Shown here: one piece after another, positions 1 to 64,000 of the stretch
Numbering within the stretch: the first letter of the stretch is position 1
How the letters are laid out: every line of letters begins with the position of its first letter
Assembly: GCA_950295325.1 (NCBI GenBank)
Contig: OX485804.1
Span: forward strand, 16,120,001 to 16,184,000
DNA length: 64,000 nt
From: Polytrichum commune
Lineage: Eukaryota > Streptophyta > Polytrichopsida > Polytrichales > Polytrichaceae
Reading direction: 5' to 3'
The notes under the pieces: generated by a model
What the model saw: the letters and a program-made list of their open reading frames with translations, nothing else
Databases searched by the model: none
Told to the model about the DNA's origin: nothing
Translations under genes and position numbers: made by a program

Positions 1-116
1 TAGAACTTTGTCAATTCAGGCCCTTGGCTTGCCAAAATTCAAGTTATTTTCATGCCACGTCAACTTTTGAAAGGTTTCAACTAACCAGTAAACCAAGGGG
101 GGAGAGGAGAGCGCAC

Positions 117-3100
117 CAGTGAGAATTTCAGGCGGTTGAAAACAGTGTCACTGTTTTCAACATCTCCTTTAATCCATTGCTCCATTAGTAGCAAGTACTC
201 AACCACCTCATGGGCAGCTGCAAGGACACCAAGTTTAGGACCTTGTCCACCTGGCAAAAGGTCCAGCTCATAGTCTCTTGGGGACACGTTGGGCTGAAGA
301 TCAAAGTGCTGCATTGCCTGAAGAATGCCTGCAGCACACCTCTTCTTCGCAAGAAAGATGTGTGATTTGTCACCCTCGTACTGTGCGTGCCATTGAAGCA
401 ACTCCTCCATTGCATTCCCAACCTGTAGTTGAAACACATGCCAAGTTTGCTATGTTACACAGTTATATTCATACCTAGAGAAATAAATAAGATCTATCTG
501 TCAATGAGAGGTATGAATTTATCACTTCCTAAGAAGTTGCCAACCATTCTGAGCTGGTTTCAAAATGTTGGAAAGTCAGGGCATAGACCTGATATCCAAA
601 TTCCATACTGTCTCCTCTAATAAGAATGTGAGGCATCAATAAATCAAGGAACTTGGGGCATACATAGGGGTGAAAAAGAACCTACAATTACACCGTAAAC
701 ATCAGGTACAGCAAAAAGCTCTGCATCATTTCCAGAGTCCCCACAGACAAGGGTGTGGCCGGGAGTGCGGCCCTCAGATTTCAGCTTGCGCATGAGGTAA
801 GCAAGAGCCTGGCCTTTCCCGGCCCCAGTTGGGAGCACGTCAAGATCCACACCTCCACTGTAAATCAGCTTAGCATTCAGCTGCACACCACACAAACACA
901 CACACACACAATTACTGGAAAGCAAAAACAGAATCTAATAGTTTAACGAGCACACCATCATCTACAAACATCAAGTCCACATCCACAATATTTGCTATGT
1001 TTGTTATATAGTTGAGGCTCAAAAGGTGAATTGAACCAAAGGCCTTAACCCACATCCCATGGGAACTCCGAGGTTAAGCTGCCTCAGGTCGGAATAGGTG
1101 ACCTTCCTAGCACTTGATTTCCAGTCCACGCCACCACTTATGATCCATCCAATCATAGTGCGGGTATCCGGGGGACCGGATATTTTCAACCAAGGGCTGC
1201 CCTTGGTGGAGATAGGTGCCGGCCGGCTAGTTGTTGGGGGCCCTTAAATTCTCGTATTGTCCATTCTGGGATTACATGTAAACTTAGACCAACTTGAAAA
1301 CGAAGCAACACATAATTCATGCTGGTGGTAACATCGGAGTTGTTTTTCTTTCTCTCCAAGGCTCAGCCTCAGAATTTAATGTTAAATACTGCAGCCTCAG
1401 GTTTGTCATAGCATTCTCAAGCATGTGTAAGGACTCTTTCTATTCTAGCTTCAAGGATAAATCCAATAATCAAGAGTCAAGTGGCAAGCTCTCATTGGTC
1501 GACACCTCATTGTTACCTATCTATCTTTAGACAAAACCATCTCCCATCTACCAAGATTCAACTTAAAGACGTTGCCAAAAAGAATCTCATCGAGTGTATA
1601 CTCTCCAAGATGCTTGTCTAGGGAGAACACCCACTACACCACTTCAGAAAAGGATGCTACTTATGGCAATGTGCAAAGCAACCTCTCATAATGTGAATGA
1701 ACAGTCTGACTGATCAAGGAATTCCACATGGGCGAGAATATGGTCACTTGATAATGATCCGCTGCAGAATGGTACAGACCCATAATGTTGAGAACGCTTC
1801 TGCAGATGAATGAAGGCTGTGTTAAGAGGTCATGAAACCTCTAGACGTTCCAGAAACACACCGTCCTATACTAAGATTGGTTATTACCTCCACAATGCTT
1901 GCATGTGTGCCAGCTCCTGCTGACCTCCTAATAAATGTACAAGTTTCCCCAATACCAAAGACCTCTATTGGACCTCTTGGTGGCTAAGTGGTACTCCTGG
2001 ATACAAATCAATCCAGATAATAGTTTCCTCAAATTTGCACAAAAGCAACAAAGGCTTCAGCTCCTGGTGTGAGAGATCTCACCCCACGAACTCTGAACCT
2101 CTCTGTCAATGTGGCAAGGACATGTTCAGCCTCCTTCTTGTCCACATAGAAGCTGACTTTGTGCGGCCGCTGCTCTGATTCCACCTGCCAATTCACAACA
2201 TGTGTGAGGCAATCCACAGACACTCAATTGGTTTTCCACACCTTAATTTAATGAGGAATTTTGTAAACCTCTTATCACAAAAGGTCGTAGATTGAGTTGC
2301 AAGGAACAAAGCTTCTAACACTAAAAAGGCCGAAATTACAATGACTCTGTTTCCACCTGTCAATTCACAACCATGTGTAGATAACCACCGTAACTCCACA
2401 GGCACTCAAATTGGTGTCCACACCGAGGATCAACCTCTTATCAAACTGCATCATGGATTCTTATGCATTAATTTGCAAGGAAAACAACATCTCACACCAA
2501 GACACCCGAAATTACAATGGCTTTAATTCTACCTGTTAATTCACATTCATGTGTAACCACCGTACACACCATGGTTTGATGACGAAGGTTAGCCTCTATC
2601 ACAATAGGTCATAGATTTAACATATTGGGTTTCAAGGAAAACAAAATCTGACACCAAAAAGGCCAATAATTTCAAAAGCTCACACCAAGTGTAACCATCC
2701 TAAGACTCTACCTACACTCAAATTGGGTTTCCATATCTTGTTTTAATGAGGAAGGTTAACCTCTTACCACAATGGGTTATATAGATTCTACTGTATTGAA
2801 TTGCAAGGGAAAAAACATCGACCACCAAAAAGGCCAAAATTACAATGGCTCTGATTCACAACCCTGTGTATGTAACCACCGTAAGACCCCACAGACACTC
2901 GGATTGGTTTCCACGCCTAGGTTTGATGAGGAAGGTTAACCTCTTATCACAATAGATCAAGTAAATTCTAATGCATGGAATTGCAAGGAAAACATCATCT
3001 AACACCAAAATGACCAAAATTAAAACACCGTCAAGTGAGATCCTCTTATGAAGAACAAACCTGGAATTTCAAGTCCAGCTTGGCAGCCTCTTCAACGATG

Positions 3101-3746
3101 GCTTCACGGTCCCAGCCCTCACTAAGCTCTTCCTCCCACCCATGATCTGGAGCCATGGTATCCCCATACCGGATTTCAGTCCCCACAGACATGATTGTGA
3201 TGCCTGGAGTGAGCAATGGAACATCCTCTCGAAGCTTGGCGTACAAAGCAGGGGATCGTCCTGTAGAGTACACAAGCAATGAGTCATGGTTGTAATCGGC
3301 TTGCCATAGCGCACCAAATCGCAGCAGAGAGTTATTGTCGTGATCTTGATGGTCTACCTACAAAGCATGCATCGTCATAAGAAAAATTAGCCGCGAATCA
3401 AAATGACATGATACTGACATCAACAATGCAACCTGTTTCCTGCATTGCCCTCCTCATATCCAACCCGCATTGTCAAAATTTGGCAACCTCTTCAAGACAC
3501 ATGAAACAAAACACATCGACCTAACCCACCTACTCTCAATGCAAAACTCTTCAGGTGAGCATTAGGAAACCACGAACATGATGACCAGATTTGGTCATAC
3601 TAAACATGTGAGAAATTGAGAAATTGGGAAACCTCCAACATATGGAAGACTAAATTCAAAGAGTAAGAATCCAATGACAGGAGACATACCATGGTGTTGT
3701 CAAGGTCCGAGACGATCATCAGCCGAGGCGGTCCCATGAATTCCAT
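117..3746 (-). CDS. SPP: sucrose-6-phosphate phosphatase, 5' five exons, 3' end off window
   Basis: Dephosphorylates sucrose-6-phosphate, the last step of cytosolic sucrose synthesis. Exons read right to left: 3746-3690, 3357-3061, 2184-2083, 880-686, 422-117. All junctions are phase 0 with GT-AG borders, giving 319 residues. HAD motif I is DLDNT (14-18, nucleophile D14, acid/base D16); motif II is STGRS (50-54); the lysine of GAGKGQAL is at ~174; the Mg-binding loop is GDSGND (199-204). [13 protein letters not shown] and [13 protein letters not shown] are characteristic of plant SPP. From ~245 the SPP C-terminal domain begins (SPRD, then [13 protein letters not shown], against the usual HEVVKFYLFYERW), with a divergent insert before HEVV. 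Plant SPPs are about 420 residues, so roughly 100 are expected beyond the left edge. The exon 5 donor (GTGCGC after CTG) is weak; without splicing the frame stops at 81. The start is the ATG at 3746, and a second in-frame ATG lies three codons on. Family is certain; the last border is tentative. Confidence 0.93.
1028..1120 (+). repeat. 5S rRNA-like segment, Cassandra-type TRIM remnant, in SPP intron 3
   Basis: The stretch CATCCCATGGGAACTCCGAG followed by GTTAAGC...AGGTCGGAATAGGTGACCTTCC aligns with the A-box, intermediate element and C-box region of plant 5S rRNA (GAACTCCGCAGTTAAGC ... GGATGGGTGACCTCC). The GAACTCCGAGGTTAAGC form is the one I associate with LTRs of Cassandra TRIM retrotransposons, which carry an internal 5S promoter. 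I could not define LTR ends or a second LTR, so this may be a solo or decayed LTR. It is antisense to the host gene. A decayed dispersed 5S copy is the alternative. Confidence 0.55.
2083..3030 (-). repeat. ~175-bp tandem repeat across SPP intron 2 / exon 3 acceptor
   Basis: About five imperfect units with anchors near 2181, 2356, 2530, 2675 and 2850. Each repeats, on the plus strand, a cctgtcaattcacaacc-like block, a TGATGAGGAAGGTTAACCTC-like block and an ACACCAAAAAGGCCAAAATT-like block. The leftmost unit contains the real exon 3 acceptor. On the minus strand GAATTGGCAG|GTGGAATCAGAG (exon 3) is matched by GAATTGACAG|GTGGAAACAGAG at ~2345-2370, and a third weaker copy lies at ~2525. The intron therefore carries copies of its own 3' splice site. 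Confidence 0.8.
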
Positions 3747-4650
3747 GGCTACCCCAACACAATTTCTTACTCAAAGAGCTCAAGGGTTATGATGAATCTG
3801 TGTCGCAACACACACAATCAGAAACTTAATTACAATTTCATCAACAACTCTGTCACAGCCCAATTCGGAAACCAGAAAGAGCAACAGACTGAAATACCCC
3901 CGCACACAGACTCTTCATTACTCTGTTTCCGATCGAAAATCTGGAAAACAGGGTCTCAAAGGAAAATTTCCCAATACAGCCATATCCATCACCTCCTCAA
4001 CAATGTGCGCATTAAATCGGCCCAATTTCCGCAACTCGACTTAACCCAAACTGAAAACATCGAGTTCACCAAAACTGTGTGACACATAACCTACACAAAC
4101 TCGTCGCTACTACCCTGTCCTACACCGGAAGGCATTGAAAGGAAGAAAAAACTGCGAATTGATGTCAAGTGAACCTAAATTGTGCACACAGAACAGAATT
4201 TGACCAGGTTTGAGCGCACCCGAATTGCGGAGAGGAATTTTTCACACACCTGGGAGGCGAAGTGCAATTGGGGGGGTGTGGGAGCGGTGGAGGAATCCGA
4301 ATTGCGGAGTGGAAGAGAAAGCTGTGGAGGCCAAGAGAAGAAGGGAAGAGCGAGTGGTATTTTTCTCTGCCCGGATCTACTGCCCGAACGAGCCGGCAGC
4401 CACTTTCCGTGCTTCGTGAGGAGGGGCAGGGCCCGGGCATCAACATTTCTGCCTGCGGGTAGAGTAAGCTACCTTATGTTCTGCCCGCTCCGAAAGTGGT
4501 CGTCCAGTGATAAGTGTGAATGGGGTCCTCGTGTAAGCTACAGTCCACGTGTCGTTGAGCTAGACCTCGGGCCTTGCACCACTGTTGGCGCATATTCTAG
4601 CATCCATCTTGGACCGTCCACGTGGCACTCAGCTAGAGGCTAAAGGGGCT
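3747..4650. promoter_or_regulatory. probable 5' UTR and promoter region of SPP
   Basis: The 900 bp upstream of the SPP start. GC rises at ~4250-4460, where the minus strand is CT-rich, as expected for a plant leader or core promoter. No convincing TATA box was found, and short open frames here have no recognisable protein content. The assignment rests on position. Confidence 0.35.
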
Positions 4651-7600
4651 TGGAACTGGCTTTGCAAAAACTAGGGTTGTACTAACTTAACTAACCTAAC
4701 CTATCCTTCTATGTTTCACAGATGGGCGGTTCTGACCCTTCAACTAGACTCATAACTCGTGATGTGAAGTCTTTGATGTAAGGTTATGTGGGCCTTGTGT
4801 ACGTGGTCACTCTTCCTAACCCTTTTTTGCCATTATCCCTCGACATTTCAATGAACTTGGAACCTTTGATTCAGCCCACTATCGGCAACAATTAAGGTAT
4901 GTGAGTGTTAAGTGACTCGTTTGCTGAAATCTGATATTTGCATTAACCTGATTTGAGTCTCGAAAAATTGCATTAGGTTAGCAATTTAAGTTGAATTTGA
5001 GGCAACCAACCGATCGACAATCAAGTATTGCATGACTTAGTTATAATTTCCGAAATGAAGGGATTTTCAAAACTTTATGTGGTTCTATACTAGGGGCCCT
5101 CAATCTAATGATGAAGTACTCTTATTGATGATATATCTTCCCATGGGTGGTAGACCCAGTAGTTGCTATATGTGGCTCATTCTCTGCCTAATCCACCCGA
5201 TTACCCATCCGAGACCATGCTCAAGTTTTCGCTTAAATAAGTTTTAAGTCACATTTTGCTTAGTTTGCTAGGCTTAGGCTTAGCTCATAGTCAAGCCCAT
5301 GTTAGGATCTCGCCAAGCCTACCGAGGCTACTAGGTCCTTCCTAGCTTGACCACTAGGGCCTTGGATGCTAGTTACATATGAATTGGTTGAATTTAAAAA
5401 ATAAGTGGTTGAATTTCAAGAATTCGTGAAAATTACGATCATTTTAGAGGAATCTAAAGAATATACCCTGAGTTAATAAATATAGACTTGGAGATCACAA
5501 CATTTGACCACTTGGGATTGGGTACACTAGGATTTTGATTGATTAAGGTAGATGGGCCTTAAGTGGTTCGTTTTCTTATTCGGACCCCTAGATTTGATTG
5601 GTATGTGGCTCAGTGAGGATCAAAGAGACTAGACCACATCTTCAAATATTAATAACTACTCTACACTCAATGGTGAACACAATTAGGAGGACCTATATGT
5701 CTAGTTACGAAATCAACAAACATCCTAGGGAGATCACAAGCTATATAATTTTGTAACCCATGTGCGGTTGGGATTTAAATACAGTCAACCATTTATCTAG
5801 ATTCTTCAATTATTGGCACCCTGTTAGTAGATAATATGGTACTTTAAGGTATTTTTCAAGACCCTATAAGTAAATATAATTTACATCATAAATTTATTTT
5901 AAAACCTCTATTTTGTTTGTAATCTGTACCATTTATCATCAAATTGGAAATTTGACATAAATTGACATTATTCTATAACAAAATGACAATAATATAAGAA
6001 TGGTACATGCAAATAAAATTGAATGTTACCTAGTTGCAACACTATCTTTAAACTCACAGTGGCCACCTCAAGCTTGCCAACATCTAAATTCAACAACTTT
6101 TAGTCAATTGAGGCAACTTGCCATCTAATCCAAAGATATTCCTGAACCTCACATAAATTCTTCGTTCCTCCAAATATAATAGACCCTACTTCATTAATAG
6201 AAGTCAAATACGTCCTGTATTTTTCACTTGCCTTATTTTAGACATAATTATTGTGTGGGGTCATTTCATCCAAGCTATAGTAATTCCAAAATTTGTATAG
6301 TTTTTTTTTCTCTCTCTCTTGAATTAAAAGTACCCTATATTTTCTCTCCCTTGGTTCAATAAATATTCGACAGTGACCTCCTCATAACAAACATGCACTT
6401 CCCATAACCATATCTGAATCAAGGGAGGTCCAATTTTCAATCCGCTTTTTGCAAATGTTTCATCGTAGATTTGCTAATGCAACAGGAGTTTTGTTGTTGT
6501 GTAAATCTAATCGGTAGAAGTTGAAGAACATGAAAACCGAAGCAAGTAACACCCACATACCTCAACCTCGAAGCGTTGTCAGAATTTCAAACTTTCTGGC
6601 TGGACTTGCAACAAAAAGATCCAGATCCGTGGTGGTGGACAGAAGGTATCGTTTTAAGGCCGCAGAACTTTCGACTATGCAATCGACAAAAAGAAAGTAA
6701 AGCAGATCGATAGGAGCAGATGGTGCCCAGCTGGACGGCAATGACGATGAAGAGCGAAGGAAAAGCAACGGCAGTAGCGGTAATTAACTGTCAATGTAGC
6801 CTTCTTGCAACAGATTAATTGACTGCAACTTTATACTTGAACTCAGGAACTACACTGATTCTCATGCAAGACAAGCGTGGATGCATTATCTTGCGCTGAG
6901 GATACTCATACAAACCGAAGCATGAGCTCAAGGATCTCCAGATCCTTGAGAAAAGAGAAAGCTGCTTCACAAGGTTATCTGTACACTTTCTAGTTCGAAG
7001 AAGACACATTTTCCAGGATCCTGATAAAAAAATCAGCTCTCTATCGCATGAGAGTCCCCAGGGGCGGGCAACTTCAGATGTGGACTTCGATGCAAATGTA
7101 ACTTAAAACGTGTTTGTAAGGTTGAGATTACACTTTCGCTCTACGTTTCCCAAGAATCGATTCGAAAACAATAGCTTTAAGATTCATGGTTAGTGTGTGT
7201 GAATATTAGTGCATCGTGTGAGCACATATTGTAATCCTTGAAGCCCAGTTTGATGATCAAATGTCACTCTCCTACTTTTTCACAACTTAGTATCAACAAG
7301 ATCTACCTGAAACTCAACTTGGACGGCAATGACGATGACTGAAACTAATTGGGTGTGTAGTGCATGTGTCTAACTTCTGCAATTGAGGTACTCACTGAGG
7401 TATGAATTGTGGCAATCTGAATCAAGAGCTCTTGGTTATATGGCTCAGTGATGAGCACATCATGGGCAGGTGAGGTGGTCGTGTGGCATTTGTGCACAAA
7501 GATTGTGGTGCACCCAAATTCGCTAATCAACACCTTGTAGAGAGAGAGAAGAAACGCTTTGACCTTAGTGGGCTCAACACCTTGTACATGTAAGTGGACT

Positions 7601-10600
7601 CAAAGAGCACCATAAGCATGTTCTTGGTTGCGTTGTCGAAGGTTGCAGCTTGTCTTCAAATGTGGTTCTTGGTGGATTTATTCTTGTCCTTTTTTTTGCT
7701 TTTCAGGTAGGTGATGATAAAGCTATGGTTTTTTTCGGGCATCCAATTCTTAAGAATCACTAACTAACCACTTACAAGGCAAAAATAGGGGTCCGAATAA
7801 GAAAATGAGTCACTTGACACCCATGTACCTTACTCTATGAGCAGCCCCTTATAGAAACTAATTTCATTATGAAGATCTAGAAAGAAAAATCTTCTCATAA
7901 TTTCAATAAAATTTGATAAGATGCAATGGTCTTAAAGTTGAAGTTCTCAAGTTGGGGCAACTAGTGGAGGTTTGGTTTTATTCCAATGTGGATGATGGGC
8001 TGGATGAGGAAGCTAATAGAGATATGAGATTTTACATGTCTTTAGAAAACTACATAAGTGAGAATTTAATTTTCAAATTCGGAGTTCATATGCCTGTTCT
8101 AGAGGTGGTCAAGGTTCATTGATTGGATGATGAGTGTCTCTCACAATGAGCTTGAATGCCAATACCACATGTTTCTTTGGTGTTTGTTCTTAGATCCACA
8201 CCCAACCACATACCACTCAAATATAGGTGTCCAATTGTTCTTCTTGTTGGAATTAGGCACATCTACTTTATACCCAAGATAGACGTGACTAATTTAGCTA
8301 CTCGTCTTAGTTGGACATCAATGTTTGAGTGGGATGTGGTCAATTATGGCTCCAAGAACATATATCAAAAAGCTATGTGTTTAGAAAAAATTGGATTATG
8401 TGCTCAAATTATGATAACCATTCTAGATTCAGTAGTCAACAAAAATTGGGGGAACCTATATGACCATTTAATAAGCACGAGAATGTTCATTTTGATAATA
8501 TACAAGATGTTCATATGAGCTCCAAATATTACAAGGAAAGTAGCTATGACCTCAATTTAGATCTTGTTAACCATCTTGTACTAATGGTGTGCTTCATACA
8601 CTGAAAGAAGAGGGGTACAGTGATCATCCCATTTAGTGCATGTGGTATTAATTTCCGAAATATGAACTACTTTCCAATCTCAAAATTAACGAGGCTAAAT
8701 TTTTTACTAAGTGATACTAAATTCAAGAATACATGCTCATTGTGATAGAATTTTTTGGACTTTTGGTTGAATTGGAAATGTAGTGTAAAAAGGGATTGAA
8801 GAATCGATTATTTAAATGACATGTGCTAAATTCGGACCATAGCTTAGGAGATTGAGAAAGTCACAATTGAGAGGGCTAGTGTTTGATATGGGAGGTTGCA
8901 TCCCCAGGCGACATAGATATATTCTTTAGGATGTAAGAAGAGAGAGAAGGGTGAAGATAGGTGTGTGCTTGAGAATTTTTTGAAAATCCATAGACTTTTT
9001 GGAGAATTCCCGGATCAGTGATTGATCCATGTTTAAAGTTGAAATTGTCTTGGGCCATAGTCTATTTTCTTTTATGAACTGATTGGCCGGGAGTGATTCT
9101 TTGAACCATTGACTACTCACAACTATAATATCAAAACTCTTAATTTCTTTGCAGTCATGTTGAGTCAATTGTTTGTGGTAATGTCAATGCTCAAATGGGT
9201 CATGTAATGTTCACAGTTTGAAAACCTCAAAACTGTGAGTGATCAAGTGTATGTGCTTGATATCAGAATATACCCATATTTGACTCAATCTAAGTAAAAG
9301 TGCATGTACGGCTATAGTCCGGTGTGAGTGGATTGCCTAACCTCCATAGAGAGGATAAGGTTGGCGTATGATGCCAAGAGTCTGAGATAGACTATGATGT
9401 TGGAAAATGTGAGGTAAAGATAGGAAACCTTGAAGCGAGGGTGATACAATAATCTTGAATGATTAAGAGTGGAAAATATCATAATATGCTACCAAGTCCA
9501 TGGATTGATGATTGATTGAGCATAAATTCGCCATGAATGTGTAAGTAATGAGAGATAAATGAAGGGATTACAAGAGAATACTACATGGTTTGTAGTGATT
9601 ATGTAATCGCCATCGTCGACTAAATCAATTAGGCATGTACATGATAATAATGAATCATGAACAAGTTGAGGCATTCGGGACTCCTTAGCCAGGGGAATCC
9701 ATCCTCTTCATCATAGTTAATAGCGTAATCAAAATGTGATCGAGTGACAATAAGAATTATGGACTTGTGAATTTGATACCTTCTTGCTTTCCATGCAATA
9801 TATTGTGTAAAGAGGTGCAGGCTATGGAATGAATTAACACGATCACACTTCTCATGAGAAGGTGGGAGGCAAAATGTCAATAATCTGAGGAGGTCATTGA
9901 ACAGTCAAGCGAGACCATAATCTTCCAAGTGTTTTTGAGAAGCTCAATTGTTGGGAGAGACTATGATCACGTAAGCTTCAAATTTAGCAAAGGTCCTTAA
10001 CCTGAGATGACAATGAACAAATGAATCATGTAGAATGTAATCTACTGATACTCCTTCTTTAATACATTAGGAATGGATGACCAAAATGAAACTAAACTTT
10101 GATGGATAACCATAAGATTATCTATGAATTAGGGTGTTTTTAAGCATTGTGATTAAGGGGTGATATGATCAACTTAAAGTAATGGCAATTATCAGACATT
10201 ATAACTAAAATCATCTTTTATCAAGAAAGACTGAAAATCTTATAAGGATGATTGAACTGCTCTTTCAAGTTTTATTAACAAAAATTAATGAAAACCATAA
10301 AATTGCTTACATCAAAGTGCCCTTGGCTTTGGTAAAGAGACAAAAATAAGATACCAATGCAAAACAATAAACTATGGATGTGCCTATGATTGTGCACCGC
10401 ACTTGGTCCAATTAAAATGAACTCACTGCCAAACAATTATTTGGGTAATTAGTGTGAGATAGAGTGACCATCATAATTGCATGTACTGGCATTGGGAGAT
10501 TTTAAAAGTCTTTATCCCCTAAATCATAAGATGATTGTCCATAAAAACCTGAAACACAATGAAATAAACATGTGTTTCCCTTAAATAAACTTATTTATGA

Positions 10601-10929
10601 CACCTAGATACAAAAATCATCTTTTAAGTCTTCCCTGAGTGTTTTCCTAGGTTTGTTTGAAGCCAAATTCTAAACTACACTCACTTACCATACATTTCGA
10701 GAAAATTAGTGTGTGCTCTAAGATGTTTTAAAGCTCAAGGTCACAACTTTGATAATCATTCTCGATGGTGCAATAACAATAACAACTTCAAATGTTGTAA
10801 AGTGGTATGGTGGCATTACTACTCATCAAAACATGGCAAAAACCATGGCAAACACACTTTGAACATGATTTTTGGCACAAAACCCTAGGTCTTATGGTGA
10901 CACTAATTTCATAGCATAAAGAAATTTAA
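4651..10929. other. AT-rich intergenic DNA, no gene recognised
   Basis: No convincing coding exon. It holds degenerate copies of repeats seen elsewhere in the window: 5385-5550 resembles 20975-21170 and 30600-30815, sharing a block around CATTTTAGAGGAATCTA; 5620-5760 and 8190-8520 belong to a dispersed family containing CACATACCACTCAAATATAG. A short perfect-stem hairpin sits at 9209-9240. Confidence 0.5.
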
Positions 10930-11405
10930 TACGCCCTAAACTCCGTAATATCAACCCCCATAATGTCACACACTCTCTAATATCCCAAAACCCTAGGGAA
11001 TGGATGTTCGTAGTTCAAATCTCACTCCTTATTGTCACATCTCCCCTTATATCACAATTTTTTTTTTATTAATGCAAACCTCCCAAAGAAGTCAACCCAC
11101 ACCCTCGCATTGCGCCATGTGTCAACATGTGGAGTGTCTTCTTCTTCTTCTTCTTACGCCACTTGTTGAATATTGGTACATGTGTCCGCCACATTGCCCG
11201 TGAAGACCAAGTGGAGTGGACCACACTAGCGTAGGTGATAGGAGAACGAATTGAAATTGTCCTCACATCTCCTTTGTGTTATTCCATAATGTCACATGCT
11301 AAACTAATTCTATAGTATCACGCATCCATGTTAGCACTACATAACTCCATAATATCATGTGCACTTTGGTTGCCACAGATGTGATACTACGGAGTTTAGA
11401 GTGTA
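10930..11405 (+). mobile_element. MITE, CTAAACTCCGTAATATCA terminal inverted repeats (copy A)
   Basis: The left end CTAAACTCCGTAATATCA is the reverse complement, with one mismatch, of TGATACTACGGAGTTTAG at the right end. Internal blocks (aaaccctagggaa..., ctcactccttattgtcac, gcactttggttgccac) are shared with copies at 55971-56337, 57733-58105 and ~58660-58937. There is no transposase, so it is non-autonomous. Superfamily unresolved; a TA duplication is possible. Confidence 0.65.
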
Positions 11406-11636
11406 TCACCTTTACTAATTTCTCACACACTATTAGCCAGCCCTCGCTAAATGGGAAGATCAATGTGATATTTGAATAAAATTTAAAAATAATTAAGACC
11501 CATCTACCTTATCCAGTAGCAGAAGTTACCATCTAGTATACTGTACTAGACTTACTTTTGTTCTACAGAATCAATTTTAAGTGCAAGGAATGAGAGTCAA
11601 GTCATGTGGAAGACTACATAAGAGTATATCATCAAC

Positions 11637-11975
11637 TACACTAAATATTGTATTTAGTGTCATATGATGGTACTTTATGTCACCATGGTACCTCTTTAAA
11701 TGACACCTCTTAAAAATAAGCTTACAAGTATTGTCGTCCCAGTTCTTACATTTTTATTACCATGGATGATAGAAAGTTGGATGAAAAAACATTGAAAAGT
11801 GACAGTAATTGCAAAATTGTAAATATGATGTTTTTGCCCCCCCCCCCTCTTTTTACAAGGAACCATAAATAATGTTAGGTTTGCATTTAGTGTTGGTGAC
11901 ACAACACATGAGGTTTACAACTAGTATTGAAGCAAGACACATAGAAATCGGTGACACTAAATATACTTTCTAGAG
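11637..11975 (+). mobile_element. MITE with palindromic CTACACTAAATATTGTATTTAGTG terminus-like end
   Basis: Opens with ACACTAAATATTGTATTTAG, itself a hairpin, and ends near GACACTAAATATACTTTCTAG. It shares internal sequence (atggtactttatgtcaccatgg, acaaggaaccataaataatgtt) with the three copies at 31.4-32.5 kb. A nine-C run lies at ~11838. A tiny relative of the palindromic end is at 13899-13926. No coding capacity. Confidence 0.6.
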
Positions 11976-12111
11976 TAAATAGTAGCCACATGTGATGAGT
12001 TAGATAGATCACTTGCCGTGCTGCAAGTTTTTGGCACTTGTCGGTCCTACATTGGTTAAGGCCTCCTTGAATCCCACGTGGAAACTACACCGAACTGTCC
12101 TAGTAGTGTGG

Positions 12112-12277
12112 TTACCATTTGGAGTTACGCATTGCCACAACCTCTAACTGAGTGTATGACTTGTTACTCAAGCTACATAAATAGTTAGTATGCACATCAA
12201 AAAAACAGGATATAACTTGGTAAACAAAAGGATAATGACAGTAAGAAGTTATAGCAACACGTAACTCCAAATGGTAA
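12112..12277. mobile_element. short TIR element, TTACCATTTGGAGTTACG ends
   Basis: TTACCATTTGGAGTTACG at the left is the perfect inverted repeat of CGTAACTCCAAATGGTAA at the right, about 166 bp apart. A related element lies at 48272-48479, and single-end matches occur near 13928 and 60517. No target duplication is clear. Confidence 0.6.
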
Positions 12278-12553
12278 TCTACTCTCATACGCCAATTCTA
12301 TGTACACTTCCGACACTGGTAAAAGATGAATTAGAGCGTTTTCTACGGTAAGTCGGTTGTGAGTAACATTGGACACCATTTGGGTGGGACCATTTCCAAC
12401 TTGCTAGCTTCCGCAAATCGGCACAAGCCCCAATCTCAAATGCACCCTTGGTATCAATATTACGGGAGTATTATAGTCGTAGTTGTACGAATGGGAAGGA
12501 CTTGTTCTTAGGGCGAGCTTTCTTGGAACCCGTCCTCATGATGCCATTCTCAA

Positions 12554-12587
12554 TAGGTTAGGTTAGGTTTAGGTTTAGGTTTAGGTT
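12554..12587 (+). repeat. telomere-like TTTAGG short repeat
   Basis: Two TTAGG units followed by three TTTAGG units. This resembles plant telomeric TTTAGGG but each unit is one G short. The array is about 34 bp, so it is an interstitial short tract, not a chromosome end. Confidence 0.6.
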
Positions 12588-14826
12588 CCACTTATAAGGA
12601 AGTAGCCATGTCGTTGTGTTGTTGTTATTGTCCATGGCATCTTGCATCCTTTCCCCTTGCTAAAGGATCATGAAGTTTATGGCGTCTCGTTTCTAGGCTT
12701 TCACGTTGGCCTTGTCTCCCTTTACATAACCTCCCCTCCTTGCGTAATGTCAAGAGTCCTATGCATGCATCTAGCTATATAGGTCTTTGCTCCTTCTTTA
12801 CTAGGGTCAAATGCGTCAACCATGGAAAAGGGGCATGTGCCAGTGTACCACCACCCTAAGGGCCAGGTTCCATGTGCCGGTCCCAATCCGTTTTTTTCAA
12901 AATAAATGGGTGGGCTGGTGAAAAGAGGGTGGTGCCATGTGCCCATCCTTCTCACCCAAGGACCGGTACCCCCCATGGATGGGTGTCCCACATTTTGTGT
13001 TGTGCAAGAACGGGTGCCAAAGGACCAGCGGTCCTAACAGTCACAAGAAGGACATGTGCCGGTTAGAAAGCTCCGGTGACCGGATCATCCGGTCACCTAG
13101 GGTATACCCTTGGATATTAAAAGCCACTTTGTTATTCCAGTCCCTTCTTTTGAGGAGTACTCCTAGGGAACGTGTATTTTATGATGTTTTTAGAATCTAG
13201 ATGACCTTCATTGCCGGTGACCTTCATAAAGTGTCATGTCTTATCACTCACCAAATTTAGTTAAAAAGTAGGAAATCGAAATAAACCGGCACCCCACATA
13301 GAAGTACCCCTCCATAAAATGGGTCTCTCCTTTATCATTTTGTAAATCTATAGTTGTGATAACTTTATGACTTTTCCAATGATACGTGAGATTCGTATGG
13401 TTGTAATGATGCTTATGGGTTTCTTTTATCATTTCATCATGAATGAAGAGCAGTATGGTTCAGTTCATTGAGGCTCAAACTTAATCTAGCACTTCCTGAC
13501 ATGCCAAAATGAGTTGAATTCTTAATGAGTCAGTCTAAAATGCTTCTTTACCCAAACGTCCAAGTATGCACCAAAAACTAACTGAACGTGGAAGGTGTTG
13601 TATATAAAACAACCAATGCCATACAAAAAGCCCCATTGAATCAAAGAACAACTCTAATAGGGTTCTTTTGATTACAGAAAAATAGACCTAAAAACTGAAA
13701 ACAAAAACAGGAGGGGGGATTTGCATTGCTTGCTTTAGTGTGCAAGAACCACCATATTTTCATACTTGAAATTAGGTATTTTGAGATGCTAAAATTTCCT
13801 TGCATTGGCATCAAGTTCTTAACATGTCCCTAGTTGCAAGCAAAACATATGGACGCCATATGCAAGTCCGATTGTGTTAATGTTGTAAGAGTTGAGCAAA
13901 CTACACTAAATGTGATATTTAGTGTCACTTACTATTTGGAATTACGCAATGCATGGATATTTTATTTAAATTCGATCACATGGATGTGATCGTAATCTAT
14001 GACTTTGTGTCAATAATTTTACTTTTGAATTATGGATGTTTCACTTACCAAGCTTGCAACTCTCACATTACAAGTGACCTTTGGAAGTGGAGAGAACCCC
14101 CTAGGATAATAAGGGTTATTGAGCTCCCATTGCACAGTTTGAAAACCCCAAACACAAAGTGCATGGAGGCTCAAAAGCTGGACACCATTCTAGGTTCAAC
14201 AGTGAACATAATTGAGAGGGTCTATGTGATGCCTTAAAACAGAAGAATCTTCACTTTGTCCTCTTATAACTTTTGCATCTCTACTCCGATTGTGGGAACA
14301 AAATGAAGTCCTTCGTGATTCACATTTGCTAACCGAATGAGACAATTTTCACTCCGATCGAACGGCTGACATCGTCTGTGAAAATTGCCCACAACAAGAT
14401 CACGTACCTTAGATGCAAGCAGAATCTATAGACTTCTTTAAATAGAAAACTATTTGTAGTCTTTGCCACGTGGCAGTCCTACATTGGATGAGACCACTTC
14501 AATCTATTGTGGAAAGTATAGTTCGGTGATACAGAATAATACACTTTCTAGTACTCCAGATTCTGTACACACTTATCATTACTTCCTTTGTAAAGTTGGA
14601 GACACGGATGTTTCAAAGTATTTCAAAGTACATTCATCCATATATAACATTAAAAGGTACTCAAAGTACATTAATGAGTGCAATCTTGAACAACAACGGG
14701 TTTCCTTTGTCGGCAAACATAAAGTGGGGATTAATTATAGACATTATCCCAACTACTCATGACATTCTCTTGTTTGCTAATACCGTAGAGGGTGATCTAT
14801 TTCATCTTTAGTAGTGTTGGAATGTG
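12588..14826. other. intergenic repeat DNA, no gene recognised
   Basis: Nothing coding is convincing. It includes a GGTGACCGGAT-C-ATCCGGTCACC hairpin (13075-13097) and a remnant ACACTAAATgtgATATTTAGTG palindrome (13899-13926). At 14100-14430 is a member of the dispersed family also seen at 16550-16900. The block at 14460-14530 resembles 12020-12085 (GTCCTACATTGG plus flanks). Confidence 0.45.
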
Positions 14827-15180
14827 CACTAAATAGTCCTATTAGTGTGGGTGGAAAATTAGCCTGAAAATAATTAGTGTGGGTTGCACTAATTTTCTAG
14901 TCAAGATGGAATTAACATGAGTCCAAGGCCCCGGGTCTTCCCCCAAGTCTTCATGAATACTTCTGACCAACACTTTGAATACTAGTTATAGGTCAAGAGT
15001 AGCACAAATAATCACCCACACTAGTTTTATGGAAGAACATTAATTGTGGTCCACGCTAATATTCTACTAGAAATTTAGCATGGTTGAGAATCAATGTGGT
15101 CCACATTAAATTTTATTATGAAAATTAGTGTGGGCTCTAGAAAGTTATTGTGGCCCCCTATAATAGGACTATTTAGTGCA
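14825..15180. mobile_element. TIR element with CACTA-like ends
   Basis: Left TGCACTAAATAGTCCTAT and right ATAGGACTATTTAGTGCA are perfect inverted repeats. The inside repeats ATTAGTGTGGG blocks several times. The CACTA start suggests a CMC/CACTA derivative, but no 3-bp target duplication is visible, so class is uncertain. About 356 bp, no coding content. Confidence 0.6.
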
Positions 15181-15467
15181 GTTTCTGCATGGGATTCAAG
15201 AAGTCTCAACTGATGTATGATTGACGCATGGCAATATGTGAGGAAAAACAAATACTTTTGTCGGAATAGAGAACCCTTTACAGTAGTTCAATTTAAGTTG
15301 GAGTGATTCGTCCATTACCCCACTTCAATGAAGTCACACAAACTCCAAATTTTGGAGTTGCTTCTCAAACATTATCGTGATAACCAAATACCTAATTAAG
15401 TACCTAAGTATGTGCAATGTGGACACATGGTTCTTGATAGCGTATGATCGCAAGTTCTTATGGCCGC

Positions 15468-15579
15468 TTACATAACATTATTCTTAGTATAAGTCTCCTT
15501 GCACTAGGTTGGGGCATTTCATAATTGTATTCTTAGGTTCACATGAACAAACACACATTGCTTAATAATGTTATGTATC
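15468..15579. repeat. inverted repeat TTACATAACATTATT...AATAATGTTATGTA
   Basis: Two ~15-bp arms 112 bp end to end. The same CATAACATTATT motif recurs near 15905, 47900, 48041, 58527 and 62710, suggesting short-element debris. Confidence 0.35.
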
Positions 15580-15599
15580 TAATAATTGCATCATAAGGC

Positions 15600-15830
15600 G
15601 TGTAAGCCCATTGTGGGCACTTCCCCGTCAACTTCATAGATCCTAAATCTCAGATCGGCCTATGCAAGGCTAGTTTGGCCCACCCACCCCAATATAACGA
15701 GCTAGAAATCATGCTTTTAATAGCCCAACAACACTATTTGTGTATTGATTCTCATAAACTCAGGGTCTAGGACCAAACCCATAGTTTCACCTACTTTACT
15801 TTACACCAATTCTAATGATTCCCAACCTTT
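15600..15830 (+). repeat. dispersed repeat, inverted copy at 46040-46270
   Basis: The segment (gcctatgcaaggctagtttggcccaccca ... aaacccatagtttcacctactttactt) matches the reverse complement of 46040-46270 over ~200 bp with scattered changes. Parent element not recognised. Confidence 0.6.
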
Positions 15831-18800
15831 CTTTGATGCTGCTTACACTCACATTGTGTAGGTTTGCCAAAGTGAGGCTTCAAAGAATGTGAATATTGGA
15901 TTTGCATAACATTATTCAACCTATGAAATGTGTTCTCTTTCTAAACCTACTAAAGATTCATCCCTCTTCCATCAACTTTAAATTCAAGCTGGGATTGCAT
16001 CAAGATTATTGCAACATGCATTTCTATTACAGAATCAGAGTGCATTCATAGGAAAGAGGTCAGGCTCTTCCCACTTAATTATATTATGCTGGTTGGATCC
16101 ACATTTGCTTGTTATTTAAGTGGATGAACTGAGTATGTGGGTGTTAGGTCCAGTTCAAATGAGCGCTTGGACAAAAGATTGTCAAGGGTCATTGGTTGAA
16201 ATAACATCTTTATCTAGTGCGTTGTTAAAACCTAGGGTTTGCCCACTTTGTCAACCCGTCATATCACCATCTAGTTTAGCCACTTCAGCGGAAAAGATGG
16301 AAAATTTATGGGTCTATCTTGGGGGTGGCTCCAAACTTCTATGGTGGAGGAACACGCATGCTTATTCAATTAGGGTCGGTTAGGGTTTCCGATAGATCTG
16401 AAGCCACATATGATGAATTAGATGGCACACACGACGGCCTAATGATGTGCAAGTACTTTGGGGAGACGAATGATCAATCGGAGTGTCAATATTGTTCACG
16501 CTTTACTCATATGCTTGATTGAATGAGGCCTTATGTGGGTCCTTTTTTTCTTGATCGGACACCTATATTTGAGTGGTATTGCAAGTCTTGTAGTTGCGAA
16601 GAATGGACATCAAAAAGACATGTGTTATAACTTTAATAAGATTGTATTGTACACAAAAAATATAGACACATTCTATGTATAATATTGAGCACAATTGGGA
16701 AGGCATGTATGAACGTTTAAGTGGAAGAGAGTCTTCGCCTTGCCTTCTTGTAATTTTTGCATCCAACCCCAATTCTAAAACTTAGAATGACAATCTTTGC
16801 TATTCACAGTTCCTAAGCCGATCCAACGGAGTAATATTCTATGAAGTAAAAGTGCCCACAATAGGTCCACATACCTTATAAGATGTAAGTTAAATGTAGG
16901 TGATAAGTAGGTTCAAAACAATTTGATCCAAGATTTGAGCAAAGCGCCATATGTCGTGCTTCTATTAGTCAGTTCCCATACAAAATCCAGTGTGTTGACT
17001 CTAAAAATTTAGCATTTCGGCACCAAAAGTGCTTGAACTTGCTTATCACCTACAGTATTGCAAATTTCTGGAAGATGTGGAATTGTCCATCAGTTGAAAG
17101 GGCACAATGCAATACAACCTCTCTTTTGATACCAATTACGCTTAAGCTGCCAAAGGCCCATCCTCACATGGCTTTACCAAATAACCAAAGTCTTTCTTGA
17201 AAACTAGGTAAAGCTCTCTCGGTTACAGCGGAGGCATTCGGCTATCCCAATGCACCGAAAAGAACTTGCTTTGGAGATTTTCAAGTAGGTTTCAGTGGAG
17301 TAGGTTTCACACATGTTCATTGTTTTGTCTACCAAGCAATGACGTGTTGGATAGACTTCGTCCCATCCCCAAATGGCTTACCACTCATCTATCTTACCAT
17401 TGGTTTTTGTTGGCTCTATCTATAGGATAGAGACTATGCATCAACTTCTTCGTTTCAAGGGCAAATTTCCTAACCACTTTGTGTTCACACTTGGACGTTA
17501 CTTGTTCTTGTTATTTTTGGTCCACTTTATGTAATGTGGATGTTAACTATAGTTTATATATATATATAAGTGCTCCCTAAAATGCATTGAAAGAAATCTA
17601 GTTAACTATAGTTATTTCGGTAGTTCTTGATTATTTATTTTAAAAATTTTGGGTGATAAATGAGTAGCTTCAATCCTTGACCCGTATTTGAGAAGAAGGT
17701 GCACAAAATCCAAGAAAGGTTTGGTATAGTGAATAGCCATGGATCGGCATGAGCAAAGTAATCAACTACAATTGTAGTCTTTCATAGCAAAGGACAGAGC
17801 CTCATGGTTCTACCGTTTTCTTGTTGTTAATGAAGCTCCTTGTGCCCTCATAGCTAATACTAAAAGCAACCAATCACAAGGACGGGAGGCGACACTTTTA
17901 AAGGTCCTACATTGTTGCCTCATGTCTAGGTACCGATGGGAAAGGTCGGTGCTTGAGGCTTAGAACCTCCGCTTTTAAACCATGCCACATCCTTTGCCAA
18001 CTAGGCTTGGGATTAGATAAAGCCGATGGTGTGAAGGCCGTGTTCTTAGAAACAAACTTTTAGGCTAAGCTAAAGTCATGTGGGAAAGGGGCATTAGGTC
18101 TGTCAAAGTTTAACTTTGGAGAATGTGAATATAATAAATATGTTGGATCTCGGTCTACAACTTCACATGATTCGAGCAATATCGGCTCTTGAGGTATTCG
18201 GCCTTATGGGGGCCTTATTGTGGACACATTGAACTCCTTTACATGTTTCTAGCCATTGGATCAGCTTGGGAATTCTTCCATCCAATTAGCAATTGCAGAT
18301 CATCAAGATTATCAATTCAAGTTTCAAGAAGGTTGAAGTAGAGACGCAAAGCTTATAATAATCCAATGTGAAGGTTCTCTTTCTCAACATATGATTACAT
18401 AGGCTCCAGCGTCCGGCAAGAGCCTAAGGCTAATACAAATGCAGCCTACAAAATTTGTGACTTAGCCTATAAAATTTTGAAAGTGTAGGACAAAGAGCCT
18501 ATGGACAATTTAAAAACATAGGATATCAACCTATGTGATAAAAAACATGTAGGAAATTTTGCTTACAAATTTTTTAAAAGAGAGGATTTTAGCCATTCAT
18601 CCTTCTTCAAATTGGGAAATTAGTTGGCCTAAGTACATATCTTTAGGCTATATCTTGCAGGAAGAGTAGAGGTTGAATCTGAAGATGGTGAGGACTTTCA
18701 CCCTTAAACTCATTTGAATTTTAGCAACCTTTCATAACTTATAATCAACTCTTTAAAAAAGAGTTGGTTAATCCATAGCATTCAAACGTGGTGAAGGGCT

Positions 18801-20980
18801 TAGCCAGGTTCAATTCCTGCCAAGGATACCACTTAGTACTCAAATTTTGAATTTAAAACCTACAACATTAAAAGATATGAAGGATTTTAACCTACTCAAA
18901 ATTAGTTTTGAAGGCAATTGGTGGGTAACTTAAAAACTCAAAAGGTTTTCAACTTACAAAAATTTGATATTGTAGTATGCAACCTATGCCATGAGGGAAA
19001 TAGCCTATGCCCTTTTAAAGAGGTAGGCGATTAACCTTAATAACTTAAAAAACTTTTCGGACGTTGACAGGATCTCCCCATTGTGTTCCCTATTGAAACT
19101 AGAATAGCATCTTTATTTTGAGCAAACAACCCAATCTCATTGGAACACACATCTTCTTGTGTCTGATATTGACTACAAGTCTTGCCACATACCATTGGGA
19201 GTACTTGTGCCCATTTGATTTTGAAGAGCAACAACGTAACGCTCATGTACCTTAGGTCACCTTGAACATCGTGGGACGTGTTTGTTAGGTATGTGGCTTT
19301 ACTACGGCAAGCCTATTGTGAATACTTCCAACCCCACAAATAATTTTGATTGTTAGACCATAGCAGTATTTGGCTCATCCGGCTGGTGATTGTGAATTAG
19401 GAAGATTGTCATTTCAAAGTTTCATTAACGAAGATGAGATGCAAAAGGTATAAGTGGAAATTCTCGTTCTCTTTTAGTGATCACATTGGCCCTCCCAATT
19501 GTGTGAATGGTTAAATCTAGAATGGTGTCTAGAATTTGAGCACAGGTTCAATCTCACTGTAGTCATTTTGGCGACTATTCTTGACTAAAAATCCTTGCCA
19601 GACACCACTCAAATGCAGGTGTCCGATCAAGAAGAGTGACCACACAAGGGGTCCACATACCTCAAGTTAGTACCTTGAACATGGTAAATAATATTCCTAA
19701 TTTTGGCTAGGTTAAGTTTGGGTAGATGTGTGCTATTCAAATACTTCTCTCTTTACACACAATTAGCGTGAGATGATTAGCAAATCCAAATCGTTTTGGA
19801 ACCATCCGCCTCATAACTTCCGGAGCATCTTACATAAATATCTCTGTCATTATGAAAACGAAGATTCTCCTACTCATCAAGTGATCGTATAGATCCCCTA
19901 ACGGTCCGAGATGACCCTAAACTACCGGGTGATAGTGGAGATCGAGGTACCCATTTCCAAATGAAGTGGTCGGCGCTTCAATCCCCGTTGCAAAATCTTC
20001 TCTCTACATGACGGAACAAAAGATTAGCTAGGTAGGTAGGAAGCCAAGAGCCCACCCACCGCAAGCTAGGCAATAAACCCCACCCTGCACCAAAGGAATT
20101 CTTGAACAAGGTAAGACCAACGGGCTCAAATTCACGTTGAATTGCCCGATGTTGGTTATTTATCTATTCATTCATTTAGATTCCCTAAACCATGTTGACT
20201 AATGAACCTGAAATGGACAACATATTTTGAGCACTTAGTCCAATCCCTTGCTAAACAAACGCCCTTCTTTAGTGACCGTTCTTAGACCCACACCTAACCA
20301 CATACCACTCTCAAATGTAGGTGTCCAAATTATTACGACGTTCGATTTAGGCAACCGGTCTACCTCAATTGATGGTGGGTGGATAAGTTACAACATGTGC
20401 GCATCATCACTTTACATGTAATGGTGCAACACCTTTCTTTCCTTCTTTCCTTCTCTCTTTCTTTCTTTCTTTCTTTCTTGCTTGCTTAATGCGACAACCC
20501 CAAAGATTCCCACAACCCAAAGACTACTACTTAGGCTGCAGCTGCACCAAAAACTTGGCGAAACACGAGTGAAGGTGAGAGTCCATGACGACCTCTGATT
20601 TAGGGTTTACCAAGTCTAAGCCAACGAGGGCCATCCATCTCTCGACCCCAATTGCAACAAACACGACACACAACGTACGGTCGTTAAAAATCACACGTTG
20701 TCTCCCAATTTTGAGCAAAACCAATGATCGGGGAGAACCCGGAACTTAGTGGTGTGGCCGATTCTCTTTCCCTTGTGCAATGGTAATTGTCAATCGCCTG
20801 TGTAATGTCACCAACATTGAATGTAAACCTTGCATTAAATGTCATTCATTGTGATGATTTTTGGGCACAACAAAAGTGGCATCTAGTTTCTATACTATTT
20901 TAAGGTTATTATGTTGGATGAATGAGAGTGCACTAGCACAAAGAACCGGGAGAGTCCACCACGGCTACGTAAAGATGAAC
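15831..20980. other. intergenic repeat DNA, no gene recognised
   Basis: AT-rich with no supported exon. Decayed members of a dispersed family are at 16550-16900, 19070-19330, 19500-19650 and 20200-20330 (marks: GAGCA...AGTCCAATCTCAT and CACTCAAATNTAGGTGTCC). A CTTT microsatellite lies at ~20440-20490. A possible tRNA-like B-box (GGTTCAATTCC) is at ~18810, without a convincing partner A-box. Confidence 0.4.
20440..20490 (+). repeat. CTTT/CCTT microsatellite
   Basis: A run of TTTC/TTCC tetranucleotides ending in CTTGCTTGC. Simple-sequence repeat with no gene beside it. Confidence 0.85.
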
Positions 20981-21309
20981 CGGTTGAGTTTGAGAATAAC
21001 CACTCGAAGTTCAACACTTCACGAAAGTTACCAATCATTTTAGAGGAATCTATAAAATGTACCTCAGATTTATAGAAGGAAAACCAAAAGACCACAACAT
21101 GTAACTAGTTGGACTTAGAAACACTAGGATTTGGACCGATTATGCTCAAAATCCTCCCCAAACATTGCGCGAGCATGCAATGATTCCTTCTCACCATCAA
21201 ATTGTTTGGGGCCTTGTATTTTTGAATGTCGTCAAAGGCCATTTTTTGTTGAATTACAAAAAATAAATTTTAAAAAAACTTGCTACAAACATAAGGTGAT
21301 TTGATTGTT

Positions 21310-21870
21310 GAGATGCAAGTTAACTTTTAAATGCCTAAGAAGTCAACAAGTGGTTGCAAGCATTTTTTTAAAGTCTTTCTCAAGGCAAAGAGGGGCAAAT
21401 ACCTACTCAAATCTATAATTGCAGGCAAGAGTGCCACATTTGTGCACCTTCCACATGGATTTACATCCACCAACACATGTCCAAGATATGTTGCATTGGA
21501 GTGTCATGCAAATTCTCATATCAATTGGGGATCATTTGCACATAGGAATCAACAAAAATACATGTTTAGGTTATGCTTCCCCAAAACCGTGGAGGTGACA
21601 AATGTCAAGTTCTGACTCATGGACTAGTTCCATTGTAAACTAGTTGAGAGCACACTCCCACATTTGAATTAATCCAAAAACAACTAACTTTGTTGAATCA
21701 AAATTATCCACATGGCAAAACATAGCAAGCATGAACATGAACAACAAGACTAGTTAAAATAGTCATGAAACCATCTGAACTAGTGTCAAAGGGGTCATAG
21801 CAAACTGCTCGCTACCATATTACGGTCACATAGGACATTAGGGGTTAAGATTTTTGTTCCATTTTGGAGG
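21310..21870 (-). repeat. dispersed element, inverted partner of 48700-49290
   Basis: The reverse complement aligns with 48700-49290 through several long blocks, e.g. AACTAGTCCATGA, AAACATGTATTTTGTTGAT, GTAAATCCATGTG, CAACATATC. Both copies have stops in all frames. Neither has a readable TIR or target duplication, so the parent is unknown. Confidence 0.65.
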
Positions 21871-21993
21871 AATATGCTCTCAAAATTAAGATTTGGTAGA
21901 GTTCAATGACAATTATCTTTATTCCAACCAGTGTATGGGTGTGTTCAAAAATTCACCCTTTACAAATTTTTATTTTATGTCGATTCCCAATAA

Positions 21994-22002
21994 GATCTTT
22001 GG
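21994..22002 (+). repeat. 9-bp target-site duplication, left copy
   Basis: GATCTTTGG directly before the left terminus of the palindrome, identical to 24575-24583. Confidence 0.85.
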
Positions 22003-22330
22003 GCCGGACGCTAAAGAAGCCCTATCGAGCTCTGTGCGCCTAAGAATCCGCGTCCCTTGGCCCACGTGTCAGTGCCCAAACCATAACTTTTTGGACCTGC
22101 CCACGTTGTTGCCCGCACCTTGCCAGACCGGATGGAACCTTGGACGGAGTTAGCTCCAACGACGTTAGTCATCCTTCGAGCCATGGATCCTCTTCCGAGC
22201 ATTGGGAACGTTCCCTATCTCCTTCCCATCGGTTTTCAACCACATTTGCTAATGTGTTATGCAAACGATATCTGCGGATGTGTTATGCATCAAAATCTCT
22301 GGAATGTGTTATACGTCGGTCCCAAATCCA

Positions 22331-22640
22331 AAAATGTGTTATGCACTAAATCCAAATTTACAAATGTGTCATCCGTCATATTCATGTTTACGAATGTGTC
22401 ATGCACCAGATCCAGATTTACAAATGTGTCATGCGTCATATTCATATTTACAAATGTGTCATGCACAACATCCAAATTTACAAATATGTCATGCGTCATT
22501 TTCATATTTACAAATGTGTCATGCACAAGATCCAAATTTACAAATGTGTCATGCGTCATATTCAAATGTGTCATGCACTTGATCCAAATTTGTGAATGTG
22601 TCATACATCGTATTCAAATTTACAAATGTGCTATGCACTA
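22331..22640 (+). repeat. ~30-bp tandem array inside left arm of foldback element
   Basis: About ten units of ACAAATGTGTCATGC plus a variable half (gtcatattcatattt or acaacatccaaattt types). Because the period is a multiple of three, several frames stay open and yield repetitive peptides (FTNVSC...). These are by-products, not a protein family I know. Confidence 0.85.
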
Positions 22641-23934
22641 CATCCAAGTGGAGGACGTTAAATACCCCCCCCACGAACTTTTCGGGGGGGGGATATTCTG
22701 TCAGGGGCAGCTGCCCGTCAGTTTTTCTGCACCCGACTGAAAACTGCTGCCCGCCCGCCCGACTTCGAAAAAACTATTGTACTTGCATTTTTGAAGGCTA
22801 CTTGTCCACAAATCCCATATTGAGTGCACTTCATTTTCAAGGTCTCAAATCCAATATATATGTTCACTTTCATTGAGTAAATAAGCAATTGACTGGATTT
22901 CATTTTCAAAGTGAAACCGCCAATAAAGCACAAAATAAACTTGGAAGTCAAAAATATTACAAAATCCTCATTAGCATTGAGGTTATAATTTTTGTCACTT
23001 ACAATTGAAAGGGACTTTGTCATTCTAAAGTGAAACTCAAATTGATGATTTTTTTTAATTTTAATAGTTTAATATTATATATATATATATATAGTTAATA
23101 TAGTTAGTACCAACTACTATCACAAATTTTTCATACGCATTTAAACTAGTTAAGTAAGATTGAATGCAACTAAGTCTAATAATTTCTGATTTATCCTAAT
23201 TAATCCTTTTTAAGCCCAATTGAATCAGATTATATGCGTACTAAATTAATTAAGCCTAATTCATCATAAATTATATTTACTGGATTTAATTCCATTTCAA
23301 TCATGATTGATTCCATGGAATTAACTCCAGTAAATATAATTTATGATGAATTAGGCTTAATTAATTTGGTAATCATATATTCTGATTTAATCGGGCTTAA
23401 TTAGGATAAATCAGAAATTATTAGACTTAGTTGCATTCAATCTTACTTAACTAGTTTAAATGCGTATGAAAAATTTGTGATAGTAGTCGGTATTAACTAT
23501 ATTTTATATATATAATATTAAAAAAAATTCATCAATTTGAGTTTCACTTTAGAATGACAAAGTCCCTTTCAATTGTAAGTGACAAAAATTATAACCTCAA
23601 TGCTAATGAGGATTTTGTAATATTTTTGACTTCCAAGTTTATTTTGTGCTTTATTGGCGGTTTCACTTTGAAAATGAAATCCAGTCAATTGCTTATTTAC
23701 TCAATGAAAGTGAACATATATATTGGATTTGAGACCTTGAAAATGAAGTGCACTCAATATGGGATTTGTGGACAAGTAGCCTTCAAAAATGCAAGTACAA
23801 TAGTTTTTTCGAAGTCGGGCGGGCGGGCAGCAGTTTTCAGTCGGGTGCAGAAAAACTGACGGGCAGCTGCCCCTGACAGAATATCCCCCCCCCAAAAAGT
23901 TCGTGGGGGGGGTATTTAACGTCCTCCACCTGGA

Positions 23935-24250
23935 TGTAGTGCATAGCACATTTGTAAATTTGAATATGATGTATGACACATTCACAAATTTGGATCAAGT
24001 GCATGACACATTTGAATATGACGCATGACACATTTGTAAATATGAAAATGATGCATGACATATTTGTAAATTTGGATGTTGTGCATGACACATTTGTAAA
24101 TATGAATATGACGCATGACACATTTGTAAATCTGGATCTGGTGCATGACACATTTGTAAATTTGGATCTAGTGCATGACACATTCGTAAACATGAATATG
24201 ACGGATGACACATTTGTAAATTTGGATTTAGTGCATAACACATTTTTGGA
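23935..24250 (-). repeat. ~30-bp tandem array inside right arm of foldback element
   Basis: Inverted counterpart of the left-arm array with the same variants but a different order: one unit of the acaagatccaaattt type sits near the outer end here and near the inner end in the left arm. Confidence 0.85.
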
Positions 24251-24574
24251 TTTGGGACCGACGTATAACACATTCCAGAGATTTTGATGCATAACACATC
24301 CACAGATATCGTTTGCATAACACATTAGCAAATGTGGTTGAAAACCGATGGGAAGGAGATAGGGAACGTTCCCAATGCTCGGAAGAGGATCCATGGCTCG
24401 AAGGATGACTAACGTCGTTGGAGCTAACTCCGTCCAAGGTTCCATCCAGTCTGGCAAGGTGCGGGCAACCACGTGGGCAGGTCCAAAAAGTTATGGTTTG
24501 GGCACTGACACGTGGGCCAGGGGACGCGGATTCTTAGGCGCACAGAGCTCGATAGGGCTTCTTTAGCATCCGGC

Positions 24575-24583
24575 GATCTTTGG
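24575..24583 (+). repeat. 9-bp target-site duplication, right copy
   Basis: GATCTTTGG directly after the right terminus of the palindrome. Confidence 0.85.
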
Positions 24584-26422
24584 CTCATGCTCTACAACAC
24601 ATCTTAAACTAAAATATGTGATTTCATTATGAATAGACAATTCATGCATAAGTCTAGAATTATCCATAACCTTATATACATGTTAAGAACGTCTGTCATA
24701 TGATCATATTGGATCCCCCCTACTTATAGTTTTACAAAGATGACCTCATGTCTATCCAAAGCTGCATATTTAAAATTGGCTTGTGTGCTAACTTAGGGTC
24801 GATTGCGTTAGGGTACACAACCAAAGAAAATTTGGAATCCCACAATCCTATCGGCTGCAAACTTAGGGTCGATTGCAAACTCATTCATAAGATATGTCTA
24901 AATAAATAAATAAATAAATAAGGCCGACCAATTAGCCCGACCGGCTTGGCTTTTGGCGTATGCCCCCACACCGGCTACGGCTTGCCGTGGGGGGCCTGAA
25001 CTAGCCAGGCTAGTTGGTTTATTTGGTTGGTCCCCCAGTGTGGCCGGGGTATGACAATAATGTAGGACCACCTTCCTGCCAAATCACGGTCATCCCAACC
25101 CAAGATACCTAATATGAGAAACCAAACTTCAACATATCCATATTATACAACTCCTCTCTAATGCTATGGGGGACCTTGAATCTCACATGCACTGTGCCCC
25201 CATTATTTTGACATGGAGAATCTTTTTGTTGATGAAGTTAGCATGAGTACTATAGCTTAGTCAACAAATTACACTGGCAGGTGGTTGCTGGAAGAGTCTA
25301 ATTACCTTAGCTCTCTAGCAACGTGGGCAAATAAAATAAATAATTTTAATGGTGCCTAAATTTAGGGGGAACTAATTTTGCTGAGTGTTGCAAGAAAATG
25401 ACATTCAAAAAGTGCCTAAAATTATAATAATGCAAGTGACAAACCTTAGGGTAAGGATATGTTGTTTAAGGGAAGTGTTTAGGTTAATTGTAGCCGCCGT
25501 ATATGAAATTAGAAAATCCATCCATGACTTGGATGAATGTCTAACTTATTTGATTTTTTTATAAAAAAATTGCCATAATGAAGACCTAACCTCCTCATAA
25601 CTTATTGAAATGGGATCACCGCTATTGACAAGAGAATTCCATGAGAAACACACTTATACCCAGGGTTGATTTTTCACAAAGTTTTTTCCCGTCCACGTCC
25701 AAAAACCTTGAATTGAAAGGCAAAAAAAATTGCAACCCGTCCCAAAACTGGTAATTTCTAAACCAACCTGTCCATGGAAAGGTTAAAGAAAAAACAACCC
25801 GTCCCAAAATCGGTTTGAAAATGAAAATACCCGTCCCACAAGAGGCATAAATAAGTCTCTTACAATGTTGGTAAAAAATTAGAAAAAAACAAAAAACCGA
25901 AAGATGTTGACATGTGATTGGTTGCACTTGGAAACAATAGGATCTTGACAAATTATGCCTTCAACATCTCTTACAATGTCTTTTGCTATCGATTCTCATC
26001 TTTCCAGTTCACCCCATTCTAAATTTTGTGGTTGATGAATTAATGTATGCAGGTGAATCAAGCACTTCAAGATTGATATTTTGATTGGGTATTAGTGGTT
26101 TGATTGCATTATGCTTATATTCACATGTCATAATGTAACTAATATTTGTACCATTTCCTTTTTTTGGAAAAAAATTATTTGAAAAAATTATTTTTAGAAC
26201 CTGTCCAAAGTGAATTTGACACGTCCAAAAACCGGTTCATTTTCTAAGAACCCGTCCATTGGAAATGTTTTTTTTATGAACATGTCCCTGGACATGTTAG
26301 GAACCTTGTGAAAAATCACCACTCCTTATACCGTCTGTGACTTCCTTAACACCAACCTTTTGGATGATTTGCTTTCAAGCGTCATTCAATCGGGCCTCTC
26401 CGGAAGTTAAGGGTAATATTAA
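24584..26422. other. intergenic DNA, no gene recognised
   Basis: No supported exon. An AAAT microsatellite lies at ~24901-24921. A GC-rich patch at 24920-25050 contains a CCCCACACCGGC...GCCGTGGGGG hairpin. Around 25640-26300 a short phrase similar to CCCGTCCCAAAA...GG recurs several times, probably decayed element sequence. Confidence 0.4.
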
Positions 26423-26608
26423 GGGCCGGTTTACACTACAGTGGAGAAGTCCACCGGTCATGAAAAAAGGGCGTTTCTCAATTGTGATTGGTCGAAAATG
26501 CAACTCTTGACCGGTGGGTGTTTACACTAGGTGAAGAAAACAATGTTGGTGAACTTTTCTCATGGATGATAAAATGACATGGCCGCCTACATGGCGGCAC
26601 TTTTTGGA

Positions 26609-26687
26609 GTTGGGCTTTTCCGGAGGAGGAGTTTCTTGTCCGGCCTCAAGAGGATGGACAAGAAACTCCTCCTCCGGAGAACCCAAC
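26609..26687. repeat. 33-bp-stem hairpin inside the PIF element
   Basis: Arms 26609-26641 and 26656-26687 (GGAGGAGGAGTTTCTTGTCC and its inverse) pair almost perfectly around a 14-base loop. It lies where the transposase sequence breaks off, so it may mark the internal deletion or fill-in event. Confidence 0.85.
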
Positions 26688-26714
26688 TCAATAAAAAATA
26701 TCATACAAATATTA

Positions 26715-27138
26715 ATTTGAAATACCATACAAATCGGCAAGTGTATGCAAAGTATCACCGGTTGCCAATCAATGCAATGTCAAAGAAATTCTACACTCTA
26801 TTGGAATACAAAGTCTTAATTTTGTATATTTCTTGCTCAACATGGGTCCAAGCAAATGACATAAATAAAAAAAAGTAGGTTTACTCACCCGTACACGATC
26901 TTTGAACATTTTTGCATTATATGATCCAAGAAGAAATTGTGACACATATCCACTTGGCCAGTGAAATTTCCACACCACCCTCTCCTTGCTCCCAAACAAA
27001 AAAATATGCCATCATCATAATTGAAGCATTATGGTGATACATGATGGTTTTTTGTATCGCCATAGTTGAAACGATAAAATATTTCAAAACCATAAAGATC
27101 ATAAGAGAGCACAAAATCTCTCTTCTTCGATTGTCCAT
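26715..27138 (-). pseudogene. PIF/Harbinger transposase N-terminal fragment
   Basis: Reads MDNRRREILCSL..., then after a frame change RVSKPTFFYLCHLLGPML, KLRLCIPIECRISLTLH, a TGA stop, and LATGDTLHTLADLYGIS. This matches the order of the plant PIF/HARBI1-like helix-turn-helix region (RMSRxTFxxLCxLLxP ... AIPVEKRVAxALxRLATG ... VxxLFGVxxSTV). It ends before the catalytic domain and carries at least one frameshift and one stop, so it cannot make an active protein. Confidence 0.8.
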
Positions 27139-27904
27139 GATTGAAGATCAAAGATAAGAAGAGAGAAATTGATGAGGATAATTAAGAGGAGAGCATGTCT
27201 TAAATAATACCAAAGAGCAGTGCTTTGTCCAATGTGTATGGGTTTTCCCCTCTTCATTCTTAAACACCCAAGGAGACATTTATTTCCTACATGGGCCAAA
27301 CTTGACGATTGGCAATTTGGCAATTTTCATTATCTTTTGAATAAAATTGAACATTATATTACACATTTCTTATGAACACAATTCTTGTAGATATCTTTTG
27401 ATACAATGTGAATGTAGAGAATTATGGTTTTTTATCACCAAAAATCTTCACCATTAGGTGAACTTCTCTTCACCGGTGGACTTCTCCGGTGGACTTCTCC
27501 GCTAAACTTCTCCTCTAGGTGTTTAGACTTCAACCGGTCAAGACTCCTTAAGAAATATTTTATTGCCTTTAATTCTTCTCCGGCACATCCACCATTTGCC
27601 TCATATAACCATGTCTTGGCCAAGCATTCTTCACCGACCGGAGGCCTTCTCCACCGTAGTGTAAACTGGCCCTAAGTAAAAGCAAATACACATGCATTAA
27701 ACATGTGGGATAAGAGAGATGGCAGCAATTGGTCACATGTGGAATTGCCATTGAGCTCCATATGTCATGCTCACATAATACAATAAATGATGTGCTGTAA
27801 ACAACTGAACACCATCCAGCCTTGTGGCTGAGTTCAGTGGGCCCAGGTATTTGGCCATCTATTCTTGGACACTTCTTGTGCTATTCTCCTTGACTACAGT
27901 GTCA

Positions 27905-28358
27905 GGGCCACTTCACACACGGGACTGAGAGCCCGTGACCATTGCACTTCAAGCACTCTCATTGGTGGAAAAGCCGGAGCCGGTCCAAGTTCGCTACTTC
28001 ACACTACACTTGAGGGACCAATGGAATATGTGAATGCAAGATGGATGTAAAGTTTACATGGGTTCCTACATGGCATTGATTGGATCATGTTTCATGGTCA
28101 CTTGGACTCTTAAAAACCACCTCTTGGAGGTAGGCCTAATACAAAACCGGGAGACTATGACATTCCGAACGCTCATAACTGTTGGTTTATTCTATTTTAT
28201 CATGTGTGAGGAATTGAAATCCATCTTGCATTCACATACTCCGTTGGTCCCTCAAGCGTAGTGTGAAGCGAACTTGGACCGGCTCCGCCTTTTCCACCAA
28301 CGAGAGTGCTTGAAGTGTACTTGGTCATGGGCTCTTAGTCTCGTGTGTGAAGTGGCCT
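27905..28358. mobile_element. PIF/Harbinger-like MITE, ~150-bp inverted repeats
   Basis: Left GGGCCACTTCACACACGGGA and the right end (reverse complement AGGCCACTTCACACACGAGA) begin inverted repeats that continue ~150 bp with a few changes. Flanks are TCA (left) and TTA (right), consistent with a TTA duplication that has since changed by one base. No coding capacity. Confidence 0.7.
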
Positions 28359-28799
28359 TTAGCTACCGGTATGTAGGTACTCATCAAGTGTTGGTTGTGT
28401 TGGGGCATGATGTAACATCTAGTATGTAAGTTAGTGTTGCAGTTCATTGAATTCACATATTGCCACTACATATTCCCCGACCAAGCCCTCACACATAAAC
28501 ATATCAAATACAACTCACCAATTAACACCATACAAAACAATGGATGGAAAGCCAACCCCCTCCATTACCATCACAACCGGAGTGAGAGGGGCTATACATG
28601 AACACTCCATAAATAAACTTGCCAATCTAGAAATCCCAAAATCCACCATTAGAACCTTCATGAAAAACATACACTAGAATGCCATCAAATACCTCACCTA
28701 CCTTGTCCTAAACAAAAGGGAACTCGACAATAAACAAGCCCCTGTCTCCCCTCCTTAATAGACTGAGATAACTAGTACACCTTCAGAACCCACCTCTCA

Positions 28800-28870
28800 A
28801 AGGGAGGCATAACACCTTATGTTGCATCACGATACCCGTGATCAACATTAGGCCAATGGGCTCACATTCA
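28800..28870 (+). repeat. short repeat shared with 57605-57700
   Basis: GGCATAACACCTTATGTTGC, then ATCACG...GATCA...GGGCTCACATTCA..., matches 57605-57700 with few changes. Family not recognised. Confidence 0.65.
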
Positions 28871-31384
28871 TGCTGGTACTTAGATACATGCTTTGTTTTT
28901 ATTTATTTATTTAGCGTTGCATGAATCACAATGCATCATTTTTCTACATTTGTTGTACATGCTGAACTTTGTGGCAGTTCCCCTTTGGATTAGAAGGTGG
29001 GTTTTTGATAGCCCAGCCACACCAGGAAGAGGGGGGGGGGGGAGGGGTGCACCGGCCGGGCTGGCTAGGCCCCCGGTGTGGCCACTGCATGAGAAAATGT
29101 ATGTGTTGAAAGCAAAGTGTGAATTCCATAAGCACATTCTAGTTTGGTTATGTTCTTATGAAATGTATACAAGACATTTGTCATCTTCTAAGTAGTCAAC
29201 GGTTGAGTTATTGAGGTCCTCCTTCGGAGCCGCATGATTTTGGAAATAGCACATGCTTTCAACTAAGCCTTGGTTGTTTTAGTGAACATCCAAATTACCG
29301 GCGAAGACTACCTTTAGGCTATTGCATATCTTGACACTACTTTGGACTTCTTACCATTTTTCATCTTCATTGTAGGTTTCAAGGCAAAAGAGAATGAACG
29401 AATGCTTTCAGGAGCAATATGGTGGTTCTTTGGGCTGCCATGTGGACGCATCGTCCTCGTCTTTGCTATGATGGTATAAGCTTAGTACGGGAGGCTTGTG
29501 CCAAAAGTGATGGGATTGGATTCATGTGGACAAGGATTAAGTTGCCTAGATGTTTGTGATTAGAGATATTGTAGATGTGGGATCTAATTGTAAATGTTAC
29601 ATGTCATCTCTACCCTATTTGTAAGATATAGAGAGGTGGCTTTTAATGAAACAACTCTGACTTTATGCAGGGTTATATGTGTGTTTACCCTTGTAAGCTA
29701 AGGTTATTTATGTAATTGTATGCCAAAAATGAAGGTGTGGATGCTACACTAGGTATGACTTGGAAGGCCTATAGTCCCACATGGTCCAGGATTTGTGTAG
29801 TCAGTGATACCCTGCCTAGGCGAGGATGCTCTTCTAAAAGCGGAGCGTGCAGTGGTGCACATGGCTTGGATGGTGCTGTATTTTATGACATTTTGGTGAG
29901 GTGGTGTTTTGGTCCCGTCCATGTTTGCTAATATAGATACATATGAGGTTTTTATCCGAATTGGAGGTTCCTCGACAAGGTGCGACTTTTGCTATAGGGT
30001 GGAAGCATTTGACCATCAAACTAGTGTAAGATTATGTTGAAGACTAGAATACGTTGTTAGGGGGAGGGGGGGATTATGTATGTTGTCGCGTTTAGGGTTA
30101 AGGGGATTGAGTGGGAGGGCTACCCGTACGAGTGTGTAAAGAGCCCCCCTGGAGGGCTACTTGTACAAAAATGCAACATTTGTATGCGATTGATTGTGCG
30201 TATTACATTATCTGAAATACATTGAAAGTTAATACCTTGTGGGTGTCATTTGCAGAAGATCGAGCAGAAGGGAAGCTGCAATCGGCCATTACATACAAGC
30301 GCTTAGCTTAGATCCCTTCATGTGATCGGCCTACGAGGAGTTTTATGTGCTATCGAATATGATGTGGAGGTTGTTGCCCATCTATATCTGGGGACATGGT
30401 GGCTTTCCAGCTGCAACAACTTGAGTTGCTTGCACAATGAAGCCCATTTGAGCATGAGGAACATGGGTTTTCTTTGCGTACACCATCGTCCAACAATGGC
30501 AAGCCCCCAACACTGGAGGCTCTACTCTGGTAGCTTTTTAGGCATGTCAAGTGATGCCATTCGCATTTTGTGACTCCTCTGCCACACTCACATGGGGAGA
30601 ACCGGCTCCTAATTACAAACAAACTAGTTGAGTTTGAGAAATAAGCGGTTGAGGTTCGAGACTTCAGGAAAACCACCGATCATTTTAGAGGAGTCTATGC
30701 AATCTACTTCTATAATCAATAAAGAGAAATAGAGAGACAACAATATGTAACCATTTCGCCCTGGAAGCACTAGGACTTTGACTGCTTAGTTATGCCCAAA
30801 AATCTCCCCGGACACAGGCTGCTCGGGTGGGGCCCCTCCTTACCTGCTGGCTTGGCCCACAAGCCAGACCTAGCCAATGGGACCCACTGACCCGATACCA
30901 ATGGGCCCCACCGGATGGAGGTGGTCCCTTGGCACAGTCACATGGAGACCGGCTGTTCCAGGTTGCATGTCCGGCCTAGCTGCCATGTGGGCCCGGAGTT
31001 GTTTTGCCTCTGGAACTTGCTGATTAATAAGAATATTATGGAGCAGGCTTTTCACGTTTTACTTATGTGAAATGTTACTTTTCAACCACCTCCCTCAACA
31101 GCGCAAGTTGAAGTAACTTGGGCCCCAAGTAAAGTTAAAGTCCAGATAAGGGCCTGGCTACAGAATGGCCAGCTCAGACCCCCCCCCCCCAACCCCCTTC
31201 CCCCTTATTTCCTTTGAATGCCAGCAGAGCAGGTCTTCATTGAAACCAATGAAGGCCACGTCACCATAGATACTTAGTGGGCCCGGGACCTGATTGGCCG
31301 TTGACACCCAACATATGCCACGTCACTACAGTTACGAAGTGGGCCCGGGTCCTCATGGCTATTGTTTCCCAGCACCGGCCTGGC
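28871..31384. other. intergenic DNA, no gene recognised
   Basis: Open frames are short and show no family signature. Poly-G (29030-29042) and poly-C (31170-31180) runs occur. 30600-30815 is the third copy of the block at 5385 and 20975. The stretch 29250-29700 is a little more gene-like in composition, but I cannot assign exons. Confidence 0.4.
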
Positions 31385-32520
31385 CCATTAGGTGGTATGG
31401 TATTTATTAGAGTCATATGGTATTTTATGTCACTATGGTAAACTCTTCGGATGACACTTCGTCATGAATAAGTGAACAAAATGTTGTCATGGAGGATGGA
31501 TGCGTTCATCCATTGGCCGAACCCCCTACCTTCTCTTGTCAACAGCTTGTGAGGAAATATTGTCATGGATGAATGAAATATGGATGATTAATTGCTTGGT
31601 AAGTGGTAGCTAGTAATTGCGACACTGTAAAAAATCTACAATCCCCTCAGAAAATTTACAAGGAATGACAAATAATGTTGGGTTACCATTTCGTGTTTAG
31701 GGTCAGTATATCGCGGTTTACAATCAGTATCGAGGAAGATGAATAGAATCTGGGACATTGAATATCATATTTAGTGTAGTTCATCCCATGTTGGCTTCAC
31801 TCGACTACACTAAATATTGTATTTAGTGCCGCCAATTCTATTTGTCTTGCTCAATTTGGATTGGAAACTGTCTGTGTAGTGTCACCAACACTTAATGTAA
31901 TTCCATCATTATATGTCAATTTCTGTGAAACATTTTGGGCATTACAAATGTACGTTGTTGCCAAAATTGTCACTTCTCAAGTCATTTTTTCATCCAAATT
32001 TCAATCGTCCATGGCAATATTGCATTACCGAAATGTTAGGGTGCAAAATATACCAAGTTGGATGACGCTTGTGACAAACTTATTCATAAGAAGTGTTATT
32101 AGAAAAGTTACTATAGTGATATATAATACAATGAAGAATAATAACATTACACTAAATATTATTTAGTGTCACCAAGTCTATTTGTCTTGCTCAATACCAA
32201 TTGTAAACCCTGGTGTAGTGTCACCAACACCAAATGTTCACCTAACAATATTTGTCATACCTTGTAATTATAGATTTACTGTGTTACAATTACTGTCGGT
32301 TAGTAAGTGATTTTTCCATCCAAATCTCAGTCATCCATGAGAATATTTCATCACAGATTTGGTAGGGTGCAAATTATACCAAACTTTGTTCCAATAATTG
32401 ACATTTGGAAATGAACTGAAAAAGTAAGTTGGGATGACAACCGAAAAAGTTACCACAGGGACATAAATGACAATATTTAGTGAAATAAGTAAATTAAATG
32501 GTTTGAATACAATATTTTGT
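31385..32520. mobile_element. cluster of three ACACTAAATATT MITE copies
   Basis: 31385-31795 is in the orientation of the 11637 copy. 31800-32150 and 32145-32520 are in the opposite orientation and follow each other directly. Shared marks are ACACTAAATATTGTATTTAG, TCTATTTGTCTTGCTCAAT, GTGTAGTGTCACCAACAC and catccaaat..tcatccatg blocks. Borders are approximate. No coding capacity. Confidence 0.65.
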
Positions 32521-34302
32521 GGTGCTAAGAGGTCAGCTTAATTATTAGGAAATGAAAATTGATTTTGTAGTTAATCGTTTATCGAAGGAACCTTCGTCGG
32601 AGGTCACCCCAGTCAACGATAGTCAGCGTGGGCATGTCGTCAACGCCTAGGCCGTTCTAGAGCCTCCTTATTACGGCGTATGCCGCACGCATCCCTCCTA
32701 CACCGCTGGCATTCCTCGGAGGCTCGGCCATGTCGGTAGCCTCGATTTGAGGTAGCTTGGAGTTTGGAATCCACGTCATTAAGGGAGTTGGAAAGTTGTT
32801 CCGATCCAAGATCAACCCTATTTTTCCTGGACTCCATGCATCAACGTCAGCTTCAAGCAATTGGGGTGTGGTGGGTGTTACGAAAAGAATCAAGTTAAGC
32901 TCGCATTTACAAGTGGGTAAGGGAACATCTCCTTGAAGGTCGTGAATGATTTTTGGGTTGTGTCTCGTGGTTGATTGAATCTCGTTCTTGTGTTGGTTGG
33001 TTGAATTTGAGGATTTTTCTTTTTATTGGGTTGCAAAATGGTTGTGATCAATGCGATTGCTGACGAGATGTTGTTAGTGGTGTGGGGATTTGGAAACACA
33101 GTGTTGTGGTATAGTTGAATGGCGTGGAGTTGATTTGTGATGAATTCGATGAAAGATCAGTTAGAGAACTCCAGGAACACTAAGTGGTTCACAATCCTAG
33201 AAATATCACGTCCACCAATTGTCAACATGAGAGGCTAAATTCTCTTGATGATAGATGTTGAAGATTGTTGTAGGTGTTTAGTGACGGTCTGGTGTTTTGA
33301 GAATCTTGGAATTCCTTAGAAATTTTGGATATCAAGGACAGGATAGCGAGGGATCTGTGGTGCATTTGACCAAGGGTTAAGGAAGGTAACCTCAACTTCT
33401 ATAGTGTAGAGCCGACTTGTTGCAAGAATTGTCACCAGTTATTCCAACAGCGAATTGACGGTGAATTGTCGGTAAATTGTCAGTGGCATCATTAAGGAAG
33501 CTCAATCATGGATTTTAGAAAAGTTCACATCAATCTCCTGCATCACATGATTATGTTTGAAAGCATATGGTGCAACCAGATTGATAGTATCAACAATTTC
33601 TACCCATGTTCTTGAGAAAACTAGAATCCCAGCGTACTAGCTGAGTGTTGTAGAGGGGACCCCATCCCTCTCTGCCCTTAGTTTCTACGGAGTGAAGCAA
33701 GTAGGGTTTGCAAAAGGTCAAAGTGCCACCAGGCCGTGCATGGTGTCCTGTTTTTAGGTTCTTGTAGGGAGTCTTAAAGGTACATCTTACATGTTTGGGA
33801 TTTTAATAATTAAGAATGAGCAGGTAGAAGGTGAGCAATGAGGTTACAAGGTTGCAAGAGGTGGCAACGAAGGAAACTGCGGGCGGAGACTGATGGGGTC
33901 TCCTCTGTAACACTTGTCCTAAATCTTGTACCGGAGGAACATATTGACTGGAAATGTGGAACACGGATTTGGCTTACCCTGCAAAGGGTTTTGGATAAAA
34001 TCTCTTCCAACTAGTGGAATGATGAACATGGCTTAACCCTGTAAAGGCTGTGGGAGCCTGATTTGGGACACTCAGACATACGTTGTTTTGAAATTGTACG
34101 ATGTGAATACAGTTTGTGCTGTGACTTCTTGGTAGATAGTGATAGGTTATTGTCTTGCAAGGTGATTCTTCTTGACACCCACACAAAGTAACTTGAAGGG
34201 AGTTTAATGAGCATTTCATATGGTCCGGTATGAAGAGAGAATACACGATTAAACTGAACATGCTAAAATCGTTTTGGGGCTAAATTACACAGGTTTGGCA
34301 GA
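32521..34302. other. region upstream of the GNAT gene, no gene recognised
   Basis: At 32640-33100 the minus strand has two overlapping open stretches with fairly complex residue composition (e.g. EADVDAWSPGKIGLILDRNN), but I recognise no family and see no splice structure; they may be decayed element coding sequence. The last few hundred bases before 34303 should contain the GNAT promoter and leader; no clear TATA box was found. Confidence 0.35.
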
Positions 34303-34839
34303 TTGGAGGCAATGAGCATCAGCGAATCTCAGGTGACCCTAAGGGCATTTACAATTGAAGACCTTTCCAGCTTCTTGGAGTGGGCAACAGACGATGCAGT
34401 TACTGAGCAACTAGTTTGGGACACATACACATCTGAAGAAGATGCGCGGAACTTTTTAATAAATGTTGCCATTCCTCATCCATGGCTGAAAGCTTTGTGT
34501 GTTGATGGCAAAGCCATTGGGTCCATTGTTTTGGAGAGAGGGATGGGCTTCGACAGTTGCACAGCAGTTCTAGGTTACTGCATTGCCAAAAAGTATTGGG
34601 GTATGGGAGTGACCACACACGCGGTGAGAAAGATTGTGGAGATGGGGTTCCAAGAAATGGATGTTGTGAGAATTGAGGCTTTGATTAAGCAAAACAATGT
34701 GGCTTCACGACGTGTGTTGGAGAAGGCAGGGTTTCAACTTGAAGGCACTATGTACAAATACAAGCTGATGAAAGGAAAGCTGCAGGATTGCTTCTTATAT
34801 GCAAAATATGCACCTGAGAACACTAATAGGCCATCCTGA
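34303..34839 (+). CDS. GNAT-family N-acetyltransferase, RimJ/p20-like
   Basis: A complete intronless frame of 178 residues. It should transfer acetyl from acetyl-CoA to an amino group; the substrate is not known. The whole length matches the plant 'uncharacterized N-acetyltransferase p20' group of the RimJ/RimL-like GNAT clan. VTLRAFTIEDLSSFLEWATDD (near 11-31) is the usual N-terminal strand and helix. IPHPWLKALCVDGKAIGSI (58-76) is typical of the group. Motif A, acetyl-CoA binding, is YWGMGVTTHAVRKI (98-111, an R/QxxGxG/A type loop without the leading R/Q). Motif B is NNVASRRVLEKAGF (131-144). No signal peptide or membrane segment, so probably cytosolic or nuclear. The first ATG is used; a second ATG three codons on gives almost the same protein. 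No operon-like partner. Confidence 0.93.
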   Translation: MEAMSISESQVTLRAFTIEDLSSFLEWATDDAVTEQLVWDTYTSEEDARNFLINVAIPHPWLKALCVDGKAIGSIVLERGMGFDSCTAVLGYCIAKKYWGMGVTTHAVRKIVEMGFQEMDVVRIEALIKQNNVASRRVLEKAGFQLEGTMYKYKLMKGKLQDCFLYAKYAPENTNRPS

Positions 34840-35013
34840 AATTATTTCTCTATATGGAAAATTTAGGGTTTAGGGTAGTCGGATTGCAAAGCATATTGCA
34901 ACAAACATTGTTTCGTTCAGATTTCTCAGCAATTTGGTGTCAAGTTCATTGCACTGATTTAGCTAAGAAGGGGCAAAATATTGAAAGGGTTGAAGAAGTC
35001 TTACACTTCAAAT

Positions 35014-35162
35014 TTAATGAGGTGGAGGGGGTTGAATCTTCATGTAAATCTCCCTTGCTGCCTCCACCCACATGCCATTGCCTCCTGAGCGTCTCACAGC
35101 CGACTCAGGGTCACCTGTAAGTATCCACTGCAAATAATGCTGCAGGTGAAGTAGGGACCCAT
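35014..35162 (-). CDS. possible terminal exon of an unrecognised gene
   Basis: On the minus strand an AATGTAG acceptor at 35163-35164 opens a 49-codon frame ending LQWILTGDPESAVRRSGGN...EIYMKIQPPPPH and a TAA at 35014. A second possible acceptor (TTACAG) lies ~45 bases inside. The residue mix looks like ordinary protein, but I recognise no domain. If real it would join the possible exon at 35908-35976. Chance openness is a serious alternative. Confidence 0.22.
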
Positions 35163-35907
35163 CTACATTAAAAATGTTTGGAAGCACTAGCTATTTATTC
35201 AATACACAATTATTTTCAAGATACCAACCTCTTTGCAGTTCTCTGATGTACCTGTATTGCGAGTATTGCTTGACTAATTCAAACTTGTTGCGAGGTAGAT
35301 GGTTATGCTGTCAGTATTCCTAGTCTTCAAAATGGAAGTGAAAATGCAACAAGTTTGTTTCAAATATGGCGGAGTGTGACTAGATTACGCTCAAGTAGCC
35401 AATCAAAAGACATAATTTCTCTCTTGCTGAATTAACCATTCAACTACAACACGCTTGAGCCATACTTCCATAAGTATGAAATAGTGAACATTCAAGTTCC
35501 TCACGTCCGAAATATCTCTCGAGACTTGAACCCTAATGAAGCGGGAGTACATGGATGGAAGGTACTTGTTCCTACAGCATGTCATTCAATAATATAGAAC
35601 CTTGTATAGTTATTCCATCCTACTGCACATTCAGATGTTGATAAACTTGAGTTCATCCCAATCCAGTCAGCTGAAGTATATTGATTAGTCAGCAGTGTAT
35701 GTCACAGGTTATATTACATCTAATTTAACAAACAAGTTCTTTTTCCGTCCAGGTTCAGATGTATGAAGAGTTGAACCTCATAAACCTAAAGAATTGCAGC
35801 CCTTGTGATATATACACACCATTACTCTTAAACCCTGATCCCTAAATCTTAAATCAAAAAGATCTACAAATCAACTTATAACCTCAGGGATGAAACGGTT
35901 ACCTGAA

Positions 35908-35976
35908 GGTGAACTCTTCAACTGCTGCAGGAAAGGCCGGGGGCTGGTCTTTGTACTTGCCTGAGCAGTTGGTTTC
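35908..35976 (-). CDS. possible internal exon of the same unrecognised gene
   Basis: Flanked on the minus strand by TATATATCCAG and GTAACC. One frame reads KPTAQASTKTSPRPFLQQLK and joins in phase to the inner acceptor of the downstream candidate exon. Another frame is also open across this length, so the call is weak. Confidence 0.18.
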
Positions 35977-37089
35977 CCTGGATATATAAACAGGGAAATG
36001 GTTCATTTAAAACTTCAAAGCAGTTCCGAACTTCACACTTACCCACTGAAATGGATCTGCTATGGTAAGGCTAATCGGTGTCACTCTCACACTAAAACCT
36101 AGAAGACGTGGATGTATTGGAAGTTCAATTCAAAACAGCCCTAAACTCATATACAAGCAGAGTAATCAAAAATTGCAACACAGCAAGGGGACTCTGCAAA
36201 TGTGTGCATTTGGAGATACATCATCACACACTACTTGCAGAAACTATGCCTTAATAATATATGTGAAAACGGAGTAATGTGTGCTCAGGAAATCAGTAAA
36301 GCATATCAAGGCCAAAGGCTTTCAAAACTGCTGAAACCAGTTCCAGCAGTTGCAAGAACACACACACAAAACAAACAAACAAAATTGCAGTACTGTTATG
36401 ATTGGTGGATTTTAAGTACACCGTTTATGGCTGGTTTTGAAACTGGTCAGGAATCAATGATTTATTGTATATACAACGTAAGAGATCAATCTCCATGAAC
36501 TCAGGGTGATGAGTGGAAGACGGGTAAGATTGATGCAACTGCTATAATGAAGCTTTCTACTGATCAAAAGACCAGCATTCAGGTTATTGAAAGGTACAAA
36601 AAAGTACACTTCCAGTTCATGATTTCCAACATGGTATGGTATGGTATATGTAAATAAATATGCCACCAACGTCCTAAAACCCTACACTCTACAAACGCTC
36701 TCCATGTTCTCTATATTTCTCATGTTCCGTAATTGCCCATAAAAAGTTAGGAATTGCAAAACTGTGCCGCTGAGACTCAAATGAGGCACAAGTGGTTTTT
36801 TTTATATTTCCAATTCGGAGCAAAATTTTGGTATCATCTTTCTTGTTCCGACATAATTGTGCAACTATGTACCGAGCTCTACAGTAAACAGGACGGTTGG
36901 TCATTCATTCATAACCGAGCTGCAGCAAAAGAATTTGTGTCTATTCTATTTCACTTATCATCAAAGCCTGGTTGGCTTCTTTCATCATGTCTCTCTATCT
37001 ACTACTCATGTTTCGTAAAGGATGAAACAACAACAATAATTTGAAGGTGTTTACTGTCTTGATAGAAGCTTTCAATGGATTTGAAAGGG

Positions 37090-38169
37090 TTATCTTGGAC
37101 GAGGGGATGGTGGCGGAGTGTCTCGATTGTCCCAGAGCTGGACACTTTCAGGCACAAGAGGCCCATTGAGCACACTATCTAAGCTTTGAAGATCCAGGGT
37201 GAGGAATTGCGAACCTAAATCCTCGTTCTCCCAATGTGGAGGGAACGAGCCTCCAGCGCTCTCGAGCGATGGCGATGAGTTCGATCCCGAGTTTTGGTCA
37301 TCCTCCATGCTGTAAGGCGGTGTCTGATATGACTCATCCACATCAAATTGGTTCAAAAAAATCTCCAGCTCTTTGAATGTTTCCTTCGGCCTTGATGACG
37401 ATGACCCCTCACCACCACCACCGCCACCACCACCATCGAAGTAATGTAAATGCGGCTGATGAGGTTGTTGCTCCCATTCTTCCCTGCTAACCATTCTTTG
37501 AGGGTTCATGTTGGAAGACGATGTAGCCGTCCCGGCTACATCACCTTCAACTCGCCTGTTGTTGAGCATTACCTCCGACTCATCATCGAAGGATGATGAT
37601 GTCTCCCTAAACCTCGAAATGCTACCTGACTCCACTTGCAACGATTCGATATACCGATTACGCGGCTTCTCTACATCCATTGAGTTACTAAACCCTAAAC
37701 CCTCCTGTTTCTTCCTAATCTCACCCATTTCCTCTTCTACTTCTTCTGTGTCCAAGTGGTCGGTGGCTTCTCTTATAAAGTGTTCCTCCATGTCTTGTTG
37801 TTGCTGCTGTGAGAATCTGGCTTCTGTTCCGGGAGGAGTGTTAGGTTGGTAATTTGGGAGGTTAAGCTCAGCCATCGGTCCGTAGAGCTTGAGAGCTGCA
37901 ATGTCGTAAGCGCGGGCGGCTTCCTCTGCGGTTGAAAACGATCCTAACCAAAGGCGGGCTCTCTTCTTTGGCTCTCTAATCTCTGCCACCCATTTGCCCC
38001 ATGTGCGTTGTCGAACACCACGAAACTCACAGGCTGCGTTCTCTGGCCCGCCTTTTCCCTTCATCGACCCTTTCTTCCATCTTTTGCCTGGCTTGCGTAT
38101 TGGCTTCTCAATGTGGCCGCTCGTCGGGGACAGCTGCTTGCCTTCCCCCAATGTGTTGCCTAACTGCAT
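37090..38169 (-). CDS. AP2/ERF transcription factor, DREB A-2-like
   Basis: A complete intronless frame of 359 residues. One AP2 domain (~48-106): [20 protein letters not shown], then RLWLGSF and [20 protein letters not shown]. It binds GC-rich promoter elements (DRE/CRT type, A/GCCGAC), with V61 and E66 at the V14/E19 positions that mark DREB specificity. Just before it, KGKGGPEN (38-45) is the CGKGGPxN-like motif of subgroup A-2 (DREB2/ABI4-related). Basic [13 protein letters not shown] (23-35) is a likely nuclear signal. Downstream are a Gln run (~122-127), an acidic segment, a Gly run (~245-252) and a serine/acidic C-terminus that could activate transcription. DREB2 proteins respond to dehydration and heat; that role here is inferred. 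The exact paralogue is not assigned. Confidence 0.93.
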
Positions 38170-38261
38170 TCCGAACCGACGAAGTGTACCTATCGTAATT
38201 GCTGTCGAATGAATTAAAAAAAATAAAAAATCTCTCCCCCTAATCCCCTGTTCCTATCCTC

Positions 38262-38661
38262 TCCTCTCTCTTTCTTCTTCTTTCCCCTACTCGATCACTC
38301 CAATTCCTACTAATAAGTTCCCGCTGCTCGCTTTCTTCCTCGCCCTTGTAAATTGGTTGGGATAATCCTTCAAGATTGTCTCTGCAGTAAATGAATTAGG
38401 CAATGTTTTGCACACTTGGCGAAACCGTGTTCCTGCCCCCTCCCTCCTCTCTCTCTTTCTTCTTTCTTCCCCTACTCGATCACTTTGATTCCTACTACTA
38501 GTAAATTCCGGCTGCTCGCCTTCTCTTCGATTTCTTCCTCGCTCTTGAATCCTCCTTGCCGCTCGGCAAGCTCGCAAAAGCAAAATCGGAACAGAAGCTT
38601 TCAAGAGTAGGAGGAATCCTTGAAATAGTCCCCTTCGTTCCTCCGCTCTTGTTGCTGCTTC

Positions 38662-38698
<37 letters not shown>

Positions 38699-38800
38699 CC
38701 TCTCTCTCTCCTCTTTTTCTTCTCCTGCTCGATCAATCCAATTGCTAATTGTTTCGCGCTCTTCGCTCTGGAAACCTCCTTGCCGCAAGAGCAGAATGAG
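38262..38800. repeat. three related ~90-bp blocks in the DREB leader
   Basis: Blocks near 38262-38348, 38452-38570 and 38698-38800 each run: CT-rich tract, CTRCTCGATCAMTYYRATT, then GCTGCTCGCYTTC or similar, then CCTCCTTGCCGC in the last two. Spacing is ~190 and ~245 bp. Confidence 0.7.
38662..38695 (+). repeat. GTCT microsatellite
   Basis: Eight or so GTCT units running into a CTCT tract, inside the DREB leader. Confidence 0.9.
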
Positions 38801-38860
38801 ACAAACCTTCAAGTCCGTCCGTCCGTCCGCAACCAATGAATTAAGGTAGGCGATCTTTTG

Positions 38861-39806
38861 GACACCCGGAACCTTCTGGACCGCTCGCCCACTCAGCGAT
38901 AGCTACTGATGCTGTTTGACTTGACAGCCAAGACACCAGCTCCAATTGCTGCAACCCAAACAAAATATCTCCCCAACCAAAGCCCACACTGACTCTTCGG
39001 TGGCCCCCGCACCTGCTGGTCTCCTCCTAATCCCTCCAACCCCACTCTCTCTCCCTCTCCCCACCAATGAATCCTTCCGACCTAAGTAATGCTCAACTTA
39101 ATCACCCACGCTCCCCCAAAACCTCCCAATTCTCGCCGCAAGCTCCTTAAACCCCCGAAAAACCTCTCACAACTCCACCTCAACTCCCAAATTCCTAATT
39201 CTGCGACCAAATTCCTCGCTCCTCCGAAACGTCACACAATACAATTGAATTGCTGCAACAGGTAAGAAACGAGATTCTAACTTGCTGCAATTACACTACA
39301 CTACACACTCCTCCTCCTCCTCCTCCTTCTTCTTCTTCACAGTCTATATGACGACTAATTTGAGAGCTGCGTATTCACCGACCTCTACTCAACTGCTCAC
39401 TTGTCCTACAGGCCACGTTTTCTTTCAGGCTCCCAGGGCTGCGCTTTGTTTCTCACACAGCTGATATAATGTGTTTGGAATCTGAAGAATAGCTGATGGG
39501 GAGGATCGCTGCTCCCTCTTTGTTCACCTCGGTCGATCGCGCCATGCCAGCATTCCGTCACCGGGGACCACGCGAGGACCCTTCCTGGGCCTGAGGCGGT
39601 TAGGAGAACCGGGGACTTCCGGTGGCGTGGACCGGCTGGAACCGGTGCCGCGGGAAGGTGGTGGGACCCGCGCTTCCAGGGCCTTCCCCTCCCCAACCCT
39701 TTGTTGATTGGTCCCTGTTGGCCTTGCTTGCCTCCCGTATGCGGCCACTCGACTCCCCAAACAGTCTCTCAATTCGTCTGCTGGCATGGGGCCTGTCTTC
39801 TTGTCT
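38861..39806. other. C-rich then GC-rich region beside the DREB gene
   Basis: 38900-39240 is strikingly C-rich and G-poor on the plus strand, like a plant leader transcribed rightward. A GCAACAG|GTAAGAAAC donor-like site (39260) is followed ~80 bp later by a CT-rich CTTCACAG acceptor-like site (39350). 39490-39800 is GC-rich. No coding family follows, so a rightward transcript is only a possibility. A CTC/TTC microsatellite lies at 39308-39343. Confidence 0.3.
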
Positions 39807-41320
39807 GATGAGACACCCAAAAAGGATGATTCCCACCTGGTTGGGATATTGTTCCAGCCGCGTTCCCTTGTTGCCTTTCGCGTCTTTTCGTATGTGTGTT
39901 TCTTATTGTTCATGATCCGCCTCCGACGTCCCTTGGTTATGGGTCCATTACGTAGCACCAAGGTGCACAAAACGCCCTAAAATCATGCATGATATGCACA
40001 CGTTGGTTGTGAGAATGTTCACCACCTAAACACCACGGTGTCCTGATGGTTTTGGGGTAATCTGTCAGTGAACCTTCGAGCCTTTCTAATTCTTGCATAT
40101 AGAATCCAAAGTACGCCTCCTTTGCATTCATGCAAATGTGGGAGTGTGTTTTCAGGTGTGATGAGACCCAAGATGATTGTCAACTCGTTGGGATATTCTT
40201 ATGGCCGTGTTCCCTTGTTGGCTTTCGCGTCTTTTCGTATGTGTGTTTCTTATTGTTGATGATCCGCCTCCGACGTCCCTTGGTTATGGGTCCAATACGT
40301 AGCACCAAGGTGCATGGTGTTATAACCAACAGCCCATCCTACACAAAACGCCCTAAAATCATGCATGATAAGCACACGTTGGTTGTGAGAATGTTCACCA
40401 CTTAAACACCACGGTGTCCTGATGGTTTTGGGGTACTCTATCAGTGAACCTTCGAGCCTTTCTAATTCTTGCATATGGAATCCAAAGTACGCCTCCTTTG
40501 CATTCATGCAAATGTGGGAGTGTGTTTTCAGGTGTGATGAGACCCGAGATGATTTTCAACTCGTTGGGATATTCTTATGGCCGTGTTTCCTTGTTTATTT
40601 TTTTCTTGCTCATCTTTCTTCTTGACTCCATTCCGACGCCCCTTGGTTAAGTATGGATCCAAATAAGCAGTATAGTAGAGGGTGCTATAACCGACACCCC
40701 ACACAAAACCAACACCCGAAAATCATCACAGGGAGGTCACTCCATTGTCAAGTTGAACACCACGTGCAAACAAAGTTTGCTACCCCTATATTACATGCCA
40801 TAGATAATTTTAGAATTTATGATATTTTTTTCTACATATACATAACCATTGATAGTATTTTTTTTTATTTTTTTTAATTTTTAAGTCATCTTCATTTTCT
40901 TTAGTAATTTTTTTAGTTCAATTATGTGTCATTCTAGTTAGAAACGGTATGTTTTTATTTAAAAAAACAATTCATCAAATTTAGTTACCATTTTTTACTA
41001 TGTAATAGGTACCATGTATACCTACTCATGAATTTGTTTTGATAAAAGTTTGACCCATTTTGGTGATGCTTTATGTAGAAAGTAGGATTTTTTACATGTA
41101 AAGTGTTTGCACGTGGTTGTTCAACTCTACAATGGAGTGACCTCCCCGTGAAAATCATGCATAATAAAAGCACATGTTGGTTATGAGAATCTTCACCACC
41201 CAAAACATCAGGTTCCCCTAATGATATTGGGTAATCTATCAGACTTTGAACCTTTATAACTTTTGCATATGGAAGCCAAAATATGTCTTTTTCTATGCAT
41301 TGGAATTCCCTTTCAATTGC
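39807..41320 (+). repeat. ~350-376-bp tandem repeat, three units, third one interrupted
   Basis: Units start at the GATGAGACMC phrase: 39807-40159 (353 bp), 40160-40535 (376 bp) and 40536 onward. The first two share long identical blocks (GTGTTTCTTATTGTTNATGA, CAAAACGCCCTAAAATCATG, ACACCACGGTGTCCTGATGG). Unit 1 lacks a ~25-30-bp block present in unit 2. Unit 3 diverges after ~40597 and its second half lies beyond an inserted element, at 41151-41320. No coding content recognised. Confidence 0.85.
40727..41150. mobile_element. hAT-type MITE inside third tandem unit
   Basis: Left end CACAGGGAGGTCACTCCATT and right end (reverse complement CACGGGGAGGTCACTCCATT) form inverted repeats of ~45 bp. 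The 8-bp direct repeat AAAATCAT flanks both sides (40719-40726 and 41151-41158) and is itself host tandem-unit sequence. An 8-bp duplication fits hAT. The 424-bp interior is very AT-rich and non-coding. Confidence 0.85.
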
Positions 41321-43360
41321 CAACGAGGGACATATAAATTTGTGTAATCAAATGATAATATTGATACTAAGTGTTTAAATTATAGGGAATGCCTCCAAGG
41401 GAGTGCAATGTGGAACAGTGCACGACCTACATGGTATTCCCTCCATATAAAGACTCTACTAGATTTTTGGTACATGTGGGCAATTTGCTCAGTGGTGAGG
41501 CATTATGCTCTAGCAAATGTTATTTGACTAGAAAACATAATATTGTGTTGTGTAACGGCCATATTGTAACAAAGGAGGCAATGCAACATGTCTTTAACAT
41601 GTTCATTAAAGCGCCCTCTACCTTAATGTGAGTACACCTAGTATGAAAAATAATTTGTACTCGGTTTTAAGTAAATATAGACATAATATTTGTTTAAAGT
41701 AATGACGCATATAATAGGATTGCTTGCATCAATGATATCACATGCACATTGCAAATATCATCTCTTTGGAGGAAGATATATGATGAAAACCTTAATTATA
41801 CATATTTTTGAGAAATAATGTGTTTGAAACGTGACAAATTTCGATTTGCAAATAACACAATGTGCAATCAACAAAATTGTTCTTATATACATGTATATTG
41901 ATGCATCCAAAATTAACACATATGGGATATATATGTGAGTTTAAATACATGACTAAGTCCAAAGTGCAAATATGTGCAAAAAACCACTATAGGTGGTTTT
42001 TCAGTTTTACTTCAAGAATACATAAGATAGTTGGCCAAATTCTGGATATAGTAGCCACAACTTTCATGTTCCTCGTTTGAATTTGTTAATGTGCTCATGT
42101 GATTTTTATGTGGTTATCAAAACCCCACATAGCACACGATGTTCAAATTGTTTATAATAGGTGTCCTTGCCCTAAGGTATTGTGGGCACTTCCAACTCCA
42201 CAAACTTGTATGACTATCATTTCAAATCAAGAATCATCTCCATTTGGTAGTCAATTGCAAACCAACACATATCATGGTTTTAGGTTCCCAAAAGAGATGT
42301 CAAAGCTACAAGAGCTCAAATTGGATATTCTCTTTCTCAAATTATGTATTTAATAAATAAATTAAAAAAAAAAAAAAAAAATCACATGAGGCAGACCATC
42401 TTAGAACCAACACCCTCAAATCATGCCCAATAAGTTGAATTTTAAGAATAGCAATCACCTCAATCATGCCCAATCATGCTCCTATGTTGGCTTTGGGTCA
42501 TTTATCATGAAAACTTTGAACCCTTATAAATTTTTGTCTTGAAACTATCTCTAACAAGCATCATTTAGAACTCTACAATGTACTAATGATGTTGATGTTC
42601 AACACTCAAAGTGACAGGTCTAACACCACCTGTCTCAGGGCCCCACAAATGTGTTACCAAAGTTAACAAATTTGAACCTACAAATGTGTCTATCATATTT
42701 TGAGCACGTAGTCCAATCTCATCACGAGCGTCTTTTTGGTGTCCGACAAGACCCCAAAGGTTGGACTCTTCGTACCATGTACGAACTGACATGAGTGTAA
42801 GAAGGGATATGAATTGAGGCATTAGTGTACATAATATACACAAGGGAGAGGTTTTATTTTTTTCTCTATTGTGTACATTTAAAAAGGCTATATAAAATCT
42901 TGATGTAAAGGTCGATGTACAAAAGGGGGCCTAATTTGATTGTATTGGGTGTGTTAGTTTCATCCAACTCACATTTTCATCCATAGTTGTCATATGGTAT
43001 TAATCCTCATTCACTACCCTGTCCATTCTTGTTAGGTTTTGCATTTGGGTTCTAGATTTTTACAACTAGAGGGTCTTGGAGCACTCATGTGCTCCCTTGA
43101 CTTTTGGTCTCTGGGTTGCAGTTAAGTTATTGTGCTCTTATATTTGTTTGTGTGATGTAATTGTTGGGTTACATACTATGAATAATAAAATATTCAATGA
43201 GTTTCTCACTAGAAAGTGGATTTTGTATGTAGTACTGGCTTATTTAATTTATGATTTATATTTTGCATACGTAGTGTAGGTATTTATCACATTAAATTCA
43301 AAGCTTGGTATAAACACATGAGTACATTTTCTAGCCTACCGTTAATTTGTTGTTAGCCTA
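41321..43360. other. intergenic DNA, no gene recognised
   Basis: Short open stretches only. 42650-42790 is a member of the dispersed family also seen at 16550 and 19070. An 18-19-base A run at ~42364 could be a retroposon tail, but no body is recognised. 43270-43345 matches the reverse complement of 53030-53105. Confidence 0.4.
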
Positions 43361-43368
43361 CATGACTA

Positions 43369-44244
43369 CCCGGGTAGGGCACTCGCGAAAATTTAATAAA
43401 CCATGTGAGAAAGAATGTAGGGTATTTTTTATTCATTTGTGACAAAATTTATACAATTCTTCGATATAATGAAGCACCTCTTCAATTACAGAGTTGTGTG
43501 TATAAAAACAATAAGGGTACCATATAATGCATCAATTCATCTAATTCTTTCAATCTAAAATAGGGTTGGGAATAGTAGGTAGAGAAAAAAATATTGAGGC
43601 AGAGGTATACAATGCATTTTATGGTGGTCAATGGATGAAAAACTATCCATTTTCAATCCAAATTTCCGAATGAAAAAATTGAATGACCCTAAGTTATGTT
43701 GCTACCAATCTAAGTTATGTTGCTATCCAATATGTTCCTAAACACAAAATGAATTTTGTTGCTATCCAATGTGTTCTAAAACACAAGAGTTGAGAATCGA
43801 ATTGAGCTTAGATGTTCATATTTTTTATTTTGGTGCTTTTCTCAAGTTTGCTTGCTTCAAGTTTGTTTGATTTGAACATTGTTTGATGTATGTTTTGGAA
43901 CAATAGGAGGTCCTAATAATGCTTCAAGTTTTTATGTTTTGGTACATTATTTGATGTCTTCAGTCTAGACATGGTTTATTGAATTTTCACTACAAACTTT
44001 CAAGAGTCCTATGATTCGTCATTCATGGGGTCAAATATAAAAATTATAAGGAACATAGGGTACTAGAAACTAGTTCACTTGCGACTTTATAAATACAAAT
44101 AGGGTCATCTAAAATGAAAAAATTTAGATTTATCTGTACTGATAGGGTGTAAAGAATTCTAATTTCTTAGATAAATAGCCCCATGATAAATACCCTTCCG
44201 TCGCAGATGGGTTATTAAATACATGTACGAGTGCCCTATCCGGG
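43369..44244. mobile_element. TIR element, hAT- or MULE-like, 8-9-bp duplication
   Basis: Left CCCGGGTAGGGCACTCG and right end (reverse complement CCCGGATAGGGCACTCG) are inverted repeats. CATGACTA flanks both ends (43361-43368 and 44245-44252), and the match extends to 9 bases if one terminal C is shared. 876 bp, AT-rich, no transposase. Confidence 0.8.
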
Positions 44245-45364
44245 CATGACTACATTTTTTTTTTCTCTGTAAACTTCTCGTATACAAGGGGTTTAATTTC
44301 ATAGTGACCCACGCACGTCATTTAGGTTTCCAATGAAAAGTCCACCCAACTAGGACAAGACTTGCTAGAATCCACTCAAATGCATGCATGTGCAAGCATA
44401 GTAAAGTGGACCGAAATAGTGCTCCTATATGCTAAAACCAATTTTGTTGTTGTCAAAAGGCCTTAAAATAGTAGAAAATGGTTGTTGAAATTGGTTTTTT
44501 TTTTTTTTTTTCATGACAACTCTTTTTTGTTGTGTTAAAAACTCAAATGTAGAATATCAAGTTGAGGTCTCCAAAACTTATCATTAAAAGTGATGCTCAA
44601 AAGCACATGGTTGAATCGAGTTTTAGACATAGATTCCATGACCTCAAGTATCTAAAAGTCGGGATCTTTTTTCTTCTTCATATTCCTTGAATTCATTATC
44701 CACTTGAGGGCATCATCACAAAAGTTAGAAAACCAAGAATTGTATGTAATTTTTATCACATTTTAAACAAACTTTAGACACTTGCTTGTTCAGTATCACC
44801 TACTTGCACACCACTTGCACGGTCTTCTAAATGTGTAGACTTTTCTTGGAATTTTTCCGGTCATCACAAATTGCTTGGCTTTCTAGATCAACATGTTTTG
44901 TTTTTGTGTTTTTTTTTTTAATATCTACGATTTTTTGTTTTCCTCACAGAATTTAGAATCAGTGTATAGTTCTGAATCACTTTCACTGAACACAAGGCAG
45001 GGATCAAGAGTTGTCCACAGGAGTTGTCATGCTTGTTGCACACACGTACCCCATTACGAAGAGCAACGTTGTGTTTGTTTAATGTTATTTTGCATTGGGG
45101 GGAGGGGAAGGTTTGGGGTTTTGGGTCAAGGGGGGCTGATGTGGCATAAGGTGGGAGAGCGAGAACTACTCCGAAAGAGACCAGAAATGCATGCACCTGT
45201 TTGTGTGTGCCAAGTCAGCGGAAGTTGGCTGCCAGGTGGTTACTATAGATGGGGTCTACTTGCTGATGTGGCATTGATAAGTTTAAACCCCGACATTTGT
45301 GTGTGGGTGCTTTACCTCAATGTGACCTCATCCATTCGCCCTTCCTTTCCCACGGGGCGATCAC
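44245..45364. other. intergenic DNA, no gene recognised
   Basis: Poly-T runs near 44495 and 44910 (19 and 9 bases). The 44893-45396 frame is long but has no family signature and overlaps the border of a repeat, so I do not call it. Confidence 0.4.
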
Positions 45365-45757
45365 ACCCCCTTACATTTCATAGCCACATGCGATAAAAGT
45401 TTGCTACCCTATATTACATGCCATAGATAAATTTTAAAATTATGATATTTTTCTACATACACATAACCATTGATAATATCTTTTGTATATTTTTTTGAAA
45501 TTTTTAGTCATCTTCATTTTTTGTAGTAATTTGTTTAGTTCAATGTTGCGTCATTCTAGTTAGAAACGGTATGTTTTATAAAAAAAAACAAATAATCAAA
45601 TTTGGTTACCAATTCTTACTATGTAATAGATACTATGTATATTACTCATGAAAAAAAAATCATAAACTTTTGAACCATTTTGGTGATGCTTTATGTAAAA
45701 AAGTAGATTTTGTTTTATCGCACGTGGTGTTCAACTTGACAATGAAGTGCACCCCCT
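45365..45757 (+). mobile_element. second, decayed copy of the 40727 hAT-type MITE
   Basis: The body from AGTTTGCTACCCTATATTAC to the GTTCAACTTGACAATGAAGT end parallels 40770-41146. The right terminus is recognisable; the left terminus has a deletion (CCACATGCGATAAAAG retained), and no clean target duplication remains. Confidence 0.7.
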
Positions 45758-46039
45758 GGGTCCTTTCCTCAACAAAAGCCCTTGGATCCCGCAACTTCAC
45801 CAATGTATCCTCCAATTCATATTTGATGGTATTGAGCAAAGTGACGGCGGCAATGACACACTATTCTACATTTCTATATATTGAAGGGGTGAAGTAGTTT
45901 CACACTAACGTCTATCCTCAAGGTATGGTCAAGGATGTTTTACGAACATACACTTATTCAGTCCGGCCTTCCTTGGAGATTGGAGTTCTTCTTCTTCTTC
46001 TTCATTTCTATCTTGCTTGCACTAATTTCCCAATTTGGC

Positions 46040-46270
46040 CTTATCATTGAAGTTATATGTAAAGTAAAGTAGATGAAACCATGGGTTTAGTCCCAACCCC
46101 TAAGATTATGAGAATCGACACAAAGTCACTCAAATTTTCTTAATGTGCAAATTATCATACACAAAGAGTGTTGTTGGGATTTTTTAAAAATTGGCTTTCT
46201 AACTTATCTTACTAGGATGGGTGGGCCAAGCTAGCCTTGCATGGGCTACTCCGGGATTTAAGACATCGGA
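46040..46270 (-). repeat. inverted copy of the 15600-15830 repeat
   Basis: Reverse complement matches 15600-15830 (GCAAGGCTAGCTTGGCCCAC..., CCCAACAACACT.TTTGTGTAT...). Confidence 0.6.
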
Positions 46271-46462
46271 TCCCATGCTCATACACTATTTGAAATCCCA
46301 AAATTTTCTTAATGTTTGAGAGGGGAGGTCTTGAAAGTTTCACCCAACCCTTAAAATAGGCTATGGTACATGACGAGCTAACGACCTCTCAACATAACTT
46401 TTTCTCAAAGAAGAATCACACCCACGGTTCCGTCTCTCTTTGAGGGACTTTAGGAATAACTA

Positions 46463-47275
46463 TTTCAGACCTTGGACAACTGACCAACTAGCATCACCTA
46501 GCTAAATTTTCCAGGCCCCTATTTGTCACTTAGCTTTAGCTAACTAGATTCATTGAACCTAGGATTCTTACTTAGCTTTAGCTAGCTAATTTTTCCAGAA
46601 CTCTCATTTTCACTCAACTTCGACTAGCTAAAAAGTTGTGTGGCATGCATATTCATTCTTAACCAAAGAGAAATCCATTTAAACGAAACCAAACAATACA
46701 TATTTGGTTGTATTGCTCTCGGTTGGCTTTGTGTATTTTCATGTTGTTGCACAAGGAATTTAAAAGGCTTAAAATCAACACGTATAGTTGGCTTCTTCAC
46801 TTTCGACTGACATTGGTGATAGATCATCATCTTCATCATCATTGCCATTATTATCATCGTTGCCTTTATCATCTTCTCCTTCATCATCATCTTCTTCGTT
46901 TTCATTATCATCAGAATCATCAATGTCATCTGGCAATCTAGAACAAGATGGAATCAAGGTGTTTCAAATCGGATATTCCACGACATTTGCTAGATTACTA
47001 GGAATTAGGCTCATGTTCACTTTCAAAAACATCGTTGCTTCAACAAGTCTAGGTCTAAGAGACAACTAATTGGGTGCAATGACATCATTCATTCCACCGA
47101 GATCACATTTAGATTCCAGCTAGCTATTAGCTAACTTTCCTCGGTTGGATTATGGCACTTAGTTTTAGCTAGCTATTCTTTTGAGGCACTCAATTCCTCA
47201 GTAGCTTAATTTAGCTGGTTGGAGCTTTTAGCTAGCTAAATAGTTGCCCACTTGATTAGTTGTCCAAGGTCTGAA
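46463..47275. mobile_element. TIR element with subterminal AGCTAGCTA repeats
   Basis: Left TTCAGACCTTGGACAACT and its exact inverse near 47258-47275 are terminal inverted repeats. Near both ends there are several TTAGCTAGCTA-like motifs, as in DNA transposons with subterminal repeats. The centre has a CAT/ATC-rich stretch (46820-46930) that reads as an acidic peptide in one frame. No target duplication is clear (flanks AACTATT and ACTCTTG are only similar) and no transposase is recognised. Confidence 0.6.
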
Positions 47276-47907
47276 CTCTTGCCAACATTAGGCGGAGAAA
47301 TATCAATTGGCAAGTGAGACAATAGCTTTGCCACATTAATTTAGAATTCAATCACTATAATCGTTAATTCAAGACTTTGGAAAGTCTCAAAATAAATGCA
47401 AATGGTTTAATATCTAGTTCAATTTCTTGTTGTGATGAAATGTATTTGTGCCAAATTTGTTAGTGCCGCCCATGCAAATCACTTTATTAAGTCACATTGA
47501 ATCTATTTTTGTGTTTTTCTTGTTCTTTATTTGAAAAACTACGTTCTTAAATAGTCTCAAAATCATGAAAAAGTCTCCAATTACCGAATATAGTGAGGAA
47601 TACAACATTTCAAGCTTGGTCTAGCACTGTTTCAAAGTGTGTTGGCATGAGGTCATCCTTGCCATAGTCATGCTTACACATTATATTGTTGGATCTGCTA
47701 GACTTTGAAATTCAATACTAAGTGAAAAAAAAATTTCCGATGAAAATTCCTGTCACTTGCAGGGACTCATGCAATTGTGAGGGTAAAGTTCCACCATGCT
47801 TGACACCCACCGGAGAAGGGTGAAAACACATAGAAAGCTTTGTATACCCCGGTGGTTTTTTTGTTCCCAACCAAATTGACACTTACATGACATTATTCAG
47901 ATTCATA

Positions 47908-48053
47908 ATAATGTTATGTGGGACTGACAACATTTCATAGAATATTTTTAGATATTCTCACATTCAATTTGAATGTGAGGAATATACGGGAATATTTTGT
48001 GGAATATTGTCAGTTCCACAGACTACTGTTATGGATTCAAATAATGTTATGTG
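47908..48053. repeat. ~100-bp hairpin flanked by AATAATGTTATGTGG direct repeats
   Basis: 47920-47966 and 47969-48017 pair with a few mismatches around a TTCAATTTGAA centre. ATAATGTTATGTGG precedes the hairpin and recurs at 48041-48053. It could be a tiny hairpin MITE. Confidence 0.55.
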
Positions 48054-48271
48054 GTTCAGGGACCGAGAAATTGGTTTAGTCTAATAAGATCCGATTGAAA
48101 TGAATTAGCAACAAACTTGGGAGGGGCATTTTTTACTGCACTTCCCTTGGTAGGTGTTGAGGGAAAAGGGAAAATTTTTTTTAAAAAAAGGTTTTAAAAT
48201 ATTAAAAAAAGGGAGGTACCCTTAGCCTTATAGGTTCTCACACCATCACTTGGGCAGTCCTAGGCAACTAC

Positions 48272-48479
48272 TTATCCCAATTAGTGCATGTTACTATTTG
48301 GAGTTATGTAGTGTGATAACGCCTTACTCAAGAGTTCAGTTTTTACTAACAAAAGTTCGAGAGGTTGTTTGGACATTATAGAACACATTTAATGACTTTG
48401 CTTGGTAATATATTACATTCTCGTTAGATAGTTATAGCACTGCAAAGCTCCGAATAGTCTCACACACGAATTGGGATAA
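48272..48479. mobile_element. 208-bp TIR element, TTATCCCAATT ends
   Basis: TTATCCCAATTAGTG and, further in, ACTATTTGGAGTTATG are matched in inverse at the right (CAAAGCTCCGAATAGT, then CGAATTGGGATAA). Inner ends resemble the 12112 element. Confidence 0.6.
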
Positions 48480-48530
48480 TTAATGTAGTAGTATTGGTTG
48501 ATTAAGTCAATAATTTGACTTAGGGCCGAT

Positions 48531-48640
48531 TCACACATGGTTTTAAGTCGTGAGTCCCAAGTCGCCGGAGGTCAATTTGTGCAATCTTAACCGTTGAGAG
48601 CATGGAAGTTGGGACTTACCACTTCACATGGGGTCCCCCA
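48531..48640 (+). mobile_element. single PIF-like terminus, TTA|GGGCCGATTCACACATGG
   Basis: TTA followed by a GGGCCGATTCACAC terminus of the type seen at 26423, 27905 and 56547. I did not find its right end; the body may run into the 48700-49290 repeat. Confidence 0.4.
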
Positions 48641-48699
48641 ATCCTAAGTCCCAGGTATGACATGGATGCATACATGGCAACACTTTAACAATGTTCTTT

Positions 48700-49290
48700 C
48701 CCCTTAACCCATAAGTTCCTATGTGACCATAATTTGGTCGTGAACAAATCACTTTGACCCCTTTGACACCAGTTCACATGGTTTCTTGATTGTTTCAACT
48801 ACTCCTCTTGTTCATGTTCAAGTTTGCTATGTTTTGTCACGTGGATAATTTTGAATGAACATAGTTAATTATTTTTGGATTAAATTAAATATGAGAGTGT
48901 GCTCTCAACTAGTTTCCAATGGAACTAGTCCATGAACCAAAACTTGACTTTGTCATCTCTACAGTTTATGGGCATGATACCCTAAACATGTATTTTGTTG
49001 ATACATATGTGCAAATGATGCATAGTTGATTTGAAAGTTTGCATGACATTGAAATGCAACATATCCTAAACATCTACCGTTGGAATTTTTACTTAGACAT
49101 GTGTTACTGGGTGTAAATCCATGTGAAAAGTGCGCAGTTGTGGCACCGTTGCCTCAAATTGCAAAGCTTCCCAAAAAAATCATGAAATAACGATTTCAAG
49201 ATTTGTGAGTTGATTTGAAGAGGTACATTTGCCTTCTTTTGAATGAGGGTAACATTTTGTTATTTAGAGATGATTTGAGTGAAGGTGTAA
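48700..49290 (+). repeat. dispersed element, partner of 21310-21870
   Basis: See 21310-21870; same blocks in opposite orientation, many stops. Confidence 0.65.
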
Positions 49291-49442
49291 TCAAAACAAC
49301 AACCCCAATTTAATTTTTAAATTATTGCCCCTAGACATCACTATTGACATTCCTATTATAATCTCCTACACAATAGAACTTCAATGTTTAGAATTTGGAC
49401 TTTGAATAGTTACCTCTAACCTGCAAACATCTATACAGTTGG

Positions 49443-50184
49443 GGCCATTCACGGTTGGGGTACTACTTTTGGGACAAAGGACTAAAGGACTTTGTCGCAT
49501 TGATCTTGGTTTTTATCATGATTTATTATTATTTGATCAATAAATTTTACATAAATAAGTAGATAGTTCATAAGCTTTATCAAGAAATATTATTATTATT
49601 ATTTAATAATCACCCTAAACCCTAGGCCACATCAGTGGCATTTTTTTGCTATTTAGGTGTGCATTGGTGGTCAATTATTTCCTGTTATGTATCTTGGTAC
49701 CTTGGTAAAAGTGTCATGTGTCCATTCATATAATTTTTTTTGTCCAATTCTAATACTAGACGTTCCTTTTACGTGTGGCCGTGAGTATACGGATATTTGG
49801 ACATGTTTGGTGCCACATGTAAAGTTGGGCAATTGCTATTCAATACATATTTGGTTCTATTGGTACACACTTGAACGATGAGTCTGAGGAAAAAAATTGG
49901 GATCGTTTCGATTGATTCTTGTTGTCCTTTTCATTCCTTGATCCTAAGGTGAACAATTAAGACATCACTCCTGAATGTCCTTTAAGGAATCAAAAGGATA
50001 TCTTAGATGACCCTATTCCTTCTAAATTAACTTTGTCAGTGTACTCGATATGGAGTATGAAATGTAGGTATGATCCAAAATATGCTTCACAATACAAATC
50101 TAAGCATACCAAGCATGTGAAGTTATCCAAAAAAGTTTGTTTTCCGTTAGATGGCCAAAAGTAGTACCCCAACCGTGAATGGCC
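49443..50184. mobile_element. TIR element with GGCCATTCACGGTTGGGG ends
   Basis: Left GGCCATTCACGGTTGGGGTA and its exact inverse at the right continue ~35 bp (to AAAAGTAGT). CAGTTGG flanks both sides (49436-49442 and 50185-50191); border ambiguity in a G/C run allows 5-7 bp. The 742-bp body is AT-rich and non-coding. Superfamily unresolved. Confidence 0.8.
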
Positions 50185-51890
50185 CAGTTGGATTTGTGAA
50201 AAAACTTTAGATCTTCAGCTACAATCACTGAAATTGAGGTCATGTTTTTTGGACAAATTTGAAGGAAATTGGGCGTGGGAAGTTAAAGGTTAAGTGTTTA
50301 CATATGCCATACTACCAGTTGAGTTAACAATTGGACCTAGAATAATGTCTATCTTTTGACCACATAGTCCAATTTCCTCATAACATGTGCCTATTTAAAG
50401 TATAGAAGTTGCTTAAATTGTCTCTTTAACCCTAAAAGCCAAAACAAAATCTCTCAAAATTCATTTAAAACAATTCAATCCAGTTTCATAAGCTTATTAA
50501 AGAAAATGTGTACCTTTTATAGTGGGTTTGACCATATAGATTGCATCTTTGTAAAGCTAGGATTCTTCACTCCAAATTTCAGCCGTCCACATGTCAAACA
50601 TAATAATATCATAATGCAAATGTGTACATTGGTATGGCCAAGCAGAGGAGACCGTTCGGTCAAAAAAAATCACTTCGTCCTTTAGAGGTTAATCATTACA
50701 TATATATTTCATCATTAGATTGATAGAATATGGGATGTTTGTTGTTAGCAAATGAAAGGGTATTCTAATGCATCAAAATATGCCTCACTTGGATTCCAAA
50801 TGCATAAGGTATAAAGATCCCAAAGTTTATTGTTATAGTACCCAAATCCGTTAGAGAAACATAATGTAAAGGTAGTGTACATTCTCAAAGTCAACATGTT
50901 GTTATTTTACTAGATTTTAAGGTGTTGTTTTGGGCTAGGATGGATCTAGAACCCTTCTCTCTAGGGGGGAAGGGGGGGGGGCTTTGGTAGGACGGGGGTG
51001 TTCATTGTCAACCAAAGTGGCATTGGCATCATCACGAGAAGCCATTATGGGATGTTTGTTGTTAATAATTAAGATGGGCAGTTAATGAAGTCAATAACAA
51101 TGAGAGTGGGCAGCAATAAGAAGGTTAGAAGCGCAAACATGAGATTAGACCTTGTGGTTGGAAGGGGGTGGTCCGCAAAAGTTAACTTCAGCTCATTCTC
51201 ATGCCTTTTTCTCTCGGTTAGGAATGTCTTTCTCCCCTCCCTCTATATAGGTGGCGGCGCTCCTTGCAACGCTTCTTTTCACTTGTTAATAATAAAAAAT
51301 TGAAGTTGATGTTGATTAAAACAATTTATAAAACTTGTTAATATTGATGGAAAGGTTCAGTTAACTTTGTTGGAGAATTGTTGCATGAATCTACGGTTGT
51401 TGGAGTTGAAGGCCACAACTAATTATCCATTTCCAAGTATTATTGGTTGCATTGTTGGCGTTTGAGGCTTAGAGGCATGAAGTAGAAATATGATTAGTAG
51501 TTAGTTGTGAATTGCTAAAACTTTGGCTTTAGCCTTGATTGGACTGTTGAAGTGTTGGCTTGGGGGATGGCAAAAGGTCATCCATCCAAGTACTATTTCT
51601 TAGAATGGTGTCTCAAATTCCAATTCTTTCCACCACTTTGGCCACCCCCAACCAAGGATGGCCAGTATGGAGATTGGTGGAAGTTAGTACTTAAAGCCAA
51701 CTCCCTCCCTCCGTTGTAACAAGTTTGCCACATATTCCCGAATGATTTTACTAGTGGTAGTATTTCAATCAGATAGGTCACTTCAATAGTTTTCCAATGA
51801 CATTTTACACGTCCAATTCTGACCTAGAAATAATAAATCATGAATCTCTAAAGGTCCCATAGAAATTGTCACTGTGAATCAGAACCCAAC
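50185..51890. other. intergenic DNA, no gene recognised
   Basis: Short frames only. 50340-50400 is a member of the dispersed AGTCCAAT family. A nine-G run is at ~50975. Confidence 0.4.
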
Positions 51891-51904
51891 ATTTTCCTTT
51901 TTAA

Positions 51905-52226
51905 TTGCACCCATACCCAGACCATGCCCATCAACAGTGACCTATGCCCACCCATGCCCACCCATAGCATGACATGTGCGCACCCATGCCCACCCATGCT
52001 ATTCAAATTGCGCCCATGTATTCAAAAATTGTGTAATGTGTATTGTGTAATTGTGTAATGTGTCTTGTATGATTGTGTAATTGTGCCCCACCCATGCCCA
52101 CCCATGAACAATAATATCGCAGCCATGCCCACCCATGCCCACCCATGAACAATAACATTGCACCCATGCCCACCCAAAACCCATGGGCATGGGTGGGTAT
52201 GGGCATGGGCATGGGTATGGGCACCC
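51905..52226 (+). repeat. CCCATGCCCAC minisatellite with inverted end, G-quadruplex-prone
   Basis: Many CCCACCCATG/CCCATGCCCA units interspersed with spacers. At 52181-52226 the repeat turns over to GGGCATGGGTGGGTATGGG and onward, so the last segment can pair with the preceding CCC units or form a G-quadruplex (GGG runs separated by 1-4 bases). A TGTGTAATTGTG-type subrepeat lies between 52026 and 52085. Confidence 0.8.
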
Positions 52227-52539
52227 AATGTAGGGCTCTGCTGCGAATGGATTAAAACCGAGGAATATATGAATTTAAGACTAAAAATACCATACATTGT
52301 AGTAAATTCCATGAATTGATCCCGAGTAGTTAATAATTGAACGATAGTGAGATGAATAGGTTAATTGTTCTTAGATGATCTACTAGATAAATGTATTAGG
52401 TATGATGAATGATATTTACATGAAGTCGGAATGAGGTTGGACAAAGAATGATTTTGTAATGGATGAAGAATAATTGGATGAATGTTATGCATATGGATAA
52501 TTACAGGATATAGAAGGTCATTGCTTGGAGGCATTAGAG

Positions 52540-53850
52540 TACTCCACCCATCCGGCCAATCTTGTAGGTTGTTACTTCAATACGAGTGACACTTGTCACC
52601 ATAATATACATATCTTCACCTTGGTGACTAGGAACTCCAAGTAAATATTCAAAATAATCATCATTATGAATAAATATGTCTATCTAATTTACATTGAGTC
52701 AAAGTGCTTTGGTATTGTCACATTGTGAAAGCTTCCTGGGTATGTGGGTTCTAGGCAAATGAAAATATTGTTATGATCAATAATGAACGGGTTGTTGATT
52801 GAATACGTTATTTTCTTGTCATTAAACCAATAGGCATGGATTGGGTTCTTATAGGGTCTACAAATCTTGACTAAAGTACCATCTATGAAACCTATACAAT
52901 TATAGAATATAGGTAGAACACCAACCCAGGAGGTGGAGTTTTCATTGGGAACTTAAATGACATGCATGGGTGACTATGAAATAAAACCCCCTATATACAA
53001 TGATTTCATAGAGGAAAAAAAATGTACATGTACTAACGGTAGGCTAGAAAATGGATTCATGTATTTATACTAAGGTTTTAAATTTAATGTGTTTAATGCC
53101 TCCATAACATACACATATCTATAAATCATGAAATAAATAGGCCTTTTAACATTTTCAAGTCAATACGAACTATCATCATATGACAATAATGAATGACTAC
53201 TATTAATTGGATGAAATTAGCACATCTATTGTCAATCTTTTCTCTAATCCTTAGAGCATTTTTTTAATCTACATTTACTCAAAATTATTTATAGCCTTTT
53301 TAAATGTACACAAGCATCCACCCATTATGTTTCATGGGCTAGGGCATCATTGATGCAAGATGCAACAAAAACAACGTTGTCATTAAGGGCACTCTTAGCC
53401 CAATACTATACTAACAAAATCATACATGTGGTTGTTGTCATGCTTAAGGAAGAGTAGGGATCAAAGAATACGTTGTTGGGATGTAAGTTTGGAGGGTTGA
53501 CCTCCAGCAACTTCAGGCCCCCCATGGTGCGAGTATGTGTTCCAAGAATGGGCACAACATCAAGACACAAATTGTGGAACTCTTCGCAAATTAAATTTGT
53601 GAGTGTTTTGAATCTAGTAGAATGTTTTCCCATACTCCCTAAATGATCTCGGACACATTCTTGTGGATCTACAGAGGATTGCCCCCTCCTCCTCTTCCAT
53701 TTCATTGGCATTGAAGAACTCAAATGTGTTGCTTGCAAGCAATGCCATATGCAAAATATGTAGAATATCTTGGTCCCAACATGTGTCATCATCGCTACTA
53801 CTAGAATTGGTTTGTTCAAATAAAGAGGAGTCCTCTAACAAGCAAACCAT
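52540..53850 (-). pseudogene. PIF/Harbinger (HARBI1-like) transposase remnant
   Basis: Around 52690-52960 one frame reads FYNCIGFIDGTLVKICRP, WFNDKKITYSINNPFIIDHN, then EPTYPGSFHNVTI, the DDE nuclease core of HARBI1-like proteins (GxIDGTxI ... PGSFHDxxI). Around 52630-52680, after frame changes, YFEYLLGVPSHQGEDMYIM continues the family. Around 53480-53640 EEFHNLCLDVVPILGTHTRT resembles the N-terminal region. The second catalytic Asp of SFHD is Asn here. Frameshifts, stops and a ~400-bp unrelated AT-rich stretch (53000-53400) divide it. Not functional; TIRs not located. Confidence 0.75.
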
Positions 53851-54256
53851 ACTATCAACTCATGAGGAGCTCATGATGGTGGTGCTAACGTAGTACCAAA
53901 AGTGTAGGAATGACCAAAATAAGCAATAGAAAAGCTTGAAAAATACCCAAACCACCATTATGTTGAATGGCCATGGCCAAGGGCGGGGGCTTTGAATAAT
54001 CGGCTCACCAAGTCTATCCATGATAAGTCGGATTGCGAGCCATATAAGAGTCTGTGGGAACTTTGATCAATGACATAAGGAACGTCTTTTAATCCAATGG
54101 GAATGCCAATTACGTCTTGGGAACGACGGGTTATGGCAAGACAAGGTCATGGGAACACAAATTATGACGCGGGAACTCCATATGGTCCTTGGGAATGGTT
54201 TAGGGTTTAGGTTCAAGGTTAGGGAATGGCCATGGGCCAAAGGGAACGCCTTTATA
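53851..54256. other. short GGCCATGGGCCAAAGGGAAC repeats before hAT-like element
   Basis: The phrase GGCCATGGGCCAAAGGGAAC occurs at ~54225, again at ~54900 and in altered form at ~54843. The element at 54257 inserted into this array. Confidence 0.5.
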
Positions 54257-54803
54257 CACGGGTAGATCACTCTAAGGCATTTTTGTGCACCACGTGCGGC
54301 TTGGGTTTTTTTGTTTTGGGGCTATTTACCTTCAAGGGTTGAATTAAAGCCTCCCTATAATTACTTAAATTTTTAAAATGGCCCATTTGTTTGCACCCTT
54401 CCATTACTTATATTGTCCAAGTCGCTGTAATTTTTTGTACTCTATATTCCTTTTAAGTAATAAAAGCATGGGGAAGACGACCCCAACGACGGCGCGTTCC
54501 CTTTTCATCCATTTTTGGACAAACAAAAATCCCAATTATCATCCATCCCCATGAGTCCTAAACCCATTTACATACCATACTAAACATACCTTCTAGGATC
54601 CTTATCTTTAGCCCCTATATTAATTTTACAAAAAAATAATGGCCCACGTTTTGTCCATCTAACTTACTTATAATGGGATTGTCTACATTTAATGGCCCCT
54701 TCATTATTTGGAATTCCTTTATAATTTTTATTTCAAATGATTTTAATCCTCTCTATATTATGCCGCACGTCGTTTTTAAAATGCACTAAGTGATCTACCC
54801 GTG
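54257..54803. mobile_element. hAT-type MITE, CACGGGTAGATCACT ends
   Basis: Left CACGGGTAGATCACT and its inverse at the right; similarity continues through CACGTGCGGC/GCCGCACGT. CCTTTATA flanks both ends (54249-54256 and 54804-54811), an 8-bp duplication fitting hAT. 547 bp, AT-rich, no transposase. Terminal sequence resembles the 43369 element. Confidence 0.82.
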
Positions 54804-55970
54804 CCTTTATACCATTGGGAACATTCACGTAAGCTTGGAAACGGCCATAGGCCATAAGGGAACGCCCTTATACCATTGGGAATAACCACATAACCTTGAG
54901 AACGGCCATGGGCCAAAGGGAACTCCCAATCAATGGACATATAGGCTCATCTACGGCCAATAGTGATGGGTGACATCAACACCCTAAGCCAACATGTCCA
55001 CTTTTGGGAGCCGGGCGGGCCTAACCCAACCCCGACCTTAGATATCCTTGGGTTTGAGGAGTCAACCAACCTTTGGTACGGTCAACTGCCTAAATAAATA
55101 TTTAGTGTTAAGCAATAGAATTGGGGGTTGGATGAATGACTTCCGGCCAAACTACATCCCAAACCCCAACTCGTTTATCGGATAACTCTATTACGTTAGG
55201 CACATCACTAAAAAGTGCATCTAACACAAAAATTGGGGGGGGGGGGGCATAACAATCAATTAAACCATCATAGAAATATTATCATGGTGGGGACCCAAAC
55301 CCAAACATACGTGGCAGTCCCTCAACATGGCCCACTTTCACTTCCACACTAAGCTTGAGACCCGATTCAATTGCAAGATTGGAGTTTCACTTTCCCACAG
55401 TACGGGCCACAACCTTTAGATAGGTTCTTTCCAAGGGCCTGAGGTTTTCATGGTCACAGCTCTTGGTCGGTGTGCAAAGTGGCCCTTAGGTAGTACTAAG
55501 TTACATGAACATGATGTATTCTGGTTTGTTTTGTTTTGTTGTCAAGTTGCGGGGGTTCAAGAAGCATCTCTCTCTAAGCTTACGTGCAAGCCTGCAACTA
55601 GCTTCTTATACCCAATATAACCTCTACATCATGAGGATGCAACTGTGGCCCTATGCATCAATGTTGGACCGGTATATATATGAATGCATGGGTATCAATT
55701 ATGAACATCAAGAATGGTATCGAGATTGTAATACTACAGTAGTCAAGTATGCATATTTAGTGGGTGTGTGAAGGTGAGAGAATCTTCATATACGCGAGTT
55801 ATTATTTGGGTCGATACCATTCTTAGCCATATTGATACTAGAGTAATTTTGCCTAAGTACGAAGGTCCTTGCATGATATATAGACCTGAATGGGATCGAA
55901 AGCAAAAATACCATCGACTACTCATACCCTCCTATTATAAATAAATAAAATGGTGAAATTCTCATCATAT
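54804..55970. other. intergenic DNA with a solo PIF-like end
   Basis: 55440-55485 is a right terminus (reverse complement GGGCCACTTTGCACACC) followed by TTA (55486-55488), related to the 27905 element; no left partner found. A ten-G run is at ~55236. No gene recognised. Confidence 0.45.
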
Positions 55971-56337
55971 GTACACTCCAAACTCTATAACATCACGCTT
56001 GTGGCAACAAAAGTGCACATGATATTAAAGAGTATGCAATGTTAACATGGATCGCATGATAACAAAGAATTAATGTAGCATGTGACATTATGGAGTAACA
56101 CAAAATCAACATTACAATAATGACAATGATTACAATGATGACAATGTGGTGTGTGTGACAAGCCTGTGACTTTAATTCTTTGGTGGTTTATTTAACTGCT
56201 AACACATGCAATATATGAAAGGGAAAGATGATAACAAAGGGTGAGATTTGAATTGAGAACATCCGTTTCTTAGGGTTTCGGGATATAAAGAGAAGGAGTG
56301 ACATTAGGGGGTTGATATTATGGAGTTTAGAGTGTAC
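55971..56337 (-). mobile_element. MITE, family of copy A at 10930 (copy D)
   Basis: Inverted ends GTACACTCCAAACTCTATAA and TTATGGAGTTTAGAGTGTAC; internal blocks as in copy A, reversed. Confidence 0.7.
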
Positions 56338-56546
56338 ATAGACCCGCATGATTTGGAACCCAAAGAATGTCATCAACTACCCATCCCCTACCGTTATAAA
56401 AAATGGTGAAACCCTCATTACATTTAGACACTGCGTGAATGATATGAAGAGATTGATAAGGTACTAGACCAACACTAAGTTAGGTATGTATGTAGTACTA
56501 CAACAATACATTCAACCTTTGACCTGACAAAGAAACTAGACTATTA

Positions 56547-57090
56547 GGGCCACATTACACCTAGAGGCCGGGCCAATTTTTTGTGTAAGAGGCTTGAAAT
56601 CCTCACTCGTGATTGGCCAAAACGTTGAAATCGGCCCCAACCCCTTTACACCTAGAGGCCGGGCCGATTTGGTGGTATGAATTTTTTTTTAATCAAATAA
56701 TGCATGGTCTGACACGGCCCTAACTTGTTGAATTGAGTGCACCCAAAATGAAGGACCACTTCTCAGCCTCGGAGCCAATATCACATATTCAATACAAAAA
56801 CAAAATTTTAATCAAATGTGATTTTTTCCTACAAACTATATCCATTGGATTATGTGGAAATATGAACAGCTCTATGCTAGGTTATGCTAGATCTGTTGGA
56901 TTATGCTAGATTTATCGAATCAACCTAACTTCTTGACCCTAAAGCCCTTACATATGGAAAAAATGACCCCCACTATAATCTTATTGTAATGTGTAGTTGA
57001 GGCCGACCTCCAACCCAAAAGGGGCTGAAATAAATTTCATGCAATCGGCCTGAAGGGGAATTGGCCCGGCCTCAAGGTGTAAAGCGGCCC
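56547..57090. mobile_element. PIF/Harbinger MITE, GGGCCACATTACACC ends
   Basis: Left GGGCCACATTACACCTAGAG and right end (reverse complement GGGCCGCTTTACACCTTGAG) are inverted repeats. TTA flanks both ends (56544-56546 and 57091-57093). The left end is partly duplicated inside at ~56646 (TTTACACCTAGAGGCCGGGC). 544 bp, no transposase. Confidence 0.85.
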
Positions 57091-57289
57091 TTAGTTTATA
57101 AGTAATTGAGTAGGCATTTGTGAGCGAGGGATGGAGCCGGTTGAAAAAGGCAAGGTAGAGTGGACATGCAGGCAGGGCCACGTTGCACAAGTGGATTGTG
57201 GGTCCTGGTGAGGCCCCATTAATTGATAGTTCTTTATGATTCTGTGTGTGTGTGTGTTGGCCTCTTTCGGAAGCTGCTGAAGAAGCTGG

Positions 57290-57400
57290 TCTCCCTCTCC
57301 TCTCCTCTCCTCTCCTCTCCTCTCCGGCCTAGCGAACTTGCCTTGGTGCTGACAGCCTTTGTGAATTGATTGTGTGTATAGAGAGAGAGAGAGAGAGAGA
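57290..57400 (+). repeat. TCTCC and GA microsatellites
   Basis: 57290-57325 is (CTCTC)n; 57380-57400 is (GA)n. Nothing coding lies beside them. Confidence 0.85.
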
Positions 57401-57604
57401 TTGAATTACTGCACTAATTTCCCAATTAGTGTGTGTGGTACTAAGTCCCAAAACATGTTAACCTTTAAAGGACAATGCTGTCCCACGGGCTTGGTATTAT
57501 TTTGGGAGAATCTTGTTCAAAACTTCTACTCCATTGCACCAAATGGGGTTTTTTGAATTTTAAAAGATATTTTGGGTGTGGTATCGGGAAAGCATATGTC
57601 CTTT

Positions 57605-57700
57605 AAGGGTTAAGAGGCATAACACCTTATGTTGCATCACGGAATACCATGATCAGTGTTAGGCAAACGGGCTCACATTCACGTCGGTACCTAACTGCAG
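57605..57700 (+). repeat. short repeat shared with 28800-28870
   Basis: See 28800-28870. Confidence 0.65.
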
Positions 57701-57732
57701 GTGTTATTTTTCTTTCTTCCGAAACACGCACT

Positions 57733-58105
57733 TACACTCTAAACTCTGTAATATCAACCCCCCTTGATGTCACTCCTTCTCTTCTATCTCGAAACCGTGG
57801 GAAACGGATGTCCTCGGTTTAAATCTCACTCCTTGTTGTCACGTCTCCCTAAGTCTGGTATATCATGGGTTTTGACGTTTAATGTAAACCATCAAAGAAT
57901 TGAAACCACAAGCTTGCACGCATCGCAATTTCATCATCGTGATTCATGTCATTATTGCAATGTTGATTTTGTGTTAATCCATAATGTCACGTGCTACACT
58001 AATCCTCTTTTATCACCGCCTGGCTCTATGTTATCACTACATACTTCCTTCACATCATGTGCACTTTGGTTGCCACAAGCATGCTATTACAGAGCTTAGA
58101 TTGTG
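57733..58105 (+). mobile_element. MITE, family of copy A at 10930 (copy B)
   Basis: Left ACTCTAAACTCTGTAATATC and right CTATTACAGAGCTTAGATTG inverted ends; internal blocks in the same order as copy A. Confidence 0.65.
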
Positions 58106-58659
58106 TTTTGCCAAGTCTCAAAATTAATGGGGGTTGAAAATTTTACTGAGTGATACTAAATTCATGAATACATGCTCATTTACCATACATTTGAAGAGAA
58201 TTAGTGTGTGCTCCAAGGTGCTTGTACAGTGATAAAAAAAATAGTTATATGCAAACACATGCTTGTCAATGAATAGTGGATAGTGTTGCCATGAATAACA
58301 TTTTAGTGAATAGTGTCGGGATGAACAGTGCTTCCTGGATCCTTTGGTGGCACTAATTTCATAGCGTAGAGAAATTAAGTATTGCCTTCATTGAATTTTC
58401 CACGTGCGCTATTAGCCCATCCCTCACTAATTGGATAACTAGTGTAGTAGGTAAAGGGGGTTGTTTCCACACAACCCGTTTTACACATTGACATCCAGGA
58501 ATTGTGTTGCAAAGACGTCGTATTGCATAACATTATTCAATTGAGAGGTCAAAGGTGAGAATACATAGGTTAGATGAGGTGGGGTTTGGTCTAATATTTA
58601 TGGCAAGCACAATTGTGTGATGTTGAACGCGGATCTTTTAAACCAATTGCCATGTGCAA

Positions 58660-58937
58660 AGCTCCGAGTGAAGGCTTTTATGAGTGAGGAGTACAAGCTA
58701 CACATCATCCTTTTACAAGATGTTGATCCAAGTCAAGAAGTACAATGGGACGTAACGCGAGAGTGTGCTTTGACTTCTTTGTTGGTTTGCATTGATGTCA
58801 AAACCCGTGATATAAGGGAAAACAAAATGTGACAATAAGGAGTAAGACTTGAACTGAGAACATTTGTTCCCTAGGGTTTCAAGATATTAGAGAAGGATTG
58901 GCATTACGGAAGTTGATGTCACATAGTTTAGGGTGCA
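58660..58937 (-). mobile_element. MITE, family of copy A, partial (copy C)
   Basis: Reverse complement carries CACCCTAAACTATGTGACATC, AAACCCTAGGGAAC and TCTTACTCCTTATTGTCACA in copy A order. The outer left end is not clear. Confidence 0.55.
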
Positions 58938-59677
58938 TTTAGTGTGCCTCGCACTAATCATCATCGACCCACATGAAATGCATCGTATTCACTAGGAGAC
59001 AATTAAAGAGGGTGTCATGTGTCACATGTCACTTGCTGGTCCGTGACAAGTCACAAAGACCACTCTAATCAGCATGGCACACCAATTTCAATGTCGCACT
59101 AAATCAACGTTTAATTTACCAACTCGGGAGCGGCATGGATGGATTGCTAGCAGACACCCTTTTTGACCATGGTGTGTGTTGCCAAATACGATGACCATAA
59201 AGTAAAAAGAGCATGTTCGTTAAAAGCAAATCGACAAGGCAAGTAGGTCAATGAAGTCCAATTCCTAGGAAACTCTCATATCGTGCCACTCAAAAATGAA
59301 ACCGAAATCGTTCAACAACTTTAAGTGATGATAGATAGATATTGGTGTGCTACAAGTGGACAATGTTGAGCATTGACTTATAGAGAGAGACACACAATTC
59401 TCATGTACTACACTATATCAGGATCTTTGGCCCCCATTCAAGAACCCATTATTCTTAAAATAGCAAGAAATGTTACGAAACATTGCTCTCTCTCTCATTA
59501 CAAGTTTTTTCATCACGTAGCTTTATGATACCCCATAGAACCACGAATTGCCACATCACATCACATGTGGGTGTACCATTGGAGCCACGGGTTTTGACCA
59601 CCTACATCACCCCTTTATTCATGTGCCAAAAAGCAACACGTGCACGTCGGTGATTGCCAACACCTACCTTATAGACT

Positions 59678-59717
<40 letters not shown>

Positions 59718-60283
59718 TTATGAATACACAAATAAGGGCATCATGCCACATCACACAAATATCCCCCTCTCTAATCTCCCATCCCCGGTGGATGGGTGGA
59801 TTTTTAGCCACAAAATCTGCAGTTTGTTGGGACGAAGCTTGCACTAATTAACTCATTGTGGTGATGTGCTGAAGCACCACACACGTTCGGTTACCTTAAT
59901 CTTATTAAAGACCATGAAACACCCACGAATCTTCGTAAAGAAGTCAAGTAAAAAGTGGATTCGGATAAGTTAAGTGAGTGTGTGAAGGAGCCCCTTTCGG
60001 GCCACTCTGGAGCCACATGTATGTATATATATATATATATATGGGTCGGAAGGGCTGGCGAATTGGATCCAAAAAGCAGCCATTTGGCCTTTCCTTGCAG
60101 TCAATGTCCGAGAGCGTTGACACTGGGTTTAGGGTTTCAACACACCGGAGAGAGGGGAGCTAGGGATTAGTACTGTATACGAGCGTGCCTCTCATTCACA
60201 CAACATTTTAAAAACAAAACAAAAAAAACGTAAAGACATGGCCCTAATTTATGTTTGTTACTATTACAAGGCACTTCATGTCG
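58938..60283. other. intergenic DNA, no gene recognised
   Basis: An AAC microsatellite at 59677-59717 and a TA run at ~60023-60041. No supported exon. Confidence 0.4.
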
Positions 60284-60497
60284 TGCAATCTCCCTCAGGG
60301 TTTTTTCGGAGGATGTTCTGATTGCTTGTTACGAGTGGAAGGATCAAAAAATTACAGCTAGGTTTTTACCATGTTCACATTGTTTATGCATGCAATCTCC
60401 CTCAGGGTTTTTTCGGAGGATGTTCTGATTGCTTGTTACGAGTGGAAGGATCAAAAAATTACAGCTAGGTTTTTACCATGTTCACATTGCTTATGCT
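60284..60497 (+). repeat. 107-bp tandem duplication, almost identical
   Basis: 60284-60390 and 60391-60497 (each starting TGCAATCTCCCTCAGGG) differ at about two positions near the end, so the duplication is young. One frame stays open through unit 2, but no family is recognised. Confidence 0.9.
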
Positions 60498-60639
60498 ATT
60501 TAGCTTCACCTACTATTCGGAGTTACGCTATCCTTGCATTTTTCAACTTACAATGTGATGATTTGGCCCATGCCAATTCTTTGGTTTGAAATTTGTATGG
60601 GCCATGTTAATTGGTTTCCTAGGAAATTGATGTGGGTGA

Positions 60640-60818
60640 ATGTTTTATTTTAAGTGAAGTCACTTTTGTTGTAAGGTGACTTCTTTTCTTCTTCTTCTTT
60701 TTTATTTTAAAAATATCTCTAAGGTCTTGGTTGGAAGTCTCGAGGAAGATTAAGGGGATGACCCCGGGTCTTGAACCCACGTTACTTCCACCCCGACTAG
60801 ACAATTAGAGTCGCCCAC
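60640..60818 (-). mobile_element. possible tRNA-derived SINE
   Basis: On the minus strand TTGTCTAGTCGG (A-box-like) is followed by GGTTCAAGACC (B-box-like) with a ~14-base gap, then ~100 bases later an A/G-rich tail (AAAATAAAAAAGAAGAAGAAG). This is the layout of a plant SINE. No target duplication could be fixed. Confidence 0.4.
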
Positions 60819-61377
60819 AATATTTATTTTCAAAGTAGTATTCCACCCACACTTATAAGACTACTTAGTTTATTTATTCCTACTTTGTTTCGTAAAGAAA
60901 ACTACAATAAGAAATACATTATTACACAATTCAAGATTGCAAGTGAAACTAAATATATCATAAATAACATAGATGTCTTGTTGTTTGTGTTGGACCTCCA
61001 CCAATATATATAATGATAACACAATAAAATCATTGTTAAAAAAACCATTTTGTAAGTGAACTCAACTCAGGAGTCAACATTGGAGGCCCCAAATTAGTCT
61101 AAGCATGAGGACCCAACTAGGACGATTCAACCACAAACTACAAGGGAGGGGATCTGGGAGAACGTTCACAACACCTACCAAGGGGGAGGGCGATCCAAAA
61201 ATCGGACAATGGAAATGTCGATCATTTCTATAGGGCACGGAGATCGTCTTGTTGAGCTAAAACGAACTCCTAAACCAAGATCAAAGAACCATTTTTGTAA
61301 GAAACATTCAAGAGAGTGTGAAATATCGATATATTAGCGTGCGCCAACCTGATTGCACATAAACATCAGTGTCATAA
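60819..61377. other. intergenic DNA, no gene recognised
   Basis: AT-rich, short frames only. Confidence 0.4.
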
Positions 61378-61765
61378 GAGCATCGCCACCCATCCTCAAA
61401 AACGGATGACTTGAACTTATATTGTGAGAGGCGGCTTGCAAAAGTGCCCCACCCATCCTGCAAAACGGATGATTTGTTGGTAGGGCCGGCTTGGAAGTTG
61501 AGGTTGGCTTGCAAATTGGGGTCATTTTGCGAGTCGGAGCTCCGCCCCCAAAACAAAAAAGGAGCCCCCTAAACAACAAAGGACAAACTCCATATTCCTC
61601 TCCGATTTCCAAGGTGCCAATGAGATTCATCTTGCTATTGTTTCTTCCTTGTTTTATCACCTTATATACAAGTCATGGGTGGGTCACCCGGCTTGCAAAC
61701 CGAGTGACTTGAACTTATTGTGAGGATGATCCACCCTGCATTTTGTAGGATGGGTGGTGATGCTC
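61378..61765. mobile_element. PIF/Harbinger Tourist-like MITE, GAGCATCGCCACCC ends
   Basis: Left GAGCATCGCCACCCATCCT and right end (reverse complement GAGCATCACCACCCATCCT) are inverted repeats with TAA at both flanks (61375-61377 and 61766-61768). GAGCATC starts with TAA duplications are common in plant PIF/Harbinger MITEs. Internal near-copies of the end (cacccatcc...acggatgactt) recur at ~61450 and ~61700. Confidence 0.85.
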
Positions 61766-61768
61766 TAA

Positions 61769-62869
61769 ACCTAAATGGGGATGAATCAACAACCAACCTA
61801 TAGGGGGAAAGGGACGCATGTATATTCAATACATATTACCCCTTTAACATCGGTGAGATAGGTTGGCACCAAGCTCAAATAGCAATGAGACATTTGGCCC
61901 CCACTATATATACACCCGACACACTTTCACTATAATTACAAGGGGGGGGGGGGTGGGTAACGGTGAAGTCGCATGGGTCAAGCTTCATCATGAATCCGAG
62001 CCGGATGTCACACAATTACATCACCCTCACACACACGAAGTTGATGTCATATGGGGCCGCCACCCGAGGTGCTTGTTGCTTTATTCTTCTTCTTCCTTTT
62101 TCTTCCTTCCTTCCTTCCTTCCTTTCTTTACGGTGTACTAATCAAGATCCCGATCCCAATTGAGGACCCACCGTGGAGTCGCGATTTCAATGGGTCAACT
62201 GCTGTTGGGTTGGAGGCTAGCTCGACGTACTAAATTTATTCATTCATAGGAAGTTACTTAGGGGAGTAAACTTTATGTCTAGAATGTTGTTGAGCTCCGT
62301 GCCACCCACGTGTCTAACCGTCGTGGGTCAACCGAGTTTCGACTCCAACCGCTCACTTCACGACACGATTCGATCTTGAAATCACTTCGTCAAGTTTTCA
62401 ATGTAACAATTTGAGCTTCATTTTGACTCTTTAAAGGTCGAGGCGGACATTTTTGTTTGGGCGGGCGTCATTGTCCGACAATATCAATATACACATTATA
62501 TCAAAATATGTGGATGGCTGATATGTTTTTTTGAAGTGCACATTTGAAGTTCAAAGGGTTTATATTTGTACGGTCAGATCTAAGAGGTGTTTATTATTAA
62601 TTTTTAACTTTGAGGGAGCTCTTGAATTGGACTGAACTATTTTAGGTGATTTTGGGAAGATTTGCGTTGTGTTTGTAGGGGGTTAAACTCACCATAACTT
62701 GTTCACTTGCATAACATTATTTAATGATGTGACTTTGTTATGTGGGGCCCAAGTTTCAGAGTCTAATATTCTAGAACAATGGTTTGGGATACGAAACTTG
62801 GCTTTACACAATGTGAATTTGAGTGAAGTTGAGGAGGATTGTATTGCCAACCACAAATATTATTAGAGG
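61769..62869. other. intergenic DNA, no gene recognised
   Basis: A twelve-G run at ~61941 and a TTCC microsatellite at ~62100-62124. Short frames near 61963-62233 are low-complexity. No exon supported. Confidence 0.4.
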
Positions 62870-63160
62870 GGCCACCATTTAGGGGGGACACTAACCTCCA
62901 CCCAACGAGCTTTTTAGGGGAGGAGTCTCTTGATAGGATAAATTCTAGGGCTTGCAACCCTTGGGCAACCCAAGAAAAACTTATCTAAACCCAACCGAAA
63001 ACATTGCCCGCCCTACACGACTTCCAAAAAAGAAGTCGCCCTTGCATTCTTGTGGGCCGCCTTGTTCACAAACCCACGTTGAGTGCACCTCAACTTCAAG
63101 GCCCAATGTCCAATGTATATGTTCACTTCCACTTAGTAAATAAGTAATTGAATGGGAACA
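62870..63160 (+). repeat. diverged relative of the foldback element core
   Basis: 63000-63155 aligns with 22745-22895: CGACTTCxAAAAAA, CTTGCATTxTTG, GTTCACAAACCCA..TTGAGTGCACxTCA, CCAATxTATATGTTCACTT, AGTAAATAAGxAATTGA. Upstream, CGAGCTTTTTAGGGG parallels CGAACTTTTCGGGG at 22673. It is more decayed than the two arms are from each other. Confidence 0.7.
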
Positions 63161-63866
63161 CTAACCACCCTTGTTGACCTTCCCAACACCCTTCAAACGG
63201 TTTTTGGCTATCAACCAAAGCATAGTGTGCCATCAGTCGATACACCACAAACATATTTGTTACATAAAATTGTACCAATAACTTAAAAATAACGTGTTGG
63301 AAGATCCAAATACAATGTAATTAAGTTTGCTTGTAAGACCTCTATGTATTAGCTATCCTAGAAATACCATATTACAATATACTTATTCTTTCCAAAGAAT
63401 GCATCACAAGCATTGACATAGTTGTGGTTGGGAACCGATACTCAAGGAGCCAATGGGGAACATTAGGTCACAAAAGGGTGATATAATTGTGAATGTTGGC
63501 ATGGATGAGGAGGAAACAAGTTTGTGGGCGTGAACAGAGAATGTGGGCTGCTACTTTATGAATTCTAAATTGTGCAAAGATATAAAGAGCAAGAAACATG
63601 TGTGAGTGCATAAAGATGAGAGTTGCTTCCAAGCGTCATTCCAACTTGTAGAAACAATGCATCTTCCAAATCGGATAATCATTTGATAATCTCTCACGTT
63701 CCTTTTGGGCCTTTGATGCTCAAATTGCTCATTTCCTTTAAGGTTTAGATATGCTCAACCACAAGGGAAACATCTTCTAGCCCTAAACTTCACAAACACA
63801 AACTTTATGCTTTGTCACACAAATGTAATAAAAATATGGGTCTTGCATGTTAATATCATCATGTTA
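63161..63866. other. intergenic DNA, no gene recognised
   Basis: AT-rich with no supported exon or repeat ends. Confidence 0.4.
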
Positions 63867-64000
63867 TTCCCTCCGTTCCAAAATGATTGTCCGTGTTCTA
63901 AACTTTGGCAAGATTAAGGCCCGTTGACCATTGACCATGTAGTTGTAAGTATGACTCTTAAAACCCCCCCCCCCCCCCAAAAAAAAACTGCTCCGAAACG
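63867..64000 (+). mobile_element. Stowaway-type MITE end, runs off window
   Basis: TTCCCTCCGTTCCAAAATGA directly after TA closely matches the Stowaway (Tc1/mariner) terminus CTCCCTCCGTCCCAAAAT. A C-run followed by an A-run lies at ~63964-63987. The other end is beyond the window. Confidence 0.65.

Follow-up and report, generated by a model that had tools for sequence, protein, structure and literature searches.

A non-autonomous foldback Mutator-like element in Polytrichum commune that joins two element families in one palindrome

Spacerless palindromes of kilobase length are usually regarded as unstable. What, then, is the 2,572-bp palindrome at 22003–24574 of our window (the whole 64,000-nucleotide stretch of DNA analysed here), how did it become mirror-symmetric, and do its arms stay alike? 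The initial annotation had described a nearly perfect 2.57-kb palindrome without a spacer, flanked by a 9-bp duplication, and had read it as a foldback Mutator-like element (MULE). Direct reading and alignment confirmed the palindrome to the base. The left arm (22003–23303) and the right arm (23304–24574) show 21 mismatches in 1,238 aligned columns (98.3% identity) and 6 gap openings, the gap differences including 30-bp array-unit differences and an AT tract near 23,070. The arms meet at TCAATCATGATTGA (23297–23310), which occurs once within the window. No spacer separates them, but the claim needs one qualification, as the centre is imperfectly paired over ~44 nt under a criterion of 12 consecutive matches. 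The flanking duplication is exact, with GATCTTTGG bounding the element on the left (21994–22002) and on the right (24575–24583); a third occurrence in the window lies at 59422. Its own sub-repeats aside, the element exceeds in length every other inverted repeat in the window's listing (1,077 nt ungapped, 96%), where the next independent pair spans 249 nt at 84%.

A diverged inverted repeat pair of another repeat family (21466–21849 and 48703–49084, 78–84%) ends ~150 bp to the left of the element. Pfam searches were run on two open reading frames of the window and gave a GNAT acetyltransferase reading at 34267–34839 (plus strand) and an AP2-domain reading at 37090–38253 (minus strand). Rfam returned 0 matches at the gathering threshold for window positions 15000–32000.

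Each arm consists of two parts, which come from two transposable element families, a feature that the initial annotation had not mentioned. The left outer arm (22003–22649, plus strand) begins with a TIR, GCCGGACGCTAAAG..., that extends to ~22238 and is matched elsewhere in the genome by a 198-bp query. It continues with a tandem array of ~30-bp units (~22332–22647) that is common to transposase-bearing relatives. The outer part is 647 bp long in each arm, and the exact terminus of an inner MULE follows it directly. The left inner arm (22650–23303, plus strand), from a second foldback MULE family, starts with GGAGGACGTTAAATACCCCCCCC, at the same base as copies outside the composite. Near this terminus, direct reading and a fold test revealed a C8 ... 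G9 stem (22665–22692, plus strand), and the region 22640–22780 folds better than its shuffles (z −2.83). The right inner arm (23304–23927, minus strand) was placed by alignment to the left arm and has its minus-strand terminus, GGAGGACGTTAAA, at 23927. The right outer arm (23928–24574, minus strand), comprising the tandem array and the outer TIR GCCGGATGCTAAAG..., was placed by arm alignment, genome matches and the array. The element therefore has the form of a foldback transposon, with long TIRs that carry subterminal tandem repeats and are able to fold into one hairpin. Its ~1.3-kb arms also agree with the long TIRs of the Mutator superfamily, and are longer than the TIRs of 14–500 bp given in the available part of one MULE survey (PMC6446971).

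We searched the same assembly (407.8 Mb, 64 contigs) for further copies. With the first 198 bp of the element as query, we scored 40 matches among 148 candidates, which are not to be equated with confirmed copies. Eight inverted pairs 1.35–2.57 kb apart, the window's pair included, were found among the matches. The terminal pattern GSCGGACGCTAAAGAACMCC hit 66 sites within one mismatch, compared with 0 for the reversed control, a search that also gathers a third end type, GGCGGACGCTAAAGTACCCC. For the 14 outer-family members listed with both ends, the duplications agree at 9/9 positions in 10, 8/9 in 2, 7/9 in 1 and 5/9 in 1. The ten include L012, a near-identical neighbour of L011. These two composite copies (L011, G000:C2:24399514–24401891; L012, 24444444–24446821) lie 45 kb apart and show one difference in 2,978 bases, 300-bp flanks included. 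We therefore counted them as one event, which may reflect segmental duplication or a copy introduced in assembly. Eight further end pairs carry 9-bp duplications matching 9/9 in six cases and 4/9 and 3/9 in the other two. The genome search proposed in the initial annotation thus returned more copies that share the element's ends and are each flanked by a separate 9-bp duplication, a length within the 8–11 bp given for Mutator target sites in the available text of the survey (PMC6446971).

A possible 61-kb element (C5:44010107–44071263, with L046 and L047) has outer-family ends and a 7/9 duplication. Its arms measure ~2.07 kb, with 95.1% identity over the whole 2,078-column arm and 99.3% over the ~813 bp past the inner part. 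In a composite locus on another contig (L020/L021, G000:C7:39831634–39850616), ~17 kb of other DNA interrupts the left TIR near position 200, and the outer 9-bp duplication is intact. For the window's own insertion, the genome query consisted of the 200 bp to the left of the element, up to and including one duplication copy, fused to 200 bp of right flank. Besides both flanks, this found only short matches, none of them across the join, and no empty site without the insertion.

Long palindromes can be misassembled, and a false inverted duplication is one rival reading of the locus. Such an artefact would have to coincide with an exact 9-bp duplication outside the element ends, with 21 substitutions and 6 gap openings between the arms, and with an architecture common to many loci with different flanks. 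We consider this explanation close to negligible.

Evidence for the MULE assignment came from five longer elements that share the outer ends (L015; L017; L018/19; L022/23; L024/25). They have TIRs of ~540–810 bp and contain homologous transposase pieces. In partial readings, L015 matches the MULE transposase domain PF10551 at the cut-off (27.6 bits, 4.1e-6) and L018 just below it (26.8 bits, 7e-6). A partial reading of L087 scores above the cut-off (28.5 bits, 2.1e-6). This locus sits within C2:8032999–8047225, an element with a 9/9 duplication and ends of the inner type (GGAGGACGCTAAACACCCCCCC). These readings, all of them partial, place MULE-transposase remnants inside elements that share their ends with the window's. 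Pfam gave no MULE match for two larger open reading frames of L087 or for further pieces from the transposase regions of L017, L018 and L023. A DDE_Tnp_4 transposase reading, which we take to be of PIF/Harbinger type, lies inside the 18.6-kb MULE copy at L022 (L022:8243–8893, minus strand) and is probably a nested element.

Four transposase pieces compared with the window by tblastn gave no match, so the window's copy is non-autonomous, as the Mutator superfamily allows. With further copies that share its ends and have their own duplications, and with PF10551 remnants in its relatives, the foldback Mutator-like identity proposed at the outset holds, and the data support a real, non-coding, non-autonomous foldback MULE. 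From the shared ends, the duplications and the transposase-bearing relatives, we infer mobilisation in trans: a MULE transposase made elsewhere would recognise the GCCGGACGCTAAAG ends, move the element and leave the 9-bp duplication.

The inner part has a distribution of its own. The arm middle (22720–23060) gave 3,166 first-look candidates in the genome, of which 40 were scored; these again are candidates rather than confirmed copies, and the query differs in length from the 198-bp outer one. The inner terminal pattern has 247 exact genome sites, compared with 0 for the control. Where the inner family occurs outside the composite, its copies have GGNGGACG(C/T)TAAA-like ends and begin at the position that corresponds to 22650. 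Among 11 inner copies listed with both ends, 8 have 9/9 duplications, and no such duplication is seen in L033, L034 and L035. In a separate set of 20, the duplications are 9/9 in register in 17, 8/9 in one, and 9/9 after a one-base offset in two. This set was drawn from the listed part of the 247 pattern sites, where 27 plus/minus pairs 0.7–1.5 kb apart were noted, window excluded, and the 20 on C1 and C2 were taken; selection by such pairing favours intact elements. Two places carry double labels (L058 is L041, and L053 is L043). Because independent inner copies have their own ends and 9-bp duplications, the segment 22650–23927 is a foldback MULE family in itself, and it is more abundant than the outer family. 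The terminal bases of the two families are alike at 11 of 15 positions, and no local match longer than 14 bp was found between the outer and the inner arm. We also considered the inner part as a Tc1/mariner-type insertion at the central TA (AAATA|TATTT). This reading was dropped because inner copies elsewhere carry 9-bp duplications and start 15 bases further out, at GGNGGACG.

To trace how the two families came together, we compared the junction between them across loci. On its array side it reads CTACATCCAAGT or CTACATCCAGGT, with small variants, and GGAGGACGTTAA comes next. Of the 13 composite loci, 11 have the junction in one arm or both (L012 excluded; L046 and L047, the two ends of one probable element, scored separately), and the window, L009 and L011 have it in both. 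L010 and L048 are without it, owing to a shared deletion that joins CACTTGATCC to TGCCCGTCAA. A junction found in 11 of 13 loci indicates that the hybrid was inherited and not newly made at the window; it predates the insertion there. The suggestion that the high arm identity reflects recent formation at this site is accordingly not supported, the composite and its junction being common to other copies.

Locus L026 shows where the junction was made. It has an outer end without the inner part, and its 19 bases up to the junction are identical. Past the junction point it continues with more array units, common to L022 and L018. Since the array runs on past the point at which the exact inner terminus is attached elsewhere, the inner end was joined inside the outer array, as transposition would do. 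Insertion of an inner foldback MULE into the middle of an outer one, with nothing more, would fit this junction as well as the ability of the inner family to move alone with 9-bp duplications and the existence of outer elements without an inner part (L015, L017, L018/19, L022/23 and L024/25). Plain nesting would, however, leave a direct duplication at the inner boundaries, and around the window's inner part we found agreement at 1/9 positions at the exact boundary and 7/9 in the best of the registers tried. Moreover, in the window, L009 and L011, the same array sequence stands mirrored at both junctions. The process may have begun with insertion, and symmetrisation must come after it; on its own, nesting is a very unlikely account.

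We favour a sequence of events that most likely began with transposition of an inner element into an outer arm. The half that ends at the inner centre would then have been copied to the other side, giving one mirror-symmetric unit and erasing the inner duplication; the mirror image could have arisen later than the joining or in the same event. The hybrid unit then spread, as the shared junction shows. Thereafter, patches of one arm can be overwritten from the other, as a deletion marker supports for L010.

This last step bears on whether the arms are corrected against each other, which the initial annotation had offered as a second explanation of their identity. A single origin of the palindrome followed by independent divergence of its arms would make left arms group with left and right with right across copies. 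In a tree built from the inner core of 31 copies, own arms paired in 19 of the 31 and accounted for 19 of 23 cherries; with shuffled labels, the mean was 0.36 and the maximum 3 in 2,000. The tree kept 62 of 78 arms (omitting L012, L053, L058, arms with less than ~300 bp of core and one-armed copies). All cherries of the fully resolved tree were counted, regardless of support, and several same-copy pairs sit on weak forks. The cross-copy pairs include L056/L057 and L039/L051. Whole composite arms are supported same-copy sisters in 4 of 7 copies (the window, L009, L010 and L011) and are not same-copy pairs in L013, L014 and L021. Over the outer 236 bp, own arms paired in only 5 of 13 copies. The window's arms are separate there, and those of L017 and the C4:51733 copy pair crosswise, which is the expectation without correction. 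Variants private to one of the seven composite copies number 95 on one arm and 16 on both.

The clearest marker is the deletion at L010 (G000:C3:8381366–8383506), a copy with a 9/9 duplication whose arms show 0 mismatches in 1,011 columns and 3 gaps. The deletion is on both arms of L010. In L013, L014 and L021 it is on one arm with the intact junction on the other, so that the arms of these three still differ at this place. Most simply, an ancestor had unlike arms, three copies inherited them as such, and one arm was overwritten en route to L010. In addition, the inner arm of the window contains a 366-bp difference-free tract (P 0.0042 under uniform placement), the arms differing elsewhere; in the other five copies tested, P was above 0.05.

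Alternatively, there may have been no correction, the nearest sources being unsampled or one half having been duplicated afresh when a copy formed. The sampling is indeed partial (40 of 3,166 inner candidates scored), the outer arms are mostly unpaired by copy, and re-formation of a whole half could also have produced L010. Any source missed by the sampling would, however, have needed symmetric arms of its own, and both the 366-bp tract and a deletion on both arms of L010 but one arm of three relatives argue against it. The deletion marker lowers the odds of this alternative, as it does those of plain nesting, and we regard an absence of correction as unlikely while giving it some weight. The proposed arm-to-arm correction is thus upheld by the inner arms and the L010 deletion, and not by the window's outer 236 bp or by the three relatives with unlike arms. 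We read the overwriting as occasional and patchy, at the copy or its source, with conversion as the likeliest route and re-formation of one half from the other as an alternative that we do not prefer. Conversion could take place during repair of a break, gap or hairpin, and the arms may themselves form a hairpin or cruciform that possibly serves arm-to-arm repair. Taken together, the best explanation of the locus is a trans-mobilised, non-autonomous foldback MULE with a hybrid arm that spread as a unit and underwent patchy arm overwriting, to which we assign a probability of about 0.88.

The symmetry also raises the matter of hairpin RNA. Of the 1,261 distinct 21-mers of the left arm, 898 also occur in the right arm, and 39–223 of these both-arm 21-mers are found in each of nine outer-family loci (L015, L017–L019 and L022–L026; six elements). 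A role like that of Mu killer in maize is possible. The available text on Mu killer describes an inverted duplication of MULE sequence including TIRs, as in the element here, with a proposed long hairpin RNA (PMC3440606). Mu killer carries transposase-gene sequence, in contrast to the window, where the four transposase pieces had no match. More speculatively, the composite palindrome might be a self-maintaining hairpin, its symmetry kept by overwriting, whose read-through siRNAs would hit the TIRs of both families, making it a two-target counterpart of Mu killer; we think this doubtful.

Beyond the single locus, this genome has many spacerless kilobase palindromes with intact target duplications, and two MULE families can fuse into one spreading unit. 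With a deletion common to several copies and a composite family of small size, the frequency of arm overwriting can be asked directly. The family also opens questions about how foldback transposons form and whether their hairpins feed the silencing of autonomous relatives.

Our survey of literature on palindromic MULEs, foldback elements and arm conversion, in the parts available of each source, found no two-family palindromic MULE, and we do not claim that the arrangement is unpublished. Homogenisation has been suggested for two of three complete Tetris elements (PMC4079207); no discussion of it was found in the available part of the Galileo report (PMC2775673). FARE of Arabidopsis combines foldback architecture with a MULE transposase, and resembles our element in that architecture according to the citing descriptions alone (PMC4486113, PMC3169594). 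Tm1 of root-knot nematodes, a Mutator/Foldback family (PMC3169594), and Muta1 of Aedes aegypti, a foldback MULE (PMC5225508), share with it MULE transposase relatives, 8–9-bp duplications and TIRs with subterminal tandem repeats. They differ in occurring in animals and in having repeat units of ~14 and 12 bp, and their descriptions, as far as available, are without a two-family palindrome.

Among plant elements, MuTAnT of Medicago truncatula comprises non-autonomous MULEs in which two long, near-identical TIRs make up almost the whole element, and a related element encodes a mudrA-like transposase (PMC4486113). Both the long TIRs that fill the element and the coding relative have their likeness here. 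MuTAnT is smaller (292 bp for the first element and ~200 bp to >1.6 kb in the family, compared with 2,572 bp here) and sits in TA microsatellites, and the available part of its description mentions no two-family composite (PMC4486113). Tandem-TIR MULEs of plants have external and internal TIRs, are mostly non-autonomous and were amplified as units (Ferguson and Jiang 2012, PMC3310237). Tandem TIRs are reported at both ends in Arabidopsis and in tomato, where no inner target-site duplication is present (PMC3310237). As in their types 1 and 2, external and internal TIRs stand at both ends of our element, with no duplication around the internal TIR. In those MULEs, likeness between the external and the internal TIR extends over at least 100 bp (PMC3310237, available text). 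Here it is confined to the first dozen or so bases (11 of the first 15), and the whole element is one palindrome. With its two families and full palindromic symmetry, the unit represents a variant of the foldback and tandem-TIR MULEs already known.
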